Assembly (NCBI RefSeq): GCF_002286985.1
Contig: NZ_NSKC01000005.1
Span: 248,001 to 312,000, forward strand
Direction: 5' to 3'
Length of the DNA stretch: 64,000 nucleotides
Source: Halorubrum salipaludis
GTDB lineage: Archaea > Halobacteriota > Halobacteria > Halobacteriales > Haloferacaceae
Part shown: positions 1-64,000 of the stretch, one piece after another
Layout of the letters: each line of letters begins with the position of its first letter
How positions within the stretch are numbered: the stretch's first letter is position 1
Notes under the pieces: model-generated
Databases searched by the model: none
What the model was told of the DNA's origin: nothing
What the model saw: only the letters and a program-made list of their open reading frames with translations
Translations under genes and position numbers: made by a program

Positions 1-135
1 GAGCCGGACGTGACGGTCTATCCCGACTCGGAGACGTTCGGCGTGTACGTCGGTTCCCCGCCCGGCGGCCGCGAAGAACGCTCGCTGTCGGGATACTACG
101 AGATGGACGACGATGTCGACTACTGGGAGATGTAG
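1..135 (+). CDS. C-terminal end of an unidentified protein (cut by window edge)
   Basis: The first 45 codons of the window are open in frame 1 and end at a TAG stop at 133-135. The visible 44 residues are acidic at the end (motif YYEMDDDVDYWEM), with a proline/glycine-rich turn before it, typical of a haloarchaeal protein tail. The start lies outside the window, so length, domains and function cannot be judged. The next gene downstream on the same strand begins about 160 bases later behind its own TATA-like sequence, so the two are probably not co-transcribed. I do not recognise the family. Confidence 0.6.
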   Translation, partial: EPDVTVYPDSETFGVYVGSPPGGREERSLSGYYEMDDDVDYWEM

Positions 136-295
136 CCGTCGGTAGGGGGCTCACGAGCCGTCGTCGCCCGCCTCCCGCGCCTCCTGCGCCTCCCGTGCCT
201 GCCGCGCCTCCCGCGCCGGCCGCGCGAACGCCCGCCTTATAACTCGAAACGCATGAAGAGGTACGGAGAGGGGCCGACGGGTGCTATCTACATCC

Positions 296-1021
296 ATGAC
301 CCGACTGACGCTGCGGCTCGACTTCCCGAGCGGCTCGTGGCTCGGCGACGTCTCCCGGGCCCACCCCGACGCGACGCTCCGCGCGACCGAGACGGTCGCC
401 GCCGCGGAGGGCGAGGTGACCGCGCTCGGCGTCGGCGGAACCGACCGCGCGGCGACTGTGGAGTCGCTTCGCGAGCACGACCGCGTGAACCGGGTCGACG
501 TCGTCGACCGGACCGGGCCGGCGACCCGGCTCCGCGTCGTCGCGCCCGCCCCGCCGCCGCACGTCGCGGCCGCGCGGGAAGTCGGGCTCCCGATCGAGGA
601 GCCGGTCTCGGTGACGGAGGGACGCTCGATCGTCGATCTCGTCGGCGACCGCTCCCGTCTCACCGCCTTCAGCCGCCGGCTCACCGGCGAGGGCGTCACC
701 GTGGGAATCGAGGCGAGCGACGCCGACGGGGAGCCCGTCCTCACCGACACCCAGCGCGGCCTCGTCCTCGACGCCGTCGCCGCCGGCTACTACGACACGC
801 CGCGGGAGTGCACGCTCACGGAGCTCGCCGAGTCGTGCGACCTCGCGAAGTCGACGTGCAGCGAGACGCTCCACCGCGCCGAGGGGCGGGTGTTGCGCCG
901 GTTCGTGGACGGCGAGTTCGGCGCGAGGGATACCAGTGGGAATCCGATCGGCGAGAGATCCGATCCGAAGCACGAGGGCGACCCGGCGGAGTCCGCCGGG
1001 ATCGCCGCCTCGGAATCGTAA
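296..1021 (+). CDS. Bacterio-opsin activator-type HTH transcriptional regulator
   Basis: A 241-residue protein with no membrane segment. The last third carries a helix-turn-helix of the HTH_10/Bat type: LTDTQRGLVLDAVAAGYYD, then a recognition region TELAESCDLAKSTCSETLHR. This is the DNA-binding domain found at the C-terminus of bacterio-opsin activator-like haloarchaeal regulators. The N-terminal part (about residues 1-150) would be the sensory or dimerisation part and shows no motif I can name. A TATA-like CTTATAAC lies at 235-243. The ATG at 296 is chosen because MTRLTLRLDF looks like the conserved family start; an in-frame GTG at 281 is possible and has a purine-rich stretch about 10 bases upstream. 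The gene converges on gcvPB. Target genes are unknown. Confidence 0.8.
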   Translation: MTRLTLRLDFPSGSWLGDVSRAHPDATLRATETVAAAEGEVTALGVGGTDRAATVESLREHDRVNRVDVVDRTGPATRLRVVAPAPPPHVAAAREVGLPIEEPVSVTEGRSIVDLVGDRSRLTAFSRRLTGEGVTVGIEASDADGEPVLTDTQRGLVLDAVAAGYYDTPRECTLTELAESCDLAKSTCSETLHRAEGRVLRRFVDGEFGARDTSGNPIGERSDPKHEGDPAESAGIAASES

Positions 1022-1079
1022 CGGCGCTCGGTCGCCGAATCTGCGCGCGTTTTTGAACCGTCGTTCGGGAGCGAAAGCG

Positions 1080-2510
1080 CTACTCCCCGTCCAGCGCCTG
1101 CCACGAGAGCCGCGGGTTCCGCGCGGCGCCGACCTGGTCGATCCGGCCCGCGGCGGTGCGGTTCGGGGCCGCGTCGAGCGCCTCGTCCGAGTCGGCGTAC
1201 GCGAGGTTGAAGGCCTCCGCGAGGTCGTCGAGCGACGACCGCCCCTCGATCTCGGTCGGCTCGGTCAGCATCGCTTCCGGCACCATCTCCGGCCACTTCG
1301 TCGTCGGCGGGTGGACACCGAAGTCAAGCATGCGCTTTGCCACGTCGGCCGCGTCGCGGTCGCCCGCGGTCGCCGCGAACTCGTGGTGGAAGGGGCCGTA
1401 CGGCACGTCGAGCTCGAGCCGCTCCGCGAGGTAGTTCGCGTTGAGCACCGCCTTCGCGGCCGCGTCCGAGAGCCCCTCGTCGCCGAGCCGAGCGATGTAG
1501 GCGTACGTCTTGACGAGGACGAGCCAGTTGCCTCCGAAGCCGTGGACCTTCCCGATCGTCTCGTCGGGCTCGAAGGTCTCGTAGCCGTTCCCGCCCTCCC
1601 GCTCGCGGACCCGCGGAGCGGGGAGGAACTCGGCGAGCTCGTCGACGACGCCGACCGGTCCGGCGCCCGGTCCGCCGCCGCCGTGCGGGGTCGCGAACGT
1701 CTTGTGGACGTTGTAGTGCATCACGTCGAACCCCATGTCCCCGGGCCGGCCGCGGCCGAGCAGGGCGTTGAGGTTCGCACCGTCGTAGTAGAGGAGCCCG
1801 CCCGCGTCGTGGACGATGTCGGCGATCTCGGTGATGTCGCGCTCGAAGAGCCCGACCGTGTTCGGGTTCGTTAACATCAGGGCGGCGGTGTCGTCGCCGA
1901 CCGCCGCCTCCAGCGCCTCGACGTCGACCCGCCCGTCCTCGCCGGACGGGAGTTCGACCACGTCGTAGCCCGCCATCGCCGCGGTCGCGAAGTTCGTCCC
2001 GTGCGCGGAGGCCGGGATCACGACCTCGGACCGGTCGTTCCCGTGGTGCTCGTGGTACGCCTTCGCGACCGCGATGCCGGTGAACTCGCCGGCGGCGCCC
2101 GCCGGCGGCTGGAGCGTGACCGCGTCCATCCCCCCAATCTCGCCGAGGAACTCCTGGAGCCGGTACTGCAGTTCGAGGTTCCCCTGCGCGGACCGCGCCG
2201 AGCGGTCCGGGTGGATCGCGGCGTTCGGGTCGGCGGCCACGTCCTCGGTGAACTTCGGGTTGTACTTCATCGTGCAGCTCCCGAGCGGGTACGGTCCCGA
2301 GTCGATCGCCCAGTTCATCTGCGAGAGGCGCGTGTAGTGGCGGGCGATCTCCGGCTCCGAGGGCGCGGGGAGGGTGAGCTCGTCGCGCGTCAGGTCGTCG
2401 GGAAGCGGGGACTCCTCGCGCACGTCGACGGTCGTCTCGTCCTTCTCGGAGAGCAGCGGCTCGTGGACGTCCTCAGCCTCGCGGGCGTAGTCGGCCTGGT
2501 CGTGGATCAC
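1080..2510 (-). CDS. gcvPB: Glycine dehydrogenase (decarboxylating) subunit 2
   Basis: The PLP-carrying subunit of the two-subunit P-protein of the glycine cleavage system. It decarboxylates glycine and passes the aminomethyl group to the lipoyl arm of GcvH, in the cytoplasm. At 476 residues it has the usual length for GcvPB. The PLP lysine is seen in HYNVHKTFATPHGGGGPGAG (about K270), and the family motif LGSCTMKYNPK lies near residue 76. Its start (2510) directly abuts the stop of gcvPA (2511), so the subunits are translationally linked. It is the last gene of a gcvH-gcvPA-gcvPB transcription unit read leftwards and converges on the HTH regulator gene. Confidence 0.95.
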   Translation of the reverse strand: MIHDQADYAREAEDVHEPLLSEKDETTVDVREESPLPDDLTRDELTLPAPSEPEIARHYTRLSQMNWAIDSGPYPLGSCTMKYNPKFTEDVAADPNAAIHPDRSARSAQGNLELQYRLQEFLGEIGGMDAVTLQPPAGAAGEFTGIAVAKAYHEHHGNDRSEVVIPASAHGTNFATAAMAGYDVVELPSGEDGRVDVEALEAAVGDDTAALMLTNPNTVGLFERDITEIADIVHDAGGLLYYDGANLNALLGRGRPGDMGFDVMHYNVHKTFATPHGGGGPGAGPVGVVDELAEFLPAPRVREREGGNGYETFEPDETIGKVHGFGGNWLVLVKTYAYIARLGDEGLSDAAAKAVLNANYLAERLELDVPYGPFHHEFAATAGDRDAADVAKRMLDFGVHPPTTKWPEMVPEAMLTEPTEIEGRSSLDDLAEAFNLAYADSDEALDAAPNRTAAGRIDQVGAARNPRLSWQALDGE

Positions 2511-3839
2511 TCAGATCACCTCCTCGAAGGCGGCGACGAGCCCGTCGGTCCGCCCTGCGTTCAGATCGGTCACGCACACCTGCAGCAGGTGTTCGCCGAT
2601 CGCGTGGACCGCGAACCCTTCCGCCTCCAAGTCCTCGACGATCGCCGCCGCGGGCTGGTCGACGCGCACGGCGAACTCCCGGACGTGGTGGCGGTCGTGG
2701 ACCGGCGCGGCCGCCCCCTTCAGGTCGTCGATACGGTCGGCGAGCGCGGCGGCCTCGCGGACGCAGTCGTTCGCGAGGTCGACGAGCCCGTCGGGGCCGA
2801 GCGTCGCGGCGTGGATCGCCGCGCGGAGCGCCACCCACGCCTGGTTCGTGCAGATGTTTGAGGTCGCCCGCTCCTTCCGGATGTGCTGTTCGCGCGTCTG
2901 GAGCGTGAGCGTGAACGCGCGGTCGCCCCCGGCGTCCTCGCCGGCGCCCACGAGCCGCCCCGGCACCTGCCGGAGGAAGTCGTCGCTGCAGGCGAAGATG
3001 CCGAGGCCCATCCCGTAGGCCGTGGGGAGGCCGAGCGCGCCCGCCTCGCCGACGACCACGTCGGCGCCGACGCCCGCGGGCTCTTCGAGCACCGCCAGCG
3101 ACACCAGGTCGGACCCCAGCGTGAACAGCGCGTCGGCGTCGGCCGCGACGTCGCCGATCGCCGCGAGCCGCTCCTCGATGCAGCCGCGGACGGTCGGGTT
3201 CTCGGCGTACACCATGACCACGTCGTCGCCCGCGCGGTCGGCGAGCGCGTCGACGTCGGCGTTCCCGTCGGCCATCGGGTACGACTCGACGGTCAGGTCG
3301 GCGCCCGCGCAGTAGTTCTCCAGCACGGCCCGTTTCCCCTCGCGGAGGTGCTCGGGGACGAGGACCGTGTCGCCCGAGGTCGACCGGACGCGGTCGGCCA
3401 GCGTCGCCGCCTCGCCGAGCGCGGTCGCGGCGTCGTACATCGAGCAGTTCGCGACCGGGAGCCCCGTCAGCTCCACGAGCATCGACTGGTACTCGAACAG
3501 CGCCTGGAGGAACCCCTGTGAGATCTCCGGCTGGTACTGGGTGTAGCTCGTGAGGAACTCCGCGCGGTCCGCGAGGTGGTCGACGACGCTCGGCACGTAG
3601 TGCCCGTAGTGGCCCCGCCCGAGGAACTCGGTCAGGTCGTCGTTGCGCGCGAAGATCCGCGAACACTCCGCGCGGATCTCCCGCTCCGAGCGCGGGTCGA
3701 TCCCGAACTCGCCGTCGAAGGCGACCGGTTCGGGGATGTCGAACAGCGCCTCCTCGTCGTCGACGCCGATCGCCGAGAGCATCTCCGCCGTCTCGCTGTC
3801 GGTGTGGGGCGCGTAGGGCGTGCCGCCGGTCCCGCTCAT
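2511..3839 (-). CDS. gcvPA: Glycine dehydrogenase (decarboxylating) subunit 1
   Basis: Partner of GcvPB in the glycine cleavage P-protein. The 442-residue length matches archaeal and Gram-positive GcvPA. Recognisable family signatures are [15 protein letters not shown] near the N-terminus, [20 protein letters not shown] (substrate and dimer region) and a C-terminal small domain. It lacks the PLP lysine, as expected for subunit 1. The gene lies between gcvH, 151 bases upstream, and gcvPB, immediately downstream. A gap of this size after gcvH could hold a second promoter, but I see no convincing TATA box there and no other gene. Confidence 0.95.
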
Positions 3840-3990
3840 CGGTCGGTTCCGTCCCGTCCGCAGTCGTTCGCTCGTCCGTTCACGGGTCGTCGGTCCAAGG
3901 GTGGCGTGGGGTCGAAGCGTGGCGTTGTCATGGTCGTGTGTCCGGTGGTTGTCTCCCCGGCGGTTCCGGCTGCGTCGGGCGGTCCGGCGG

Positions 3991-4374
3991 CTACGCGATC
4001 TGGTCGTCGTACTCGTCCGGGTCGAGCAGTCCCTCGGCGTCGCCGCCCTCGGCGGGGGCGACCTCGAGCATCCACCCGTCGCCGTACGGATCCTCGTTGA
4101 CGAGCTCCGGGCGGTCGAACAGCTCCTCGTTGACCGCGACGACCTCGCCGGAGACCGGCGCGTACAGGTCCGAGACGGCCTTGATCGATTCGACGACGCC
4201 GAACGCCTCGCCGGCGGCGATCTCGTCGCCGACGTCGGGCAGCTCGACGAACACCACGTCGCCGAGCTCGTCCTGCGCGAAGTCCGAGACGCCGATCCGA
4301 ACGGTGTCGCCGCCGGTCGTCGCCCACTCGTGCGATTCCAGGTACCGCCTGTCGTCGGGTACGTCGAAGCTCAT
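3991..4374 (-). CDS. gcvH: Glycine cleavage system H protein
   Basis: Lipoyl carrier of the glycine cleavage system, 127 residues. The lipoylation lysine is K65 in the motif [19 protein letters not shown], which is canonical. The barrel-sandwich hybrid fold is supported by the N-terminal [20 protein letters not shown] signature. It shuttles the aminomethyl group from GcvP to the T-protein and dihydrolipoamide dehydrogenase. Neither gcvT nor lpdA is in the window, so those must be elsewhere. The gene is first of the gcvH-PA-PB unit, and the only plausible promoter upstream lies about 150 bases away, implying a long untranslated leader. Confidence 0.97.
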
Positions 4375-4556
4375 TGGTCAGGGGTCGCCGCGGTCCGCCT
4401 CCGCCCCCGGCGCGCGAGCGCGCCGCCAGGACGGGATCCGCCCCGTCGACCGGCTACGGTCGGAATTCGGGGTCGGAACGCGGGCCGCGACACGTGTGCG
4501 TCACCCTTCTGACGACGAGGAAATAAAAGGTGTGTTCGCGGCGGTCCTCCGGCGGC
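4375..4556 (-). promoter_or_regulatory. Candidate long 5' leader and promoter of the gcv operon
   Basis: The 182 bases between gcvH and fen1 have no credible ORF. A TATA-like element reads CCTTTTATTTCC on the minus strand at 4522-4532. If it is the gcv promoter, transcription would start near 4500 and leave roughly 125 nt of leader before gcvH, long for a haloarchaeon. The leader holds a perfect 7-bp inverted repeat (GGCGCGC-GA-GCGCGCC, 4410-4425) able to form a hairpin. Regulation by leader structure or by a repressor is inference; no known archaeal riboswitch class is recognised. Confidence 0.4.
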
Positions 4557-5534
4557 TCACGTCCACCGGTCGAGCCCGGTCTGGACCTGCGACTCCGCGA
4601 TGCGCTCGAACCCGCGCTCGACCTCGTCGGCCGCGACGCCCCACTCGTCAACGACGTACTCGCGTGCGGCGTCCACGTCGGGGTTGACCGCGGTGTCCAC
4701 CTCCACGTCCGTCGCCGGCGGGTTCATGAACAGCTCGCGGATCGCCTCGGCGTTCGGGATCTCGGCGCCGCGCGCGTCGAGGACGCCCCACAGGTCGCCG
4801 TGCTCGCGGACCGCCTTCACCGCCGTCTTCGGGCCGATCCCGCGGACGCCCTCGTTGAAGTCGGTGCCGCAGAGCATCGCGGCGTCGACGAGCGCCTGCC
4901 GGTCGAAGTCGAGGTCGTCGAGCGTCACCGCCAGATCCATCAGCTCCGGGTCGCCCTTGCTCGTGAGCTGGCGGAGGGTGGTCGGCGCGCCGAACAGCAG
5001 GGTGTCGTAGTCCTCGCTGCCGGCGTGGTCGACCGTCCCGCTCGCCGCCATGTGCGCGCACTGCGCCTCCCCCTCCGCGGGCGCCTCGACGATCGGCACG
5101 TCGAGCAGTTCGAGCAGCTCTCGGGTCGTCTCCTGAATCGTGTCGGTGAGGCGCTGGGTGCGGGCCTCCAGCCGCGCGGCCTCGACCGCGTCGCCGCGCT
5201 CCTCGGCCGCCGCCCGTTGTTCCTCGGCTCGCTCGCGTTTCTCGCGGCGGTCGGCGACCTCGTCGGCCTTGAGCTCCGTGACCGCCCCGTCGAACACCAT
5301 CACGGGGATCAGGTCGTGCTCGAAGAACTTCGGAAGTCCCTGGACGACCCCGATCAGGTTGGCGACCTCGACGCCGTCGGCGGTAGTGTACGCCTCGTCG
5401 CGCGTCCACTTCACCGTCGTCGTGAGGTACCGGTACAGCCAGTTGTGCGCGTCGACGGCGACGACGCTCCCCTCGATCTCCGCGAAGGCCACGTCGCGGA
5501 TCGCCGCGAGGTCGCGTAGGTCCGCGTTTCCCAT
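4557..5534 (-). CDS. fen: Flap endonuclease 1
   Basis: Structure-specific 5'-flap endonuclease of Okazaki fragment maturation and base excision repair, 325 residues, the normal archaeal FEN1 size. N-terminal domain: [10 protein letters not shown] and [14 protein letters not shown] with the metal-binding aspartate. Internal domain: [14 protein letters not shown] and the [14 protein letters not shown] aspartates, then the helix-hairpin-helix [14 protein letters not shown]-terminal PIP box, QTGLDRW, fits binding to PCNA. The reading frame stays open upstream, but ATG 5534 gives the conserved N-terminus, and a TATA-like TTTAAG about 29 bases before it suggests a leaderless mRNA. Upstream lies a 13-bp tandem repeat array. 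Confidence 0.95.
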
Positions 5535-5597
5535 CACCGATCCGTCGTCGCCGCGGCTCTTAAATGATCGATTCGCCCGCGATCGACGGCGCTCAGC

Positions 5598-5686
5598 GGT
5601 GAACCCCGTGGTGAAACGCCGCGCTGAAACCCGTGGTGAAGCGCCGCGGTAAAACTCCACGCAAAAACGCCGCGGTGAAACGTCGG
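5598..5686. repeat. 13-bp imperfect tandem repeat array
   Basis: About seven degenerate units of the form GGTGAAACGCCGC run head to tail from 5598 to 5686, for example at 5610, 5635, 5648, 5661 and 5674. The period is close to 13 bp. The array occupies the intergenic space between the divergent fen1 promoter and the start of the downstream membrane protein gene. Function is unknown; it could be a slippage-generated minisatellite or a set of operator half-sites. Confidence 0.6.
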
Positions 5687-5722
5687 CACGATTCAAGTGC
5701 GGTTCCGCCCAACCCCCGATCG

Positions 5723-6190
5723 ATGCCCTCCTCCCCGCTCGACGGCCTTCCGCTCGACCTCGACAGGCTCGACCCCCGGACGATCGACCTCCGCATCGCG
5801 GCCGCCCTCGGCGGCGCCCTCTACGCGGTCGCCGTCCTCTCGTGGATGCTCTCAAACGGCGTCCACGTCGACGCCCCAGATCCGCTCTCGACGGCGTTCG
5901 CGGTCGGCTACGCCGTCGGCGGGCTCTGGCTGACGGCCGCCGTCCCGCTGTACCTCCTCGGCCGCGCGTCGCTCGTGGCCCCGCTTATCGCGACCGGCTG
6001 GCTGCTGGGGAACACGGCGTACCAGTGGGCGTACGGCACCCACCTGCACCCGCTCAGCTCGCACCTGACCGTCTGGCCGCTGCTGTTCGCCGCCGTGCTG
6101 GCGGCCGGCGCGACCGAGGCGCTGGTCAGGTTGGGGACCGACCGCGTCGCCGGCGTGGGGGGACTCCGTCGGCTCTGGGGGACCGGCTGA
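5723..6190 (+). CDS. Four-helix integral membrane protein of unknown function
   Basis: A 155-residue protein with four predicted transmembrane segments: roughly [57 protein letters not shown] and [20 protein letters not shown]. The N-terminus is short and polar, the C-terminus basic, consistent with a cytoplasmic tail. I do not recognise a catalytic or ligand motif. The ATG at 5723 is chosen because the open frame upstream to 5633 consists of the tandem repeat. The next gene, a ferredoxin fusion, follows after 77 bases with its own TATA-like sequence, so an operon is uncertain. Confidence 0.75.
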
Positions 6191-6267
6191 GGCCGGAACG
6201 GAGCCGTCCCCCGCCTGCCGGCTTGTGGGGCGTTTATGTGCCTGAGCCGACTACGTTCGGTAACCGA

Positions 6268-6924
6268 ATGGTCTCGCCGTTCGATGTGCTGGACGTCGAC
6301 GAGGACGCCGACGACGCGGCCATCGAGCGGGCCTACCGGGACCGCGTGAAGGAGGCCCACCCCGACCAGGGCGGGACCGTCGAGGAGTTTCAGCTCGTCA
6401 GGCGCGCGTACCGCGAGCTCGACGAGCGGGACCGCAACGGCGGGGCCGGCGACGGAGTCGATCCCGCCGACATCGACCTCACCGACGACGAGGGCGAGGC
6501 CGACGCCGTGAGTCCCGTCCGCGTCGAGTTCCTCGACTACGAGGCGCTCGCCGACTACGGCTGGTCGCTCGACGACGACGACCTGTTCCGGAAGGCCTCC
6601 CACGCCGATCTCGACGAGTCGGAACACGGTCGGCTGCTGGTTCACCCCGACGAGAGCCTGCTGGAGGCGGCCGAGAACCGCGGGTTCGGGTGGCCGTTCT
6701 CCTGTCGCGGCGGCGCGTGCGCGAACTGCGCGGTGTACCTCGTCGAGGGCGAGCTCTCGCAGCCGGCCAACCACATCATGCCCGACGAGCTGGCGGAGCG
6801 GGGGTTCCGGCTCTCCTGTAACGGCTATCCGGTGAGCGACGAGCTGAAGGTCGTGTTCAACGTGAAACAGCTCGCGGAGCTCGACGACCTCATCCTCCCG
6901 CCGGGACCGTTCACTCGGCGGTGA
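6268..6924 (+). CDS. J-domain / 2Fe-2S ferredoxin fusion protein
   Basis: A 218-residue cytoplasmic protein made of two parts. Residues 1-55 are a short J-domain with the HPD tripeptide at 31-33 (VKEAHPDQGG), the motif that stimulates Hsp70/DnaK. Residues about 82-218 match a complete haloarchaeal plant-type ferredoxin, including its acidic insertion and the cluster cysteines C146, C151, C154 and C184 (FSCRGGACANC and LSCNG). It probably carries electrons or helps assemble iron-sulfur proteins with DnaK; which is unknown. The start chosen is the ATG giving MVSPFDVLDV, with a GTTTATG element about 33 bases before it. The reading frame extends upstream without support. Confidence 0.88.
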   Translation: MVSPFDVLDVDEDADDAAIERAYRDRVKEAHPDQGGTVEEFQLVRRAYRELDERDRNGGAGDGVDPADIDLTDDEGEADAVSPVRVEFLDYEALADYGWSLDDDDLFRKASHADLDESEHGRLLVHPDESLLEAAENRGFGWPFSCRGGACANCAVYLVEGELSQPANHIMPDELAERGFRLSCNGYPVSDELKVVFNVKQLAELDDLILPPGPFTRR

Positions 6925-6930
6925 CTCCGG

Positions 6931-6950
6931 GAAAAAGCACTCCAAAAATT
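6931..6950 (-). terminator. T-rich transcription terminator
   Basis: On the minus strand two T-runs (ATTTTTGG and GCTTTTTCC) follow closely after the stop codon of the DHH-family gene at 6964. Archaeal transcription commonly stops at such oligo-T tracts. The tract lies between two convergent genes and may serve the minus strand only. Confidence 0.5.
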
Positions 6951-6963
6951 TCGTAAGCCGTCC

Positions 6964-9159
6964 TCAGAACGCCTCGGCGACGGCCGCGACGACCGCGTCC
7001 TCGACCGCGTCGCGCTCGCCGGAGAGGAACTCGATCTTCCCCTCGCGGAGGCCGGCGGTGGCGACGTCGGCGCCGGGCGCCAGCTCGGCCGCGCGCTCGG
7101 CCACGTCGCGGACCGACACGTCGGCGGTCGTCCGGATAAACAGCTCGTCGGTGCCGATGCCGACGGTCGCGTACGCCTCGCCGTCGGCGTTCCGGCGGTG
7201 CAGGTCGTCGAGCAGGAGCGGCGTCGGCGGGAAGTCGTAGCGGTGGGTGTAGCCGTCGGTGTCGAGCACGGCGAACTCGACGCCGTCGACCGCCTCGGTG
7301 ACGACGTTCGCGGTCGCGGTCTGGACCTCCGTCTCCAGCTTCTCGCGGAACTGCTCGGAGACGTGGGCCGCGAGGTTGCCGCCGTCCTCGAAGAGGAGGT
7401 CGGCGACGAGCTCGCGTTTGTCCTGGTACGACTGGTAGTACGCCTCAAGCGCGATCGCCTCGCGGAGCTCCGCGACGCGCTCGGCGTCGTAGCCCGCGTC
7501 GCGGGCGAGCTGGGCGTACCGGTCGGGGGTCTCCGTCCAGTAGCTCACCGCCGGCAGGTGCCGGAGGTCGTCGCGGACCTCGTCGTTGACCGCGGAGGCC
7601 AGCGAGGCGACGAGCGCGCCGGTCGAGAGGTCGGCGTCGACGCCGTCGATCTCGGGCGAGACGAGGGTGTCGACCGCCTCGCGCGTCTCGGGGTCGGCGA
7701 CCTCGGCGTCGACGACGACCGCGTCGACGCCGTAGACCGACAGCAGGTCGATGCCGTCGGCGGACTCGACCGTCGAACCGGTCCCGACGAGCAGGAACAG
7801 GGGGAGCTGCTCGTCGTGGCGGTCGCGGTCCTGGAGCATGCGGGTCGCGTCGTTGGTCGCCGCGTCCATCCCGTACACCGGGTCGTCGAGAGGGCGGCGG
7901 GTGAAGTAGTGGTACTCCGCGTCGCTCTTCGCGTGCTCGTCGCGGATCAGCGGGAGCACGGCGCGCTCGACCGCGGCGCCGGCGACGTAGCCGTCGGCGG
8001 TCGCCGGGTGGCGCACGACGATCGGGCGCGACTCGAGGACCGCCCGGCGGATCGCCTCCGCGGCGTCGAGCAGGCCGTCGGCGAGCTCCGCGACGGCCTC
8101 GTCGCCGGCGAGCGGCTGGAGCCCCTCGGGGCGGGCCTCGGCGGTGAGCGCCTCGGCGAGGCGGCGGCGGACCGACTCGGCCTCCTCGCCCTCCAGTCGG
8201 ACGAGCGCCTCGGACTCGACCTGCACGTCGCCGCGGTGGCTCTCGACCTCGCCGTCGATCCGCACCGCGTCGCCGACCTCGACCTCCGGGTACGCGCGGA
8301 CGCCGGGTTCGACGAACGCGGCCACGTCGACGACGCCCGTCTCGTCGCGGACCTCGAAGACGGTCGGCCCGCCCGTCTGTCGGACGCTGACGACTTCGCC
8401 GTCGATCCGCACCTCGTCGCCGACGGCGTCGGCGAGGGTGCCGATCCCGACGCGCTCGCGGTCGTCGTCGAGGTCGTCCGTGTCGTCTTCGTCGGCCTCT
8501 GCGGCCTCGGCGGCTTCGTCGGTTTCGGTCGTGTCGTCGGCCTCGGCGGTCTCCTCGACCGCGACGTCTGTCTCTTCGTCGGCCTCGTCGGACGAAGCGT
8601 CTACCGCCTCGGCGGGCTCGGAGGGCTCGTCTGTCTCGACCGGCTCGTCGGCTTCGTGCGTCTCGTCGACCTCGTCACTCTCGTCGAAGTCGGAGGTGTC
8701 GCCGCTCGTGTCGGATTCGGCCTGTTCCGCGTCGCTCTCCGTGTCCGCCTCCGCGTCGGCCTCCTCGCTGTCCTCCTCGGGGAGGTGCTCGGTGTCGCCG
8801 TCCTGCACGAGCACGCCGCGGAACTCGCGGTCGGCCTGCCGGATCGACCACGCGAGGTCGATGTTCCCGTTGTCGCGGACGCCCTTCACCTGCACGAACA
8901 CCTCATCGCCGGGCTCCCAGTCGAGGCTGTCGAGCCGCCGGTCGAGCTCAGAGCGGTGGAGGAGTCCGGTCACGCCCGGCGCGAGGTCGACGAACACGCC
9001 GAACTCGGCGTAGCCGTCGACGACCCCGCGGTAGAACCGGCTCGGAACGAGCTGGTCGGCGGAGTTCCCTCGGAAGTCGAACACGACGTCCTCCTGGTGG
9101 GGGCCGCAGATGCGACCGCCACCGCCGACGTCGGCGCCACAGATGATACAGGATCCCAT
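6964..9159 (-). CDS. DHH-family (RecJ-like) phosphoesterase with zinc finger, S1 and OB domains, active-site motifs degenerate
   Basis: A 731-residue protein. Residues 1-21 form a zinc-binding CxxC...CxxH (C4, C7, C18, H21). Residues 36-108 are an S1 RNA-binding domain (FYRGVVDGYAEFGVFVDLAP). Residues 120-235 are an extremely acidic, Thr/Asp/Glu-rich linker. Residues 243-325 are an OB fold (VRIDGEVVSVRQTGGPTVF), and from about 375 on is the DHH/RecJ-like domain with the C-terminal DHHA1-type segment. The usual HxDxDG motif reads RHPATADG and the DHH motif reads VVVDAEV, so key metal ligands appear missing. A role with replication or RNA processing complexes is possible, as for inactive RecJ/Cdc45-like proteins. 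Single gene, convergent with its left neighbour. Confidence 0.85.
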   Translation of the reverse strand: MGSCIICGADVGGGGRICGPHQEDVVFDFRGNSADQLVPSRFYRGVVDGYAEFGVFVDLAPGVTGLLHRSELDRRLDSLDWEPGDEVFVQVKGVRDNGNIDLAWSIRQADREFRGVLVQDGDTEHLPEEDSEEADAEADTESDAEQAESDTSGDTSDFDESDEVDETHEADEPVETDEPSEPAEAVDASSDEADEETDVAVEETAEADDTTETDEAAEAAEADEDDTDDLDDDRERVGIGTLADAVGDEVRIDGEVVSVRQTGGPTVFEVRDETGVVDVAAFVEPGVRAYPEVEVGDAVRIDGEVESHRGDVQVESEALVRLEGEEAESVRRRLAEALTAEARPEGLQPLAGDEAVAELADGLLDAAEAIRRAVLESRPIVVRHPATADGYVAGAAVERAVLPLIRDEHAKSDAEYHYFTRRPLDDPVYGMDAATNDATRMLQDRDRHDEQLPLFLLVGTGSTVESADGIDLLSVYGVDAVVVDAEVADPETREAVDTLVSPEIDGVDADLSTGALVASLASAVNDEVRDDLRHLPAVSYWTETPDRYAQLARDAGYDAERVAELREAIALEAYYQSYQDKRELVADLLFEDGGNLAAHVSEQFREKLETEVQTATANVVTEAVDGVEFAVLDTDGYTHRYDFPPTPLLLDDLHRRNADGEAYATVGIGTDELFIRTTADVSVRDVAERAAELAPGADVATAGLREGKIEFLSGERDAVEDAVVAAVAEAF

Positions 9160-9294
9160 TTGAGTACACCGAGAGCCTCGCGCCTAAAACGGTTGTCGAA
9201 AGCCTCGCGGGAGCGAACGGCCGGCTGCGGCCGCGGAGCCGCCGCGTTCAGCGGTGATCCGGGAAGCGCCCCGTCGGGACGGTTCGAGCCGCGG

Positions 9295-9909
9295 TCACGC
9301 GATCAGCGATCGGAACGCGGCGACGGCGCGGTACCCGATCCCGTACCCGAGGAGGGCTGGCGGGACCCCGGCGATCAGCGTCCGAATCGGCCCCGTCCGG
9401 TGGACGGTGTGGAACCCGATCAAAAGCAGCACCGCCGCGTAGACGCCGCAGGCGACCCGAAGCGCCGGGATCGGCGGGCCGGCCAGCGCCATCGGCGAGC
9501 TGGCGTACGCGACCACCTGCACCGTCTCGCTCACGCCGCCCCGGTCTCGCAGGGCGACCCCGCCGTCGTACTCGACGCTGGCGAGGATCACCGACAGCGT
9601 CGCGACCGCCGCGGTCAGGTGGAGCCCGACCGGCGCGGCCAACACGACCACGAGGAGGAACAGGATCGCCGCGGAGACGGGGAGCGAGACGACGATCCCG
9701 GGGACGACGCTCGGGTCGGCGAGGATCCAGCCGAGCGCGTAGGCGGCGGCGACGGCGACTGCGAACGTCAGCGCCGGGGCCTGATCGCCGGGCCCCACGC
9801 CGTTCGCGAAGAGGCGGCGCGGCCGGATCAGCGCCTCGACCCACGCCCGAGCGAGCGCGCGGGGTCCGCGGGCCCGCCCGCCCTCCGGCTCCTCGATCCA
9901 CGATGTCAC
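9295..9909 (-). CDS. Yip1-family-like membrane protein
   Basis: A 204-residue protein with about five predicted transmembrane helices after a cytoplasmic N-terminus containing ARAWVEALIRPRRLFANGV, which resembles the entry segment of Yip1/DUF1282-type proteins. Helices include LTFAVAVAAAYALGWIL and VSAAILFLLVVVLAAPVGL. The central VVAYASSPMALAG motif (a kinked helix with Tyr-Ala-Ser-Ser-Pro) is characteristic of the family. Its function is unknown; family members are implicated in membrane trafficking in eukaryotes, but no such role is shown in archaea. It stands alone, divergent from the pilin-like gene. Confidence 0.75.
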   Translation of the reverse strand: MTSWIEEPEGGRARGPRALARAWVEALIRPRRLFANGVGPGDQAPALTFAVAVAAAYALGWILADPSVVPGIVVSLPVSAAILFLLVVVLAAPVGLHLTAAVATLSVILASVEYDGGVALRDRGGVSETVQVVAYASSPMALAGPPIPALRVACGVYAAVLLLIGFHTVHRTGPIRTLIAGVPPALLGYGIGYRAVAAFRSLIA

Positions 9910-10055
9910 GGTCGTCCTTCGGGCGGGTGGAATAACCGGGTTCCGGTTCGGATCGGAGGCGCGGGAGCGGGCAGCCGGTGACGATCCGCTCGCGTTATCT
10001 CGGCTGATAGCCGGCGCGCAAAGCCTTATACGGCCCCTCGCGGAGAGACACGCGA

Positions 10056-10511
10056 ATGAGTGCGTTCCGGAACGACGAACGGGGGTTCACCCCGATAGCC
10101 GGCTCGGGGATGCTCGTCGGCATCGTCGTGGTGCTGTTGGCGCTCGTCGGCGCCGCGGTCTTCGGCATGATCGACGGGGTCGCGCCTCCGGACGCGGAGT
10201 TCCAGATCGAGAAGGAGGGCGCCGACCTCGTGGTCGTCGCGGTCGGCCCCGAACCGGTTCCGGCCGAGGAGCTGTACGTTCGCGGCGAGGACCCCGACGA
10301 GGAGGTGCAGTTCGGCGCGTGGCCCGGCGACGGCGTCGTGCGGCCGGGCGATCGGGTGACCGTGCCCAACGCGACCGGGAACGAGGACATCGAGGTCGTC
10401 TGGGAGCCCGTCGCCTTCGACACGTACGAGAAACTCGGCACCTACAACGGCGAGGACTCGGCGATCGAGGGCAGCGCCGGACGGGACCCCCTCGGGGCGA
10501 CCGGCGTATAA
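10056..10511 (+). CDS. Type IV pilin-like protein with archaeal pilin N-terminus
   Basis: A 151-residue protein. The N-terminus NDERGFTPIAGSGMLVGIVV has the positively charged leader, Gly before the likely PibD cleavage site and the following hydrophobic helix of archaeal type IV pilin-like proteins. The rest is an acidic extracellular beta-rich domain without cysteines. It is predicted to sit in the membrane or be assembled into a surface filament. A CTTATA element at 10026-10031 lies about 27 bases before the ATG, so the mRNA is probably leaderless. No pilus ATPase or platform gene is nearby, so it must use machinery encoded elsewhere. Confidence 0.75.
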   Translation: MSAFRNDERGFTPIAGSGMLVGIVVVLLALVGAAVFGMIDGVAPPDAEFQIEKEGADLVVVAVGPEPVPAEELYVRGEDPDEEVQFGAWPGDGVVRPGDRVTVPNATGNEDIEVVWEPVAFDTYEKLGTYNGEDSAIEGSAGRDPLGATGV

Positions 10512-10525
10512 ACGCGCTTTCCGAG

Positions 10526-11665
10526 CTACGCCACCGACACCCACTCGCCGCGCTCGTCGGCGCGCACGATCGCGTCGAGGAGCCGCTGGACCTCGTACCC
10601 CTGTTCGAACGACGGCTCGAACGCGCCGCCCTCCGCGACCGCGGAGAGGAACTCGTAGTTCTCGTGCACGAACGTGTGCTCCCACCCGATCACGTGACCC
10701 GGCGGCCACCAGTGGTCGACGTACGGGTCGGTCTCGTCGGTGACCAGCACGGTCTGGTACCCGCGGTCGCCCTCGCGGAGGACCTCCAGTTCGTTGAGCC
10801 GCTCTAGGGAGAACTTCAGGCTCCCCTTCGAGCCGTGGACCTCGATCGTGTGGTCGTTCTTGTGGCCCTCGGCGAACCGGGTCGCCTCGAAGCTCCCGAT
10901 CGCGCCGGACTCGTAGGCGACCTGCGCGGTGTAGGCGTCGTCGACGGTCACGTCGCGGTACTCCTCGACCTCGCCGCCCCCTCCGCCGTCCCCGTCGGCG
11001 TACACGGGTCGCTCGTCGACGAACGTCTGCAGGTGGCCCGAGACGCGGTCGACGCCCCCGACCTCGCCGCCGACGAGGAAGTCCGCGAGGTCGAGCGTGT
11101 GCGCGCCCAGATCGCCGAGCGCGCCGGAGCCCGCCATGTCGGCGTCCAGCCGCCACGCCCACGGCGCGTCGGGGTCGGCGAGCCAGTCCTGGAGGTACCG
11201 CCCGCGGACCTGCCGGATCTCGCCGAGCTCGCCGTCCTCGATCAGCCCCTTGGCGTACCGGATCGCGGGGACGAACCGGTAGTTGAACGCGGTGCCCGCG
11301 GGCACGTCGGCGTCCGCCGCGGCGTCGCGCATCGCCTCGGCCTCGTCGAGGGTCGGAGCCAGGGGCTTCTCGCAGAGGACGGGGACGCCGGCGTCGAGGG
11401 CCGCTATCGACGGCTCCGCGTGGACGTGGTTCGGCCCGAGGTTGTAGAAGACGTCCACCTCGTCGATCGCCGCCTCCCAGTCGGTCGCGGTGTGCGAGAA
11501 CCCGAACCGCTCCGCGGCGTCCGCGAGCGCCGACTCGTCGCGCCCGACGAGGGTGTGGCGCTCGACGTCGGGCGCGTCCGGGAAGAACATCGGGAGCCGC
11601 GCGAGCGCGTTCGAGTGCGCCTTGCCCATGAACCGATACCCGAGCACGCCGACGTCGAGGGTCAT
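10526..11665 (-). CDS. Gfo/Idh/MocA family oxidoreductase
   Basis: A 379-residue NAD(P)-dependent dehydrogenase of the Gfo/Idh/MocA type, acting on a sugar or polyol. The N-terminal Rossmann motif is VGVLGYRFMGKAHSNALAR. The hallmark EKP motif appears in VPVLCEKPLAPTLDEAE, and a C-terminal alpha/beta domain follows with SGALGDLGAHTLDLADFLVG carrying the conserved DLGxH substrate-side signature. The substrate cannot be read from sequence. A sugar isomerase/epimerase gene lies 860 bases to the right on the same strand, beyond a divergently oriented channel-like gene, hinting at a common carbohydrate route. It converges on the pilin-like gene. Confidence 0.9.
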   Translation of the reverse strand: MTLDVGVLGYRFMGKAHSNALARLPMFFPDAPDVERHTLVGRDESALADAAERFGFSHTATDWEAAIDEVDVFYNLGPNHVHAEPSIAALDAGVPVLCEKPLAPTLDEAEAMRDAAADADVPAGTAFNYRFVPAIRYAKGLIEDGELGEIRQVRGRYLQDWLADPDAPWAWRLDADMAGSGALGDLGAHTLDLADFLVGGEVGGVDRVSGHLQTFVDERPVYADGDGGGGGEVEEYRDVTVDDAYTAQVAYESGAIGSFEATRFAEGHKNDHTIEVHGSKGSLKFSLERLNELEVLREGDRGYQTVLVTDETDPYVDHWWPPGHVIGWEHTFVHENYEFLSAVAEGGAFEPSFEQGYEVQRLLDAIVRADERGEWVSVA

Positions 11666-11719
11666 ACGTCAACGATCTGCCGGCACCGGTTTAGCTGTTC
11701 TCACGCCGACGGATCGTAT

Positions 11720-12520
11720 ATGATCATTGTTCACACGCAGCGTGATATTCATGTGTCGTCGCGTCAACGCACACCCGTGTCAGTCACCGGACGCACGCTC
11801 GGAGGATCGCTGATTCGGCGAGCGCTCAGGCCGGTTCTCGCCTTCCTGCTGGTCGTCGTCGTCGGGGTTTGGGGGTTCGTCTCGCTCGCCGGCGTCGGAC
11901 CGATCGAAGCGGCGTTCTGGCTGATCGACCCGGCGAGCATCAGCGTCCACTATCAGGCCCGCGCCGGCGACGGTCGACGGGTGAAGGCGTTCGCCACGGT
12001 CGTCTTCGGGTCGCTGGTCATCGCGGGAGTCTGGATCGGCGAGACGGTTCTGACGACGGCGTTCGGCGGACAGATGCGAGAGGGAATTGAACGCATGCAG
12101 ACCAAACGAGCCATCGACGAACTCGACGACCACGTGATCATCTGCGGCTACGGCCTGTTCGGTCGGACCGTCACCAGACGGCTCCGCGAACGGGGGCGAC
12201 CGGTCGTCGCCATCGAGCGCGACAGGGACACCTTCGGACGCATCGACACGGAGTCGGTGTTCGCCGTCGAGGGCGACGCCAGGAACGAGTCCGTGCTCCG
12301 CGAGGCGGCGATCCGCGAGGCCGACGCCGTGGTCGCCGCCATCGACGACTCGAACGCCAACATCCAGATCGCCATCACGGCGAGCGGTATCGCCCCGGAC
12401 GTACAGCTCGTCGTCCGCGTCGGCGACGACGACTACACGTCGGTCGCGCGTCGGGCCGGCGCCGACGAGGTCGTCATCCCGGAGGTGTCGAGCGGCGAGG
12501 ACGTGAGCGACTCGCTGTGA
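11720..12520 (+). CDS. Two-helix channel-like membrane protein with TrkA-N (RCK) domain
   Basis: A 266-residue protein. Two transmembrane helices (about 35-55 and 89-112) bracket a short loop, followed by an RCK/TrkA-N Rossmann domain from residue 138 (DDHVIICGYGLFGRTVTRRL) with a nucleotide-binding acidic residue in VVAIERD. This is the layout of a two-TM potassium channel with a cytosolic gate, yet the pore loop reads FWLIDPASISVHYQ instead of TVGYG. It may be a non-canonical channel or a regulatory membrane protein. Starts at 11753 (GTG) and 11777 (GTG) are alternatives. It is divergent from the oxidoreductase gene, with 54 bases between them. Confidence 0.78.
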   Translation: MIIVHTQRDIHVSSRQRTPVSVTGRTLGGSLIRRALRPVLAFLLVVVVGVWGFVSLAGVGPIEAAFWLIDPASISVHYQARAGDGRRVKAFATVVFGSLVIAGVWIGETVLTTAFGGQMREGIERMQTKRAIDELDDHVIICGYGLFGRTVTRRLRERGRPVVAIERDRDTFGRIDTESVFAVEGDARNESVLREAAIREADAVVAAIDDSNANIQIAITASGIAPDVQLVVRVGDDDYTSVARRAGADEVVIPEVSSGEDVSDSL

Positions 12521-12524
12521 GGGG

Positions 12525-13496
12525 TCACTCCGCCCAGTAGGCGTCGCCCGGCCGCGTCTCGAAAACCGCGCGGTCGAGCACGTCGACCGCCTTCTCTAAC
12601 CCCTCCCGCGAGGAGGTCAGCGAGTCCTCGTGTTCGATTGAGAGGGCTCCCTCGTAACCGACCATCCGGAGCGCGGAGACCACGTCCTTCCAGTGCGCCT
12701 CGTCGTGGCCGTAGCCGATCGAGCGGAACAGCCACGAGCGGTCCGGCTCGTCGGTGTACGGCGCCGTGTCGAGGACGCCCTTCACGCGGGCGTTCGCGTC
12801 GTACACTTTGGTGTCCTTGGCGTGGACGTGGTGGATGGCATCGTGCTCGCCCAGGAAGCGGATCGCCTCCGTCACGTCGATCCCCTGCCAGTAGAGGTGC
12901 GACGGGTCGAAGTTGGCCCCGATCCGCTCGTTCGTCGCCTCCCGCAGCGCGAGCATCCCGGTCGGCTCGTACACGAGCATGTTCGGGTGCATCTCGATGG
13001 CGACGTCGACGCCGTGGTGCGCGGCGTGTTTCGCCAGGTCGCTCCAGTAGGGGACCGCGACCTCGTCCCACTGGTAGTCGAGCGCGTCGGCGTGTTCGGT
13101 CGGCCACGGCGCCGTGATCCAGTTCGGAACCTCGTCGTTCGGCCCGCCGCCGGGAAGGCCGGAGAAGCAGGTGACCGTGCCGACGCCCAGCCGATCGGCC
13201 AGCTCGATCGCCTCGCGCAGCTCCCGGTCGGCCGCCGACGCGCGCTCCTCGTCGGGGTGAAGCGGGTTGTTGTGGGTCGCGAGCGCGGAAATTCGGAGGT
13301 CGTGCTCGTCGAGCAGCTCGCGGAGCGCCGCCCGCGCCGCGTCGTCGTCGAGGAGCGCCTCGCGGTCGACGTGGTCGTCTCCCGGCCAGCCGCCGACGCC
13401 GAGCTCGACCGCGTCGACGCCGACGTCGTCGAGATACGCGACCGCGTCCTCGATCGGTTCGCCGCCCAAGGGAACTGTCAGCACTCCGATGTCCAT
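12525..13496 (-). CDS. Sugar phosphate isomerase/epimerase (AP endonuclease 2-like TIM barrel)
   Basis: A 323-residue TIM-barrel enzyme of the xylose-isomerase-like/AP_endonuc_2 family. Typical strand-end motifs are visible: VDAVELGVGGWPG, ISALATHNNPLHP, VDVAIEMHPNMLVYEPTG (metal-binding Glu), IGANFDPSHLYWQG (Asp/His), IHHVHAKDTK (His) and YEGALSIEHEDS (Glu). Together these match the divalent-metal site of this fold. The precise reaction is unknown; relatives epimerise or isomerise sugars or inositol derivatives. Context with a Gfo/Idh/MocA dehydrogenase supports polyol or sugar metabolism. Confidence 0.88.
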   Translation of the reverse strand: MDIGVLTVPLGGEPIEDAVAYLDDVGVDAVELGVGGWPGDDHVDREALLDDDAARAALRELLDEHDLRISALATHNNPLHPDEERASAADRELREAIELADRLGVGTVTCFSGLPGGGPNDEVPNWITAPWPTEHADALDYQWDEVAVPYWSDLAKHAAHHGVDVAIEMHPNMLVYEPTGMLALREATNERIGANFDPSHLYWQGIDVTEAIRFLGEHDAIHHVHAKDTKVYDANARVKGVLDTAPYTDEPDRSWLFRSIGYGHDEAHWKDVVSALRMVGYEGALSIEHEDSLTSSREGLEKAVDVLDRAVFETRPGDAYWAE

Positions 13497-13576
13497 GCGA
13501 GCTGATAGAACAACGCCCCGAATAAACCTTCAGGAACCGTCAACGGCGCCGGGGTGGCCTGTACCGATACCGAGAC

Positions 13577-14929
13577 CTACCGGTCGTTCGGTCGGTCGAG
13601 GTCGAACAGGCGGTCGGCCGCGTCGATCGTCTCGCCGTCGCCCGCCCGCGCGGCCTCCTTGAGCCGTTCCGTCGGGGTCGCCAACAGCGACGCGGTCAGC
13701 GACCGCATCGCGTCCTCCAGCACCGCCTCGGGGTCGGTGTCGCCCGCGTCGAGCCGGGTCCGGGCGCGTTCGAGCTCCGCCTCCCGGACCGCCTTCGCCT
13801 CGCGGTGGAGCGCCCGGAGCGTGTCCTCCGCGCGGGCCTCCCGCTCGCGGTCGAGGAAGCGCTCGACGGCGGCCGCGACGCGGCGCTCGACCGCGGGCGC
13901 GGCCGCCCGGCGGACCGAGAGCCCGTCGGCGACCCGAGCGCGCACGGCGTCTAACCCGACGACGCGCGGGTCGTTCTCGCGGACCGCGGGGGCCGCGTCC
14001 GGCGGCGTCGCCAGGTCGACCACCGTCGCCGTCCGCGGGAGGGCGGCGGCGGCCTCGGCCCCGAACACCGGGTCGGTCGCTCCCGTGGCGGTGACGACGG
14101 CGTCCGCGTCGGCGACGGCTTCCGGGAGCGCCCCGAGCGACAGCGTCTCGCCGCCGCCGGCGGGCAGGTCGCTCTCCGGAGACCGGCTCACGGCGTCGAC
14201 GCGGAGGTCCCAGCGGGCCGTCGCGGCCGAGACGACCTCCGCGCCTATCTCGCCGGTGCCGACGACCACGAGGCGGTCTGGCGCCCCCGAGCGGCCGGCA
14301 ACGACGTCGCAGGCGGCGCTCCCGTAGTCGACGGTCCCCTCGTTGATCCGCGTCTCGTCGCGGACCGACCGCCCCGCGGCGAGCGCGGCGTCGGCCGCGC
14401 GGGTGAGGACGCCGCCGGCGAGGTCGGCCTCCCGTGCGGCCTCGAACGCGCGCCGGAGCTGGCCGAGCACGTGGTCCTCGCCGAGGATCGGGCTCTCCAG
14501 CCCGCACGCGAGCCGCGTCAGGTGTTCGACGGCGGTCCGCCCGCGCTCCACGCGCGGGTCCGGGACGCCGAGCGCCTCGCGGGCCGCCCGGATCCCCGTC
14601 TCGCGGTCCGCGGCCGTGCGCGTGGCGACGAACACCGCGGCCCGCTCGCACGTCTCGACGGCGACCGCCCCCGTCACGCGGTCCGCGTCGGCGACCCGGC
14701 GCGCCGTCGCGACCGGGTCGTCGATCGCCCGGCCGACGGCCGCCCCGGATCGGTCCGACCCGGTGATCCGACAGCACACGAGCCGCCGGACGCTCTCGGG
14801 GACCGGGTCGTCGCGTCCGGTCGGTTCCGCGTTCGCGTCGGTTGCGGCGGTCGCGTCGGTTCCGTCGGTCGCGTCGGTCGCGTCGGTCGCGTCAGTCGGG
14901 CTCTCCCCGTCGCGTTCGAGTGCGGGCAT
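13577..14929 (-). CDS. hemA: Glutamyl-tRNA reductase (heme d1 operon copy)
   Basis: Catalyses NADPH-dependent reduction of glutamyl-tRNA(Glu) to glutamate-1-semialdehyde, the first step of tetrapyrrole synthesis. The protein has 450 residues. The catalytic cysteine is C94 in VAVETCERAAVF. Further marks are LGEDHVLGQLRRAFEAA, the NADPH-binding LVVVGTGEIGAEVVSAA, and the dimerisation helix rich in Ala/Arg/Glu at the end. The first 45 residues are an unusual Thr-Asp-Ala repeat tail. The open frame continues upstream, but the ATG at 14929 fits the operon, 8 bases after the radical SAM gene. Its N-terminal catalytic domain (CRITGSDRSGAAVG) is divergent, so it could be a paralogue dedicated to heme d1 supply. 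Confidence 0.88.
   Translation of the reverse strand: MPALERDGESPTDATDATDATDGTDATAATDANAEPTGRDDPVPESVRRLVCCRITGSDRSGAAVGRAIDDPVATARRVADADRVTGAVAVETCERAAVFVATRTAADRETGIRAAREALGVPDPRVERGRTAVEHLTRLACGLESPILGEDHVLGQLRRAFEAAREADLAGGVLTRAADAALAAGRSVRDETRINEGTVDYGSAACDVVAGRSGAPDRLVVVGTGEIGAEVVSAATARWDLRVDAVSRSPESDLPAGGGETLSLGALPEAVADADAVVTATGATDPVFGAEAAAALPRTATVVDLATPPDAAPAVRENDPRVVGLDAVRARVADGLSVRRAAAPAVERRVAAAVERFLDREREARAEDTLRALHREAKAVREAELERARTRLDAGDTDPEAVLEDAMRSLTASLLATPTERLKEAARAGDGETIDAADRLFDLDRPNDR
14835..14897. repeat. 9-bp in-frame minisatellite in hemA
   Basis: Seven consecutive 9-bp units close to GCGTCGGTC cover 14835-14897 inside the 5' end of the glutamyl-tRNA reductase gene. On the coding strand they encode a Thr-Asp-Ala/Gly repeat. 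Because the unit is a multiple of three, copy-number change would lengthen or shorten the N-terminal tail without breaking the frame. Confidence 0.85.
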
Positions 14930-14937
14930 GGTCGGTG

Positions 14938-16149
14938 TCAGTCGGAGGCGATCGGCGCTTCGACCGGCCCCTCGTCCGGGAGGTCGGCGCACCGCTCCGC
15001 GTCGGTGAGGTAACAGCGCGGGTCCTCGGCCCACAGGTCGTCGTGGACCGCCGCGGCCCGAGCGCGGGAGTTCCCGCCACACACCTCCTTCCACGGGCAC
15101 TCCCCGCACGCGCCCTTCAGGTGCGCGGACGGCTCCGCGAGCCGGTCCCACAGGTCGCTGTCTGTCAGGATCTCGTCGAGCGAGCGCTCCCGGACGTTCC
15201 CGAGCGTGTACTGCGGGAGGAACATGCTCGGGTGGACGTTCCCGAGGTGGTCGACGTTGACCACCTTCGGCCCGGCGTCGCCGTTCTTCACGACGCGACC
15301 GGGGCCGTCGTCGAACAGCAGCCGGCGCGCGCGCTCGGCGCGCTCCGGCGACTCCTCGCGGATGCGGCGGTAGAGGTACACCGCGTCCGCGTAGTTGCCG
15401 GCGGTGAGCACCTGCATGTCCGGATGGGTCTCCGTGAGCTCCGTCGTCCGCTCGTAGAGGTAGTCGACGGCCTCGCGCGTCCGGTCGAACGGGAGGTCGG
15501 CGTCCGTGATGTCGCCGCCGCGGCCGGAGTAGATGAGGTGGAACACGTTGACCCGGTCGACGTCCTCCTCGACCGCCAGGTCGATCACGTCGGGCACGTC
15601 GTCGACGGTCCCGCGGGTCATCGTCGTGCGGATCCCGACGCTCATCCCGGCGTCGCGGGCGTTGCGGAGCCCCTCGCGGGCGCGCTCGAACGCGCCGTCG
15701 ACGCCGCGGAACGCGTCGTTCGTCGCCCCGACGCCGTCGAGCGAGACGCCGACGTACCGGAGCCCGGCGTCGGCAAGCTCCCGGGCGCGCTCCTCGGTGA
15801 GGAACGTCCCGTTGCTCGACGCGATGGGGCGGATCCCGCGGTCGACGGCGTGTTCGGTCAGCTCCCTCAGGTCCTGGCGGACGAACGGCTCGCCGCCGCT
15901 GAACACCAGCACGGGGACGTTCAGCTCGGCCAGCGAGTCGATGAACCCCTTCGCCTCCGCGGTCGACAGCTCGCGCTCGTCGCGCTCGTTGCACGCGCCG
16001 AAGTAGCAGTGGCGACACGCGAGGTTACACGCCTCGGTGACGTTCCAGACGACGAGCGGCACGACGGCGTCGCTCGACCGCCGGCCCTCGTACCGGATCT
16101 CCTCGGGCCGGTTGTCGAGCCCGCGGATCAGCCGCGTCAGGTCGATCAT
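14938..16149 (-). CDS. nirJ: Radical SAM protein, NirJ/AhbC-like heme d1 biosynthesis enzyme
   Basis: A 403-residue radical SAM enzyme. The 4Fe-4S cluster for SAM is held by C41, C45 and C48 (TEACNLACRHCYFGAC), followed by the SAM-binding FSGGEPFVRQD. The C-terminal SPASM-type cysteines (CGECPWKEVCGG) hold an auxiliary cluster. VNVFHLIYSGRGGD is typical of the NirJ/AhbC heme group of enzymes, which remove propionate or acetate side chains from siroheme-derived intermediates. Placement next to NirF-like proteins and a d1 enzyme favours NirJ (heme d1) over AhbC (heme b). The start overlaps the preceding propeller gene by four bases (ATGA), indicating translational coupling. Cytoplasmic. Confidence 0.85.
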   Translation of the reverse strand: MIDLTRLIRGLDNRPEEIRYEGRRSSDAVVPLVVWNVTEACNLACRHCYFGACNERDERELSTAEAKGFIDSLAELNVPVLVFSGGEPFVRQDLRELTEHAVDRGIRPIASSNGTFLTEERARELADAGLRYVGVSLDGVGATNDAFRGVDGAFERAREGLRNARDAGMSVGIRTTMTRGTVDDVPDVIDLAVEEDVDRVNVFHLIYSGRGGDITDADLPFDRTREAVDYLYERTTELTETHPDMQVLTAGNYADAVYLYRRIREESPERAERARRLLFDDGPGRVVKNGDAGPKVVNVDHLGNVHPSMFLPQYTLGNVRERSLDEILTDSDLWDRLAEPSAHLKGACGECPWKEVCGGNSRARAAAVHDDLWAEDPRCYLTDAERCADLPDEGPVEAPIASD

Positions 16150-17285
16150 GCGTCCACCTCCGGGCGGAAGATGCCGCTCGGCTTCTCACCGAGTCCCCCG
16201 ATGCGGTCGACGACGCGAACGTCCCCGGGGCGGCCCTCGCGGAGCGGCGCGGTATCGAGGACGGCCACCTCTCGCCGCTCCATGTTGCCGACGTAACAGC
16301 GGTCTCCGTCCGGCCCGAACACGAGGTGGAGCGGCTCGCCGCCGACCTCGACCCGCCCGACGACCTCGCCGGCAACCGGATCGAGGACGGTGACGCGCTC
16401 GTCCTCGTAGGCGTCGACGAGCGCGTAGCGCCCGTCCGGGGTCGTCGCGGCGAATCCCGTCGGCGTCCCCACGTCGACGAGGCCCGTCGTCGGGTCGGTG
16501 TCGCCCGCGGCGGCTTCCGTGAGGGAGACGATCGCCACCCGGTCGTCGTCGCGCGCGGGCACGACCGCGTAGCGCCCGTTAGGCCCGTCGCCGACGGCGA
16601 ACCCGTGCGGGTTCCCCCCGGTCGTCGCGGTCGCGCGGACGGCCTCGGCGGCGGGGTCGACGAACGAGACGCGCGAGGCACCGGCGTTGTTCACCGCGAT
16701 CAGCCCCCCGTCCGGGAGCGGGTACATATCGTGCGGCTCCGGGCCGACCGGGATCCGGGCGTCGACGTCGAGCGCCGGGTCGGCGGCGAGGGCCGCGACC
16801 TCGCCGGCGTCCTTCAGCCCGACGAACAGCCGCCCGTCGGGACCGATCCCCATGCCGGAGCACCGCGAGAGCGCCCGGCTCCCGACGGGGTCGAGCAGCC
16901 CCTCGCCGTCGACCGCGAACGCGAGCACGCCCGGGTCGTCGCGGTCGGGGAGGCCCACGCCGGTGCCGACGAAGAACAGCCCCTCGTCGGGCGCGAACGC
17001 GCTGCCGACCGGCATCGTCCCGAGGCGGTCGATCCGCTGGCGGGTCTCCAGCCGGTCGAGGTCGACGACTTCGAGGTGGGCGCTGGCGATGTACAGCAGG
17101 TACGCCACGCCGGCGTCGCGGTTGAAGACGGCGGTGTGCGGGTACCGGCCGTCGCCGACCTCGCCGACCACCTCCCCGCGGGACAGGTCGAGGACGCTGA
17201 AGTGGTCGCTCGCGGCGTTTTTCACTATCGTCGGCGTCGCCGCCGATGCGGTGCCGTCGATCGCTGCGTCGTGTCGTTGTGTCAT
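16146..17285 (-). CDS. NirF-like cytochrome d1-type beta-propeller protein (copy 1)
   Basis: A 379-residue soluble propeller with repeating YVTN-like blades such as GRYPHTAVFNRDAGVAYLL, VPAFGPDEG-like turns, and EPLHLVFGPDGDRCYVGNME. It resembles NirF, the protein that processes dihydro-heme d1 late in heme d1 synthesis. A histidine in the first blade (RYPH) is a candidate heme ligand. No signal peptide or lipobox is visible, unlike periplasmic NirF of some bacteria, so it is probably cytoplasmic. Its stop overlaps the NirJ-like start, and its own start overlaps the second propeller gene by four bases, both as ATGA. A role as maturation factor or heme d1 carrier is inferred. Confidence 0.75.
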   Translation of the reverse strand: MTQRHDAAIDGTASAATPTIVKNAASDHFSVLDLSRGEVVGEVGDGRYPHTAVFNRDAGVAYLLYIASAHLEVVDLDRLETRQRIDRLGTMPVGSAFAPDEGLFFVGTGVGLPDRDDPGVLAFAVDGEGLLDPVGSRALSRCSGMGIGPDGRLFVGLKDAGEVAALAADPALDVDARIPVGPEPHDMYPLPDGGLIAVNNAGASRVSFVDPAAEAVRATATTGGNPHGFAVGDGPNGRYAVVPARDDDRVAIVSLTEAAAGDTDPTTGLVDVGTPTGFAATTPDGRYALVDAYEDERVTVLDPVAGEVVGRVEVGGEPLHLVFGPDGDRCYVGNMERREVAVLDTAPLREGRPGDVRVVDRIGGLGEKPSGIFRPEVDA

Positions 17286-18424
17286 CGTTTCTCACCTCTG
17301 TCCGTTCTGAAACAGCCGGCCGGCGCGACCCCGTCCTCGAACGGGACCGTCGCGATCACGGGGTCCCGGCCGGTCCCGACCGCGGCCGTCTCGACCACGG
17401 TCACGCGGTCGCCGTCGACGCTGGGGACGTAACAGACCGCACCGTCGGCGCCGAACCGCGGGTGGCGCGGCGTCTCCCCGACCGGAACGCGGCCGACGAC
17501 TGACAGCGTCTCCGGGTCGAGGAAGGCGACCCGGTCGTCCGCGTAGGCGTCGACCGCGACGAGCCGCCCGTCGGGCGTCGCGTCGGTGAACGCGGTCGGA
17601 GTGCCGAGCGACACGCGCTCGACCGACGCCGGGCCGGTCTCGCCGTCGCGGAGCGCGGCCGCGTCGATCGCGGTGACGCCGTCGCCCTCCGTGTCGCCGA
17701 CGATCCACCGGTCGTATGCGGTGAGGACGGTCCCACCGCGCGGGTTCGGTGCCGGCACCGACCCCAGCACCCGGCGGTCGAGCGCGTCGACGACGGTCAC
17801 GCGGTCGCCGTCGGCGCAGTTCACGCCCAGCAGCTCGTACGCCGGCGAGTACGTCAGGTCCTGCGGCCCGGCGGCGACCGGGAGCCGATCGCGAACCTCG
17901 AACGGGGGGCTCCCGTCGATCCGGACCACCTCGTCGGCGTCGGCGGCGACGACCCACACGTCGTCGCGCGCGTCCGCGGCGATCCCGGCGGCCTTCCCCA
18001 CCGGGCGTTCGGCCGCGACGGAGACCTCCGCGCCGTCCGTCCGCAGGACGGTCACCCCCGGAACGTCCCCGGACGGCAGCGGCCCGTAGGTGCTCACGAA
18101 CAGGTGGCGGCCGCCGCGGGTCGCCGCGGCGCCGACCGGCGCGGTGCCGACGGCCTCGACGCGGTTCGCTACGGTCAGCCGCCGCAGGTCGACGACCTCG
18201 AGCTCGTTCGACCCCATGTAGGGGACGTACCCGTATCGGCCGTCCGGCGACCGGACCAGCCCGTGCGGCTGCCGGCCCGAGCCGACCCGGCCGACGACCT
18301 CGTGCGCGGTCGCGTCGACGACCGCGAGCCCGGGCGCGCGGAGCCGCTTGACGAACGCGAGCGGTCCCTCCGGTGCCGGCGGCGGACTCGCCTCCTCCGT
18401 CGGGTCGGCGTCGGTCCGGGACAT
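17282..18424 (-). CDS. NirF-like cytochrome d1-type beta-propeller protein (copy 2)
   Basis: A 380-residue propeller paralogous to its downstream neighbour. It shares the first-blade motif GRVGSGRQPHGLVRSPDGRY and YVTN-type repeats, for example DRLVAVDAYADDRVAFLDPE-like blades. No signal peptide is seen, so a cytoplasmic location is likely. The two copies might form a heterodimer where bacteria use one NirF homodimer, or one copy may be a NirN/NirF-like carrier; sequence alone does not decide. The ATG at 18424 is taken as start; a GTG at 18430 is possible. The gap to the CuA-d1 stop is 10 bases or fewer. It ends in a four-base ATGA overlap with the next gene. Confidence 0.72.
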   Translation of the reverse strand: MSRTDADPTEEASPPPAPEGPLAFVKRLRAPGLAVVDATAHEVVGRVGSGRQPHGLVRSPDGRYGYVPYMGSNELEVVDLRRLTVANRVEAVGTAPVGAAATRGGRHLFVSTYGPLPSGDVPGVTVLRTDGAEVSVAAERPVGKAAGIAADARDDVWVVAADADEVVRIDGSPPFEVRDRLPVAAGPQDLTYSPAYELLGVNCADGDRVTVVDALDRRVLGSVPAPNPRGGTVLTAYDRWIVGDTEGDGVTAIDAAALRDGETGPASVERVSLGTPTAFTDATPDGRLVAVDAYADDRVAFLDPETLSVVGRVPVGETPRHPRFGADGAVCYVPSVDGDRVTVVETAAVGTGRDPVIATVPFEDGVAPAGCFRTDRGEKR

Positions 18425-18434
18425 GGTCACGCGG

Positions 18435-20330
18435 TCAGTGGCCCTCGGCCCGGGTCCCGAGGAACTTGCCCGTCGGCGCGAGCAGTCCCTCGATCTGGTC
18501 GAGCAGTTCGCCAGTGTTCGGGTCGAACACGAGGATCGACTGGTTCTCGCCCATCCAGCCGCTGATGTACACCTTCTCGCCGTCGCGGCTGAACTCCGGA
18601 TGGATGGCGGCGGCGACGCCCCACTGGCTGCAGTCGATCTCCTGAGCCACCTCTAAGCTCTCCGGGTCGATCAGGTAGACGTACGCGTCGTCCTCGGTGT
18701 CGGTCAGGATCACGTCGGCCCACACGTAGTCGCTGTTCTCGTGTTTGCGGATGAACAGCCCCGACCCGCGGACGTCGATCATCTCCTCGACGTCCCACGT
18801 GGACGTGTTCCAGACGCCGACGCTCGGCGCACCGGCGTGGGTCGTGAACGCGAGGTCCTCGTCGGGGTACAGCGCGCCCGGCCCCGGGTGCGGGACGCCG
18901 TCCATCGGGATGGCGGCGACGTGCTCCCGCTCCTGGGTGTCGATCACGTCCATCTGGTTGTCCGTCTGCGAGGCGATCATGAAGTAGCGGCCGTCGTCGG
19001 TGAAGAAGCCGTCGTGGAGCGTCCGGCCGCAGTCGATGGTGGCCACCACCGGGAAGTCCTCCTGGGTGTAGTCGATGAGCCACACTTCGCCGCCCTCCTT
19101 CAGGCCGGCGAGGAACAGCCCCTCCTCGGGCACGTCGTACAGCGAACACACCCGGCTCCCGACGCTCTGCCCGTCCGGGTCGACGGTGTGGGTCGGGATG
19201 CGCTTGACCGGCTCCATCGTCTCGGCGTCGCAGACCACGAGGTGGTTCGGGTTGTAGAAGCCGCCGATCACCCATTCGCCGTCCCGAGAGACGGCGATGT
19301 CGCGGGCGTCGGTCCCCGCGTCCGCGACCGCGACGCGCTCGAAGCCGAACAGGTCGATCTTGTACATCTCGCCCTGCCGCGACTGGGTGTAGACGTACGC
19401 CCCTTCGCGGCTCTGCTCCGGCAGCTCCGGGTGGAAGTCGTGGACGTGGATCGCCTTCCCCACGTCCTCGACGCGCTCCAGCAGCTCGTCGTTGACGGTG
19501 TCGATCATCGCCACCGAGGCGTTGTTGCGCTCGGTGACGACCATGAGGTCGCGGAGGTCGAGGTCGTGTTCCGGCTCGGCCGGCAGCTCGCTCTCCTCCG
19601 TGATCACCTCGTGGCGGTCCTTCAGCGTCTGCATGTCGGTGAAGTCGACCTTCTCGATCGACTCCCCCTCGGGGACGACGTACAGCTGGCCGTTCATCTG
19701 GGCGTGGCCGTCGCCGCAGTAGACGTTACACTCGAAGTCGAAGGTCCCCTCCTCCTCGGTGACGAACGTCACCGAGTCGATCACGTCGTCGTCCGTGCTC
19801 TCCGGGAGCTCGATCGGCCCGATGTCGTACGGCTCCTCGAGGTAGAACGTGTGGACGGTGAAATCCTGGTTCTTCTCGAAAGTGGACTGCGTGAACTCAA
19901 TTGTGAGCTCGGTGTTCGGCGGGACCCGGATCTCCTGCGGCTGGAACTCGTACTGGTGGGCCTCCAGCTGGACGGTCTCCGACTGCGCGGCGTCGGTCTC
20001 GCCGTCGGACGCCGACTCCGATCCGGACTCCGGATCCCCCTCTTCGTCGGTCGATTCCGACGGCTCCGACTCGCCGCTACACCCCGCGAACGCCCCCGCC
20101 GCCGCGACCGCGCTCGTGGCGAGGAACCGCCGCCGATCGGGCTTCGGAAGCCCCATCTCGAAGTCGAGCGCGTCGTCGAACTCCAGGTTCGACGCGATCT
20201 CGCGCGACGCGCTGAGGTGGCGTTTGATCCGTTCCTCGTGGTCCGCCTTCCGTTCGCGGTGGTCGGTCCGCTCCCGTTCGGACTTCTGGTCTCGGTCCTC
20301 CGTCTCTCGGGGCGTCGTGGGCTGTGACAT
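18435..20330 (-). CDS. CuA-domain / cytochrome d1 fusion, putative nitrite reductase (NirS-like)
   Basis: A 631-residue exported protein in three parts. Residues 1-64 are a highly charged extension; 65-84 are a Tat lipoprotein signal (DRRRFLATSA...AFAGC, C84). Residues about 118-222 form a cupredoxin domain with a full CuA ligand set: H160 (FTVHTFYL), C201, C205, H209 and M212 (CNVYCGDGHAQM). From about 255 to the end is an eight-bladed d1 propeller with the proximal histidine H295 (GKAIHVHDF) and both active-site histidines, H439 (RTLHDGFF) and H481 (GVPHPGPG), matching NirS LHDG and PHPG. The C-terminus LLAPTGKFLG also matches NirS. It lacks any CxxCH, so CuA replaces cytochrome c. Predicted reaction: nitrite to nitric oxide outside the cell. 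First gene of the operon. Confidence 0.88.
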   Translation of the reverse strand: MSQPTTPRETEDRDQKSERERTDHRERKADHEERIKRHLSASREIASNLEFDDALDFEMGLPKPDRRRFLATSAVAAAGAFAGCSGESEPSESTDEEGDPESGSESASDGETDAAQSETVQLEAHQYEFQPQEIRVPPNTELTIEFTQSTFEKNQDFTVHTFYLEEPYDIGPIELPESTDDDVIDSVTFVTEEEGTFDFECNVYCGDGHAQMNGQLYVVPEGESIEKVDFTDMQTLKDRHEVITEESELPAEPEHDLDLRDLMVVTERNNASVAMIDTVNDELLERVEDVGKAIHVHDFHPELPEQSREGAYVYTQSRQGEMYKIDLFGFERVAVADAGTDARDIAVSRDGEWVIGGFYNPNHLVVCDAETMEPVKRIPTHTVDPDGQSVGSRVCSLYDVPEEGLFLAGLKEGGEVWLIDYTQEDFPVVATIDCGRTLHDGFFTDDGRYFMIASQTDNQMDVIDTQEREHVAAIPMDGVPHPGPGALYPDEDLAFTTHAGAPSVGVWNTSTWDVEEMIDVRGSGLFIRKHENSDYVWADVILTDTEDDAYVYLIDPESLEVAQEIDCSQWGVAAAIHPEFSRDGEKVYISGWMGENQSILVFDPNTGELLDQIEGLLAPTGKFLGTRAEGH

Positions 20331-20406
20331 AGTGGTTCCCCTGAGCCGGATTTCGTCCGGTTCCGGCCAAAAGGTCCTGTATGGTTCCATGCGCGTTGGA
20401 AAATCG

Positions 20407-20432
20407 GTGAACATGTTCGCAGGAATATACTT
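20407..20432 (-). promoter_or_regulatory. Promoter of the CuA-d1 operon with 10-bp palindrome
   Basis: Upstream of the CuA-d1 gene the minus strand carries AAGTATATTCC (TATA-like, about 20421-20431), followed six bases later by the perfect palindrome GAACATGTTC (20409-20418). This places the palindrome near the -10 to start region, about 80 bases before the ATG at 20330, leaving an untranslated leader of roughly 70 nt. A regulator binding there would be well placed to control expression. It resembles, but does not match in spacing, the CGAAC-N4-GTTCG motif I recall for haloarchaeal denitrification promoters. Confidence 0.5.
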
Positions 20433-20545
20433 TAGTGGCCGGTCGCCGTCGGTCCGCGAACGGCCCCCTTCTCGCGTTCGGGTGCGGTTCCCACGCGCTG
20501 GGAGCGAGCGGTAGCGACGTGTACCGTCGGGCCGAACCGCCGGGC

Positions 20546-20995
20546 ATGTCTCGAGAGACCGACGCGGTACCCAGGGGGGACCGGATGACGCCCGCGTTCT
20601 TCGAGGACGTGCTCGCGGAGTACCTCGACGCGGACCGGATCGAGGAGGCCGTGGTCCGGCTGGAGCTCGACGACGGGACCACCAGGCGGGTCGTCGTCGC
20701 GGAGGACACCGAGTCGCTCGGTCCCGACGAGTACGCGGCCCGCGAGCTCGCGGAGGCCCGCCGGCTGATCGAGGGCCACGCCGACCGGTTCGAGGCCCCC
20801 GCCGAACTGACCGTCCCGGTCCGGGACGCCGACCGCGTCCGCGAGGAGATCGCGTCGGACGACGCGGTGACGACGTGGGTCAAGCCCGAGGGGGTCGCGC
20901 GGCTCCTCGGCCACTTCGAGGCGCTGACGCGAGCGGGCGAGACCGCGGACCCGGGCGCGTCGGTGGGCCGCTCCGAGGCGTCGGACGATCGCTGA
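20546..20995 (+). CDS. Haloarchaeal protein of unknown function
   Basis: A protein of 149 residues, or 136 from the ATG at 20585, which follows a purine-rich GGGGGGA. It is soluble, acidic and predicted mostly helical with alternating beta strands (IEEAVVRLELDDGTTRRVVV, ELTVPVRDADRVREEI). I do not recognise the family and see no catalytic motif. It is divergent from the CuA-d1 operon across about 215 bases that also carry the operon promoter, and 140 bases upstream of pspA on the same strand. No functional inference is warranted. Confidence 0.65.
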   Translation: MSRETDAVPRGDRMTPAFFEDVLAEYLDADRIEEAVVRLELDDGTTRRVVVAEDTESLGPDEYAARELAEARRLIEGHADRFEAPAELTVPVRDADRVREEIASDDAVTTWVKPEGVARLLGHFEALTRAGETADPGASVGRSEASDDR

Positions 20996-21136
20996 CGCGC
21001 GGCCGGTCGTTCACGCGCGACCGATCGCTGACGACCGCCTCAGACCGCCACCTCGCGACCGCGAGCCGGCCGATAGCGACGGACGGGAGCCGAGGAACCA
21101 CATGAGGTTTTAACGGGTGGAGCGTGTATGACCGGT

Positions 21137-22021
21137 ATGGGAATCCTCTCGCGCGCCTCCTACGTCATCCGCTCGAAGCTGAACGCCCTCCTCAACCGGG
21201 CGGAGGATCCGACTGAGTCGCTCGACTACTCGTACGAACAGATGCGCGACGAGCTCCAGGACGTGAAGCAGGGGATCGCCGACCTGACGACCCAGAAGAA
21301 GCGTCTGGAGATCCAGAAGCGCAAGCTGGAGGAGAACGTCGAGAAGCACAACCGGCAGGCCCGTGAGGCGGTCCAGCAGGACCGCGACGACCTCGCGCGG
21401 AAGGCTCTCGAGAAGAAGAAGTCGAAGATGGCCCAGATCGAGGAGCTGGAAGGGCAGATCGCTGACCTGAACGACACCCAAGAGCAGCTCGTCGAGAAGA
21501 AGAACAAGCTCCAGAACCGCATCGAGGAGTTCCGCACGAAGAAGGAGACGATGAAGGCCCGCTACGAGGCCGCGGAGGCGTCCTCGCGCGTCTCGGAGGC
21601 GATGACGGGCGTCGGCGACGAGATGGAGGACGTGAGCCGGTCCATCGAGCGGGCCGAGGAGCGCACCGAGGAGATGGAGGCGCGCGCGGAGGCGATGGAC
21701 GAGCTGGAGGACTCCGGCGCCTTCGAGGACGCGCTCTCGGACAAGGACAGCATCGACCGCGAGCTGGAGAGCCTCTCGACGAACAGCGAGGTCGACGCCG
21801 AGCTGGAGACGCTGAAGGGCGAGCTCGGGAAGGGCGAGCCGGCGAGCGACGACGGCGAGGCGAGCACCGACGAGGAGATCGACGACGAGCTGGCCGACAT
21901 CGAATCGGAGATCGACTCGGACGACTTGGAGGCCGACCTCGACGGCGAGGGCGACACGGCGGAGGAGCTCGACGTGGAGCTAGAGGAGTCCGAGGCGGAC
22001 GCCGACGAACAGCGGAACTGA
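21137..22021 (+). CDS. PspA/IM30 family membrane-associated protein
   Basis: A 294-residue, almost entirely alpha-helical coiled-coil protein of the PspA/Vipp1 (ESCRT-III-like) family. N-terminal MGILSRASYVIRSKLNALLN is the amphipathic helix and first hairpin; NRAEDPTESLDYSYEQM is the conserved PspA signature. Long heptad-rich helices follow (residues 30-190), and the last 90 residues form a very acidic tail typical of halophiles. Homologues bind and remodel membranes under envelope stress. ATG 21137 is taken as start; ATG 21128, three codons upstream, is possible. No psp regulator or partner lies nearby. Confidence 0.9.
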   Translation: MGILSRASYVIRSKLNALLNRAEDPTESLDYSYEQMRDELQDVKQGIADLTTQKKRLEIQKRKLEENVEKHNRQAREAVQQDRDDLARKALEKKKSKMAQIEELEGQIADLNDTQEQLVEKKNKLQNRIEEFRTKKETMKARYEAAEASSRVSEAMTGVGDEMEDVSRSIERAEERTEEMEARAEAMDELEDSGAFEDALSDKDSIDRELESLSTNSEVDAELETLKGELGKGEPASDDGEASTDEEIDDELADIESEIDSDDLEADLDGEGDTAEELDVELEESEADADEQRN

Positions 22022-22074
22022 CGACGGGGCACGGCGCGGAGCCGGTCCCCGCTCCGGGTTTCTTCTCGCCCCTC

Positions 22075-23121
22075 TCACTCCGACCGCGGCCGCGCCCCGG
22101 TCCCCGCGCGGTCGCGGTCGCCGAGCCGGATCTCGCCGCCGGCGAGGTCGACGCCGTCGTACGGGTCCTCGGCGAGCAGCAGCGAGCCGTCGAGGTCGGC
22201 GTAGTCGAGCAGGGGCGCGAGCTGCGCGGCCGCCGCGATCGAGGCGTTCGACTCGATCATGCAGCCGCACATCACCTCCAGCCCGTGAGCGCGGGCGGCG
22301 GCGATCAGTCGTCTCGCCTCCAGCAGGCCGCCGGTCTTCATCAGCTTCAGGTTCGCGATGTCGCAGCGGTCGGCCACCGCGGGGACGTCGGCGAGCGTCA
22401 CGCACGACTCGTCGGCGGCGATGGGGAGCGGGGAGCGCTCGTGGACGAACCGGAGCCCCTCGGGGTTCTCGGCGGGCACCGGCTGCTCGACGAACTCCAC
22501 GTCGCGGTCGGCGAGCCACTCGCACTTCCGGACCGCCTCCTTCGGCGTCCACGCCTCGTTGGCGTCGACCCGGAGCCGGGCGTCGGGCGCGGCCTCGCGG
22601 ACCGCGTCGATCAACTCGCGGTCCCGGTCGGTGCCGAGCTTGATCTTGAGCACGGGGTAGCCGGCCTCCACGGCCGCCTCCGTCTTCTCGCGCACGCGCT
22701 CCGTCTCGTCGAGCCCGATCGTGTAGGAGGTCGCGGGCGCCGCCGTCGGGTCGAGCCCCCAGAGCCGGTGGAGGGGGACGCCGAGCCGCTTCGCGGCGAG
22801 GTCGTGGACCGCGATCGAGACGGCGGCGCGGGCGGCGGGGTTGTCGTTGACGACGGTCGCCAGCTCGGCCTCGATCTCGTGGAGCGCGTGGGGGTCGCCG
22901 ACGCGCTCGACCGCGTCGAGCAGGTCCGGGAGCACGGCCGCGACGGTGTCCGCGGTCTCGCCGTAGTGCGACGAGGGGGCCGCGCCGCCGACGCCGGTCA
23001 TCCCCCCCTCGTCGGTGACCCTCACGATCACGTTCTCGGCCTCGGTCTGCGTCCCGCGCGCGATCGTGAACGGGTTCTCCAAGGGCATCGAGACCCGCTC
23101 GAACTCGGTTTCGAGGGTCAT
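22075..23121 (-). CDS. Enolase-superfamily dipeptide epimerase / N-acetyl-D-glutamate racemase-like (DgcA-like)
   Basis: A 348-residue muconate-lactonizing subgroup enolase-superfamily enzyme. The catalytic pair is KIKLG (KxK lysines) and LKLMKTGG; metal ligands are in RVDANEAW, FVEQPV and ADES. This set belongs to L-Ala-D/L-Glu epimerases. The gene overlaps the DUF1611 gene by four bases (23118-23121), the same pairing described for DgcA/DgcN in D-glutamate catabolism, where DgcA racemises N-acetyl-D-glutamate. Therefore either dipeptide epimerisation or N-acetylglutamate racemisation is possible. The long upstream frame is not used; ATG 23121 gives MTLETEFERV. Confidence 0.85.
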   Translation of the reverse strand: MTLETEFERVSMPLENPFTIARGTQTEAENVIVRVTDEGGMTGVGGAAPSSHYGETADTVAAVLPDLLDAVERVGDPHALHEIEAELATVVNDNPAARAAVSIAVHDLAAKRLGVPLHRLWGLDPTAAPATSYTIGLDETERVREKTEAAVEAGYPVLKIKLGTDRDRELIDAVREAAPDARLRVDANEAWTPKEAVRKCEWLADRDVEFVEQPVPAENPEGLRFVHERSPLPIAADESCVTLADVPAVADRCDIANLKLMKTGGLLEARRLIAAARAHGLEVMCGCMIESNASIAAAAQLAPLLDYADLDGSLLLAEDPYDGVDLAGGEIRLGDRDRAGTGARPRSE

Positions 23122-24209
23122 CGCTCGGCGACGCCTCCGTCGGCGGCCGCGTCGCCCTCGCCCAGCCCCGCCTCGACGATCCCGTCCACGATCCGATCGG
23201 CGCCGTCGCGGACCGGATCGGCCGACGGGGCGCCGATCTCGTCGCCGAAGTTGTCGACCGCGTCGGCGGCGGCCGCGTCGTCGTCGACGTCTTTCGTGTT
23301 GAGCGCACCGGCGACGACGCGCCCCTCGCTGACGGGGGCCGCGAGCCCCTCGTAGAGGTCGACGTACTCGGCGAGCGGCGGGAGCGAGAAGGACTCGTAG
23401 CCGTGGATCGCCTCGCGGCCCGCGGCGTGACAGAGCACGAGCCCGTCGGCCATCGAGCCGTGGAGGATGCCGCAGGTGACCGCCGAGTAGGCGGGGTGGA
23501 CGATGCTCCCCTGCCCCTCGACGACGAGGAGGTCGTGGTCGTCGCCGACCTCGACGAGCATCTCCTCGACCGCGCCGGCGGTGAAGTCCGAGACGACGCG
23601 GTCGATGGGGTTCCCCCACCCGGCGATCATGATCCCGGTCTGGCCGGTCGGGACGAACGCGGCGTCGATCCCGCGCTCGCGTGCGGCCGCGACGATCTCC
23701 AGCGAGGCCGTCATCTTCCCGACCGAGCAGTCGGTGCCGACCGTACACACCACGTCGGCGTCGATATCGCCGGAGGCGCCGGTGGCGACCGAGAGATCGT
23801 CGTCGGGCTCGCGCACGTCGATCAGGTCGACGCCGTGCTCAGCGGCCAGCGCCGCGAGTTCGTCGTCCTCGTTGAGGAAGTAGTGGAGCCCGCTCACCAC
23901 GTCGCAGCCGGCCTCGATCGCGGCCTCCACGTCGGTGCGCCACGACTCGTCGAAGCCGCCGCCGATGGGGGCGATCCCGATATATAAGGCGTCGAGGTCG
24001 CCGTCGGCGGCCGCGTACGCGTCGTCGAACGACGCGACGATCGGCGCGTCCGAGATGTCCGGGACGTGGTCGTGAACCCGGTCGCCGGCGCGGTCGCGGT
24101 CGAGCACGGCACGCACGTCCTGGTCGCCGTAGCGCATCACGCCAAGTGCGGTCTTCGCGCGGTCGGGGAACTTCTCGTGGGCGAGGATGGCGATCCGGTC
24201 GTCGCTCAT
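23118..24209 (-). CDS. DUF1611 family protein (DgcN-like N-acetyltransferase)
   Basis: A 363-residue protein with an N-terminal Rossmann-like part and a C-terminal P-loop NTPase-like part: VVCTVGTDCSVGKMTASLEI holds the phosphate-binding glycine/lysine, and LLVVEGQGSIVHPAYSAVT is the conserved DUF1611 signature. One family member, DgcN, acetylates D-glutamate. Adjacent overlap with the epimerase-like gene supports the same pathway here. A TTTTAAG element on the minus strand at about 24233-24241, 28 bases before the ATG, indicates a leaderless mRNA. It is first gene of the pair. Confidence 0.85.
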   Translation of the reverse strand: MSDDRIAILAHEKFPDRAKTALGVMRYGDQDVRAVLDRDRAGDRVHDHVPDISDAPIVASFDDAYAAADGDLDALYIGIAPIGGGFDESWRTDVEAAIEAGCDVVSGLHYFLNEDDELAALAAEHGVDLIDVREPDDDLSVATGASGDIDADVVCTVGTDCSVGKMTASLEIVAAARERGIDAAFVPTGQTGIMIAGWGNPIDRVVSDFTAGAVEEMLVEVGDDHDLLVVEGQGSIVHPAYSAVTCGILHGSMADGLVLCHAAGREAIHGYESFSLPPLAEYVDLYEGLAAPVSEGRVVAGALNTKDVDDDAAAADAVDNFGDEIGAPSADPVRDGADRIVDGIVEAGLGEGDAAADGGVAER

Positions 24210-24288
24210 GGTTGGTCGCTGGCTCCGGGGGGGCTTAAAAGGGTCGAGCCGGAGGCGGATCGCCGAACGGGGAGGTGATACGCCGGGC

Positions 24289-25182
24289 TCAGTCGAGATC
24301 GATCGACATGTCCGACTGCAGGCCGGCCGCCTTCACCGTATTATAAAGGAGCATCGCGCGCGTCATCGGGCCGACGCCGCCGGGGACGGGCGTGATCGCG
24401 CCCGCGCGCTCCTTCGCCGACTCGTACGCCACGTCGCCGACGAGCTCGTACCCCTTCTCGGTGTCCGCGTCGACGCGGTTGATCCCCACGTCGATCACGG
24501 TCGCGCCCTCCTTGAGCGCCGAGCCGTCGACGAACTCCGGGACGCCGACGGCGGCGATCACGATGTCCGCGGTCGCCAGCTTCCCCTCTAAGTCCTCGGT
24601 CCGCGAGTGACAGACCGTCGTGGTCGCGTTGCCGACCGGCCCCTTCTGGAGCAGGAGGTTCGCCATCGGCTTCCCGACGATGTCCGACCGCCCGAGGACG
24701 ACCGCGTCGGCGCCCTCGGTCTCCACGTCGTAGGCGTCGAGGAGCTTCTGGACGCCGTGGGGCGTGCAGGGTTTAAACCGAGCGTCGCCCGCGACGAGCC
24801 GCCCGACGTTCTCCGGGTGGAAGCCGTCAACGTCCTTCTCGGGGGCGATCCGGCGGAGGACCGTCCGCTTGTCGACGTGGTCGGGGACGGGGAGCTGGAC
24901 CAGGATGCCGTGCACGTCCTCGCGGGCGTTGAGGTCGTCGATGGTCTCGTACAGCTCCTCGGCGGGGGCGTCGGCGTCGATCTCGACGTGCACGCTCTCG
25001 ATCCCGACCTCCTCGCAGTCCCGCTGTTTCATCGAGACGTACGTCTCGCTCGCGGGGTCGTCGCTCATCAGCACGGTGGCGAGCCCCGGCGTCACGCCCG
25101 CGTCCGACAGCGTCTCGACGTGCGCGGCCACCTCGTCGCGCACGTCGGCGGCGACCGCCTCCCCGTCGATGATCTCGGTCAT
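24289..25182 (-). CDS. folD: Bifunctional methylenetetrahydrofolate dehydrogenase/cyclohydrolase
   Basis: A 297-residue FolD, normal length. It interconverts 5,10-methylene-THF and 10-formyl-THF with NADP. Signatures: SETYVSMKQRDCEEVGI (catalytic Tyr/Lys region), GILVQLPVPDHVDKR, DVDGFHPENVGRL, GRSDIVGKPMANLLL (cofactor site) and the C-terminal TPVPGGVGPMTRAML. ATG 25182 is chosen because it gives the family N-terminus and has an ACTTTTAC element 27 bases upstream (leaderless). It is functionally connected with the glycine cleavage genes at the left of the window through one-carbon units. Confidence 0.97.
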   Translation of the reverse strand: MTEIIDGEAVAADVRDEVAAHVETLSDAGVTPGLATVLMSDDPASETYVSMKQRDCEEVGIESVHVEIDADAPAEELYETIDDLNAREDVHGILVQLPVPDHVDKRTVLRRIAPEKDVDGFHPENVGRLVAGDARFKPCTPHGVQKLLDAYDVETEGADAVVLGRSDIVGKPMANLLLQKGPVGNATTTVCHSRTEDLEGKLATADIVIAAVGVPEFVDGSALKEGATVIDVGINRVDADTEKGYELVGDVAYESAKERAGAITPVPGGVGPMTRAMLLYNTVKAAGLQSDMSIDLD

Positions 25183-25305
25183 GCCCGACCGTCGTCGTCG
25201 TCGACGTAAAAGTGACACGGGATCGTGGTCATCGAGCTCTCTCAAACCCCACTTCGATCCCCATTCATGGATCGATTACGCCGGATCCGACGGATCCGGG
25301 AACGC

Positions 25306-26082
25306 CTACTCCGGAAACAGCTCCTCCTCGCGCTCGACCGCGTCGATGGCGGCGACCTCGGCGTCGGTCAACTCGAGGTCGCCGGCCGCCAGGTTCGCGC
25401 GGAGGTGCGCCTCGCTCGACGCCTTCGGGATCGCCACGACCGGCTCCTTCCCGGTCGCCCACGCGATCGCGACCGCCTCGGGCGTCGTCTCGTGGGCCTC
25501 GGCGGCCGCGACGACGGGGGCCACCTCGCCCACGCGCCCCCCGGCCAGCGGCGAGTACGCGACCACGGCGTACCCGTGCTCGCGGGCGTGCTCCAGCAGT
25601 TCGGGGCGGTAGAACAGGGGATGGAGCTCCGTCTGGTGGGCCGCGAGCGGCGCGTCGAGGACGTCGAGCGCGCGGTCGAGCCCGTCGATCTCGAAGTTCG
25701 AGACCCCGACGTTGCGGACGAGCCCCTCGTCGACCAGTCGGTCGAGCGCCGGGAGGGTGGTCTCGGGGTCGTACGCCCCGCGCGGCCGGTGGACGTACAG
25801 CAGGTCGAGCGCGTCGACCCCGAGCAGGGCCGCGCTCTCGCGGGCGGTCGGTCCCACGTCGTCGCCCGCGAGGTCGTCGATCCACAGCTTCGTCGCGACC
25901 GTCACGTCCTCGCGGGCGATCCCGTTCGCGCCGATCGCGGCCGCGAGCCCGTCGCCGACCACCGCCTCGTTGCCGTAGATCCGGGCGGTGTCGAGGTGGC
26001 GGTAGCCGGCGTCGAGCGCGGTCTCGATCGGGTCCGGATCGTCGATCCCCATGGTTCCGAGGCCGACGGGCGGGAGGTCCAT
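25306..26082 (-). CDS. Aldo/keto reductase
   Basis: A 258-residue TIM-barrel NAD(P)H-dependent oxidoreductase. The catalytic tetrad is complete: Asp and Tyr in DTARIYGNE, Lys in VTVATKLW, His in LLYVHRPRG. SNFEIDGL and the cofactor-binding IPKASSEAHLRANL follow the family pattern of 2,5-diketo-gluconate-reductase-like enzymes. It probably reduces an aldehyde or ketone; substrate unknown. ATG 26082 starts MDLPPVGLGTMG, and an ACTTTTG element about 26 bases upstream suggests a leaderless mRNA. It stands alone, on the same strand as folD. Confidence 0.92.
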   Translation of the reverse strand: MDLPPVGLGTMGIDDPDPIETALDAGYRHLDTARIYGNEAVVGDGLAAAIGANGIAREDVTVATKLWIDDLAGDDVGPTARESAALLGVDALDLLYVHRPRGAYDPETTLPALDRLVDEGLVRNVGVSNFEIDGLDRALDVLDAPLAAHQTELHPLFYRPELLEHAREHGYAVVAYSPLAGGRVGEVAPVVAAAEAHETTPEAVAIAWATGKEPVVAIPKASSEAHLRANLAAGDLELTDAEVAAIDAVEREEELFPE

Positions 26083-26294
26083 GCGACGAGGTCGACGCGA
26101 CGCGGACAAAAGTCCCGCGCGTCGGCGGCGGTGTCGCCGGGAGATTTACGTCGCCGGCCGCGGGATCTCCACCCGTCAATGCGCTCGTGCCCTCCACGCC
26201 GCGCGGTCGGCGGCCCGCCGACCGAGCCGTCCCCGTCCCGATACCCGCCCCGATCCCCGCCTCGCGACCGCTCCTCCCCCGTCCGCCGGACCGA

Positions 26295-26903
26295 ATGAGA
26301 CGGTCCGGCGCGTGGTCGTTCGCGACGGTCACCGGAACCGTCGCGGTCGCCCCGGACGAGATACGGATCCGGAGACGGATCCGGATCGCCGCCGTTCGGG
26401 CCGGTCGGTCCCTCTCGCGGGGGCGGGTCGCCCCCGTCGTCGACGCGGTCGGCTGGTCCGGCGTCGGGGCGGCGTTCACGGTCCTCGGCGCGCTCCCCCG
26501 GCTCCTCTCCCTCGGCGACGGGAGCGAGGCCCTCTGGCTGACGGCGCTCGGGGTCCTCACCGTCACCGCGACCCTCGCCGCGACGGCCCTTCAGGGCCGC
26601 CGCACGACGATCCCGCTGCGCGCGGTCGAGCGCGTCGAGTTCGACGGCGACGAGGTCGTCGTGGTCCACGAGGAGGCCGACGACGGCTGGTTCGACGATC
26701 GGTTCAGCGATTGGTGGGGAAGCGGCGACTCCGACGGCGACGGCGATCCCACGGAGACCCGGATCCGCCCGCTCGACGACGGGGAGCGCAGCGACGCGGC
26801 GCTCGCGTTCCGGCTCCGCGGCGTCGACCTCCGCGGCGCCGACGAGGACGAGGCCGTCACCCGGACGGCAATCGACGCGCCGAAGACGGAGCTGCTGGAG
26901 TGA
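26295..26903 (+). CDS. Membrane-associated protein of unknown function
   Basis: A 202-residue protein. Two hydrophobic stretches (SGVGAAFTVLGALPRLLSL and ALWLTALGVLTVTATLAATAL) are likely membrane helices, followed by a soluble domain, TTIPLRAVERVEFDGDEVVV, that looks like a PH-like or bPH-type domain, and a very acidic loop. The reading frame is open far upstream, but that part is antisense to the aldo/keto reductase. The 212 bases before the ATG show nothing else. The gene converges on the next one with a single base between stops. Function unknown. Confidence 0.68.
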   Translation: MRRSGAWSFATVTGTVAVAPDEIRIRRRIRIAAVRAGRSLSRGRVAPVVDAVGWSGVGAAFTVLGALPRLLSLGDGSEALWLTALGVLTVTATLAATALQGRRTTIPLRAVERVEFDGDEVVVVHEEADDGWFDDRFSDWWGSGDSDGDGDPTETRIRPLDDGERSDAALAFRLRGVDLRGADEDEAVTRTAIDAPKTELLE

Positions 26904-26904
26904 G

Positions 26905-27678
26905 TCACCGGGTCAGCGACACGCTCCGCTCGAGGACCTCGTACCCCTGCGCCGCGAGCGCCTCGGCGTAATACCGCTCGGCGACCCATGCCTGCGGGAG
27001 TCGGCGGAGGGCGAACCGGCGGGTCGGTCGTAGTTCGACGTCGACGATCGCCCCGCCGTCTCCGGACTCCCTGACCGTTACCGCGTACGAGCCCCAGGGG
27101 CTGTCGCCGACCGCCCCGTCGATCGCGACGGTCGCGACGGCGTCGTCGGGCCCGTCGCGCTCGCCTCCGGCCGACGTCGCGTCCGCCCGCACGTCGGTTT
27201 CGAGGTCGATGGCGGCGCTTCGGAGTCCGAACAGGAACGAGAACTCGTAGGCCGCTCGGGTTCCGGTCGGGCGGTCCGCGGCGGTCGCGTCCTCGCCGCC
27301 AGCGTCACGCACCTCGTCCGCGACCCCCCACTGGAGCGCGAGGGTCGGCGGCCGCGCCGACGCGAACTCTCGGACTACCGCGTCCGGAGGCGCCTCCGTC
27401 CGGAGCCGGACCGAGCCGCGCCGGCGGTACACCGGAACCCGGAGCGCGATCGCGAGGACGGCGGCGACGGCGACGCCCGGCCAGAACGAGACGGCGGCGA
27501 CGGCGGCGAGGAAGGCGCCGGCGACGAGCAGCGCGAGCGCCCAGCTGGCGGCGCGCTCGACGCGGTGGTATCGGTCGGCGACCGCGGCGGCCGCGTCGGG
27601 GCCGCCGGGACCGACGGGCGATTTGGATCCGGATGCTGCGGGACCGGAGGGGGTGGAGGGGGTGGAGGGGTCTGGCAC
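26905..27678 (-). CDS. Membrane protein of unknown function with C-terminal soluble domain
   Basis: A 257-residue protein starting at GTG 27678. A Pro/Ser/Gly-rich N-terminal tail precedes two helices, ASWALALLVAGAFLAAVAAV and WPGVAVAAVLAIALRVPVY, and then a soluble domain of about 170 residues rich in beta strands. The end, PQAWVAERYYAEALAAQGY, is a conserved-looking helix. I do not recognise a named family. It is divergently transcribed from the next gene, with about 86 bases in between. Confidence 0.7.
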   Translation of the reverse strand: MPDPSTPSTPSGPAASGSKSPVGPGGPDAAAAVADRYHRVERAASWALALLVAGAFLAAVAAVSFWPGVAVAAVLAIALRVPVYRRRGSVRLRTEAPPDAVVREFASARPPTLALQWGVADEVRDAGGEDATAADRPTGTRAAYEFSFLFGLRSAAIDLETDVRADATSAGGERDGPDDAVATVAIDGAVGDSPWGSYAVTVRESGDGGAIVDVELRPTRRFALRRLPQAWVAERYYAEALAAQGYEVLERSVSLTR

Positions 27679-27764
27679 GGGCGAACCTCGTCGAGGCGGG
27701 AAATCAGGATTTCGGTCCCTCTCCCGGCGAAACGCCTACAACGCGGCCGCGAGACGCACCGACC

Positions 27765-28577
27765 ATGCCCCGGCCCTCCACCGGGACCCTCCTCGCCGGG
27801 CTCGGCGGCGGAGCGGTCCACCTCGCGCTCGTCGAACTGCTGTTCCGCGCCCTGAACCACGCGCCGCCGGAGCGCTGGCCCCTGGCGGATCCGGGGCGCG
27901 CTGCGGGCCTCTTCGCCGCCGGGTCCCTCGTCGCGCTCGCCGTCGCGCACACCCGGCTGCTCTCGCCCGCGGTCGGGCTGGTCGCGGCGCTCGGGTGGGC
28001 GGCGCTCCGCGACGCGCTCGCCCCGCCGCCCGAGTGGTCCGAGGTCGGCGGCTTCCTCGTGGTCGACCGGACCGTGTTCCTGTCCGCGTACGCCGGCGGG
28101 TGGACCGTCGTCGTCGGCCTGCTCGCCGTCGCCGCCGGCGTCGAATTCGGGCTGCGCCGCCGACGCGGGATCGGCGACGACCGGCTGCGGAACCTCCCGC
28201 CTGCGCCGTCGCGAGTCCGCGACGCCGCCCTCGTCGGCGTCGCTCTCGGTGGGGTCTTCGGCGTCGCCGCGGCCGCGCGGGTCGCCGCGTTCGGCGTCTC
28301 TCCGCGGACCGCGGTCCCGGTGATGGTCGCGACGACCACGCTCGCGGCCGCGGTACCGATCGCCGCGGCGGCCCTGGGGCTCGTCGCCCCGGCGGCCTGT
28401 TTCGCGCCGTTCGTTCCGCCGATCGCGCGCGGCGTGATCGCGGGGGGAGAAGGGGGTCCAATCCTCCTGTTATTTCTGGGGCCGGCGGCGGTCGCGTTCG
28501 CGGCGGTCGGGCTCGCTGAGCGGTGGCTTCGGCGGCGGCTGGACCGTGGGTCGGCGGAGCCTACGGGGACGCGGTGA
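27765..28577 (+). CDS. Multi-spanning membrane protein of unknown function
   Basis: A 270-residue hydrophobic protein with seven to eight predicted helices, e.g. TLLAGLGGGAVHLALVELL, AAGLFAAGSLVALAVAH, GGWTVVVGLLAVAAGVEF, AALVGVALGGVFGVAAAA and PILLLFLGPAAVAFAAVGLA. There is a short basic loop after the fourth helix (LRRRRGIGDDR). It lacks residues I can tie to transport or catalysis. The upstream frame to 27633 is not needed; ATG 27765 fits a hydrophobic N-terminus. It converges on the HAD gene with 15 bases between stops. Confidence 0.7.
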   Translation: MPRPSTGTLLAGLGGGAVHLALVELLFRALNHAPPERWPLADPGRAAGLFAAGSLVALAVAHTRLLSPAVGLVAALGWAALRDALAPPPEWSEVGGFLVVDRTVFLSAYAGGWTVVVGLLAVAAGVEFGLRRRRGIGDDRLRNLPPAPSRVRDAALVGVALGGVFGVAAAARVAAFGVSPRTAVPVMVATTTLAAAVPIAAAALGLVAPAACFAPFVPPIARGVIAGGEGGPILLLFLGPAAVAFAAVGLAERWLRRRLDRGSAEPTGTR

Positions 28578-28592
28578 CCATCGGCCGGGCCG

Positions 28593-29276
28593 TCAGACCG
28601 GATCGCGCTTCTCGACCGGCGTCCGCCCGCAGATGCTCACAAGGTCGTGGAGGTCGTCGATCTCGTAGGTGGGCTGACAGGAGAGTTCGGTCGATCGCCG
28701 GTGCGGCCGCCGGACGAACGCGGAGTCGATCCCGGCGTTGTCGGCGGCGCGCACGTCGGACTCGTTGTCGCCGACGAAGATGGCGGTCTCGGCGCCGAGA
28801 TCCTCGAGTGCGCGCTCGATGTAGTACGGGGACGGCTTCTTGCGCGAGAGGCTGGCGATGGAGGGCTCGCGGCCGTACGCGACCTCGAAGCGCCCGGAGA
28901 GCCCGAAGTGGTCGAGGACGGCGTCGACGGTGGCCTGCTGGTTCGAGGAGACGACCCCGAGCGAGGCCTCGAGGTGGCGGAGCGCGTCCACGTCGTCGTA
29001 AGGGGTCTTCCGCCCGCTCCGCGCCGCGTCGATCTGCGCTGTCGCCGCGGTCTCGTCGCGGACCCGCCAGAACTCGGCCGGGTCCAGCCCGTATCGCTCG
29101 CAGATGTCCGTCAGGGTGGCCGGGTCGACGCCGACCGCGATGTCGTCGACGTGGGCGAGATCGGGGTCCTCGACGCCGAGGCTCACGAAGGCGTCCCAGG
29201 CGGCCTCCCTGAGGGTGTCGAACGGGGTCCGACCGACGAGGACCCCGTCTTTGTCCAGGACAACGGCGTCGTACAC
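28593..29276 (-). CDS. HAD-superfamily hydrolase (phosphatase)
   Basis: A 227-residue HAD phosphatase with a helical cap. Motif I is VVLDKDGVLVG (nucleophile Asp and acid/base Asp), motif II SSNQQ, motif III Lys in SRKKPSPYYI, motif IV VGDNESDVRAADNAG. This spacing matches phosphoglycolate phosphatase-like enzymes, but the substrate is unknown. The start is placed at GTG 29276 because a GCTTTTTG box lies about 29 bases upstream, typical of a leaderless mRNA; the frame is open to a TTG at 29303. Confidence 0.9.
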   Translation of the reverse strand: MYDAVVLDKDGVLVGRTPFDTLREAAWDAFVSLGVEDPDLAHVDDIAVGVDPATLTDICERYGLDPAEFWRVRDETAATAQIDAARSGRKTPYDDVDALRHLEASLGVVSSNQQATVDAVLDHFGLSGRFEVAYGREPSIASLSRKKPSPYYIERALEDLGAETAIFVGDNESDVRAADNAGIDSAFVRRPHRRSTELSCQPTYEIDDLHDLVSICGRTPVEKRDPV

Positions 29277-29327
29277 GACATCCTCTCGGTCGGTAACCGG
29301 CAAAAAGCTTTCACCGGCCGGCGCGCC

Positions 29328-29468
29328 TCACAGGCCGAACAGTCTGAGCGCGAGCCCGGCGAGGAGGAGGACGGTTCCCGCGAGCAGGCCGACGAAGGGG
29401 ATCGGAACCGGGAGCGGGACCACGATGAGCAGGAGTCCGACGGCGATCAGCGCCGTTGACGGTCGCAT
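29328..29468 (-). CDS. Small two-helix membrane protein
   Basis: A 46-residue protein, MRPSTALIAVGLLLIVVPLP... ending LAGLALRLFGL. It has two hydrophobic helices separated by a Pro-rich turn (VPLPVPIPF), a pattern common among short haloarchaeal membrane proteins. The reading frame extends to 29579 but the longer N-terminus is not hydrophobic and looks spurious. Function unknown. It lies between the HAD gene and the CBS-domain gene. Confidence 0.6.
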   Translation of the reverse strand: MRPSTALIAVGLLLIVVPLPVPIPFVGLLAGTVLLLAGLALRLFGL

Positions 29469-29594
29469 ACCCCCGTTTCGTCGCCCGAACGGAAAGGAGT
29501 TCACACGCGCGTCGGTCGGGCGCCGAGCGATCCCAGCGACGGGCACGCCTCCCGCACTTTCAATACCCGGCGCGTCCAACCCTCAGATTGGACC

Positions 29595-30734
29595 ATGAAT
29601 ATTGTTGATATCGCGGTGCCGGAGTACGTCGAGGTCGACGTCAGCGAACGACTCGCCAAGGTCCGGTCCATCTTCGAGCGCGAGAATCCGAAGGGGATCG
29701 TCGTCACCGAGGACGGCGAGTACGCGGGCGTCGTGGGCGAGAAACAGCTCATGCGCTCCCGAATGGAGGACGACACCAAGGTGTCGGCCGTGATGAAGTC
29801 GGCCCCGTCGGTCGACCGCCACGAAGACCTCCGCGAGACCGCCCGGCTCCTCGTCGAGGGCGACGTGAAGATCGCGCCGGTGTACGAGGGCGAGAAGCTC
29901 TACGGGATCGTCACCGTCGACCAGATCCTCGAGGCCGTCCTCGACAGCCTCGACGCGATCACCGTCGGCCAGATCGCGACCGAGGACGTGATCGGCATCA
30001 ACGAGAAGGACACCGTCGGGAGCGCGATCAACCGCCTCCGCGAGAACGGGATCTCACGGCTCCCCGCTCTCGACGAGGACGGTCAGCTCGTCGGCGTCGT
30101 CACCACCAACGACATCGTCGAGTTCGTCGTCCGCGACCAGGAGCGGCAGGGCAGCGGCGACCGCGCGGGCGACATCGACCGGATGCTCGACATCCCCGTC
30201 TACGACATCATGTCGAGCCCCGTCGTCACCGCGACCGCCGACGAGACCGCGGAGACGGTCGTACAGCGCATGTTCGACAACGAGGTCTCCGGGCTGGTCG
30301 TCACGCCGACGGGCGCCGACACCGTCGCCGGCATGGTGACGAAGACCGACGTGTTGCGCGCGCTCACGTTCACCGAGCAGGACTCGATGGACGTGCAGAT
30401 CACCAACGTCGAGCTGCTTGACACGACCTCCCGCGAGCACATCGTCGAGTCCATCGAGGAGGTCGCGAACAAGTACGCGGACATGCACGTCATCCACGCG
30501 CACGTCCGGCTCCACGCCCACAAGGAGAAGCTCCGCGGCACCCCCCTGATCCAGTGTCAGATCCGCCTCCGCACCAACGAGGGGCAGGTCGGCGGCTCCG
30601 GCGAGGGGTACGGCGCCGAACACGCCTTCCACGTCGCGCTTGACAAGCTGGAGCGCAACGTCTTGGAGATCAAGGGCGTCAACGCCGACGAGGAGTACCG
30701 CGGCCAGCTCCTCCGCAAGCTCGGCCAGCTGTAG
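29595..30734 (+). CDS. CBS-domain protein with HPF-like C-terminal domain
   Basis: A 379-residue soluble protein. Residues about 1-270 contain four CBS motifs (two Bateman modules): ENPKGIVVTEDGEYAGVVGE, GDVKIAPVYEGEKLYGIVTV, ENGISRLPALDEDGQLVGVV, and DNEVSGLVVTPTGADTVAGM. CBS modules bind adenine nucleotides. The last 100 residues (MHVIHAHVRLHAHKEK and AFHVALDKLERNV) resemble a ribosome hibernation-promoting factor (HPF/YfiA) fold. A sensor of energy status coupled to ribosome silencing is a reasonable inference. A T5 run at 30790-30796 could be the terminator. It converges on the subtilase gene. Confidence 0.85.
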   Translation: MNIVDIAVPEYVEVDVSERLAKVRSIFERENPKGIVVTEDGEYAGVVGEKQLMRSRMEDDTKVSAVMKSAPSVDRHEDLRETARLLVEGDVKIAPVYEGEKLYGIVTVDQILEAVLDSLDAITVGQIATEDVIGINEKDTVGSAINRLRENGISRLPALDEDGQLVGVVTTNDIVEFVVRDQERQGSGDRAGDIDRMLDIPVYDIMSSPVVTATADETAETVVQRMFDNEVSGLVVTPTGADTVAGMVTKTDVLRALTFTEQDSMDVQITNVELLDTTSREHIVESIEEVANKYADMHVIHAHVRLHAHKEKLRGTPLIQCQIRLRTNEGQVGGSGEGYGAEHAFHVALDKLERNVLEIKGVNADEEYRGQLLRKLGQL

Positions 30735-30837
30735 CGCGACGCACGCGGTCACCCGCGGCGACGTTCCGACCGACTCCGCCCGCGATTCCCGCTTTTTCGC
30801 CCTCCGTCCGCGGACCGCGAGTTCCTTCTCCGAATCG

Positions 30838-33800
30838 CTACCGATCGGTCCCGTCGAGCCGACGCCCGAGCATCGCGAGCGCGACGAGCGCGAGGACCGC
30901 GACGAGGGCGCCGAATCCGGGCGCCTCGTCTTCGGCGCCGTCTTCTCCCGTAGCGCCCTCGCTGCCATCACCGTCGCCAGCGTCAGCGTCGTCCGTATCG
31001 TCGCCGCTCTCGTCGGCTTCGTCGTCCCCCTCTGACGGGTCGTCGACGGGTTCGTCGTCGGTCGGCTCGTCGTCGGTTCCGTTCTCGGGCTCGTCGATCG
31101 GCTCCTCGCCGTCGTCGGTCTCGTTTGTGGGTTCGTCATCGGTCGGCTCGTCGTCGCCTCCGGTCGGGGCGCCACCGGTACCACCGCCTCCGACACCGCC
31201 GCCTCCACCGCCCCCACCCCCATCGGTGCTCTCACCCTCCACCACATCGAACGAGACCGTCCGCGACCCGTCCGGCGTCGACGCGGTCGCGTCGTACTCC
31301 CCGGTCGCGGCGTCGTCGGCGACGGAGACCGCGAACGTCGGCGACCGGGTCGCCCCCGGCTCGACATCGGTTGCCGTCGCCGACCGCTGAACCCCGGTCG
31401 CCGTGTCGGTGAACGTCACCGTCACGTCGGCGGGGACGCCGCCGTCGTTCCGGACCGTCGCGGAGAACTCGCCGCTCGCCCCCTGCTCGATCTCGTCCGG
31501 TCCGGAGAGGTCGGTGACGCTGAACGCGGGCGACAGCGCGAAGTCCGCCTCGACGCTCCCGTTGGCCGGCAGCGAGACCGGGTCGCTCACGTCCCTGTAC
31601 CCGTCCGCGGACGCCGTCACGTCGTACTCGCCGCGCGGGAGCGTGAGCGAGTAGTTACCGTCGGCGTCGGTCGCGTCCGAGTCCGACCCGACCGTCACCG
31701 TCGCCCCGTCGATCGGGTCGTCGGTCGCGCCCGCGGTGACGGTCCCCGACAGCGTCGCGTCGAAGGGCTCCAGCTCGACGTTCCGCGTCGTCGTCGCGTT
31801 CGGATCGACCTCGACGCCGGTCGCGTTCGCGGACGCGAACCCGGGAGCGTCGGCTTGGATCGCGTACGTTCCCGGCGGGAGATCGACCGCGTAGGCGCCT
31901 TCCGGCCCGGCGTCGACCCCGGCGACGGTCGCGTCCGTCTCGTTCGTCACCGTCACGGTCGCGTTCGCCGGGGGTTCGAGGCCGTCGGTCGCGCCCACGA
32001 CGCCCGAGAGGGTCCCGTTCCGGAGCGACAGCGAGAGGTCCGCGGTCGCCGTGTCGCCGGAGCCGGTCAGGTTCGCGGTCGCGGTAGCGGGGGCGTAGGT
32101 CTCGTTGCTCCCGGTGACGGTCAGGTTCGCCGCCGGCACGTCGACCGCGTAGGTCCCGTCCGCCGCGGTCTCCGTCTCGCCGACGACCTCGTCGCCGTTC
32201 TCGACGACCACGTCGATCCCCGAAAGCGTCTCCGCCGTCTCCGCCGTCTCCGCGTCCGTGACGGTGCCGTTCACGGTTCCGACCGCCTCGGCGACCCGGA
32301 TCCGACCGGTCTCGTTGTCGTCGGGCGAGCCGACCGCGAGGGTCGTCGCCCCGGTCGTCAGGTCGGCCGGAACGGGTCCGGAAAGCGACAGGGTCGTCGC
32401 GTTGCCGGCCCCCAGCGAGACGTTCGTCGCGTTCAGCACGCGCACGTCGCTCGTGTTCTCGGGGTCCGTGAGCCGCAGTTCGACGGTGCGATTGTCGCCG
32501 GCGACGACCCCCTGATTGGTGACGTTCGCGGTCGTGTCGAGCGTCGCGTTGCGCTCGACAATCGACGGCGCGGTGAGGTTCGTCACCTCGTAGAACGGCG
32601 CGTCGACCACCGAGATCGCGCTCGTCAGGTTCGAGTCGTTCGTGTACGCGCCGTGCTCGTAGGTCTTCCCCGTCTCCGTGTCCGCGGGCACGACGTACGA
32701 GAACGAGACGGTCGCCTCCTCGCCGGGCCCGAGCGAGACGTTCGCCTCGTCGCCGACGCTCCCGTTGAACCGGTACTCGACCGTCCCCGATCCAGGGTCG
32801 TCGCCGGTGTTGTTGACCGTCGCCGTCGCCTCGACTGTGGCGCCCGGCGCGGTCTCGCCCGGCGCGTCGAACGCGGTCACCGTGAGGTTCGACCGGTTCT
32901 CCGTCACCGCCGTGACCGCCGCGTAGGCGTCGACGATCCCCGTTCCGTAGCGGTCGTCCGGGTCGGTGGCGTCGTCGGGGTGGTCGGTCGTCTCGCGGAG
33001 CGTGTCGTACAGCTCGTCGTCCGAGACCTCTCGCGTGCTCGCCGAGAGCATCAGCGCGGCGACGCCGGAGACGTGCGGGGCGGCCATGGAGGTGCCGTCC
33101 TTGTATCCGTAGACTCCTCCTGGTTCTGCCGAGTAAACGTTCACGCCCGGCGCTGACACATCCGGAACCACGTATTCGTCGGGCCAGTCGCTCGGGGCAT
33201 CCGAACCCCACGCGTCGGTTGTGTTGATCGTCTCGCCGCTGGATCTCGAGTCGACATCCCGGTTCTGGTCGACCGCCCCGACAGCGAGCGAGTCGTAGAC
33301 GTTCCCCGGAGAGCTCGACGTACCTTGGCCGCTGTTTCCGGACGAGGCGACGACGACCTTTCCGGCACCGCGCGCGTTCCGGATCGGGTCGATGAACCCG
33401 TCGATGTATCCGTCGGCACCGAGGCTCATCTGGATCACGTCGACGCTCTCGTTCTCCGTCGCGTACTCCATCCCCGCGACGACCTGCGCGAAGGAACCCG
33501 ATCCGGAATTGTTCAGGACCTTCACGCCGTACAGCTCCGACTCGGGCGCGACGCCGATCGCGGTCCCGCTCGCGTTGCCGCCGGCGACCGATCCGGCGAC
33601 GTGAGTGCCGTGGCCGTCGATGTCGTAGGCGTTGTCCGGACCCTCACTCACCAGATTACCGTCCGCGTCGTACTCCGCCCACCCGCTCACCGTCAGATCC
33701 GGATGGTCCCGGTCGACGCCGGTGTCTAACACCGCCACCGTCGCGCCCTCGCCGCGGGTCTCGAACTCCTGCCAGACCTCCGGTGCGCGCACCATGTCGA

Positions 33801-34458
33801 CGCCGTACGTCGCGTCGGTCGAAGTCGTGGAGACGCTCTTCGGCGTGGGGGTCGGCGCCGCACCGTCGAGCGCGCCCGGAACCGCGGTGTCGGCTCCGCC
33901 CGCGGCCGCGGCCGAGTCGAGTTCGACCGCGAAATTCTCGTGGACGCGCTCGACGCCCCGCACGTCGAGCAGTCGGTCGACCGGGACGCGGTCGGTGTCG
34001 ACCGTGACGAGCATCGCGTTCGCGAGCCAGAAGCTCCGTTCGACCGTGACCGCGGAGCGGCCCTGGGCGAACGACTCGAAGTCGGCCTGCGCGCTCGCGG
34101 CGTTCGTCTTGAGCTCGTTCGCGGAGAGCGTCGCCGAGTCCCCCGTTCCGCCCGCGTCGCCGCCTCCGCCGCCGTCGGCTCCGAGGCGTGCGTCGCTCGC
34201 GAACCGCACCACGACTTCGACGGTGCCGTTCGCCGAGCGCAGGCCGGGAGCGACCGCGTCGTCGCCTCCGGACGAACCGGCGCCGAGCGCGGCGGAATCG
34301 CTCGACTGCGAGTCGACCGCGGCGGAACCGTCCGTCCCGGGAGCGTCCGCGGCGAACCCGCCCGCGACCGCGCCCGGCGCGACGGCGGCCGCGATCAGGC
34401 AGGCGGAGAGAAGTACCGCGGCCGCAGTCACACGCGCAGTTGGCGACCGGTCGTTCAT
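30838..34458 (-). CDS. Secreted subtilisin-family serine protease with Ig-like/carboxypeptidase-regulatory repeats and PGF-CTERM anchor
   Basis: A 1206-residue cell-surface protease. Signal peptide at residues 1-32; propeptide roughly 75-185. The S8 catalytic triad is D245 (VAVLDTGVD), H283 (DIDGHGTHVAG) and S457 (GTSMAAPHVSG), with oxyanion N375 (SSGNSG). From about 530 to 1090 are CARDB-like and carboxypeptidase-regulatory-like beta domains (repeated LSGxVxxxTDxxxxP and xVxLPxGxY). A Gly/Asp/Glu-rich spacer leads to the end motif PGFGALVAVLALVALAMLGR: a PGF-CTERM sorting signal recognised by archaeosortase A, which replaces it with a lipid anchor. Function: extracellular protein degradation or maturation. 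Monocistronic. Confidence 0.93.
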   Translation of the reverse strand: MNDRSPTARVTAAAVLLSACLIAAAVAPGAVAGGFAADAPGTDGSAAVDSQSSDSAALGAGSSGGDDAVAPGLRSANGTVEVVVRFASDARLGADGGGGGDAGGTGDSATLSANELKTNAASAQADFESFAQGRSAVTVERSFWLANAMLVTVDTDRVPVDRLLDVRGVERVHENFAVELDSAAAAGGADTAVPGALDGAAPTPTPKSVSTTSTDATYGVDMVRAPEVWQEFETRGEGATVAVLDTGVDRDHPDLTVSGWAEYDADGNLVSEGPDNAYDIDGHGTHVAGSVAGGNASGTAIGVAPESELYGVKVLNNSGSGSFAQVVAGMEYATENESVDVIQMSLGADGYIDGFIDPIRNARGAGKVVVASSGNSGQGTSSSPGNVYDSLAVGAVDQNRDVDSRSSGETINTTDAWGSDAPSDWPDEYVVPDVSAPGVNVYSAEPGGVYGYKDGTSMAAPHVSGVAALMLSASTREVSDDELYDTLRETTDHPDDATDPDDRYGTGIVDAYAAVTAVTENRSNLTVTAFDAPGETAPGATVEATATVNNTGDDPGSGTVEYRFNGSVGDEANVSLGPGEEATVSFSYVVPADTETGKTYEHGAYTNDSNLTSAISVVDAPFYEVTNLTAPSIVERNATLDTTANVTNQGVVAGDNRTVELRLTDPENTSDVRVLNATNVSLGAGNATTLSLSGPVPADLTTGATTLAVGSPDDNETGRIRVAEAVGTVNGTVTDAETAETAETLSGIDVVVENGDEVVGETETAADGTYAVDVPAANLTVTGSNETYAPATATANLTGSGDTATADLSLSLRNGTLSGVVGATDGLEPPANATVTVTNETDATVAGVDAGPEGAYAVDLPPGTYAIQADAPGFASANATGVEVDPNATTTRNVELEPFDATLSGTVTAGATDDPIDGATVTVGSDSDATDADGNYSLTLPRGEYDVTASADGYRDVSDPVSLPANGSVEADFALSPAFSVTDLSGPDEIEQGASGEFSATVRNDGGVPADVTVTFTDTATGVQRSATATDVEPGATRSPTFAVSVADDAATGEYDATASTPDGSRTVSFDVVEGESTDGGGGGGGGGVGGGGTGGAPTGGDDEPTDDEPTNETDDGEEPIDEPENGTDDEPTDDEPVDDPSEGDDEADESGDDTDDADAGDGDGSEGATGEDGAEDEAPGFGALVAVLALVALAMLGRRLDGTDR

Positions 34459-34508
34459 TACCGGTTACGTCGGCGCGAGAGTGATAACTCCCTCGCCCCG
34501 CGCGACGC

Positions 34509-35219
34509 TTACGCGTCGGTGCCCTCGGCGAGCCCGTCGGCGACGATCCGGAAGGTCGCGGTGTCGCCCGCGGGCTTCGAGCGGTGTTTCTCCAGGGTCG
34601 CCCGGCGGTTCCCGCCGCGGAACCGGTCGACGCGGAGGATCGCGCCGGTCCAGTGGTTGAGGGTGTTGCCGCCGAGCGCGCGGTCGCGGTCGCTGTCGGG
34701 GTCGGTGAACACCTGGTTCGTGATGACGACGGCGATGTCGTGTCTGCGGGCCAGAGACAGGAGGTGCGTCACCTGCTTGGCGACCTTGCGGAGCGACTGG
34801 CCGCCCTCGGTGTCGCCGGCGCGCTCCAGCCGGTAGAAACCCGTGGCGGAGTCCAACACGATCAGCTCGACTTCCTCCGCGAGCTCCTCGGCGTCGCGGA
34901 CGGCCTCGCGCTGGTCGTCGAAGTCGTACGCCTCCGAGATCACCAGCCGCGAGGCGATCTGCTCGACCGTCTCGTCGGCGTCGTCGGCGCGCCCCGCCGC
35001 CATCTGCTCGAACCGGTCGATGGAGAGTCCCTCGGTGTCGATGTAGAGGGCGCGGTCGCCGCCGGCCGCGACCTCGACGGCCGCGGCGAGCGCGAGGTTC
35101 GTCTTCCCGGCCGCGGGCGGGCCGTACACCTGGGTGACGACCCCGCGCTCGAACCCGCCGCCCAACAGGTCATCGACCGGCCGACAGCCGGTCGGGATCG
35201 AATCGCTCACTGTGGACAT
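34509..35219 (-). CDS. radB: DNA repair and recombination protein RadB
   Basis: A 236-residue RecA-family ATPase, the short RadA paralogue of Euryarchaeota. Walker A is GPPAAGKTN, Walker B LIVLDSATGFYRL, with the RecA-core segment DIAVVITNQVFTDPDSD. It lacks the N-terminal helix-hairpin-helix of RadA, as expected for RadB, which assists RadA in homologous recombination. ATG 35219 is taken; an in-frame GTG at 35210 would give MSDSIPTGCRPVD, and the TTTAAATA box at 35236-35242 lies 29 bases before that GTG, so the GTG may be the true leaderless start. Confidence 0.95.
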   Translation of the reverse strand: MSTVSDSIPTGCRPVDDLLGGGFERGVVTQVYGPPAAGKTNLALAAAVEVAAGGDRALYIDTEGLSIDRFEQMAAGRADDADETVEQIASRLVISEAYDFDDQREAVRDAEELAEEVELIVLDSATGFYRLERAGDTEGGQSLRKVAKQVTHLLSLARRHDIAVVITNQVFTDPDSDRDRALGGNTLNHWTGAILRVDRFRGGNRRATLEKHRSKPAGDTATFRIVADGLAEGTDA

Positions 35220-35427
35220 GTTCGCTCGCGCTCGTATTTAAACGGTCGATCGCGGAGCGCAGGGCCCGAGACGCGTCGCTCGCGGGCGAGCAGGCGCGCC
35301 GGTCGACGGAAGCGCCGTCGCTCGTCGAAGTAGTATAAGTGTGAAAGAGACGGAGATGGCGCCGATCACGTCGAGCGACGACCGAGATCCGCTGTTGCGT
35401 GCGGACGCGCAGTCCGCGACTTGGGGG

Positions 35428-35634
35428 TTAGTTGCGGACGAGGTTCGTCGCGCGGGGTCCCTTGGGGGACGATTCGATGTCGAATTCCACTTCCTGACCC
35501 TCCTCGAGGTCCGGGCCGCCGACGTCTTCCATGTGGAAGAACACGTCTTCGTCGTCGTCGAGGTCGCCGTCGTCAGTCGAGATGAAACCGTAGCCGCCAG
35601 TGTCGTTGAAGAAGTCAACCTTACCGTTTGCCAT
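35428..35634 (-). CDS. Cold-shock domain protein (CspA-like)
   Basis: A 68-residue single cold-shock domain protein. RNA-binding motifs GYGFIS (RNP1-like) and DVFFHMEDV (RNP2-like) are complete, and an insertion of acidic residues (DDGDLDDDED) is the halophilic version. It binds single-stranded RNA or DNA and helps translation at low temperature. The ATG at 35634 gives the canonical MANGKVDFF start; the frame stays open upstream. A CCTTATCC element lies about 31 bases upstream of the start. Confidence 0.95.
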   Translation of the reverse strand: MANGKVDFFNDTGGYGFISTDDGDLDDDEDVFFHMEDVGGPDLEEGQEVEFDIESSPKGPRATNLVRN

Positions 35635-35833
35635 TGCAAACAAACGTACAGCCCGTTCGGGGATAAGGATTGCGAGGGTCACGGTACCACGACCGTCGGG
35701 TCGGCGAAAGATCCGGGTTCTGAGCGCCCGGACGCGCGGTAGACGGACGCACCAGCCCGCTTTCGCCCGTGTTCATCGCGTGCCATCAGCCGCGGGGTTC
35801 ATTTACGCGCGACCACGTAAGTCGGGTAACACC

Positions 35834-36529
35834 ATGGATCGCCGCCGCTTCCTCCGCTCGTTCGCCGCCACCGGCGTCGCCGCCGGCACGACCGCCACGG
35901 CCGGCTGTACCGGCGTCTTCGGCGAATCCGGCGCCGAGGGGACCGTCCTCGGTCCGCCGGAGCAGAGCCGGGGCGAGCCGGTCCACCCGATCTACGGCGA
36001 CGAGATGCCGCACTTCACGGTTCCCGACCCGATCACGGGTGAGGAGATCTCGACGGCGGAGTTCGAGGGCGAGCGCGCGTTCCTGTGGACTTCCTTCTAC
36101 ACGAGCTGCCCTGACGGCGTCTGTCCCGCGCTGATCCTCCGGCTCCGGCGCGCGCAGGAGCACGCCGCCGAGGAGGGGTACGGCGACGAGGCGGCGTTCC
36201 TCGCGCAGACGTTCGACCCCGAGCGCGACACGACCGAGATCCTCCGAGAGTACGCCGGCCAGCGCGGCGTCGACCTCGACGCCGGGAACTGGCACTTCCT
36301 GCGCCCCGAGACCTACGAGGAGGGGAAAGAACAGATGATGGACGACTTCGGGCTGAAGATCGAGAAGGTGTACGACAACGACGTCGAGAGCCTCGAGTAC
36401 ACCTTCCCGCACTACGGCCTGATCCTGCTGGTGAACGATCGGGGGATCGTCGAGCGGTCGTACCCGCGCGGCCCGGCGACGGAGGTTGAGCGGATCGTGA
36501 ACGACTTCGAGCGGGTGGTCACCGCGTGA
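35834..36529 (+). CDS. SCO1/SenC family protein (CuA assembly), Tat lipoprotein
   Basis: A 231-residue exported thioredoxin-fold protein. It begins MDRRRFLRSFAATG with a twin-arginine signal and lipobox TAGC, so it is an outer-face lipoprotein. Copper-binding residues are a cysteine pair in TSCPDGVCPALI and the distal histidine in YTFPHYGL. The cysteines are separated by four residues (CPDGVC) where classic Sco proteins have three. Sco proteins deliver copper to CuA centres of oxidases. It overlaps the next gene by four bases (GTGA at 36526-36529), and forms an operon with a TlpA-like protein and CcdA. Confidence 0.9.
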   Translation: MDRRRFLRSFAATGVAAGTTATAGCTGVFGESGAEGTVLGPPEQSRGEPVHPIYGDEMPHFTVPDPITGEEISTAEFEGERAFLWTSFYTSCPDGVCPALILRLRRAQEHAAEEGYGDEAAFLAQTFDPERDTTEILREYAGQRGVDLDAGNWHFLRPETYEEGKEQMMDDFGLKIEKVYDNDVESLEYTFPHYGLILLVNDRGIVERSYPRGPATEVERIVNDFERVVTA

Positions 36530-37071
36530 GGCGACGACACCTGTTGGCCGGGCTCGCCAGCGTCGGGGCCCTGGGCGGCGCCGGAGCGGTCGCGACCGGG
36601 AACGTCCCCGCCGCGCTGGGCGGCGAGGACGCCCCCGAGCCGGTCGAGCCGGTGACGCTTCAGACGGTCGACGCGCCGGGGAGTCGCGACGGCGAGGTGA
36701 CGCTTCCCGCGCCCGACCGCCCGACGTTCGTCGACTTCTTCGCGACGTGGTGTAACCCCTGCGTCGAGCAGATGCCGGACCTCGTCGAGGCGCACGACCG
36801 GCTCGGCGACGAGGTGCTGTTCGTCTCGGTGACCCCCGAGGACGTCGGCGGGTCGATCAGCGCGGAGGCGGTCGCCGACTGGTGGCGCGAGAACGACGGC
36901 GACTGGCTGGTGGCGGCCGACACGACCGCCGAGCTCGCGGCGCGGCTCAACGTGGGCGGCTACCCGAGCGCGCGCGCCATCGACGCGACGGGACGCGTCC
37001 GTTGGTCGACTGCCGGGACCCACACGACCGAGGAGTTCGTCGCCGGCATCGAGAGGGCGCTCGACCGATGA
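36526..37071 (+). CDS. TlpA-like thioredoxin-fold protein, exported
   Basis: A 181-residue thiol-disulfide protein starting at GTG within the stop of the SCO gene. The N-terminus RRRHLLAGLASVGALGGAG is a Tat signal. The thioredoxin active site is WCNPC in FATWCNPCVEQMPDL, and the cis-proline region is NVGGYPSARAI. It probably reduces cysteines of SCO or of the CuA protein on the outer face of the membrane, taking electrons from CcdA. It is the middle gene of the SCO-TlpA-CcdA group. Confidence 0.9.
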   Translation: MRRRHLLAGLASVGALGGAGAVATGNVPAALGGEDAPEPVEPVTLQTVDAPGSRDGEVTLPAPDRPTFVDFFATWCNPCVEQMPDLVEAHDRLGDEVLFVSVTPEDVGGSISAEAVADWWRENDGDWLVAADTTAELAARLNVGGYPSARAIDATGRVRWSTAGTHTTEEFVAGIERALDR

Positions 37072-37111
37072 CCCGACGAGCCGATCGACCGACAGAACGA
37101 CGGGCCGGCCG

Positions 37112-37777
37112 ATGACCGACGTCTCGCTCGCGACGAACGTCCCGTTCGCCGTGACCGCGGGGGTCGCGACGTTCTTCTCGCCGTGCGCGTACCCGTTGTT
37201 GCCGGGGTACGTCGGCTTCTACGTGAACTCCGTCGACGCCGACGAGGCGTCGGTGACCGGGGCCGGGGTCCGGGGGATCGCCGCCGCGCTCGGCGTGCTG
37301 GCGACGTTCGCGCTGCTCGCGGGCGCGACGGTCCGCGTGGGGCAGTCGGCGCTGTCGAACATCGCCGTCTTCGAGACACTCGTCGGCGGACTGCTCATCG
37401 CCTTCGGGCTGCTCGTCGTCCTCGGACGGGCGCCCTCCGTGTCCGTCTCGCTGCCGAAGCGCCGGTCGAGCGTCCTCGGGTTCGGGCTGTTCGGCGCGGG
37501 GTACGCGCTCGCGGGCGCCGGCTGCGTCGCCCCGATCTTCCTCGCGGTGATCGCTCGCGCGATCGCGCTCCCGGGCGACGCCGCGCTCCTCGTGCTCTCG
37601 GTGTACGCCGGGGTCGTCGCGGTCCTGATGGCAGCGACCACCGTCGCGACCGGCGTGGGGCTCATCGGCAACGCCAACCGGGTGATGGCTCACGCCGGCG
37701 CCCTGAAGCGGGTCGCGGGCGCGGTGATGGTCGTCGCTGGCGTCGGCCAGCTGTACCTCTCGCTGGTCGTGTACTGA
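37112..37777 (+). CDS. ccdA: CcdA/DsbD-type thiol-disulfide transporter
   Basis: A 221-residue polytopic membrane protein with six predicted helices. The conserved cysteine motifs are FFSPCAYPLLPGY in helix 1 and GAGCVAPIFLAV in helix 4, the redox-active pair of CcdA-family proteins that move reducing power from cytosolic thioredoxin across the membrane. It lies 40 bases after the TlpA-like gene and would feed it and SCO. Haloarchaea with cytochrome c or CuA proteins need such a route. It is the last gene of the group; downstream are about 125 bases before the next gene. Confidence 0.88.
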   Translation: MTDVSLATNVPFAVTAGVATFFSPCAYPLLPGYVGFYVNSVDADEASVTGAGVRGIAAALGVLATFALLAGATVRVGQSALSNIAVFETLVGGLLIAFGLLVVLGRAPSVSVSLPKRRSSVLGFGLFGAGYALAGAGCVAPIFLAVIARAIALPGDAALLVLSVYAGVVAVLMAATTVATGVGLIGNANRVMAHAGALKRVAGAVMVVAGVGQLYLSLVVY

Positions 37778-37901
37778 CGCGGATCGTCGGTGTTCGGCCG
37801 CCTCATCGGGCGTTTCGATACCCGACAGCGACCCCCCAGATTCATGTTCGATGGCGCGGAAGGACCGCCCAGCCGAACTCCCGACGTTCGGTCCCCGTAC
37901 C

Positions 37902-38558
37902 ATGAATCTCGATCAGTTCACCGCCGAGAACGCACCGACGGACAGTGCGGAGCCCTTCCAGCGCGAGAACAGCTACACCTTGGACGTCGAGGTCGACGGC
38001 GCCGTGATGGCGAAGGCCGGGTCGATGGTCGCGTACACGGGCGACGTCTCGTTCACCGGGAAGGCCTCCGCCGAGGGAGGGATCAAGGGATTCCTCAAGG
38101 AGGCGACCACGGGCGAGGGCACGCCCATCATGGCCGTCGAGGGCACCGGTCACGTCTACTTCGCGGACGACGGGAAGAAGGTCCAGGTCGTCGAGCTCGA
38201 CGCCGGCGAGTCGATCACGGTCAACGGCGAGGACGTGCTCGCGTTCGAGGAGTCGCTCTCCTACGAGATCAGCACCATCGACAGCCTCGCCGGCGCGCTC
38301 GCCGGCGGGTTCAGCAACGTCTTCCTCGAGGGCCCGGGCTACGTCGCGCTCACCACGCACGGCGATCCGATCGTCTTGGAGCCGCCGGTGGCGACCGATC
38401 CCGGCGCGACCGTCGCGTGGGGCGGGACCTCCCCGAACGTGGAGGTCAACCGGAGCCTCTCGGACATGATCGGTCAGGAGTCCGGCGAGCGGTACCAGAT
38501 GCGGTTCGAGGGACCGGACGGGTTCGTCGTGGTCCAACCGCGCGAGGAGCACGCCTGA
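37902..38558 (+). CDS. AIM24 / TIGR00266 family protein
   Basis: A 218-residue soluble beta-rich protein of the AIM24 family. The pattern YTLDVEVDGAVMAKAGSMV, GTPIMAVEGTGHVYFADDGK and SLSYEISTIDSLAGALAGG is characteristic of the repeated beta-helix/TRAP-like fold. Family members are of unknown biochemical function. The ATG at 37902 gives a sensible N-terminus; the open frame upstream to 37851 is weak. It is alone, and converges on the NSS transporter. Confidence 0.85.
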   Translation: MNLDQFTAENAPTDSAEPFQRENSYTLDVEVDGAVMAKAGSMVAYTGDVSFTGKASAEGGIKGFLKEATTGEGTPIMAVEGTGHVYFADDGKKVQVVELDAGESITVNGEDVLAFEESLSYEISTIDSLAGALAGGFSNVFLEGPGYVALTTHGDPIVLEPPVATDPGATVAWGGTSPNVEVNRSLSDMIGQESGERYQMRFEGPDGFVVVQPREEHA

Positions 38559-38591
38559 CGCGCTCCGGGGCGACCGGGACCGACGGTCCGA

Positions 38592-39947
38592 TTACCGCGC
38601 CGCCAGCCAGTCCGCGAAGCCGCCGGTGAGGAAGTCGACGTAGTCGACGACCCCGAGGTACAGCGAGACGATCACGACGATCGCGATCGGAATCCGAACG
38701 ATCCAGATCCAGGCGGACCCGAGGCCGCCGAGGTCACCGATCCCCTTCGCCAGCTCCTCCCGGGCGACGTCCGGGATCACCCAGCCGACGAACACCGCGA
38801 GCAGCAGCGATCCGAGCACGAGCAGGATCCCGTCCGCGAGTCCGTCGTACAGACTGAGGAAGATCAGGTCGATCGTCACCGGGACGCCGAGCACGAAGAC
38901 GGCGACGCCCAAGGCGACCGAGGCCGGGACCCGAGCGACGCCGACCTCGTCGATCAGGTAGGAGACGAGCACTTCGAGGATGCTGATCGCAGACGACAGC
39001 GCCGCGATCCCGACCATCGCGAAGAACACGACCCCGATGAGCCGACCGCCGGGGATGGTGGAGAACGCCGAGGTGAGGCTCACGAAGATCGCGCTGGCGC
39101 CGGGGCCGCCGGGCTCGATCCCGGCCGCGAAGAGGAACGGGAAGACGACGAAGCCGACGATCACGGCGATGAGAGTGTCGAGCGCGACGATCACGCCGGC
39201 GTCGGACGCGAGGTTCCGGTCCTCACCGAGGTAGGAGGCGTAGGTGATCATCACGCCCATCCCGAGCGAGAGCGTGAAGAAGGCCTGCCCGGCGGCGGCC
39301 GGCAGGATGCTCGTCCAGTTCGCGGCGAGGTAGCCGAAGTCCGGCGTGAGGTAGTAGGCGTACGCCGCCCCCGCGGCGTCGAGCGTGAACGCGTATCCCG
39401 CGAGCCCGACGAGGAGCACGATGATCGCCGGGACCATCACCTTCACGCCGACCTCGATGCCCTTCCGGACGCCGGCGGCGATGATCCCGATGACGAGCGC
39501 CATGAACACGGCGTGGAAGAGGAGCGAGTCGATCCCGGTGGTGACGGTGCCGAACAGCTGCCCGGCCTCTTCTGGCCCAGCGAGCGCGTATCCGTCGGTG
39601 ACGCCGATCAGCGTGTACCGGAGGAACCAGCCGGCGACGACGCTGTAGTACGAGAGGATGACGAAGCCGATCGCGACGAACAGCCAGCCGAGGTAGTTCC
39701 ACGCCCCGCCGCCGAGCTCCCGTATCGCGCCGACCGGATTGAGGTTGGTGTACCGCCCGATCACGAACTCGACGAGGATCGCCGGGAAGCCGATCAATCC
39801 GACGAAAAGCAGGTAGACGAGGAGGAACGCGCCGCCCCCCTCCTGTCCGGTGATGAAGGGGAACCGCCAGATGTTCCCCAGTCCGACCGCGCTGCCGACC
39901 GCGGCGAGGATGAATCCCGCCCGGGTTGCCCATGTCTCGCGTGCCAT
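38592..39947 (-). CDS. Sodium:neurotransmitter symporter family (NSS/SNF) transporter
   Basis: A 451-residue transporter with about eleven to twelve membrane helices. TM1 carries the LeuT-like sodium and substrate motif GSAVGLGNIWRFPFITGQEG; unwound TM6 and other helices follow, e.g. AFFTLSLGMGVMITYASYL. It should import an amino acid or related compatible solute with sodium; substrate unknown. A poly-T-containing TATA-like CGTTTTTA lies about 36 bases upstream. Monocistronic. Confidence 0.92.
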   Translation of the reverse strand: MARETWATRAGFILAAVGSAVGLGNIWRFPFITGQEGGGAFLLVYLLFVGLIGFPAILVEFVIGRYTNLNPVGAIRELGGGAWNYLGWLFVAIGFVILSYYSVVAGWFLRYTLIGVTDGYALAGPEEAGQLFGTVTTGIDSLLFHAVFMALVIGIIAAGVRKGIEVGVKVMVPAIIVLLVGLAGYAFTLDAAGAAYAYYLTPDFGYLAANWTSILPAAAGQAFFTLSLGMGVMITYASYLGEDRNLASDAGVIVALDTLIAVIVGFVVFPFLFAAGIEPGGPGASAIFVSLTSAFSTIPGGRLIGVVFFAMVGIAALSSAISILEVLVSYLIDEVGVARVPASVALGVAVFVLGVPVTIDLIFLSLYDGLADGILLVLGSLLLAVFVGWVIPDVAREELAKGIGDLGGLGSAWIWIVRIPIAIVVIVSLYLGVVDYVDFLTGGFADWLAAR

Positions 39948-40145
39948 TTGTGTGCAGGATTGAAACCCCGGACCCCGTAAAAACGTGTCTCTCCGCCGCC
40001 CTAACCACTAATAATCAAACATGATCAATCGGTCACCGGGCGGTAGCGGAGCCGATTCGATGTGGCGCGTCGGCGGCGAGCCGGGTCGGGCGGGACTCCC
40101 GTCGGGGACCGTGAATTTAATAGCCGGACGGCAACCTCACGGGGT

Positions 40146-41534
40146 ATGGAACGCGTAGACGTCGCGATCGTGGGTGGCGGTCCGGCCGGCTCCTCCGCAG
40201 CGCACGCGGCCGCGACCGGCGGCGCCGACGCGCTCGTGCTGGAAAAGGGGGTCCCCCGCGCCGACCGGGACCGGCTCGGTCCCGACTCGACCGACGCCGC
40301 GGGCATCCTCGACTACTGGGTCGACATCATGGGGATCCACCCCGACGAGTTCGACGACGGAGTCGTCCAGCGCGAGCTGAACCGCGCCGAGTTCCGCGGC
40401 CCGGACGAGTCGGCGACGCTCACGAGCACCGGAATCGACTCCTCGTACGACAAGTTCGGCTACACCTTCCACCGCGCCCGGTTCGACGACTGGCTCCGCG
40501 ACCGCGCCGAGGACGCCGGCGCCGAGTACCGGGCCGGGGTGTCGGTCCGCGGCGTCGACACCGACGTCTCGGTCTCGCCCGGGAGCGACGAGCCGCGCCA
40601 CCGCGTCGAACTGGCCTCCGGGGAGACGGTCGGCGCGGACTTCGTGGTGCTCGCCGACGGCCCCCAGCGCACGGTGACGAACAAGGTGCTCGACAAGTAC
40701 CTCCCCGCGGACGCGGCCGCGTCCGACCGGCTCGCCTCCCGGACGGCGAACCACATCGCGTACCAGGAGTACCGCCGCGTCCCCGAGGAGGTGTACGAGG
40801 AGGTGAACGACGCCATCGTCTTCTGGTGGGGCGTGATGCCCGGCGAGACCGCCTACCCGTGGATCTTCCCGAACGCCGACCGGGTCTGTCGGGTCGGGCT
40901 CACGATGCCGATCGGGCTCGACATCGACGCGTTCGACCGCGACGCCTACGCGCTGCTCGACGCCGACGACGAGTCGATCCCCCAGGGCGGCGAGTACGTC
41001 CGCCGCCTCCTCGAGTGGCAGTACGGCGACGAGTACGACATCGAGGAGGACTTCCCGCTCGTCGAGGACGCGGGCAAGCGGAACGGGACCGAGACCTACC
41101 CGATCTCCTCGACCCGCCCCATCGACTCGCCGACCGGTGCGGGGATCGCGGTCGCCGGCGGCGCGATGGGCACCACCTCCGCCTTCCACGAGGGCGGCGA
41201 CCACGTCGCGGTCCGCACCGGCGCGATCGCGGGCGAACTGGCCGCCGCGGGCGACATGGCTCCCTACAACCGGCGGTGGAAGGAGGCGATCGGCGACGAG
41301 GTCGTCCGGAACGTGACGATGGCCGACATGGTCGCGGAGTACGGCCCAGACGACTGGAACCGGGTCATCGGCGCCGCCGACGCGATGCTCGCGGCGGAGG
41401 CCGGCGGCGGGCTCCTCTCGCACCCGTACCGCTCGGGCTGGGAGTCGCTGAAACTCATGGCCGGCTACAAGTGGAACAAGCGCCGCGTGAGGAAGGACTA
41501 CGTCGGCATCGACGAGAGCGAGTACGTCTACTGA
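40146..41534 (+). CDS. Geranylgeranyl reductase-family FAD-dependent oxidoreductase
   Basis: A 462-residue flavoprotein. N-terminal dinucleotide-binding motif VAIVGGGPAGSSAAHAAA; second FAD motif around ADFVVLADGPQRTVTN; and late motif IAVAGGAMGTTSAFHEGG resembling the GD(A/G) motif of GGR-type proteins. Relatives reduce the isoprenoid double bonds of archaeal lipids or act like FixC electron-transfer flavoproteins. Which of these applies is uncertain; the protein is longer than typical archaeal GGR. A TTTAAT element 29 bases before ATG 40146 indicates a leaderless mRNA. Confidence 0.82.
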   Translation: MERVDVAIVGGGPAGSSAAHAAATGGADALVLEKGVPRADRDRLGPDSTDAAGILDYWVDIMGIHPDEFDDGVVQRELNRAEFRGPDESATLTSTGIDSSYDKFGYTFHRARFDDWLRDRAEDAGAEYRAGVSVRGVDTDVSVSPGSDEPRHRVELASGETVGADFVVLADGPQRTVTNKVLDKYLPADAAASDRLASRTANHIAYQEYRRVPEEVYEEVNDAIVFWWGVMPGETAYPWIFPNADRVCRVGLTMPIGLDIDAFDRDAYALLDADDESIPQGGEYVRRLLEWQYGDEYDIEEDFPLVEDAGKRNGTETYPISSTRPIDSPTGAGIAVAGGAMGTTSAFHEGGDHVAVRTGAIAGELAAAGDMAPYNRRWKEAIGDEVVRNVTMADMVAEYGPDDWNRVIGAADAMLAAEAGGGLLSHPYRSGWESLKLMAGYKWNKRRVRKDYVGIDESEYVY

Positions 41535-41578
41535 CGCGAGCAGACGCTTTCTGTGGTCGCGGTCGGCGACGGTTCTGA

Positions 41579-42700
41579 CTACCGAATGACCGGCGCGGAC
41601 AGCTCCCGCGATTCGGTCTCGATCCCGTCGATATCGACCGGATCGACCTCGTGTGTCGGCCACTGGCCCGTCTTCGTCAGCGTCTCGGTCCGGTCGGGCG
41701 CCACGAGGTGCGTGTCCTCGCTTTTCGCTCCCTGCACCGTCGGGTTCCACGCGTAGCCCATCGGCCAGTGGACCGGCTCGTCGCTCTCGGGGGTCGCGAT
41801 CCACTCGCGGCCGGCGAACCCCGCCGCGCCGCCCTGGTGGTGCTCGCGCCACTCCTCCGCGAAGCCGACGGCGTCGTACGCCTCGCGGATCGCGTCGAAC
41901 ACGTCGCCCGCGGTGTCCGGGCCGTCGGAGCCCGTCAGCTCTCCGGCCGCGGCGGCCTCGGTCGCCGCGAGCGCGGTCGCCTCGACGCGGGCGGCCGCGC
42001 GGTGGCGCTCCTCCAGCCAGTTGGGGGCGTCGAACGCGACGGTCCGGGTGAGGGAGGCGTACAGCCCGGCCCGCTCGGCGGTGACGGAGACGAGCGCGTA
42101 GTCGCCGAGCGTCGCGTCGCTCGGGGTGTAGTGGCGGTATCGCTGCGCGCGCTCCGCGCCGCCGACGAGCACGACCGGGGTGTCGACGTCGCGGGACGAA
42201 AGCGAGATGTCGACGCCGGCGGCGACCTCGTACTCAGGGTCTTCCGGTTCGAGGTTGCGACAGACTGTCTCGACGGCGGCGGCGGCCTCCCGGCCGAGCT
42301 CGCGGTAGCGCTCGACGTCGTCGTCCGTGAGCGGCTGTCGGAGCCGGCTCCCGTCGACGCGCTCGAAGCCCGGTACGTCGAAGTCGGCGGCCGCGGGGGC
42401 CGGGGAGCGCTCCGCGACGGCCTCGGCCAGCGAACTCGCGTGCCACGGGAACGACTCGACGGCGACCGGGTCGGGGAGCTCCTCGTCGGCGAGCCGGTTC
42501 GCCTCGATGTCGTCGGTGATCACTCGGAGCTCGCCGTCGTAGCCGGCGGCGGCGACCCCGAGGTCGGCGTCGGCGTCGACGACGTTGTCGCCCCCGGTGA
42601 GCCACGCGAACCCGTTCGGTTCGGCGAACCAGACCGCTTCGAGCCCGCGCTCGTCGAGGTACGCGTCGAGCCTCTCGGTGCGGGCGGCGAGATCGACCAT
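41579..42700 (-). CDS. M24-family peptidase homologue lacking metal ligands
   Basis: A 373-residue protein with the two-domain architecture of Xaa-Pro aminopeptidases (creatinase-like N-domain, pita-bread C-domain). The expected metal residues are not seen: the Asp-containing strand reads VSVTAERAGLYASLTRTV, where active enzymes have Asp at two positions; HHQGGAAGFAGREW stands where the metal-binding His segment lies. The acidic EDTHLV near the end is conserved. It may be a binding protein or a metal-independent enzyme rather than a peptidase. It converges on the geranylgeranyl-reductase-like gene. Confidence 0.78.
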   Translation of the reverse strand: MVDLAARTERLDAYLDERGLEAVWFAEPNGFAWLTGGDNVVDADADLGVAAAGYDGELRVITDDIEANRLADEELPDPVAVESFPWHASSLAEAVAERSPAPAAADFDVPGFERVDGSRLRQPLTDDDVERYRELGREAAAAVETVCRNLEPEDPEYEVAAGVDISLSSRDVDTPVVLVGGAERAQRYRHYTPSDATLGDYALVSVTAERAGLYASLTRTVAFDAPNWLEERHRAAARVEATALAATEAAAAGELTGSDGPDTAGDVFDAIREAYDAVGFAEEWREHHQGGAAGFAGREWIATPESDEPVHWPMGYAWNPTVQGAKSEDTHLVAPDRTETLTKTGQWPTHEVDPVDIDGIETESRELSAPVIR

Positions 42701-42869
42701 ATCCGACGACTCTCACCGAGCCAGTAAAACCGGTCGGAACCGCTTCGGTCCGCGGAAACGCGGGGGTGCAGGCGTGCGAATCGACCGACCGCACCCCGGC
42801 GCCGGCGACCGAAACGAAAGGTTCAATTACGTCCCCCGGAAACGAAGAGATGCGTCAGTAAGCCCCTGC

Positions 42870-42944
42870 GGGTTGGTAGTCTAGTCCGGTTATGACACCT
42901 CCTTGACATGGAGGAGGCCGGCAGTTCAAATCTGCCCCAACCCA
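42870..42944 (+). tRNA. tRNA-Val (anticodon GAC)
   Basis: A complete cloverleaf. Acceptor stem GGGTTGG pairs with CCAACCC, with discriminator A. The anticodon stem CCTCC/GGAGG holds loop TTGACAT, giving GAC (valine). T-arm GGCAG-TTCAAAT-CTGCC is intact. CCA is not encoded. No intron is seen. Confidence 0.95.
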
Positions 42945-43065
42945 CTTCTACTTCAGCTTCAGTCCGGTAGCGGCCGATATTCTCACGGAGCGGAAGGTGG
43001 ACGGAGCCGTTCTCGCCGAAGCGATCCGCGGAAGGTACAAACCGCTGGTCGCCCAACAGTGTGGT

Positions 43066-43416
43066 ATGTCACCACCGCTCGCGGACGAGCCGGTCGAACC
43101 GGCGGACGAGGACGCCGAACCGCTGACCGACGACGAGTACGCCGAGTACCTCGCCGAGCTCGGCCCGGCATGGGAGGTCGTCGACGACCACCACCTCGAA
43201 GCGAGCTACGAGTTCGACGACTTCGCGGACGCGCTGGCGTTCACGAACGAGATCGGCGAGCTCGCCGAGGCGGAGTGGCACCACCCCGACATCCACCTCT
43301 CGTGGGGCGAGGTGGGCGTCGAGATGTGGAGCCACGACGTCGGCGGGCTCCACGAGGCCGACTTCGTGATGGCCGCGCGGATGGACCGGATCTACGACGG
43401 AGAGGGCGACGAGTGA
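43066..43416 (+). CDS. Pterin-4a-carbinolamine dehydratase (4a-hydroxytetrahydrobiopterin dehydratase)
   Basis: A 116-residue PCD family protein. The signature [20 protein letters not shown] holds the catalytic histidine pair and following residues of the family, and the fold ends with the conserved [11 protein letters not shown] helix. It dehydrates the 4a-carbinolamine form of a pterin, but in organisms without phenylalanine hydroxylase it may have other roles. The ATG at 43066 is chosen; a GGTACAAACC element lies about 28 bases upstream. It sits just after tRNA-Val. Confidence 0.9.
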
Positions 43417-43479
43417 CGCCCGAGGGCGGCCGACTCGCCAACGAACGGTTTTAAACCCCTCCCGGCGGAAATGGGGGTA

Positions 43480-43962
43480 ATGAGCGCGAACGTCTTCCTG
43501 GTCCCGATCGACCCGGAGAACTTCGATCGAACGGTCCGGTCCGCGGTCGACCTCACCGAGTACGACGACCGACCGGCCCCCCTCGCCGACCTCGACGAGG
43601 CCCGCCTGTGGGCCGTCGACGACGACAGCGGGAACGGCTCGACGTTCGAGCGGATGGAGGAAGGCGACCTCCTCCTCTTCTATAACGACGGCGAGTACCT
43701 CGCCACCGGTCGGGTCGGAACCACCTTCGAGGACGAGGACCGCTGGGTCTCCAGCACCTTCTGGACCGCGTTCCCGACGACGCGCGTGTACACTGTCACC
43801 GACTTCACGGCCGTCTCCGCCTCGAAGCGCGCGGTCAACGCCATCTTCGACTACTCCAAGTCGTACACCCCCGGCTTCATGCGCGTCGCCGACAGCCGGG
43901 TGAACGCCGAACTCTCCTCGATCGAGTCGGCGATCGACCACTACTCGAAGCGGAACGCCTGA
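43480..43962 (+). CDS. Putative EVE/PUA-like nucleic-acid-binding protein
   Basis: A 160-residue protein starting at ATG 43480, with TTTTAAA at 43449-43455 about 28 bases before it (leaderless). The segment EGDLLLFYNDGEYLATGRVG and the subsequent VYTVTDFTAVSASK resemble the beta-barrel of EVE/PUA-like domains, which bind modified bases. The second half (FDYSKSYTPGFMRVADSRV) does not match anything I can name. Function is not established. Confidence 0.6.
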   Translation: MSANVFLVPIDPENFDRTVRSAVDLTEYDDRPAPLADLDEARLWAVDDDSGNGSTFERMEEGDLLLFYNDGEYLATGRVGTTFEDEDRWVSSTFWTAFPTTRVYTVTDFTAVSASKRAVNAIFDYSKSYTPGFMRVADSRVNAELSSIESAIDHYSKRNA

Positions 43963-44016
43963 CCGCGTCTCGAACCCCTCCGGTTTTCGTCTCGCCGACC
44001 GCTCCCGCTTTCCCCG

Positions 44017-44934
44017 CTAGACCGCTTCCAAGAGCGTCTCGTAGGCGGGGGCGTACCGATCGGCGACGCGGTCCGGATCGCCGCGCTCGTCGCCCGACAG
44101 CGCCGGCAGACCGACGGTCGCCAGCGGCTCGATCATCTCCGTGACGGTTCCGGTGTGCTCCTCAATCGTCCCCTCGCGCGGGCTCCCCGAGGCGACCGCG
44201 CGCGCCTTCGCGTAGCGGTCGCCGGCGAAGATCCGCGCGCGACCGGGGTCGACGACCGCCACCGCGTCGGGCTCGACCGGCCCGTCCCGCGGGAGCGGTC
44301 CGGCGACGTCCGCGTACGACTCGACGACGACGGGCACCGACGCCGCCGCGACCCGCGCCGCGAGGCGGTCGAACGCCGGGAGGTAGTCGGCCGCCATCAC
44401 GTCGTTGAACGCCGCCACGTCGTCGACGCTGGTCGCCTCGGCGAGCGGGAGCCGCTCGGCGAGGCCGTCAGGGAGGAGTCCCGCGGCCTCGGCCGCCCCG
44501 TTGACGACGAACCGGGACCCCTCCTCGGTCGTCACCCGATCGCAAAGGAAGGTTCGGTCCGCGTCGCCCAGCATGCCGGTCCGACCGGGCGTCGGCCGCC
44601 AGAGGCGGTGGACGGGGTTGATCGCCTCGGGCGTGATCGCCTCGGGGCGATCGCGGCGCCCGCTCCGATCGCCGACTGTCAGAAGCGGTCGCGTGCTCGC
44701 GGCCGCGAGCCGCCTCGCGTCCTTGCCGTAGAGCCGGCCCGCGTCGCTCGCGATCCGGTAGTCGTCGTGGTCGTACCAGTAGTCGTTGCCGGCGCGGGGC
44801 TTGACCCCGACCGCGTCGCCGGCGCGGGCGGCGAGGCGCGCGACCAGCCCGGTCGAGAACGTCGTCTTGCCGGCGTCGACGCGGGCGCCGCCGGCGACCA
44901 GGACCACCGGCGCGTCGGAGCGCTCCCGGCTCAC
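44017..44934 (-). CDS. P-loop ATPase of unknown function (dethiobiotin-synthase-like fold)
   Basis: A 305-residue protein with a P-loop VLVAGGARVDAGKTTFSTGL, similar to the Walker A of BioD/CobQ-like (MinD-type) proteins. Further conserved stretches VGVKPRAGNDYWYDHDDYRI, VPVVVESYADVAG and DAVAVVDPGRARIF support a nucleotide-dependent enzyme. It starts at GTG 44934, four bases inside the stop of the upstream 100-residue protein (translational coupling). I cannot assign a reaction. The frame extends further upstream but overlaps that gene. Confidence 0.7.
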   Translation of the reverse strand: MSRERSDAPVVLVAGGARVDAGKTTFSTGLVARLAARAGDAVGVKPRAGNDYWYDHDDYRIASDAGRLYGKDARRLAAASTRPLLTVGDRSGRRDRPEAITPEAINPVHRLWRPTPGRTGMLGDADRTFLCDRVTTEEGSRFVVNGAAEAAGLLPDGLAERLPLAEATSVDDVAAFNDVMAADYLPAFDRLAARVAAASVPVVVESYADVAGPLPRDGPVEPDAVAVVDPGRARIFAGDRYAKARAVASGSPREGTIEEHTGTVTEMIEPLATVGLPALSGDERGDPDRVADRYAPAYETLLEAV

Positions 44935-45233
44935 GCTCCGTCTTCCGAGTCGGCGTCGTCGATCGCGTGAGGAGCGAGCCCGTAGTAGCCGGGGCCGTCC
45001 TCCTCCAGCGGCTCGCCGACGACCATGTCCTCGGCGTGGACCATCACCCACGGCACCGCCCAGTCGACGAGGACGGCCTCGGTGTCGGGGTCAACCTCGG
45101 CGTCGGCCTCCAGCCCCTGGAGGAGCCGACCGATCTCGGGGACCGTGTACATCTGATCCGGCTCGAACAGCTCCGCGGGCTCGTAGAAGTCACACGGGTA
45201 GGTGGCGTCGAACGCCGACTTCGGTTCGGGCAT
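44931..45233 (-). CDS. Acidic protein of unknown function (100 residues)
   Basis: A 100-residue soluble acidic protein starting MPEPKSAFDATYPCDFYEP and ending in an acidic tail. Conserved-looking core: MYTVPEIGRLLQGLEADAEV and VLVDWAVPWVMVHAEDM. No motif indicates function. Its stop overlaps the start of the P-loop ATPase gene by four bases, so the two are co-translated and likely act together. Confidence 0.75.
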   Translation of the reverse strand: MPEPKSAFDATYPCDFYEPAELFEPDQMYTVPEIGRLLQGLEADAEVDPDTEAVLVDWAVPWVMVHAEDMVVGEPLEEDGPGYYGLAPHAIDDADSEDGA

Positions 45234-45381
45234 GGGGGACGATACGGGATCCCGTCCGTAAACGCTGCCGATACGGGCGGCACCGGGTGGCGCCTCGCCC
45301 GGGGAGACGACGCTGACGCTTTCGGGTCAGGGTGCGAAAAATTCGGGGTTTCGACGCGCGTAGCGCGTCAGGTGTGGAGCG

Positions 45382-45981
45382 TTACTCGAACAGCTCGACG
45401 GCCTGCTCGTAGCGGCTCGACGGTTCGTCCCAGTCGACGACCTCGAAGAAGTTGTCGACGAACTCGCCGCGGGCCGGGCCGTAGTCGTGGTAGTAGGAGT
45501 GCTCCCACACGTCCAGCGCCAGGATCGGGTGACCGCCCCAGATCGCGCCCTGGTCGTGCTTGTCCACCACGACGTTCCGAAGCTGATTCGAGAACGTGTC
45601 GTATACGAGAAGCGCCCAGCCGCCGGCCGCCGAGGCCGCCGCCTCGAACTCGCCCTTCCACGCCTCGTAGGAACCGAAGTCCTCCTCGATCCGAGCCGCG
45701 AGGTCGCCCTGAGGCTCGTCGCCGCCCTCAGGCGACATGTTCTGCCAGAACAGGTCGTGAAGGATGTGCCCCGACGAGTTGTGCGTCACGTTGCGGATGG
45801 CCCCGCCCGACGACGAGAAGTCGTGGTTCTCACGGTTCTCCTCGAGCGTCTCCTCGGCCGAATTCCACCCGTTTACGTACCCCTGATGATGGGTGTCGTG
45901 GTGCCATTCGAGCACCTGCTCGGAAATGTGCGGTTCCAGCGCGTCGTAATCGTACGGTAACGGATCGAGTTCGTAGCTCAT
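45382..45981 (-). CDS. sod: Superoxide dismutase (Mn/Fe family)
   Basis: A 199-residue enzyme converting superoxide to hydrogen peroxide and oxygen. The four metal ligands are visible: His in LEWHHDTHHQGYVNGW, His in HNSSGHILHDLFW, and the Asp/His pair in LALDVWEHSYYHDYG. The family signature DVWEHSYY is intact. ATG 45981 fits the usual N-terminus MSYELDPLPYDYDALEPH. A TCTTTAAC element lies about 40 bases upstream, giving a short leader. Cytoplasmic; probably Mn-dependent as in other haloarchaea. Confidence 0.97.
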   Translation of the reverse strand: MSYELDPLPYDYDALEPHISEQVLEWHHDTHHQGYVNGWNSAEETLEENRENHDFSSSGGAIRNVTHNSSGHILHDLFWQNMSPEGGDEPQGDLAARIEEDFGSYEAWKGEFEAAASAAGGWALLVYDTFSNQLRNVVVDKHDQGAIWGGHPILALDVWEHSYYHDYGPARGEFVDNFFEVVDWDEPSSRYEQAVELFE

Positions 45982-46379
45982 CGTTGTATCACCTGTCTGC
46001 AACATGGCTCGGAAACCTGTTAAAGATAATGCGGTACACGCTATCACACGTCACTGGACGCGGCAGACCTCGATATCCGCAGATCGAGAACGCTGGGGTC
46101 GCGGTTCAGACTGCTGTGAGATAGTGGACCCGCGTTAGTCGGCACTCCGTCGATTCGGAGACGTAACTGAAAGTAGTTCCTCGGTGTCCTCCGAAACGCG
46201 CGCGGCGGGCTCTGTTGAAACCCTATTCTTCAAGCATAATGTCGGCTGAAACTGCCGATCGGTGAGGACTGCTTCTTGATCGAGAGCGGGAGTGAGTGTT
46301 GCACGTTGGTAATCTGGTCGTTTATACGTGATCGAGTGGTGTTGCTGGCGGGTGTTTATAAGCAAACAGCGATCCTGCG
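45982..46379. other. Intergenic region with no recognised gene
   Basis: About 400 bases between sod and the hairpin-rich element. It includes the sod promoter and AT-richer stretches such as GTTTATACGTGATC and GTTTATAAGC near 46318-46365 that could be promoters for transcription to the right. A short minus-strand frame (46135-46365) has no family resemblance and atypical composition, so I do not call it a gene. Confidence 0.4.
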
Positions 46380-46640
46380 GTGAAGACCTGCAAAGCCCCA
46401 GCCGCGAGGGCGGCGCACGCTCGCTGCGCGCTTCAGTCGGTCGCTAGCGCTCCCTCCTTCCAGTGCTTACGTCGCCTGCGGCGCCCTCGCGACTGCCCCT
46501 TTGAGTCCCGCCCAGCACAGCACCGCAGCCTCACACCTCCCCAGCCTCGTCGCTGGCGGCTATCGCCGCCAGCGACTCCCTCGCGCGTGCTGGCTCGCGG
46601 CCGCCGTTGGCGGCCGCTCGCAGGCGCACGCCACCGCACC
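46380..46640. repeat. Hairpin-rich non-coding element (probable dispersed repeat)
   Basis: About 260 bases of GC-rich sequence with strong inverted repeats: CGCGAGGGCG (46403-46412) against CGCCCTCGCG (46482-46491); a perfect 12-bp stem at 46549-46560/46565-46576 with a 4-nt loop; and a 9-bp stem GCGGCCGCC/GGCGGCCGC at 46597-46605/46609-46617 with a 3-nt loop. No convincing protein is encoded. From memory, near-identical stretches recur in Halorubrum genomes; copy number cannot be checked here. It could be a MITE-like repeat or a structured RNA. Confidence 0.55.
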
Positions 46641-46824
46641 GGATTTATAGGGGATCGTCGCTGTCGCTCACGATCGGTTTATATACTGTCTCACCACTGC
46701 GGATCTGCAATACCCACTCCCGATGTCAATTACTACAGCACCTGTACTGACCGCAGGGGAGAAAATATGTCAATCTACAAATATTCAAACAGAGCCGCTC
46801 GACGCGGAGTGCGCCGCGCACTGA

Positions 46825-46908
46825 CGGTGGGACTGGGATTCGAACCCAGGAAGCCGTGAGGCTACCGGTTTTCAAGACCGGCGCAATAGGCCACTCTGCC
46901 ATCCCACC
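46825..46908 (-). tRNA. tRNA-Ser (anticodon TGA)
   Basis: A class II tRNA with acceptor stem GGTGGGA/TCCCACC and discriminator G. The anticodon stem CCGGT...ACCGG holds the loop CTTGAAA, giving TGA (serine). A long variable arm (AGCCTCACGGCTT) and the T-arm CTGGG-TTCGAAT-CCCAG complete it. No encoded CCA, no intron. Confidence 0.95.
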
Positions 46909-46972
46909 GCACTCGGACCGTCGGGAGCGTTCGACTAAGTGGTGTCGGTGTCGATCGGCGCGCGACCCCTTG

Positions 46973-47569
46973 TCACTCGAAGACGGCGACCAACTCGCCG
47001 TCGGCGATCGGGTCGGGCGCCTCGTCGACGATCTCGCCGCGCGACGGGTCCCGCGGTTCGTCGAAGACGAGCCGCGCCGCCCCGGTCTCGTCGATCGCGT
47101 AGACGACCTGAGTGTATCCCAGGTCGGCCTCCCAGAGCCCGCCGTCGTCGACACCTGACGACGCCCCGCCGGCGTACCGACAGAACACGAGCCACGCGTT
47201 TTCGCCGCGGTCGAACGTCTCGGTCCGTTCCGCGGAGAAGGTGACGGCGAGGATCCGCGTCGAGCCGCTCCGGTCGCAGACCGCGTCGTGGGTCACGTAC
47301 GCCTCCTCGAACGCGACGACGTACTCCCGGACGACACGGTCGCCGAACCCGTCCGGCGGAGCCGGATACGGGATCGTCGCCGCCGTCTCGAACTCCCGGG
47401 TCTCCCCGCCCACGTCGACTTCGATCGTCTCGGAGTCGACCTCACACTCCGGCCGCGTCGGTCCGCCGTCGAACGCCTCCGCGACCGGATCGAACTCGGG
47501 CGGTGCGGTCCGCGAACACCCGGCGAGCGCGAGCGAGCCGACGGTGACGAGTGCAGTTCGACGTCGCAT
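46973..47569 (-). CDS. Putative lipoprotein of unknown function
   Basis: A 198-residue exported protein. The N-terminus MRRRTALVTVGSLALAGCSR is a Tat/lipoprotein-type signal with lipobox LAGC (Cys18). The mature part is acidic and beta-rich, with four further cysteines (ECEVD, AVCDR, VFCRY) that could pair. No family is recognised. It lies downstream of tRNA-Ser on the minus strand. Confidence 0.7.
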   Translation of the reverse strand: MRRRTALVTVGSLALAGCSRTAPPEFDPVAEAFDGGPTRPECEVDSETIEVDVGGETREFETAATIPYPAPPDGFGDRVVREYVVAFEEAYVTHDAVCDRSGSTRILAVTFSAERTETFDRGENAWLVFCRYAGGASSGVDDGGLWEADLGYTQVVYAIDETGAARLVFDEPRDPSRGEIVDEAPDPIADGELVAVFE

Positions 47570-47628
47570 GCCGTACCGTCTTACACACGGCCGGTTATAC
47601 CCTCGCGAGACACAAACAGGGGCTTGCG

Positions 47629-48153
47629 TTACGGAGTGTTCGACCCCTCAGACCCCCGGAGCCGGTAGTGGATCGCGAACACGACGAGCGCGGCCAGGAC
47701 CGGCGGCACGACGCCCGCGATCTGCGGGAGCGCGTAGAGGGCGCCGACGACGGCCGACTCGGTCGGCTCGCGGAGCTCCGCCGGCGCGGAGATGACCATC
47801 CCGACGTACAGCGAACAGAGGAACAGGAACCCGCCGTACGCGAGCTTCCGGTCGTATCCCGGCTTGACGGGGTCGCCGCGGCGGTGTCGGCGCGCGACGA
47901 ACAGCAGGGGCGCGAGCAGGGGCGCGACCGCGGCGAACCCGGCGATCACGTACAGCGACCGCGAGAACAGGAACGTCCCGCTCTGGACCTCCGCGGTCTC
48001 GGCCATCCAGACGACGAGCGCGAGGGTGACGACCGTCGCGATCAGCCCGGCCGCGAGCGCCCCGATCACGCCGTACACGCGCATCGTCCACGACTCCGTC
48101 TCGCGGATCGCGTAGGGGATCGCGCCGAACACCCCGCGGTAGCTGTCTGCCAT
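47629..48153 (-). CDS. Integral membrane protein of unknown function
   Basis: A 174-residue protein with four to five helices, for instance GVIGALAAGLIATVVTLALV, LYVIAGFAAVAPLLAPLLFV, LAYGGFLFLCSLYVGMVIS and VVPPVLAALVVFAIHYRL. ATG 48153 starts MADSYRGVFGAIP; the frame to 48228 is not needed. A GTTTAATTC element about 28 bases upstream suggests a leaderless mRNA. It resembles short haloarchaeal membrane proteins of unknown role. Confidence 0.72.
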   Translation of the reverse strand: MADSYRGVFGAIPYAIRETESWTMRVYGVIGALAAGLIATVVTLALVVWMAETAEVQSGTFLFSRSLYVIAGFAAVAPLLAPLLFVARRHRRGDPVKPGYDRKLAYGGFLFLCSLYVGMVISAPAELREPTESAVVGALYALPQIAGVVPPVLAALVVFAIHYRLRGSEGSNTP

Positions 48154-48335
48154 CGACGCCGCTACGGCCGAGGGAGAATTAAACCCCTCGTCGCCGGACG
48201 CGAGCGCCGCGGGGAGCGGGGTCGACATCGGGGGGATTCGGGCCGGCGCCGGGGAAACGCGGTCGACGCCGCGCCCCCTTCCTCCTCGACGACGGCTGAC
48301 GTGAGTTTTTATACCCCGCGGCGGGACCTCCTCAC

Positions 48336-49019
48336 GTGGGTCTGTACGACACGTACCTCGCCGTCCGCCACCGCCTCCACGACGGCGATCCCCCCGAGCA
48401 CGTCGCGCTCGTCATCACCGAGCGCGACCTCCTCGCCGACGGCGCGTTCGAGACCCTCTCGGCGGCGCTCGGGTGGGCCTTCGAGTACGGCGCGGAGCGC
48501 GTCACCGTCTCGGTGTCCGTGCTCGACGCCGCGGTCGCCCCCACGCTCGTCCGCGAGCTTCGCCGGGTCGACGCGCCGCGGCGGCTCGTCGTTCGCGGAC
48601 CGGCGGACGCGCCGAGCGGCGAGGGGATCGCGGTCGACGCCGGGGACCAGGCCGAAGCGGGGCCGGGCCACCGTCGGTTCGACGAGCGACCAAACGACGC
48701 GCCGATCCGGATCACGGTCGGGCTCGGGGGGAAGACCGAGTTCGCGGCCGCGGTCCGGGAGCTCGCAGCCGACGTGGACGCCGGCGATCTCGACCCGGCG
48801 TCGATCGACGCGGCGGACATCTCGGACCGGCTGGTGTTCCCCGAGGAGCCCGATCTCGTGATCAAGACGGGCGCGGAGCGGCTCTCGGACTTCGCCATCT
48901 GGCAGTCGGTGTACGCCGAGCTCTACTTCACCGACGTGAACTGGCGGGACTTCAGAAAACGGGACTACCTCCGGGCGGTCCTCGACTTCCAGGACCGGCA
49001 ACGGCGGTTCGGTCGGTAG
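48336..49019 (+). CDS. Cis-prenyltransferase (UppS/Rer2)-like protein with degenerate active site
   Basis: A 227-residue protein from a GTG start, with a TTTTTATA box about 26 bases upstream (leaderless). The C-terminal half is a clear UppS/Rer2 signature: PDLVIKTGAERLSDFAIWQS, YAELYFTDVNWRDFRKRDY and LRAVLDFQDRQRRFG. The N-terminal catalytic motif of real enzymes (MDGNxRWA, whose Asp binds Mg-diphosphate) is replaced by VALVITERDLL. It could be a regulatory partner of an active cis-prenyltransferase, like Nus1/NgBR in eukaryotes, that helps make dolichol carriers (inference). Confidence 0.85.
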   Translation: MGLYDTYLAVRHRLHDGDPPEHVALVITERDLLADGAFETLSAALGWAFEYGAERVTVSVSVLDAAVAPTLVRELRRVDAPRRLVVRGPADAPSGEGIAVDAGDQAEAGPGHRRFDERPNDAPIRITVGLGGKTEFAAAVRELAADVDAGDLDPASIDAADISDRLVFPEEPDLVIKTGAERLSDFAIWQSVYAELYFTDVNWRDFRKRDYLRAVLDFQDRQRRFGR

Positions 49020-49053
49020 GCGGGTCAGTAGATGCGTAGAATCCTCAGAACCC

Positions 49054-50220
49054 TCACCAGACGAACCGGAACAGCAGCGTGAACGTGACGAGCGCCCCGA
49101 CGGTCGAGAGGATCGGGACGACGTTCTGCATCAGCACGACGCGCGCGCTCGTGGTCGGATTGAACAGGTCGGACGCCGAGGGGATGTCGGAGGGGTCACC
49201 CTCGCCGATCGGTCCCGTCTCGTCGGCTTTCAGCGCGCCGACGGAGACCGTCGGCTCCTTCTCGCCGCTGATCCCCTGTTTGACCGTGACGGTCCGCGTC
49301 GCGCGCCCCCACCCGAGGCCGACGATCGACATCGTCGCGATGATGACGAACGACGCCGGGATCCCGACCGCCGAGAGGCTGATGACGATACCGGAGGAGA
49401 CGCAGGCGACGACGATCGCCGCGGTCAGCGGGAGGTCGGTGATGTCGTTGCCGAGCGTGTCGAGCGTCCGTCGCGCGATCGTGAACGCCCCGACCGCGAC
49501 GGCGGCGCTCCCGAGGAGGATCATCGGCGTCATCTCGACGTTGTCGAGCGCGACGAGCGGCGCGATCGCGTTCGCGATGTTCGACGTGCCCGACGAAAAG
49601 GCCATCAGACAGCCGATCGCGATGACGACGAACCCGCCGACCAGCTCGCGGCGCGTCGTGTTCGGGCCCGGCACCGGCTTCGGAACGAGCCCGGAGCGGT
49701 CGAACTCGAACAGCGCACCCTCGGTGCTCTCGATCGCCACCCAGCTGTCGATCGCGGGGTAGAAGTACCGGCCGACGACGCCCGAGACCCAGAACCCGAT
49801 GATCGGCGCGACGATCCACCAGATGGCGATCTCGCCCATCACGGCTCGGTCCAGAGTCCCCGTCGCCAGCCCGAGGCCGGCGATGGCGCCGACCGCCGTC
49901 ATCGACGTCGACGCCGGCACGCCGGCGAAGTTGCCGACGAACAGCGCGCCGCCGATAAAAAAGAGGACGACGATGCTCGTCTCCAGCGTGAACACGTTGC
50001 CGCCGGTGACCAGGTCCTCGCCGAGCGTCGTCACGACGCGTTGCCCGAGCGTCCCCGCGCCGATGAAGAAGAACACCGACATCAGCGCCGCGGCGCCCGA
50101 CTTGGATATCACGTCCGCGCCGACCGCCGGTCCGAACGCCGGCCCCGTCGTCGCGCCGCCGATGTTGTACCCGACGAACGCCGCGACCACGAACCCGACG
50201 AGAAGTAAGACCTCAACCAT
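49054..50220 (-). CDS. Inorganic phosphate transporter, PiT family
   Basis: A 388-residue transporter with about ten helices and the duplicated PiT motif: VGYNIGGATTGPAFG near the N-terminus and FSSGTSNIANAIAPLVAL in the second half. It imports phosphate with a cation. A cytosolic acidic loop (EFDRSGLVPKPVPGPNTT) separates the halves. ATG 50220 fits; a GTTTAACC box about 29 bases upstream indicates a leaderless mRNA. No PhoU-like gene is adjacent. Divergent from the LarC gene. Confidence 0.92.
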   Translation of the reverse strand: MVEVLLLVGFVVAAFVGYNIGGATTGPAFGPAVGADVISKSGAAALMSVFFFIGAGTLGQRVVTTLGEDLVTGGNVFTLETSIVVLFFIGGALFVGNFAGVPASTSMTAVGAIAGLGLATGTLDRAVMGEIAIWWIVAPIIGFWVSGVVGRYFYPAIDSWVAIESTEGALFEFDRSGLVPKPVPGPNTTRRELVGGFVVIAIGCLMAFSSGTSNIANAIAPLVALDNVEMTPMILLGSAAVAVGAFTIARRTLDTLGNDITDLPLTAAIVVACVSSGIVISLSAVGIPASFVIIATMSIVGLGWGRATRTVTVKQGISGEKEPTVSVGALKADETGPIGEGDPSDIPSASDLFNPTTSARVVLMQNVVPILSTVGALVTFTLLFRFVW

Positions 50221-50340
50221 ATAGTCGCCACAACGACACACGGCGGGTTAAACGAACAGGTTTCCGCATCCCGACAGGAGCGTCGGGACCGCGATCCGCG
50301 GACCCGGAGGTATTTGTCCGGCGGCGGCCTCCGGTCGCTC

Positions 50341-51840
50341 ATGCGAACGCTCGTCTTCGACGGTCGGACCGGCGCCGCCGGCGACATGATCTGCGCCGCG
50401 CTGATCGCGGCCGGCGCCGATCCCGACGCGCTCTCCCCCGTGACCAATCGGCTCCCGGTCCGGTACGAGATCGGCGAGACGACGAAAAACGGGATCCGGG
50501 CGACGACCGTCGATGTGCTCCTCGACGGCGAGGACGACGCGGAGAGCGGCGGCCACTCTCACGACCACGATCACGCTCACGACGACCACGGGCACGATCA
50601 CGATCACGGCCATGAGCATGACCACGGCCACGAGCACAACCACGAACACGACCATGACCACTCTCACGACCACGGTCACGAACACGACGATTCCGGCCAC
50701 ACCCCCGCTGAGGGCGCCGGCGTCCACCGGAGCTACCCCGAGGTCGTCGCGCTCGTCGAGTCGATGGACCTCCCCGAGCCGGTCGAGTCGGTCGCGCTCG
50801 ACGCCTTCGAGCGACTCGGGCGCGCGGAGGCGTCGGTCCACGGCACCGACCTCGCCGAGACCCATTTCCACGAGGTCGGCGCCGACGACGCGATCGCCGA
50901 CGTGGTCGGCGCGGCGCTCCTCTTGGACGACCTCGGCCCCGATCGGGTCGTGACCACCCCGGTCGCGACCGGCGGCGGCGAGGTGGAGATGAGCCACGGC
51001 GTCTACCCGGTCCCGGCGCCGGCGACGACCGAAATCGCGGCCGGCGCCGACTTCGCGGTGGTCGGCGGGCCGGTCGACCGCGAGCTGCTCACGCCCACGG
51101 GCGCCGCGATCCTCGCTGCGGTCGCCGAGGGCACCGACGCGATCCCGGACCTCGCGGTCGAGGCCGCCGGCTACGGCGCGGGCGACGCGACCCTCCCGGA
51201 CCACCCGAACGTGCTCCGAGCGCTGGTCGGCGAGGGCCGCGAGCCGGCGGCCGACGGCGAGGCTCACGAGCACGACCACGAGGACGCGGCCCACCACGCC
51301 GACGATGCGGCCCACCACACCGACCACGACGATGCAACCCACCACACCGACGACCACGGTCACGGCCTCGTCCACGACGACGTGGCCGTGCTCGAAACGA
51401 ACCTCGACGACGCCGCCCCCGAGGTGCTCGGCGGGCTCCAGGAGACGCTCAAGCGCGCCGGCGCGCGCGACGTGACGATCGTGCCGACCACGATGAAGAA
51501 GTCGCGACCGGGGCACCTCGTGAAGGTGATCTGCAAGCCCGGGGACGCCGAGACGGTCGCGGAGCGGCTCGCCCGCGAGACGGGGACCCTCGGCGTCCGC
51601 CAGTCCGGCGCGAGCCACCGGTGGATCGCCGAGCGCGCGTTCGAGACAGCTGTCCTCGCGGTCGACGGCGACGATTACGAGGTGGCGGTGAAGGTCGCGT
51701 CGACCGCCGAGGGCGACGTCTACGACGTGAGCGCCGAGTACGACGACGCGGCCGGGGTGGCCGAAGCGACCGGGATCCCGATCCGGGACGTGCTCCGGCG
51801 GGCGGAAGCCGACGTGCGCGATCGGCTCGGCGAGGAGTAG
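50341..51840 (+). CDS. larC: Nickel-pincer cofactor biosynthesis protein LarC with His-rich tracts
   Basis: A 499-residue protein combining both LarC parts in one frame: the N-terminal part (MRTLVFDGRTGAAGDMICAA, HFHEVGADDAIADVVGAA) and the C-terminal part (VLETNLDDAAPEVLGG, TTMKKSRPGHLVKVI). LarC inserts nickel into the pyridinium-dithiocarboxylate pincer cofactor of lactate racemase-like enzymes. It carries two histidine-rich segments, about residues 72-125 (more than twenty His) and 310-345, likely a metal store or binding site. A GGTATTTG box lies about 27 bases before the ATG (leaderless). No larA, larB or larE is in the window. Confidence 0.92.
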   Translation: MRTLVFDGRTGAAGDMICAALIAAGADPDALSPVTNRLPVRYEIGETTKNGIRATTVDVLLDGEDDAESGGHSHDHDHAHDDHGHDHDHGHEHDHGHEHNHEHDHDHSHDHGHEHDDSGHTPAEGAGVHRSYPEVVALVESMDLPEPVESVALDAFERLGRAEASVHGTDLAETHFHEVGADDAIADVVGAALLLDDLGPDRVVTTPVATGGGEVEMSHGVYPVPAPATTEIAAGADFAVVGGPVDRELLTPTGAAILAAVAEGTDAIPDLAVEAAGYGAGDATLPDHPNVLRALVGEGREPAADGEAHEHDHEDAAHHADDAAHHTDHDDATHHTDDHGHGLVHDDVAVLETNLDDAAPEVLGGLQETLKRAGARDVTIVPTTMKKSRPGHLVKVICKPGDAETVAERLARETGTLGVRQSGASHRWIAERAFETAVLAVDGDDYEVAVKVASTAEGDVYDVSAEYDDAAGVAEATGIPIRDVLRRAEADVRDRLGEE

Positions 51841-51878
51841 CGCGGAATAGCGAGGGTGAGGGACCGGGCTCGCCGCGG

Positions 51879-52190
51879 TCACCCCGGGGGCTCGACCCGT
51901 TCGACGCGCTCGGGCTCGACGCCGAACCCGTCGGCCAACCGGTCGGCGACGCGGTCGGCGACCCGCTCGTCGGGCCGGTCCGCATCCGCGACCGACAGGG
52001 TCGCGACCGCCTCGACCGTCGTGTCGTTGAGCCCGGGCTGGAGACCGGCGATCGACAGGTCCTCGACGGCGACGCCGTCGACCCGCTCGATCTGTTCGCG
52101 GGCGCCGGCGACGAGGTCGCCGGCGGCGGCCTGCGAGACGCGCACCGTCACGGTCGCTTCCACGGTCTGCGTGTGGATGGCTGCTGCCAT
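51879..52190 (-). CDS. Small protein of unknown function
   Basis: A 103-residue protein starting MAAAIHTQTVEATVTVRVSQ. It alternates beta strands and helices (DLVAGAREQIERVDGVAVED, RVADRVADRLADGFGVEPER), in keeping with a small ferredoxin-like alpha/beta fold, and has no cysteines. The longer frame upstream to 52331 is basic, low-complexity and unlikely to be translated. Function unknown. It converges on larC. Confidence 0.65.
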   Translation of the reverse strand: MAAAIHTQTVEATVTVRVSQAAAGDLVAGAREQIERVDGVAVEDLSIAGLQPGLNDTTVEAVATLSVADADRPDERVADRVADRLADGFGVEPERVERVEPPG

Positions 52191-52732
52191 AGCCCCTCGC
52201 CGCGAGTCGAACGCGGCGCGGACCGGTCCGCGGCCTCGAACGCGGGCCCGGCTTCGGCGGACCCGACGCTCGCGAGGGGAACACGGTCGCGTCCGGCGGT
52301 CGGCGATCGGCGGCGCGATCACCGGCGACACAGCGACGGCTGGAGAAGTCGGGATGCGGTCCGTCCCGCGGGGAACTCCCCAGCCGACGCGCGTTACGCG
52401 GTCGGGCGGACGGACCGTGTTTCCGGAATCCCGTAGCCGTTCCAGCCGAGGAGCGCGCCGCTGACGAGGGCGGCGGACGCCGAGACGGCGGAACGGAGGC
52501 GGGTCATACGTGGACTCCGGCGGCGCGAGGCGCCGTTACCGGTTCGGTATGTCGGGTAGTTATTAAATCTATGGCGGCCGTGTGACTCGGTAACTGTTGG
52601 CTTATATTCGGTGAGCGAGCGAATTGCGGCCGCGAATCCCGCGCAGATGACCCAGATCGGCCGGTTCCGGCGACGGCGAGACGACAGGCCTATGACGAAC
52701 GCCCGACCAGTTGCGCGTAAGCAGCCACCGTC
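52191..52732. other. Intergenic region between the small protein and aspS
   Basis: About 540 bases with no convincing gene apart from the tentative 37-residue frame at 52394-52507. An AT-richer part at 52555-52620 has promoter-like elements on both strands (ATTTAATA on minus, GGCTTATATTCGG on plus). The latter could contribute to aspS transcription. Confidence 0.4.
52394..52507 (-). CDS. Possible 37-residue membrane-associated peptide
   Basis: A short frame MTRLRSAVSASAALVSGALL...VRPTA with one hydrophobic segment and a basic N-terminus. An ATTTAATA element at 52559-52567 gives a possible promoter about 55 bases upstream. There is no family evidence, so it is reported as tentative. Confidence 0.3.
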   Translation of the reverse strand: MTRLRSAVSASAALVSGALLGWNGYGIPETRSVRPTA

Positions 52733-54037
52733 ATGATCGAGCGAATCCACACGTCGGACGTCGAACCGGACGCGGACGAGGTCGCCATCGCCGGCCACGT
52801 CCACGAGATCCGCGACCTGGGAGGCCTCGTCTTCCTCATCGTGCGCGACCGCGAGGGGCTCATCCAGATCGTCTTCAAGGAGGAGCGCGAGCCGGAGCTG
52901 TTCGAGGCCGTCCAAGACGTGGGCGCCGAGGACGTGGTCCGTGTCGTCGGCGAGCCACTGGAGAGCGATCAGGCGCCCGGCGGCGTCGAGATCGCCCCGA
53001 CCGAGTACGAGGTCATCGACGAGGCGGACTCCCCGCTCCCGCTGGAGATCTCGAAGGACATCGAGGTCGACCTCTCGACCCGGCTCGACAACCGCGCGCT
53101 CGACCTCCGCAAGCCGGAGACGCTCGCCGTGTTCACGCTCCGCTCGGAGCTGATGACGGCGATGGAGGAGTGGTTCGACGAGGAGGGGTTCGTCGACATC
53201 AAGACGCCGCTCATCTCGAAGGGCGGCGCCGAGGGCGGCGCGGAGCTGTTCCCGATCCTCTACTACAACCAGGACGCGTTCCTGTCGCAGAGCCCCCAGC
53301 TGTACAAGCAGATGCTGATGGCGTCGGGCTACGAGGCCGTCTACGAGACCGGCACCGCGTTCCGCGCCGAGGACTTCGCCACCTCCCGACACGTCTCCGA
53401 GATCGCGATGTTCGACGTGGAGCTGGCGTACATCGACGACCACGACGACGTGATGGACGTCCAGGAGGAGTCGCTGCGGTACGCGCTCCGCGAGGTCGCC
53501 GAGAACGCCGAACGCGAGCTCGACCTGCTCGACGTGGACCTGGATGTCCCGGAGGACGACTTCCCCCGGATCACCTTCGACGAGGCGCTCGACATCCTCG
53601 AGACCGAGTTCGGTCACTTCCCGGACGACCCGACTGACCTCGACACGAAGGGCGAGAAGCTGCTCGGCGAGCACTTCGAGGAGCAGGGCCACCCCGCGTT
53701 CTTCGTCGTCGGCTACCCCGACGAGAAGTTCTACTACATGCAGGACGTCGAGGGCGACGACATCGCCTCGCGGAAGTTCGATCTCATTTATAAGGGCCAG
53801 GAGCTCTCCTCGGGCGGCCAGCGCGAGCACGACGTCGAGCGCATGGTCGAGGTCATGGAGGAGGAGGGCGTCGAGACGGCCAACTTCGAGTTCTACATCG
53901 AGGCGCTCAGCTTCGGCACCCCGCCCCACGGCGGCTACGGGCTCGGCATCGACCGGCTCGTCCAGAAGGTCGCCGACCTGGACAACATCAAGGAGGCGAT
54001 CATGTTCCCGCGCGACCCGAACCGGCTGGAGCCCTGA
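52733..54037 (+). CDS. aspS: Aspartyl-tRNA(Asx) synthetase
   Basis: A 434-residue class IIb synthetase of the archaeal, often non-discriminating type (charges tRNA-Asp and possibly tRNA-Asn). The N-terminal OB anticodon-binding domain is at about 15-105 ([20 protein letters not shown]). The catalytic domain has motif 2 ([18 protein letters not shown]) and motif 3 ([17 protein letters not shown]). It lacks the bacterial GAD insertion. Length is standard for archaea. Whether Asn is also charged cannot be read here. Single gene. Confidence 0.97.
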
Positions 54038-54291
54038 GGGGAGCGATCGTCTGACACGGTCGAACTCTTGATTCAGACGGACTTCTGATCGCCCTCCGTG
54101 AACCCCTGACACGATCCGCGGGCGAACCGTCGCTCGCGGGTCGCTCGCCGCGCTGTTTATAAGTAATGGCCGATGTCGCCGAATTCGGACTCTCAAGCCG
54201 CCTATCGGCGGTTAAACCGAGTTAAATCGGGCGAAACTCGGCCGAACGGCTTGGGGTATTAAAGGTGACAGCGGTCCGAGCGGGAACCGTC

Positions 54292-54591
54292 ATGAACGCG
54301 ATCCGAACGACGCTGATCGTGGCGCTCGCCACGGTGGTACTGATCGGGACCGGCGCGGCCGCCGGCGCCGTCGCGGCCGCTCCCGGACCGGACAATGGGT
54401 CCGGCGACGCGGGACCGCCGAGCGACCTCCCGGATCAGGTACCCGACTTCGTCGGCGACATCCTGAGTAGTGTGAACGACTTCATCGGCGGCGGGCTCGA
54501 CGACCTCGGCGAGACCGTGAGCGGGATCGCCGGCGACGGCGCCGGTGAGGACGAGAGCGCGGACGGCGAGACCGACGACGGGGGTGCGTAA
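54292..54591 (+). CDS. Small secreted or membrane-anchored protein
   Basis: A 99-residue protein with an N-terminal hydrophobic segment (TLIVALATVVLIGTGAAAGA) acting as a signal peptide or anchor, then a Gly/Asp-rich acidic domain (ISGIAGDGAGEDESAD-like). A GTATTAAAG element lies about 31 bases upstream. It is followed after one base by the DUF4382 lipoprotein gene, so the two form an operon. Function unknown. Confidence 0.65.
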   Translation: MNAIRTTLIVALATVVLIGTGAAAGAVAAAPGPDNGSGDAGPPSDLPDQVPDFVGDILSSVNDFIGGGLDDLGETVSGIAGDGAGEDESADGETDDGGA

Positions 54592-54592
54592 C

Positions 54593-55327
54593 GTGACGGA
54601 CCGCACGTCCGACCGTCTCGCGCTCGACCGACGGACGTACCTGCAGGCGACCGGCGCCGCCGCGCTCGGCGCGTCCGGCCTCGCCGGCTGCGTCGGCCGC
54701 GCGACCGGGACGCTCGCGACCGCAGTCACCGACCAGCCCGCCGACATCGGCGACTTCGAATCGCTCGTGGTCACCGTCGAGGGGATCTGGCTCGGTCCCG
54801 AGGGCGCCGAGAGCGGCGCGGAGGGGAATCAGACGGACGACGGGAGTGCGACCGACGACGGCGATGACGGTGCCGACGGCAACGAGACCGACGACGGAAG
54901 CGGGGCGGACGACGAAGACGATGGCGAAGAGGGCGAACCCTCCGGCCGCGAGTACCACGAGTTCGACGAGGCGCAGGAGGCCGACCTCGTCCAGCTACAG
55001 AACGGGGAGACGCAGCTGATCGACGAGCGAGAGCTGTCGGTCGGGACGTACCGGTTCCTCCAGCTCGACGTCTCGAACGTCGACGGCACCCTCGAAAGCG
55101 GCGACGAGGCCGAAGTCGACCTCCCGGGGAACGCGCCGCTGACGTTCAACGCGGAGTTCGAGGTGCGCGAGAACACCCGGACTGAGTTCACCGCCGACTT
55201 CGCCCCGGTCCGACGCGGCACCGGCGGGTACCTCCTGCGGCCGGTTCCGAGCGGGATCGAAGTCGACTACGAGGAGACGGACGGCGACTCCGGCGACGGG
55301 GACGGAACCGACGAGGAGTCGGGATAG
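54593..55327 (+). CDS. DUF4382 domain lipoprotein
   Basis: A 244-residue exported protein starting at GTG 54593. The signal contains LDRRTYLQATGAAALGASG and a lipobox LAGC, a Tat-lipoprotein pattern. The mature domain FESLVVTVEGIWLGPEG, VQLQNGETQLIDERELSVG and YRFLQLDVSNVDG matches DUF4382, a beta-sandwich found in archaeal and bacterial surface proteins. An acidic Asp/Gly linker (residues 75-120) interrupts it. It is co-transcribed with the small secreted protein just upstream. Confidence 0.82.
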   Translation: MTDRTSDRLALDRRTYLQATGAAALGASGLAGCVGRATGTLATAVTDQPADIGDFESLVVTVEGIWLGPEGAESGAEGNQTDDGSATDDGDDGADGNETDDGSGADDEDDGEEGEPSGREYHEFDEAQEADLVQLQNGETQLIDERELSVGTYRFLQLDVSNVDGTLESGDEAEVDLPGNAPLTFNAEFEVRENTRTEFTADFAPVRRGTGGYLLRPVPSGIEVDYEETDGDSGDGDGTDEESG

Positions 55328-55540
55328 CCGGCGGCGCGTCGCGTTCCCCTCGGTCCCCCGTTGAAGCCGCGACCGACCGCGGCTTCGGGGTCAGGGTTGG
55401 GAGCGGTCCCGGGATTCGGGGACCAGGGGAATGCACGCTCGCGTCGGTCCCCCGTCGGAGGCACACGACCCGTTCGATCGTCCCGCCGCGGTTCGACGCG
55501 TCGGGACGGTCGGGTTTCGTTCGACGTGACGCAGCGAGAA

Positions 55541-55588
55541 GACGCGAGACGACGCGAGATGCTGCGATAGACGCGAGACGACGCGAGA
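55541..55588. repeat. Tandem direct repeats GACGCGAGACGACGCGAGA
   Basis: A perfect 19-bp repeat occurs at 55541-55559 and again at 55570-55588, 29 bases apart, each built from a shorter GACGCGAGA unit. It lies in the 284-base gap between the DUF4382 gene and the VTT-domain gene, in which I see no coding sequence. Confidence 0.7.
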
Positions 55589-55611
55589 GACGCACACCGC
55601 ACTCGCGCCGA

Positions 55612-56289
55612 TCACGCGGTCGGCGACGCGCGATCTCTTATAAACGTCCGATACAGCGGCCCGGCGAGCAGCAGCGCTCCGAGGCCGGCCATCGCGACCA
55701 ACACGGTCGGATCGATCGCGGCGACGCCCCCGGCCGCGAGCCGGGTGACGGAGACACCGATCGCGACGCCGACGACCGCCCACGGCAACTCGCCGAGGGC
55801 CGTGCCGACGAGCAGCGACCGGAGACCGATTCCCGACCCGCCCGCGGCGACCGAGACGGCGTCAGAGGGGACCGGCAGCAGCCGCGTCGCGGTGACGGCC
55901 CGGACACCTCCGGTAGCGTCGGCCAGTCGCTCGCCCGCGCCGCAGAGCCGGTCGGCCGTCCGCGAGCCTTCTCGGGCCCGAGTGCGTCCGATCCGCGCGA
56001 ACCAGTACGGCGGGAGCGCCGTCGCGACCATCGCGGCGACGCCGACGGGGAGCCCGACCCACCCGTACCCGTAGCCGGCGACCACCGCGAGCAGCGTCGT
56101 CGGCCAGGCGAGGAACGGCCGGACCGCCGTCAGCGCGACCAGCGCGGCGCCGAACCGGATCGGATCGTCGGCGAGCCACGTCAGCGGCCCGAGCACGGCG
56201 CCGGGGGAGACGACCCACGCGGCCGCCGCGAACGCGGCCAGCGTACCCCCCGCGAGCGCGTACCCGACGATTCCGGTTCGGCGATTCAC
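55612..56289 (-). CDS. VTT/TVP38-TMEM64 (DedA-like) family membrane protein
   Basis: A 225-residue polytopic protein from a GTG start. It contains six or so helices and the family pattern ALTAVRPFLAWPTTLLAVVA with a re-entrant stretch, and ARIGRTRAREGSRTADRL followed by ATRLLPVPSDAVSVAAGGSG, typical of TVP38/TMEM64 (VTT) proteins. Homologues are lipid scramblases or transporters. A GCGTTTATC element lies about 31 bases upstream. Role unknown here. Confidence 0.82.
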   Translation of the reverse strand: MNRRTGIVGYALAGGTLAAFAAAAWVVSPGAVLGPLTWLADDPIRFGAALVALTAVRPFLAWPTTLLAVVAGYGYGWVGLPVGVAAMVATALPPYWFARIGRTRAREGSRTADRLCGAGERLADATGGVRAVTATRLLPVPSDAVSVAAGGSGIGLRSLLVGTALGELPWAVVGVAIGVSVTRLAAGGVAAIDPTVLVAMAGLGALLLAGPLYRTFIRDRASPTA

Positions 56290-56346
56290 GAACGCCGGTG
56301 CTCTCTCGGACGATAAACGCTTTGTGGAGTCGACCCCGCCTCGGCC

Positions 56347-56874
56347 TCACTCATCGAGGAGCTCCCGACGGAACGCCGGGGAGAGGTGCTCCCGCTGCCA
56401 CGCCTCGATCGCGGCCTCGTCGAGGCGGCTCGCCCAGAGCGCGAGCAGGCCGACCGCGAAGGCGACTCCGGGGAGGATCAGGACGGCGGCGTCGACGAAC
56501 AGCTCCGGCCGAAAGAGGAAGCGGGCGATCCGGTCGCGGAACGCGCCCCACGCCGGCCCGAACGCGACCCATCGGAACGCGGTCGGGACGACCGCCACTG
56601 TGACGACCGGGTAGACGAGCGCGTCCGTCACCGGCCCGCCCTTGCCCCGGGCGAACGCGGCAGCGTAGAACCCCCAGCAGGCCAGCGACGCGACCGCCGA
56701 CGCGACTCTCCGAGGCCCGTCCGGCGCGCCGTGATCGAGGGCGCCGAGTCCGAACAGGAGGGCCGCCGCGCCGACGTAGCCGAGCAGGCAGGCGAGCGCG
56801 CCCCCGAGGAGGACGCCTGCGTGAGCGGTCCGCGACTGGTTCGCGAACGGGGTCAGACCGATCGGAAGCGCCAT
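56347..56874 (-). CDS. Membrane protein of unknown function
   Basis: A 175-residue protein with four predicted helices (AHAGVLLGGALACLLGYVGA, ASAVASLACWGFYAAAFARG, ALVYPVVTVAVVPTAFRWVA, LFVDAAVLILPGVAFAVGLL) and a charged C-terminal tail (WQREHLSPAFRRELLDE). It has no recognisable domain. It is transcribed towards the VTT gene. Confidence 0.7.
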   Translation of the reverse strand: MALPIGLTPFANQSRTAHAGVLLGGALACLLGYVGAAALLFGLGALDHGAPDGPRRVASAVASLACWGFYAAAFARGKGGPVTDALVYPVVTVAVVPTAFRWVAFGPAWGAFRDRIARFLFRPELFVDAAVLILPGVAFAVGLLALWASRLDEAAIEAWQREHLSPAFRRELLDE

Positions 56875-56990
56875 GGCCGGAGGATGCGGCCGGCCGGCGG
56901 TTGAAGGTTGCGAGTCGACCGACGGCCCGAAGTCGGGACGCGGGAGATCGAATCGGGACGCCGAGCGGCCTCGCGTTTCTCGACTCTCGC

Positions 56991-57052
56991 GCTCCCCGAC
57001 TCACGACAGCTCCCCGACCACGACAGCTTCCCGACTCACGAGAGCTTCCCGA
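56991..57052. repeat. 17-18-bp imperfect tandem repeat overlapping the 3' end of nadK
   Basis: Three units close to GCTCCCCGACTCACGACA occur at 56991, 57009 and 57026, with a partial fourth at 57044. The third unit contains the stop codon and last codons of the NAD kinase gene (minus strand), so the repeat set defines the end of the protein. Confidence 0.7.
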
Positions 57053-57863
57053 GCGCCTCGAAGAAGTCGGAGGGGGGTCCCGCGATCCGCATCGGCGGGG
57101 TCGTGCGCTCGACGGTCACCTCGGTCGGAGCGGGGAGCGTCGTCGTGTTCCGGCCGTCGCTGGCGACGACGGCCTCCTCCACTCCCTCCACCGCCACGGT
57201 CACGGTCGCGTCGGCGTCGACCACGAGCGGGGGCATCCCCTCGTCGGCGACCATCTCGTTGACGACGAGCCCGCTCACGCCGGGGTGAACGAGCGGACCG
57301 CCCTCAGAGAGGTTGTACGCGGTCGAGCCGGTCGGCGTCGCGACGAGGACCCCGTCGGCGTGCCCGCCCGCGTACCGGCTCCCGTCCACGCGCACCTCGT
57401 AGTCGATCCCGGCGCCCGGACCCCGCCGGCCGCCCTGGATCACAACCTCGTTGGCGGCGGGGACGGAGGTCCACCCGTCGGCCCGGGCGGCGAGCCGCGG
57501 GGCCTCCCGTACGTCCATCTCCCCGCGGTCGAACGCCTCGACCTCCGAGAGGACGGCCGCCGCGGCGTCTTCCGGCGGAACGGCGTTGAGGAAGCCGACC
57601 TCTCCGAGGTTGACGCCCACGATCGGGGTGTCGCCGGCGTTGCGCGCGACGAAGAGGAACGTCCCGTCGCCGCCGACCGCGACCGCGAGGTCGCAGTCGG
57701 TGAGCGCGTCGACCGGGCGACCGGCATCCGGCTCGTCGAGGGCGTCGGCGGTCTCCGCGTCGAGCCAGACCGACGCCCCGGCGCCGGCGACCGCGTCGCG
57801 CAGCTCCTCGGCGACGGCGACCGCGCGCTCGCTCCCCTTCCGCGCCACGATTCCGACCTCCAT
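57036..57863 (-). CDS. nadK: NAD kinase
   Basis: A 275-residue ATP-NAD kinase making NADP. The GGDGT motif is in AVAVGGDGTFLFVARN, and the second family motif in ADGVLVATPTGSTAYNLSEG. Length and spacing are normal. ATG 57863 gives MEVGIVARKG; the upstream frame is longer but lacks support. The C-terminus ends within the tandem repeat. Cytoplasmic, essential housekeeping function. Confidence 0.95.
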   Translation of the reverse strand: MEVGIVARKGSERAVAVAEELRDAVAGAGASVWLDAETADALDEPDAGRPVDALTDCDLAVAVGGDGTFLFVARNAGDTPIVGVNLGEVGFLNAVPPEDAAAAVLSEVEAFDRGEMDVREAPRLAARADGWTSVPAANEVVIQGGRRGPGAGIDYEVRVDGSRYAGGHADGVLVATPTGSTAYNLSEGGPLVHPGVSGLVVNEMVADEGMPPLVVDADATVTVAVEGVEEAVVASDGRNTTTLPAPTEVTVERTTPPMRIAGPPSDFFEALGKLS

Positions 57864-57955
57864 GCGCCACCGATTCTCGCCGCCCGACAAAAGGATGCGG
57901 ACATCGGACCGCGGTTCCGGAAAGTTTCAAGCCGCCCGCCCGCCTTGCGGGAACC

Positions 57956-57988
57956 ATGTCGACCCCCCACGGCCGACCGGAACCATGA
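57956..57988 (+). CDS. Tentative 10-residue leaderless upstream ORF of the KaiC-like gene
   Basis: An ATG at 57956 lies about 30 bases after an AAGTTTCAAG promoter-like box (57921-57930), the position expected of a leaderless start. It encodes MSTPHGRPEP and stops at TGA 57986-57988, overlapping the KaiC-like ATG at 57985 as ATGA. It may be a short translated leader coupling ribosomes to the main gene, or non-functional. Confidence 0.35.
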   Translation: MSTPHGRPEP

Positions 57989-59502
57989 GCGAGGAGGACG
58001 ACTGGTTCGAGCGCGCGCTGCGGGACATCGACGCGGACAGCGACGCGGTCGACGACGGGGAGACGGACGATAGCGACGGGGCGAGAGGAGACGCCGAAGC
58101 GGGAGACGAGGCACCGGATGGCGAGGCCCCGGACGAAGGGCCGGACAGCGGGGCCTCCGAATCCGAGGGAGCCGGCGAGCGCGACGACGAGCGCGGGAGC
58201 GACCCGTTCGGCGGGATCCGCGAGGGCGAGCGGGACCCCGAGCGAGACGCCCCCGGTGACCTCGCCGAGGGTAATTTCGGCGATGAGGGGTTCGGTGATG
58301 GCGACTCGGATGGAGGCGATTTCGACGCGGACGATTCCGACGCGGGCGCTTTCGACGGCGACGACTTGGATAGCGACGCGTTCGGCGGCGACGAATCGGA
58401 AGGCGATCCGTTCGGCGGCGGCCCGTCCGAAGACGAGCCGCCCGGCGAGGGGTTCGGCGGCGGATCGTTCGGCGAGGACGACCCGTTCGGCGGCGGATCG
58501 GCGGCGGGCGAGGCCGCGGAACCGACCGACCTAGGCGGGGGTTTCGGCGGCGGATCGTTCGGCGAGGACGACCCGTTCGGCGGCGGCGGGAGCGCCCCGG
58601 GCGGCGGACCGACCGGCGGTGGACCGGGCGGCGGACAGACCGGCGGCGGACCGGCGGGCGGATCGGCGGACCCCTTCGGCGGATATCGGGGGGACGCCCC
58701 GGGCGGATCTGGAGGCCCGAACGACGCGGGGTTCGGCGAGTTCGGCGGGGAGGGCGGCGACCCGTCGCCGGAGTTCGACGCCGACCCCGACGACTTCGAG
58801 TCGTCCATCGAGCGCACCGACGTCGGGATCGAGGGGCTCGACGAGATGATCCTCGGCGGGGTCCCGCGTCGCTCGCTTTTGTCGGTCATCGGCGGCGCCG
58901 GGACCGGGAAGACGACGTTTGCCCTCCAGTTCCTCAACGAGGCGCTCGAATCCGACCGGAAGGGGGTGTACATCACCCTCGAACAGACCCGCGAGTCGAT
59001 CCTCGCGACGGCCGAGGAGAAGGGGTGGTCGTTCCGCGAGCACGCCGACGAGGACCGGCTCGCGGTGGTCGCCATCGACCCGATCGAGATGGCGAACTCG
59101 CTGGCGTCGATCCGGAACGACCTTGTCCGGCTCATCGCCGAGTTCGACGCGGACCGGCTGGTGCTCGACTCCGTCTCCCTCCTTGAGATGATGTACGACC
59201 ACCCGGCGAAGCGCCGCTCGGAGGTGTTCGGGTTCACCCGGTCGCTGAAGGAGGCGGGCGTCACCACCCTGCTCACCTCCGAGGCGAGCGAGCGGAACCC
59301 CTTCGCCTCCAGGCACGGGATCGTCGAGTACCTCACCGACGCGGTGTTCGTACTCCAGTACATCCGCGGCACCGACTTCCGGGAGACGCGCCTCGCCGTC
59401 GAGATCCAGAAGATCCGCGACGCGAACCACTCCCGGCAGTCGAAGCCGTACGAGATCACCGACACCGGCATCTCTGTGTACGGGCAGGCGAACATCTTCT
59501 GA
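57985..59502 (+). CDS. KaiC/RecA-superfamily ATPase with disordered FG-rich N-terminal region
   Basis: A 505-residue protein in two parts. Residues 1-275 are low complexity: acidic, then Gly-rich with repeated DPFGG and FGGGSFGEDDPF units. Residues 278-505 are a single KaiC-like domain: ERTDVGIEGLDEMILGG, Walker A VIGGAGTGKTTFALQF (about 303-311), Walker B RLVLDSVSLLEM and a C-terminal arginine-containing IQKIRDANHSRQSKPYEIT. This family covers RadA-like, GvpD-like and circadian-type signalling ATPases in archaea, so the biological role is open. The reading frame extends upstream of 57985, but only because of compositional bias. Confidence 0.88.
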   Translation: MSEEDDWFERALRDIDADSDAVDDGETDDSDGARGDAEAGDEAPDGEAPDEGPDSGASESEGAGERDDERGSDPFGGIREGERDPERDAPGDLAEGNFGDEGFGDGDSDGGDFDADDSDAGAFDGDDLDSDAFGGDESEGDPFGGGPSEDEPPGEGFGGGSFGEDDPFGGGSAAGEAAEPTDLGGGFGGGSFGEDDPFGGGGSAPGGGPTGGGPGGGQTGGGPAGGSADPFGGYRGDAPGGSGGPNDAGFGEFGGEGGDPSPEFDADPDDFESSIERTDVGIEGLDEMILGGVPRRSLLSVIGGAGTGKTTFALQFLNEALESDRKGVYITLEQTRESILATAEEKGWSFREHADEDRLAVVAIDPIEMANSLASIRNDLVRLIAEFDADRLVLDSVSLLEMMYDHPAKRRSEVFGFTRSLKEAGVTTLLTSEASERNPFASRHGIVEYLTDAVFVLQYIRGTDFRETRLAVEIQKIRDANHSRQSKPYEITDTGISVYGQANIF

Positions 59503-59564
59503 ACCCGCCGACGAACGGGCCCGCGCGGCGGACTTTTAAGAGTCGGACTGAGCAACGAACGCCC

Positions 59565-59999
59565 GTGTCTCCCGAGAACGCCCCCCTCTCCTCCTCCTCG
59601 CTCTTCCCATCTCGTCGAGCAGTCGGGATCGGCCTGCTCGCCGGTCTCGCTCACCTGATCGTCGTCGCCGCGCTCACCGAGTGGTTCGATCTCTCGTTCG
59701 GTCGCAACCCGTTCCTCGTCTACGTCGCCGTCGGCGCCCTGTCGCTCGGGGCGCTCCCGGCCGCGCTCTTCGTCGAACACCGGCTCGTCGCCCCGTCGAT
59801 CGCGGTCGCCCTCGCGCTCGTCGCGTCGACGTACGGGACGTGGTCGGTGTACGTCGCGCCGGAGACGATCCCGACTCCGGTCGGCCCGACGCCGTTGGGG
59901 TGGTACCTGATCGGGTGGGTCGCGGTGGTCGGGGTGGCGCTGATCGCTGGCGGCGTGGAGTACGGCATCCGTCGGGCGATGGTCGCGCGAGGCGAGTGA
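59565..59999 (+). CDS. Four-helix membrane protein of unknown function
   Basis: A 144-residue protein starting at GTG 59565, with a CTTTTAAG box about 28 bases before it (leaderless). Helices include AVGIGLLAGLAHLIVVAAL, FLVYVAVGALSLGALPAAL, VAPSIAVALALVASTYGTW and LIGWVAVVGVALIAGGVEYG. It ends in a basic tail. It resembles other short haloarchaeal membrane proteins, without known function. Confidence 0.7.
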   Translation: MSPENAPLSSSSLFPSRRAVGIGLLAGLAHLIVVAALTEWFDLSFGRNPFLVYVAVGALSLGALPAALFVEHRLVAPSIAVALALVASTYGTWSVYVAPETIPTPVGPTPLGWYLIGWVAVVGVALIAGGVEYGIRRAMVARGE

Positions 60000-60015
60000 G
60001 AGGGTACTACAGTCG

Positions 60016-60057
60016 GGTGATTTCTCTCACTACGTTCGAGAAATGCACCGTCCGGGA
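60016..60057. repeat. Copy A of a 42-bp direct repeat containing the 3' end of tRNA-Gly
   Basis: The 42 bases at 60016-60057 are identical to 60242-60283. The second half (from the GCACCGTCC segment) is the last 14 nucleotides, reading the plus strand, of the tRNA-Gly gene. Copy A sits upstream as a remnant without the rest of the tRNA. Confidence 0.85.
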
Positions 60058-60158
60058 GTCACGCGAGCGAAGCGAGCGTGACAACGGACGGTACACGACC
60101 GGAGGGAGTTTGCCGAGCGAAGCGAGGCAAACGTCGACTGACGGAGTCAGTCGGAAGT

Positions 60159-60179
60159 GCACCGTCCGGGAATTGAACC
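60159..60179. repeat. 21-bp copy of the tRNA-Gly 3' end
   Basis: GCACCGTCCGGGAATTGAAC plus one further base matches the acceptor and T-arm end of the intact tRNA-Gly at 60271-60291. An inverted copy of the T-arm (GGGTTCAATTCC, 60226-60237) lies between them. It looks like a partial duplication of the tRNA 3' end. Confidence 0.8.
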
Positions 60180-60269
60180 AAAATCAGACGTGCTCGCTCA
60201 CTGCGTTCGCTGCGCGCGACTGATAGGGTTCAATTCCGTCCGGTGATTTCTCTCACTACGTTCGAGAAA

Positions 60270-60340
60270 TGCACCGTCCGGGAATTGAACCCGGGCTATT
60301 AGCTTGGGAAGCTAATGTCCTACCACTGGACCAACGGTGC
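60270..60340 (-). tRNA. tRNA-Gly (anticodon CCC)
   Basis: Acceptor stem GCACCGT/ACGGTGC, discriminator A. D-arm with TGGTCCAGTGGTAGGACA; anticodon stem TTAGC/GCTAA with loop TTCCCAA, giving CCC (glycine). T-arm CCGGG-TTCAATT-CCCGG. CCA is not encoded. The flank just beyond the 3' end contains partial copies of the same end. Confidence 0.95.
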
Positions 60341-60431
60341 TCACTCGGCAGTATCCGACCTTCCCACTTGAACGTAGCGTTTCCGGTGCCGCGAGCCACA
60401 CGCTTAACCCGCCGCCGGCGGACTCCACCCC

Positions 60432-61877
60432 ATGCACTCACAGCCGAACGAGACGGACGTGTCGATCGATCCGGCGGCCGTCGAGCGCGTCCGCGAGCGA
60501 CGCGCCGAGCTCGCGCCGGCGCTCGGCCGGACATGGACCGACGGCGGACCGCGGCGCTTCCTCACCGACCTCACCGCGATTGGGAGCCGGATGGCCGGCA
60601 GCGAGGGGGAACGCCGGGCCGCCGCGATCGTCGCCGACGCGTTCGAGCGGGCGGGGCTCTCGGGGATCGAGACGCGACCGTTCGAGATGGACGCGTGGGA
60701 GCGCGGGGACGCGACGCTCCGGGTGACGGCGCCCGGACGCAACGGCGCGGCGGCGACCCGCGAGTTCGAGGCGCTCGCGCTCCCGTACTCGCCCGAGGGG
60801 AGCGTCGACGGCGCGCTCGTCGACGTGGGATACGGGACGCCCGCCGAGATCGACGAGCGGGACGTCGAGGGCCGGATCGCGGTCGCGTCGACGACGACGC
60901 CGGAGGGCGGCCGGTTCGTCCACCGGATGGAGAAGTTCGGCTACGCGATCGACGCGGGCGCGGTCGGCTTCGTCTTCGTCAACCACCTCGACGGCCAGCT
61001 CCCGCCCACGGGGTCGCTGACGTTCGGCCGGGAGGCCGACGCGGTCGCCGTCGGCGTCTCGAAGGAGACCGGCGCGTGGCTCCGGGAGTACGCGGTCGGC
61101 GGGGGCGGCGGGAACGGGGAGACCGCCGAATCGGGCTCCGTCGCGCAGGCCGAGCTGTCGGTGACGGCGACGACCGAACCGGGCGAGAGCCGGAACGTGA
61201 TCGGTCGCGCGGGTCCGGACACCGACGAGCGGCTCCTCCTCGTCGCGCACTACGACGCCCACGACATCGCGGAGGGCGCGCTCGACAACGGCTGCGGGAT
61301 CGCGACCGTCGCGACCGCGGCGGCGATCCTGACCGAGGCGGACCTCCCGATCGGCGTCGACGTGGTCGCGGTCGGCGCGGAGGAGGTCGGGCTCCTCGGC
61401 GCGGAGCGGCTGGCCGAGCGGCTCGACCTCGACCGGGTCAAGGGCGTGGTCAACGTCGACGGCGCGGGGCGGTTCCGCGACCTGGTGGCGCTGGCGCACG
61501 CCTCCGAGACCGCGGCGTCTGTCGCGGAAGCGGTGTCGACGGCGACCAACCAGCCGATCGCGGTCGACGCCGAGCCGCACCCGTTCTCCGACCAGTGGCC
61601 GTTCGTCCGGCGCGGGGTGCCCGCCCTCCAGCTCCACAGCGACTCCGGCGACCGCGGGCGGGGATGGGGGCACACCCACGCGGACACCCTCGACAAGGTT
61701 GACGACCGAAACGTCCGGGAGCACGCGATGCTCACGGCGCTGCTCGTCGCCGAGTTCGCGGCCCCGGAGCGCGACGCCCCCCGGCTCGACCGCGAGGACC
61801 TGATCGCGGCGTTCAGAGAGGCCGACTTCGAGACGGGCATGCGCGCGGCCGACCTCTGGCCGGCCGGGTGGGAGTGA
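60432..61877 (+). CDS. M28 family zinc aminopeptidase/peptidase
   Basis: A 481-residue cytoplasmic metallopeptidase (no signal peptide). Zinc ligands and active site: His and Asp in LLVAHYDAHD, Asp in GALDNGCGIA, Glu pair in VVAVGAEEVGLLG, Asp in GVVNVDGAG, His in WGHTHADTLDKVD. A PA-type insertion precedes it (residues 110-195). Likely an aminopeptidase or carboxypeptidase; substrate unknown. A CGCTTAACC box lies about 28 bases before the ATG (leaderless). Confidence 0.92.
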   Translation: MHSQPNETDVSIDPAAVERVRERRAELAPALGRTWTDGGPRRFLTDLTAIGSRMAGSEGERRAAAIVADAFERAGLSGIETRPFEMDAWERGDATLRVTAPGRNGAAATREFEALALPYSPEGSVDGALVDVGYGTPAEIDERDVEGRIAVASTTTPEGGRFVHRMEKFGYAIDAGAVGFVFVNHLDGQLPPTGSLTFGREADAVAVGVSKETGAWLREYAVGGGGGNGETAESGSVAQAELSVTATTEPGESRNVIGRAGPDTDERLLLVAHYDAHDIAEGALDNGCGIATVATAAAILTEADLPIGVDVVAVGAEEVGLLGAERLAERLDLDRVKGVVNVDGAGRFRDLVALAHASETAASVAEAVSTATNQPIAVDAEPHPFSDQWPFVRRGVPALQLHSDSGDRGRGWGHTHADTLDKVDDRNVREHAMLTALLVAEFAAPERDAPRLDREDLIAAFREADFETGMRAADLWPAGWE

Positions 61878-61878
61878 G

Positions 61879-62808
61879 TCAGTTCCCTCGGTCCGCCGGC
61901 ATCGGCGGGGTCGTGCGCTTGTGCGCCGTGGCGCGGTGGCGCGCGAGCAGGTCGGCGACGGTCTCCGCCGAAACGTCGACGTCGCCCGTCAGCCGCTCGG
62001 CGACCGCCTCGGCGTCGAGCCCGCGGTCGACGCCGAGCCGCAACACGGCGTCGATCGCCTCGTACGAGGCCCCGAGGTCGTCGGCGTCGCGCTGGCCGGG
62101 GAGAAAGCCCGCGGTCGGCGGCTTCTCGACGACGAACTCGGGCACGTCGAGCTCCGCGGCGAGCGCGCGGACCTCGGTCTTGTACAGGTGCCCGAGCGGG
62201 AGCAGGTCGGCCGCGCCGTCGCCGTGTTTCGTGACGTAGCCGAGGAGGCGCTCGCTCCGGTTGGTCGTCCCGCAGACGAGTCGGTCCGTCGCGTTCGCGG
62301 CCAGATACGCCATCGCCATCCGGAGCCGCGCGATCGCGTTCCCGGAGCGGACCGGCTCGTCGTGGAGGTCGAACCGGTCGGGCGCGACCGCGCCGAACTG
62401 CGCGAACAGTGGCTGGAGGTGCACCGTGTCGTGGTCGATCCCGAGCGCGTCCGCGAGCGCTTCCGCGTCGCGGGCGTGGGGTGCCCCGATCTTGTTGCAG
62501 GGGAGGATCAGCCCATACACGCGGTCGGCGCCGAGCGCCTCCACCGCCAGCGCCGCCGTGACCGTGGAGTCCAGACCGCCGCTCATGTTGACGACCAGCC
62601 CCGCCGCGTTCGCGGCCGCGACCTCGTCGGCGAGAAACGTCCGGATCCGCTCCCGTTCCGCGGCCGGGTCCGGAGCGTCGGACGGGTCGAGGGCGCCGGA
62701 GTCGGCGGTCGCGACGCGGTCGGACGAGTCGTCTCCGGTCGACGCCGCGGCCGCGGATCGATCGGGGATCGCTCCCGGCTCGAACGCGCTCGACCGGCGG
62801 TCACCCAT
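61879..62808 (-). CDS. nadE: NAD+ synthase (ammonia- or glutamine-dependent)
   Basis: A 309-residue adenine-nucleotide-alpha-hydrolase-type enzyme that amidates nicotinic acid adenine dinucleotide. The ATP pyrophosphatase loop is VVNMSGGLDSTVTAALAVEA. Other signatures: NAIARLRMAMAYLAANAT, VCGTTNRSERLLGYVTKHGD and LLPLGHLYKTEVRAL. There is no nitrilase domain, so it uses ammonia. An acidic Ser/Asp-rich N-terminal tail of about 50 residues precedes the core. It converges on the M28 gene with one base between stops. Confidence 0.95.
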   Translation of the reverse strand: MGDRRSSAFEPGAIPDRSAAAASTGDDSSDRVATADSGALDPSDAPDPAAERERIRTFLADEVAAANAAGLVVNMSGGLDSTVTAALAVEALGADRVYGLILPCNKIGAPHARDAEALADALGIDHDTVHLQPLFAQFGAVAPDRFDLHDEPVRSGNAIARLRMAMAYLAANATDRLVCGTTNRSERLLGYVTKHGDGAADLLPLGHLYKTEVRALAAELDVPEFVVEKPPTAGFLPGQRDADDLGASYEAIDAVLRLGVDRGLDAEAVAERLTGDVDVSAETVADLLARHRATAHKRTTPPMPADRGN

Positions 62809-63301
62809 CGGCCGGCCCTCCGAACGGCGGTTTCTGAACCGATCGGTGTGGCGGCGATCGGTTCGGAGCCGCTCGGCGTGGAGGTGATCCCCGAGAAGCG
62901 TGCGGTTCGCGGGGACTGCGGGGAGTGCGGAGAGTCCGATCGACCGTCACGGTTCGAACCCGCCGCAAACGCGTGCGGGCGTCGTCTCGAAAGCTCATGT
63001 TCGCCTGCCGCTTCCGAACGAACGGGTAAATACTCACGGTAGTGTTTGTTTAAGGTCTTCCCCATATTGCATCCAGAACACCAAGACCAAACACGATTTG
63101 TACATTGACAATCAACATTTTTGGGAAATAGATGTAGAATCTGGCAATATATTCTTGTAAAGATATCGTATGAAACAGACGCATACATATATCTCTAATT
63201 GAGACCATATACTGAACTTTAATCGCCATTCTCTGTCTGGATAAACAATATAAGGAGAAAATAACCCAATACTTATACAGACAGATTCACTCGATTTGTC
63301 C
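62809..63301. promoter_or_regulatory. AT-rich intergenic region upstream of the Rrf2-like gene
   Basis: About 490 bases between divergent genes. The first 230 are ordinary; from about 63040 to 63300 the sequence becomes strikingly AT-rich for this genome. It has an inverted repeat GTTTAAGGTCTT (63048-63059)/AAGACCAAAC (63083-63092), ATTGACAAT, and a TATA-like ACTTATA (63271-63277) about 27 bases before the ATG at 63302. I found no protein that I would call in it. Confidence 0.6.
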
Positions 63302-63835
63302 ATGTCGTCGATCCAGCTCACGACGAGTCAGAGACGGGTGCTCACCGCGCTCGTGAACCTCTCCGAGAACGCCGACCGTCCGGTGTCCGGCAGGCGGATC
63401 GCCGAGTCGATCGACCGGAACGCCGGTACCGTCCGGAACCGGATGCAGAGCCTGCGCGACATCGGGTTAGTCGAGGGCGTCGCCGGGCCCCACGGCGGGT
63501 ACGTCCCGACTGACGCGGCCTACGAGACGCTCGACATCGAGCGCATGGACGGCGCCGCCAGCACCCCGGTCGAGCGCGAGGGCGACCCGGTCGAGGGTGT
63601 CAACGTCGAGGAGATCGACCTCTCGAGCGTCGCCAATCCCGAGCTGTGTCGGGCGGAGCTCGTGATCCGCGGGCCGGTCGGCACCTTCGACGCCGGCGAC
63701 CGCGTGACCGTGGGTCCGACCCCCGGCGCGGGGCTCCGACTCTCGGGGGTCGTCGACGCGACCCACGTCGACGGCAACACGCTGTTGGTCCGGGTGGAGG
63801 GGATGGAGACTCCGGGCAAAGAGCGGGCGGCGTAG
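63302..63835 (+). CDS. Rrf2-like HTH transcriptional regulator
   Basis: A 177-residue protein. The N-terminus (residues 5-70) is a winged helix: TTSQRRVLTALVNLSENADR, then RIAESIDRNAGTVRNRMQSL and a basic wing (GGYVPTDAAY). The C-terminal half (INVEEIDLSSVANPELCRAE-type, then GDRVTVGPTPGAGLRLSGVV) is a beta-rich domain seen in haloarchaeal Rrf2-annotated regulators; a cysteine (ELCRAE) could be a metal or redox site. ATG 63302 has a good TATA box about 27 bases upstream. Target genes unknown. Confidence 0.8.
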   Translation: MSSIQLTTSQRRVLTALVNLSENADRPVSGRRIAESIDRNAGTVRNRMQSLRDIGLVEGVAGPHGGYVPTDAAYETLDIERMDGAASTPVEREGDPVEGVNVEEIDLSSVANPELCRAELVIRGPVGTFDAGDRVTVGPTPGAGLRLSGVVDATHVDGNTLLVRVEGMETPGKERAA

Positions 63836-63847
63836 CGCGGTCGGCCG

Positions 63848-64000
63848 TTATCCGGTCGTATCGGTCCCCGCGATCCGGTCCCGGATCGCGCCCGTCGCCG
63901 CGGCGGCGTGTCTGGCGTCGCGGTACCGCTCTCCGAAGGCGACGCGGGCGCTTTCGGCGGCCTCGCCGTCGACCGCGAACGAGACGCCCTCGTAGGCCAC
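63848..64000 (-). CDS. C-terminal end of an unidentified protein (cut by window edge)
   Basis: The last 153 bases hold a minus-strand frame ending at a TAA at 63848-63850. Fifty residues are visible: VAYEGVSFAVDGEAAESARV followed by FGERYRDARHAAAATGA and a short tail. The alternation suggests a soluble alpha/beta protein. It converges on the Rrf2-like gene. The family is not recognised. Confidence 0.6.
   Translation of the reverse strand: MAYEGVSFAVDGEAAESARVAFGERYRDARHAAAATGAIRDRIAGTDTTG

Follow-up and report, generated by a model that had tools for sequence, protein, structure and literature searches.

A survey of haloarchaea lists NirK as their only respiratory nitrite reductase (PMC8400030), and cytochrome c is mostly missing from these organisms (PMC4429474). 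A clade of Halobacteriota cytochrome d proteins without cytochrome c served Pold et al. (2024) as an outgroup and was left out of their nirS counts (PMC10999283). In Pseudomonas aeruginosa, the keto groups of heme d1 are introduced in the periplasm by NirF together with NirC, which NirF requires, and this finishing step was assigned to the two proteins only in 2026 (PMC13168839). Further upstream, didecarboxysiroheme is the common precursor of heme b and heme d1, and the corresponding genes have been assigned in halophilic archaea (PMC3403918), so that no new upstream genes are needed for a heme d1 branch in these organisms.

The window, i.e., the whole stretch of 64,000 nucleotides analyzed here (G000:C23:248001-312000), belongs to a genome of 3.5 Mb that is 99.85% complete and whose closest named relative found is Halorubrum amylolyticum. 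It carries five genes in the same direction on the minus strand at 13577-20430, encoding a protein with a CuA domain and a heme d1 domain (CuA-d1; 18435-20330, 631 amino acids), two d1-type propellers, propA (17282-18424, with an alternative GTG start at 18430) and propB (16146-17285), a NirJ-like radical SAM/SPASM protein (14938-16149), and HemA2, a second glutamyl-tRNA reductase (13577-14929). The propA/propB and propB/NirJ junctions are ATGA overlaps, and the gaps are 8 bases at NirJ/HemA2 and 10 bases at CuA-d1/propA (4 with the GTG start of propA); together with the conserved gene order, these coordinates bear out the compact five-gene operon, with overlaps or gaps of at most 10 bases, that an earlier note on this DNA had described. 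Relatives begin CuA-d1 at the position of 20330 (MSQ...), and the longer open reading frame start at 20414 is therefore probably wrong. A divergent gene adjoining CuA-d1 (20546-20995, plus strand) encodes a small acidic protein that is conserved at 11 loci (e.g., L017:9281-9721 in a relative) and has no match in Pfam or NCBIfam; its adjacency suggests that it may be tied to the d1 system.

CuA-d1 begins with an N-terminal extension bearing a Tat motif and lipobox (RRRFLATSAVAAAGAFAGC), followed by a cupredoxin domain (approximate limits 19671-19985, minus strand) with the pattern FTVHTF ... CNVYCGDGHAQM, for which the PDB matches are CuA subunits II. The CuA ligand pattern C-x3-C-x3-H-x2-M plus an upstream His (two Cys, two His, and Met), present here as C-N-V-Y-C-G-D-G-H-A-Q-M and the His of FTVHTF, is complete in all lineages shown. 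This cupredoxin takes the place of the N-terminal cytochrome c domain, and CuA is the only electron-input domain of the protein. In one lineage (L047-L049), a gene of the SCO1/SenC family, which is known for CuA assembly, lies divergently upstream of CuA-d1 (adjacent in L047 and L049).

The eight-bladed heme d1 domain (18456-19559, minus strand) matches PF02239 with 253 bits. In our alignment, His182, His327, and His369 of P. aeruginosa NirS correspond to GKAIH, TLHDG, and VPHPG of CuA-d1, and the three columns are invariant across 18 haloarchaeal rows; at the second position NirN has LDDF, and NirF has PYDA along with its PHLEGW signature. Arginines aligned with NirS are among the d1 pocket residues retained. 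The domain is 27 to 39% identical to the sampled NirS d1 domains, the nearest of which are those of Ruegeria and Aliiroseovarius (38 to 39%), and the predicted structure (mean pLDDT, 77) finds its best matches in NirN and NirS. Judged by these residues, the full NirS triad and the CuA site look made for electron input and nitrite chemistry. The PF02239 score, the triad, and the full ligand set thus uphold the earlier note's reading of the gene as that of a CuA-d1 enzyme. Other identities were considered and rejected: NirN, the top PDB match by score, is ruled out by the LHDG and PHPG residues; a lactonase-type NosZ model matches with 44.5 bits against a cutoff of 700; and a substitute for NirK is ruled out because NirK co-occurs.

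We read 16 loci, comprising 15 genomes of a 391-genome sample of the class Halobacteria together with H. amylolyticum. All 16 loci have CuA-d1, propA, propB, and NirJ in this order, at CuA-d1 identities down to 47 to 50%, which argues that the operon is not a chance assembly, and HemA2 follows NirJ in 15 of them, the exception being G223 (L046). In genome G085, propB seems to be split by a frameshift (L048 11553-12697), which appears to reflect either a pseudogene or a sequence error. Within the sample, propA and CuA-d1 occur in exactly the same 15 genomes, from six genera, and propA is never found without CuA-d1; identical sets would arise by chance with a probability of about 2e-27 if genomes were independent, and as the genomes are related, this value is a guide only. 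No other genome of the window's genus listed in the sample has the operon, so the distribution is patchy.

In the window's genome, NirK is encoded at two places and NosZ is also present. Among the CuA-d1 genomes, NirK scores over its cutoff in 14 of 15, versus 208 of all 391 genomes (p = 0.0009 in a Fisher test that ignores relatedness), and NosZ is found in 11 of 15. The idea that a d1 route stands in these organisms as an alternative to the haloarchaeal NirK does not survive this search: since NirK co-occurs, CuA-d1 is an additional enzyme and not a NirK replacement.

Upstream of CuA-d1, CGAACATGTTCA (20408-20419, minus strand; 89 nucleotides [nt] before the start codon) is an element of the CGAA-N4-TTCG type whose last base is A instead of G. 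In Haloferax mediterranei, nirK, nor, and nos are preceded at 66 to 79 nt by CGAAYATDKTYG, whose control of nor and nos was shown by mutation; the only change that caused no significant loss gave a nos promoter mutant with TTCA at its end (PMC10062603). The element in the window has the same 12 letters as that mutant. A CGAA-N4-TTCG element has also been noted for nirK and ahbD of H. volcanii (PMC5746218). In 14 of the 16 loci, the 200 nt before CuA-d1 contain CGAA-N4-TTC, against an expectation of 0.035 for a stretch of this length; its position is −160 in L047-L049 and −89 to −93 in the loci of Halorubrum, Natronomonas, and the Natrinema type. Genome-wide, the tighter pattern CGAAYATNTTC has 36 matches and its reversed control has 3, when both strands are scanned and a palindrome counts as two; the elements are dense at 65.5 to 79.1 kb of G000:C4 (L121), around a NirK and genes for a multicopper oxidase, a truncated globin, and a peroxiredoxin, and they precede the truncated globin gene and a DUF2249 gene. 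The match of the CuA-d1 promoter to a published denitrification element (PMC10062603) supports the proposed link of the cluster to nitrite respiration. At one locus (L061 8289-9432, genome G091), about 1.1 kb of extra DNA lies between the element and the CuA-d1 start and holds an open reading frame that by eye resembles an insertion sequence transposase.

In a 27-row tree of d1 domains, the sampled bacterial NirS proteins form one clade (support, 98/96) and the haloarchaeal proteins form another outside it; with these few rows, the AU test does not reject a placement of the haloarchaeal clade as sister to NirS (p = 0.256). Eight genomes, all of them operon carriers, also encode a d1-only protein of about 420 amino acids without a signal peptide (L053-L060; e.g., L053:8478-9737), which has the NirS-type histidines, groups within the CuA-d1 rows of the same tree (support about 90), and in 8 of 8 cases is preceded by the CGAA-N4-TTC element at −56 to −59. 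In Natrinema thermotolerans A29, the d1-only gene lies on a plasmid stretch with no listed gene (CP031304.1 420190-421376; L072 6001-7187) and aligns in two pieces. In the relative G320, an in-frame TGA falls upstream of the true start.

The two propellers score 40.6 and 26.8 bits against PF02239 (cutoff, 25.5), and only part of each matches. The model of propA (pLDDT, 90.5) is an eight-bladed propeller; almost every one of its 31 top Foldseek matches is a NirN, NirS, or NirF, with a TM score of 0.76/0.77 and 22% identity for NirF. If only the VIA-align Z score is considered, designed eight-bladed proteins that are unrelated do nearly as well, so the fold of propA taken alone is weak evidence. 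In the comparison with sequence profiles, general YVTN propellers come first and NirF third. The alignment shows the proximal His kept in both propA and propB and the NirF residue signature (PYDA, PHLEGW) absent from both, with Gln/Asn in propA at the NirF Tyr/His positions; no signal peptide was evident by eye at either N terminus. Hence, the earlier note's description of NirF-like propellers stands for the fold, as modeled for propA, and fails for the signature and an evident signal peptide. A role of propA in heme d1 maturation is probable.

The NirJ-like protein has the radical SAM motif CxxxCxxC (CNLACRHC) and all SPASM cysteines (CGECPWKEVC...C). It scores 376 bits with NirJ1, 369 with AhbC, and 334 with NirJ (TIGR04051; cutoff, 515), all below the equivalog cutoffs, and in a tree of radical SAM proteins the operon copy forms its own clade, where long branches meet. 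The cysteines agree with the proposed NirJ-like assignment, and sequence alone does not separate NirJ from AhbC. However, the genome has AhbC-type (TIGR04347, 713 bits) and AhbD-type (TIGR04053) proteins elsewhere, and the operon copy is therefore best read as a d1-branch enzyme. TIGR04347 is named pseudo-SAM, and yet its member at L063:6023-7252 has an intact CxxxCxxC, so that the name may mislead; the family is probably haloarchaeal AhbC. HemA2 has the glutamyl-tRNA reductase domains and the catalytic Cys and scores 185.6 bits with TIGR01035, under the cutoff of 209.6. Its assignment as a glutamyl-tRNA reductase holds, with the correction that it is the second HemA paralogue of the genome; the main HemA adjoins AhbA/B and a precorrin-2 dehydrogenase-like gene (the latter read by eye). 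As for the siroheme decarboxylase and the uroporphyrinogen methyltransferase, the earlier note held that they must be supplied from elsewhere and that a genome with no siroheme genes would speak against a heme d1 route; our genome search found two double-domain AhbA/B genes, at C27 and C1, both over the NCBIfam cutoffs, and SUMT at C26:197647 (291 bits), so that this objection falls away.

Taken together, we propose, with a probability of about 0.68, that the operon encodes a heme c-free, CuA-fed nitrite reductase of the heme d1 type along with its own heme d1 branch and belongs to the denitrification regulon. This reading draws on the NirS-type histidines of CuA-d1, a combination absent from NirN and NirF; the full set of CuA ligands, the SCO1/SenC neighbor, and the model matches of CuA-d1 and propA; and the gene order, the co-occurrence of propA, the restriction of the d1-only protein to carriers, the promoter element, the presence of NirK and NosZ, and the supply genes. 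For the catalytic activity, the identity of the cofactor, the order of the biosynthetic steps, the site of cofactor insertion, and the electron donor, we infer the following scheme. HemA2 would increase the supply of aminolevulinate, and the SUMT, precorrin-2 dehydrogenase, and AhbA/B of the genome would lead to 12,18-didecarboxysiroheme, the precursor shared by heme b and heme d1, from which the NirJ-like enzyme would remove two propionates. In the cytoplasm, propA and propB would then do the job of the bacterial periplasmic NirF (with NirC) and NirN; as NirF and NirC act in the periplasm, the haloarchaeal pair would need another mode of working. The holo-enzyme would be a Tat export substrate with a lipoprotein anchor, and outside the cell, electrons would pass from a copper carrier such as halocyanin through the CuA site to the d1 heme, where nitrite may be reduced to NO. 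Tat export is general in haloarchaea, and insertion of d1 in the cytoplasm before export is thus only suggested.

Some of our observations count against this reading and would fit other ones. With NirK in the same genomes, there is no obvious need for a second nitrite reductase, and the d1 clade lies outside the sampled bacterial NirS clade; an enzyme that uses heme d1 for something other than respiratory nitrite reduction, for example to detoxify NO or nitrite, to reduce O2 or hydroxylamine, or to sense NO or the redox state beside NirK, would account for the presence of NirK in nearly all carriers, a d1 clade distinct from NirS, a promoter element that also marks the truncated globin and other accessory genes, and a further, cytoplasmic d1-only paralogue. 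We regard such a function as unlikely although worth serious consideration, as the full triad and the CuA site look suited to electron input and nitrite chemistry.

The doubt may also be directed at the cofactor. The operon has no NirC, although NirF of P. aeruginosa needs it, and the genome has no NirN-like protein beyond the operon's own PF02239 proteins; add to this propellers without the NirF signature and secretion signal, Gln/Asn in propA where NirF has Tyr/His, and a radical SAM protein that falls below every equivalog cutoff and represents a separate subfamily, and the product might be a d1-related but different tetrapyrrole, for instance, one lacking one or both keto groups. That CuA-d1 keeps the d1 pocket residues, including the arginines aligned with NirS, makes this improbable in our view. 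We give still less credit to the notion that the radical SAM gene, as an AhbC duplicate, and the HemA gene are additional copies for heme b that sit beside a d1-fold protein by chance: the radical SAM protein is indeed 46% identical to the AhbC-type protein of the genome and only 36 to 40% identical to bacterial NirJ, but AhbC-type and AhbD-type proteins are already encoded elsewhere, all 16 loci keep strictly to the gene order, and the two-gene association of propA with CuA-d1 has no exception on the propA side.

If the CuA-fed nitrite reductase works as proposed, surveys (PMC8400030, PMC10999283) overlook a nitrite reductase, cd1-type chemistry is possible without cytochrome c, and the few genes of the operon would allow a test of which proteins heme d1 completion really needs. 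More tentatively, and at rather less than even odds, haloarchaea may build and use heme d1 independently, with two cytoplasmic propellers replacing the periplasmic NirF, NirC, and NirN, the cofactor inserted before Tat export, and CuA replacing heme c to give a nitrite reductase without a c-type cytochrome. On this view, the d1-only paralogue in the cytoplasm would act as a soluble heme d1 enzyme inside the cell, a kind of which we know no example.

The Halobacteriota outgroup of Pold et al. (PMC10999283) probably consists of the same proteins, so the d1 clade as such has been noticed before; we found no description of its CuA domain, operon, or promoter there or elsewhere in the literature searched. 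Among the maturation proteins, propA and propB resemble NirF (6TV2/6TV9) as eight-bladed d1-type propellers that keep the proximal His and are encoded beside a NirJ-like gene, whereas they come in two copies without PHLEGW, an evident signal peptide, or a NirC in the operon. The radical SAM protein shares CxxxCxxC and the SPASM cysteines with NirJ and AhbC and scores 334 to 376 bits with the NirJ, NirJ1, and AhbC models, and yet it stays below all equivalog cutoffs in a clade of its own. CuA-d1 is set apart from NirN, which has LDDF and a cytochrome c domain, by LHDG and CuA. With NirS (P. aeruginosa 1NIR and Paracoccus 1GQ1), it has in common the d1 propeller, the His triad, the overall fold, and the clustering with cofactor genes, but it is a Tat lipoprotein of a separate clade with CuA in place of the N-terminal cytochrome c. 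The C1-C2-NirS proteins of Chloroflexi, with their N-terminal cupredoxin (PMC8756737), likewise represent the addition of a copper domain to a NirS-type protein; there the cytochrome c domains are kept, whereas in CuA-d1 the CuA site is the sole electron-input domain.

Follow-up and report, generated by a model that had tools for sequence, protein, structure and literature searches.

Which enzyme is encoded at a haloarchaeal locus where a propeller of the cytochrome d1 type follows a domain carrying copper ligands in place of heme c? Haloarchaea have been stated to have NirK as their only nitrite reductase (PMC8400030). The locus lies on contig NZ_NSKC01000005.1 of Halorubrum salipaludis, and the window analysed is the whole stretch of 64,000 nucleotides from position 248,001 to 312,000 of that contig. 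An initial annotation had described the gene product as a nitrite reductase-like fusion of a CuA domain and a d1 propeller, a design not known to have been characterised. We evaluated this description by profile, structural and genomic comparisons, and consider it probable that the gene encodes an exported haloarchaeal nitrite reductase of the NirS type, in which CuA has replaced the heme-c electron-entry domain.

Organization of the locus

The features of the locus are collected in Table 1. Codon usage favored the internal start over the upstream in-frame ATG; residues are nevertheless numbered here in the longer form, in which each number exceeds that of the shorter form by 28. The protein carries a signal for Tat export and is probably lipid-anchored; its match to the Pfam TAT_signal family was weak, and the RR..AGC pattern was conserved in nearly all members of the ortholog alignment.

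Table 1. Features of the CuA-d1 locus, in window coordinates (residues in 659-aa numbering)
Feature	Position	Strand	Details
CuA-d1 fusion gene	18435..20330	-	631 aa; start at 20330
ORF from first, upstream in-frame ATG (20414)	18435-20414	-	659 aa
Tat signal with lipobox-like AGC	20073..20135	-	residues 94-114 of 659; RRRFLATSAVAAAGAFAGCSG
CuA domain	19629..19997	-	residues 140-262; ligands H188, C229, C233, H237, M240
d1 propeller	18438..19565	-	about residues 284-659; H323 iron ligand, H467 and H509 catalytic pair
First NirF-like/YncE-like propeller protein	17282..18430	-	no signal peptide seen
Second NirF-like/YncE-like propeller protein	16146..17285	-	conserved operon gene
NirJ/AhbC-family radical SAM/SPASM enzyme	14938..16149	-	CNLACRHC; distinct from the AhbC that this genome also has
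Second glutamyl-tRNA reductase (HemA) paralogue	13577..14929	-	operon end
Divergent small ORF	20585..20995	+	no family match; conserved at 10/15 loci

Elsewhere in the window, both on the minus strand, are a gene for an enzyme resembling the N-acetyl-D-Glu racemase DgcA, which adjoins a partner gene (22075-24209), and an oxidoreductase gene whose top score, under the family's cut-off, was to levoglucosan dehydrogenase (10526-11665).

The N-terminal domain has the ligand pattern of CuA

The complete CuA ligand set claimed earlier as H160, C201, C205, H209 and M212 in the shorter numbering was found, within the motifs TVH188TF and C229NVYC233GDGH237AQM240. The Cupredoxin_1 family of Pfam matched residues 140-231 at E=1.5e-5, just short of its cut-off, and a profile of this domain made from 15 orthologues matched the solved CuA domains of the Thermus ba3 oxidase and of N2O reductase (best E=4e-6), with all five ligands in register with solved CuA structures in the profile alignments shown. 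Folded alone, the domain was modelled at pLDDT 82.9 and its top-ranked Foldseek matches were CuA structures; when the protein was modelled at full length, part of the ligand loop fell to pLDDT <50. VIA-align returned Z values of about 10-11 to many cupredoxins, including the CuA domains of N2O reductase and ba3; the fold alone is therefore not diagnostic of CuA. The diagnostic element is the ligand pattern, H followed by C-x3-C-x3-H-x2-M in a cupredoxin fold, which this domain possesses. It shares that fold and the H...CxxxCxxxHxxM arrangement with the CuA of cytochrome c oxidase subunit II, N2O reductase and eNOR subunit II, but here it is fused to a heme-d1 propeller and does not serve a heme-copper or CuZ site.

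The C-terminal domain is a d1 propeller of the NirS type

Cytochrom_D1 (PF02239) matched residues 286-653 with E=3.6e-75 and 253 bits, and a 520-residue model (pLDDT 80.6, pTM 0.82) contained the eight-bladed d1 propeller that is characteristic of NirS. VIA-align scored this model highest against NirS (Z about 48), then NirN (45) and NirF (39), whereas unrelated propellers did not exceed about 33; ranked by Foldseek E-value, NirN came first. Similarity to NirS started at the linker that follows its heme-c domain (residue 261 here, residue 121 or 139 in NirS), a pattern that resembles a swap of electron-entry domains at this point. The claim that CuA precedes a d1 propeller thus drew support from the profile match, from the models and from the position at which NirS homology begins. 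The absence of CxxCH, also claimed earlier, held for the protein of the window and for its 14 orthologues; the N-terminal heme-c domain of NirS is missing, with CuA in its place, in 15/15.

In NirS, His327 and His369 are the catalytic pair acting on nitrite, and His182 binds the iron (PMC7278500). The equivalents of His182, His327 and His369 are H323, H467 and H509, the histidines that the initial annotation had listed as H295, H439 and H481, and they were invariant in all 15 orthologues. The position of Pseudomonas aeruginosa His327 is occupied by H in the CuA-d1 protein (H467) and in all NirS compared, by D in NirN and by Y in NirF. Equivalents of NirS Arg156, Arg198 and Trp498 were also conserved. 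Arg372 was replaced by Pro, which counts against NirS function, although the heme-c-bearing NirS of Ruegeria shows the same change. In a phylogenetic tree, the haloarchaeal proteins formed a branch apart from NirS and NirN, at a fork with moderate support (86/89) whose depth is unsure given the long branches.

These proteins therefore resemble NirS of P. aeruginosa and Paracoccus pantotrophus in the propeller, its iron ligand, catalytic histidines and Arg/Trp positions, the linker and possibly the d1-synthesis-type gene neighbours, but differ in having a CuA cupredoxin for heme c, Tat/lipobox export, an archaeal host and a separate branch, and in that neither NirN nor NirC was seen with them. 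NirN and NirF have a similar d1-binding propeller and were tried as identities: NirN, recognised by a heme-c domain and Asp at the His327 position, does not fit a protein with His there and no CxxCH, nor does NirF, a propeller only with Tyr at that position, fit one with His and an additional CuA domain. Among plasmid records, the nearest NirS was of the Ruegeria/Aliiroseovarius type, with 39% identity over the propeller. This plasmid NirS (at 8593-10269 of both locus L069 and locus L070) is an unusual type with the Arg372 to Pro change, and its nir cluster also holds a plastocyanin/azurin-type or copper-binding protein and NapC/NirT.

The joining of a propeller to a CuA domain also occurs in NosZ, and the protein gave a weak match (44.5 bits) to the profile of the lactonase-type L-NosZ, but we judge it very improbable that it is a new nitrous oxide reductase of either kind. 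The cut-off of the L-NosZ profile is 700 bits, and Cytochrom_D1 scored 253 bits. CuA forms the N-terminal part of this protein but lies at the C-terminus of NosZ; the ligands of the propeller are those of NirS, its gene neighbours are of the heme-synthesis type, and the genome of the window has a NosZ of its own. Membership in L-NosZ (clade III lactonase-type N2O reductase) was rejected on the same scores.

The operon looks dedicated to a d1-type heme

The order CuA-d1 gene, two genes for NirF-like propellers and a gene for a NirJ/AhbC-type radical SAM enzyme was found at 15/15 loci, followed by HemA at 14 of them, and in the window these genes overlap or nearly abut. From this gene content the operon looks dedicated to heme d1. 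The NirF-like propellers matched NirF by hhalign (E about 1e-11) and were closer to YncE-like and surface-layer YVTN propellers than to NirF; given that closer match, their role is one that we infer. Bacterial NirF acts with the cytochrome NirC (PMC13168839). No counterpart of NirN or NirC was seen here, which leaves the exact cofactor unsure among heme d1, dihydro-heme d1 or a variant.

The radical SAM enzymes of the operon keep the CxxxCxxC motif; in the tree they grouped with neither bacterial NirJ nor AhbC, and they were distinct from the AhbC-/AhbD-like enzymes of the same genomes, additional enzymes of one or both of these kinds being present in all eight genomes checked. HemA of the operon was a second copy in 9/10 genomes checked, and paired siroheme decarboxylase-type genes are located elsewhere in the genome of the window. 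The combination of a distinct radical SAM enzyme, a second HemA and siroheme decarboxylase genes suggests an extra tetrapyrrole-synthesis branch behind the CuA-d1 protein.

An operon so rich in cofactor-synthesis genes and without NirN, together with the first place of NirN by Foldseek E-value, raises the alternative that the CuA-d1 protein is itself a maturation or carrier protein for d1 heme, similar to NirN or NirF, with CuA accepting electrons from a heme oxidation step. We consider this improbable, as the protein kept the second catalytic histidine, which NirN replaces by D and NirF by Y, VIA-align ranked NirS over NirN, and synthesis genes would make little sense in an operon lacking a user of the cofactor.

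Distribution among haloarchaea and previous reports

A search for the same fusion covered 391 sampled haloarchaeal genomes, and 15 of these, from three families, carry it in full-length form. All eight ligand positions of the CuA and d1 sites were invariant across these 15 genomes, down to about 50% identity, which argues that the architecture is not due to chance. Among the named relatives are Halorubrum amylolyticum (93% identity), five Natrinema species, one Natronomonas and two Halobiforma. The proteins formed two subgroups, about 50% identical, that both keep every ligand. That such patchy occurrence marks a degenerate or non-functional relic is scarcely credible, given the invariant metal ligands and the conservation of the operon in three families.

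No match to the fusion was found outside the haloarchaeal order in 325 genomes sampled across phyla, and a scan of all species with two patterns returned nine loci, all haloarchaeal, although these patterns suit close relatives only and bacterial fusions could escape them. None of the plasmid records contained most of the CuA-d1 query. Eight genomes (loci L017-L024) encode a d1-propeller paralogue of about 420 aa that has neither CuA nor signal, is probably cytoplasmic, and conserves the iron and catalytic histidines. It was placed in the tree between the two CuA-d1 subgroups, as if it had arisen by loss of CuA.

In the main texts of open-access papers, our literature search yielded no report on CuA replacing heme c on a d1 propeller, or on this operon. 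NirS fusions of Chloroflexi also bear a copper domain, an added N-terminal cupredoxin, but retain two cytochrome c domains (PMC8756737), which are replaced in the haloarchaeal protein. A 2024 study (PMC10999283) mentions a NirS-like clade of halophilic archaea, a Halobacteriota cytochrome d protein without cytochrome c, that was excluded from its phylogeny; in its main text this clade serves as outgroup only and no CuA domain is named. The clade very probably consists of the same proteins or includes the CuA-less paralogues. The reading in the initial annotation is tempered by this earlier notice of a NirS-like clade lacking cytochrome c, and by the NirK that the carriers already have.

The carriers are denitrifiers by gene content

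The genome of the window encodes two NirK, an eNOR-type oxidase homologue, NosZ and several halocyanins. NirK was present in 14-15 of the 15 carriers; the comparison with other genomes gave 14/15 versus 196/376 for NirK (Fisher p about 1e-3) and 14/15 versus 56/376 for an eNOR-like NO reductase (p about 1e-10), both p values being uncorrected for kinship. Next to the operon lie eNOR genes in four carriers, three of which also have an SCO1-type copper chaperone there, and the eNOR relatives beside the operon in carriers other than that of the window have HGTQQ in place of the tyrosine motif of oxidases. At locus L028 (1011-6726) and locus L036 (11080-19017), the operon is clustered with genes for eNOR-type subunits, for a CuA subunit and for a copper ATPase of the CopA type, with an SCO1-type gene in L036. 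Several Natrinema have a nitrate-reductase-like neighbour that could be assigned to the type II DMSO reductases as a family, but not to NarG.

The cytochrome c assembly family PF01578 was undetected in 12/15 carriers, including the genome of the window, and since most carriers would thus be unable to attach heme c, an electron-entry domain of the CuA type is a sensible one. The three carriers with PF01578 (CcmC/CcmF-like) are of the Halobiforma group (G085, G320 and G362, with loci L036-L038); CuA and not heme c is found in their proteins, too.

Cytochrome cd1 also reduces O2. It is possible, though unlikely in our estimation, that the CuA-d1 protein is a terminal reductase acting mainly on something other than nitrite or serving another purpose (O2, hydroxylamine, or the detoxification or sensing of NO/nitrite) and that NirK is the real respiratory enzyme. 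The coexistence of NirK with the fusion is in keeping with such a role, as are the typical occurrence of CuA in oxidases and NO/N2O reductases and a patchy distribution that follows eNOR more closely than NirK. However, both histidines of the NirS nitrite site are invariant, the carriers are denitrifiers by gene content with an adjoining NO reductase in some, and NirK together with NirS is known from some bacteria (PMC6167111). With NirK also present, the CuA-d1 protein would be a further, possibly redundant, nitrite reductase or would have taken on a shifted function.

Proposed function

The replacement of heme c by a CuA-type cupredoxin in front of a NirS-type d1 propeller is well supported by sequence comparison and modelling. 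A respiratory nitrite reductase is our best reading of its role, because the histidine pair is kept, the operon appears dedicated to d1 and the carriers are denitrifiers; copper and heme loading, electron transfer and nitrite as the substrate are what we infer for it.

We propose that the folded protein is exported by Tat, as its signal suggests, and that a lipid would anchor it outside the membrane. A small copper protein, probably a halocyanin, would reduce CuA, from which electrons may pass within the protein to the d1-type heme on propeller residue H323. By analogy with NirS, H467 and H509 would assist the binding and protonation of nitrite, and the NO released would be passed on to the NO reductase of the cell. 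As the gene content suggests, the cofactor would probably be made by the extra HemA, the NirJ-like enzyme and the two NirF-like propellers, starting from didecarboxysiroheme that is already formed en route to heme.

We lean, somewhat less firmly, toward the broader proposal that the CuA-d1 protein adds a third design to NirK and cytochrome cd1 among the nitrite reductases that form NO, and that it is fed by halocyanin and has its own archaeal d1-heme pathway without c-type cytochromes (no NirC, no NirN), in cells without heme-c assembly. The fusion shows a catalytic module of the NirS type in haloarchaea, switched from heme c to CuA, most carriers having no detected heme-c assembly protein. 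This suggests that respiratory enzymes can acquire a different electron-entry domain to suit the electron carrier of the cell, and that heme d1 synthesis may do without c-type cytochromes. Surveys of nirS that demand a heme-c domain would overlook this group of candidate nitrite reducers.
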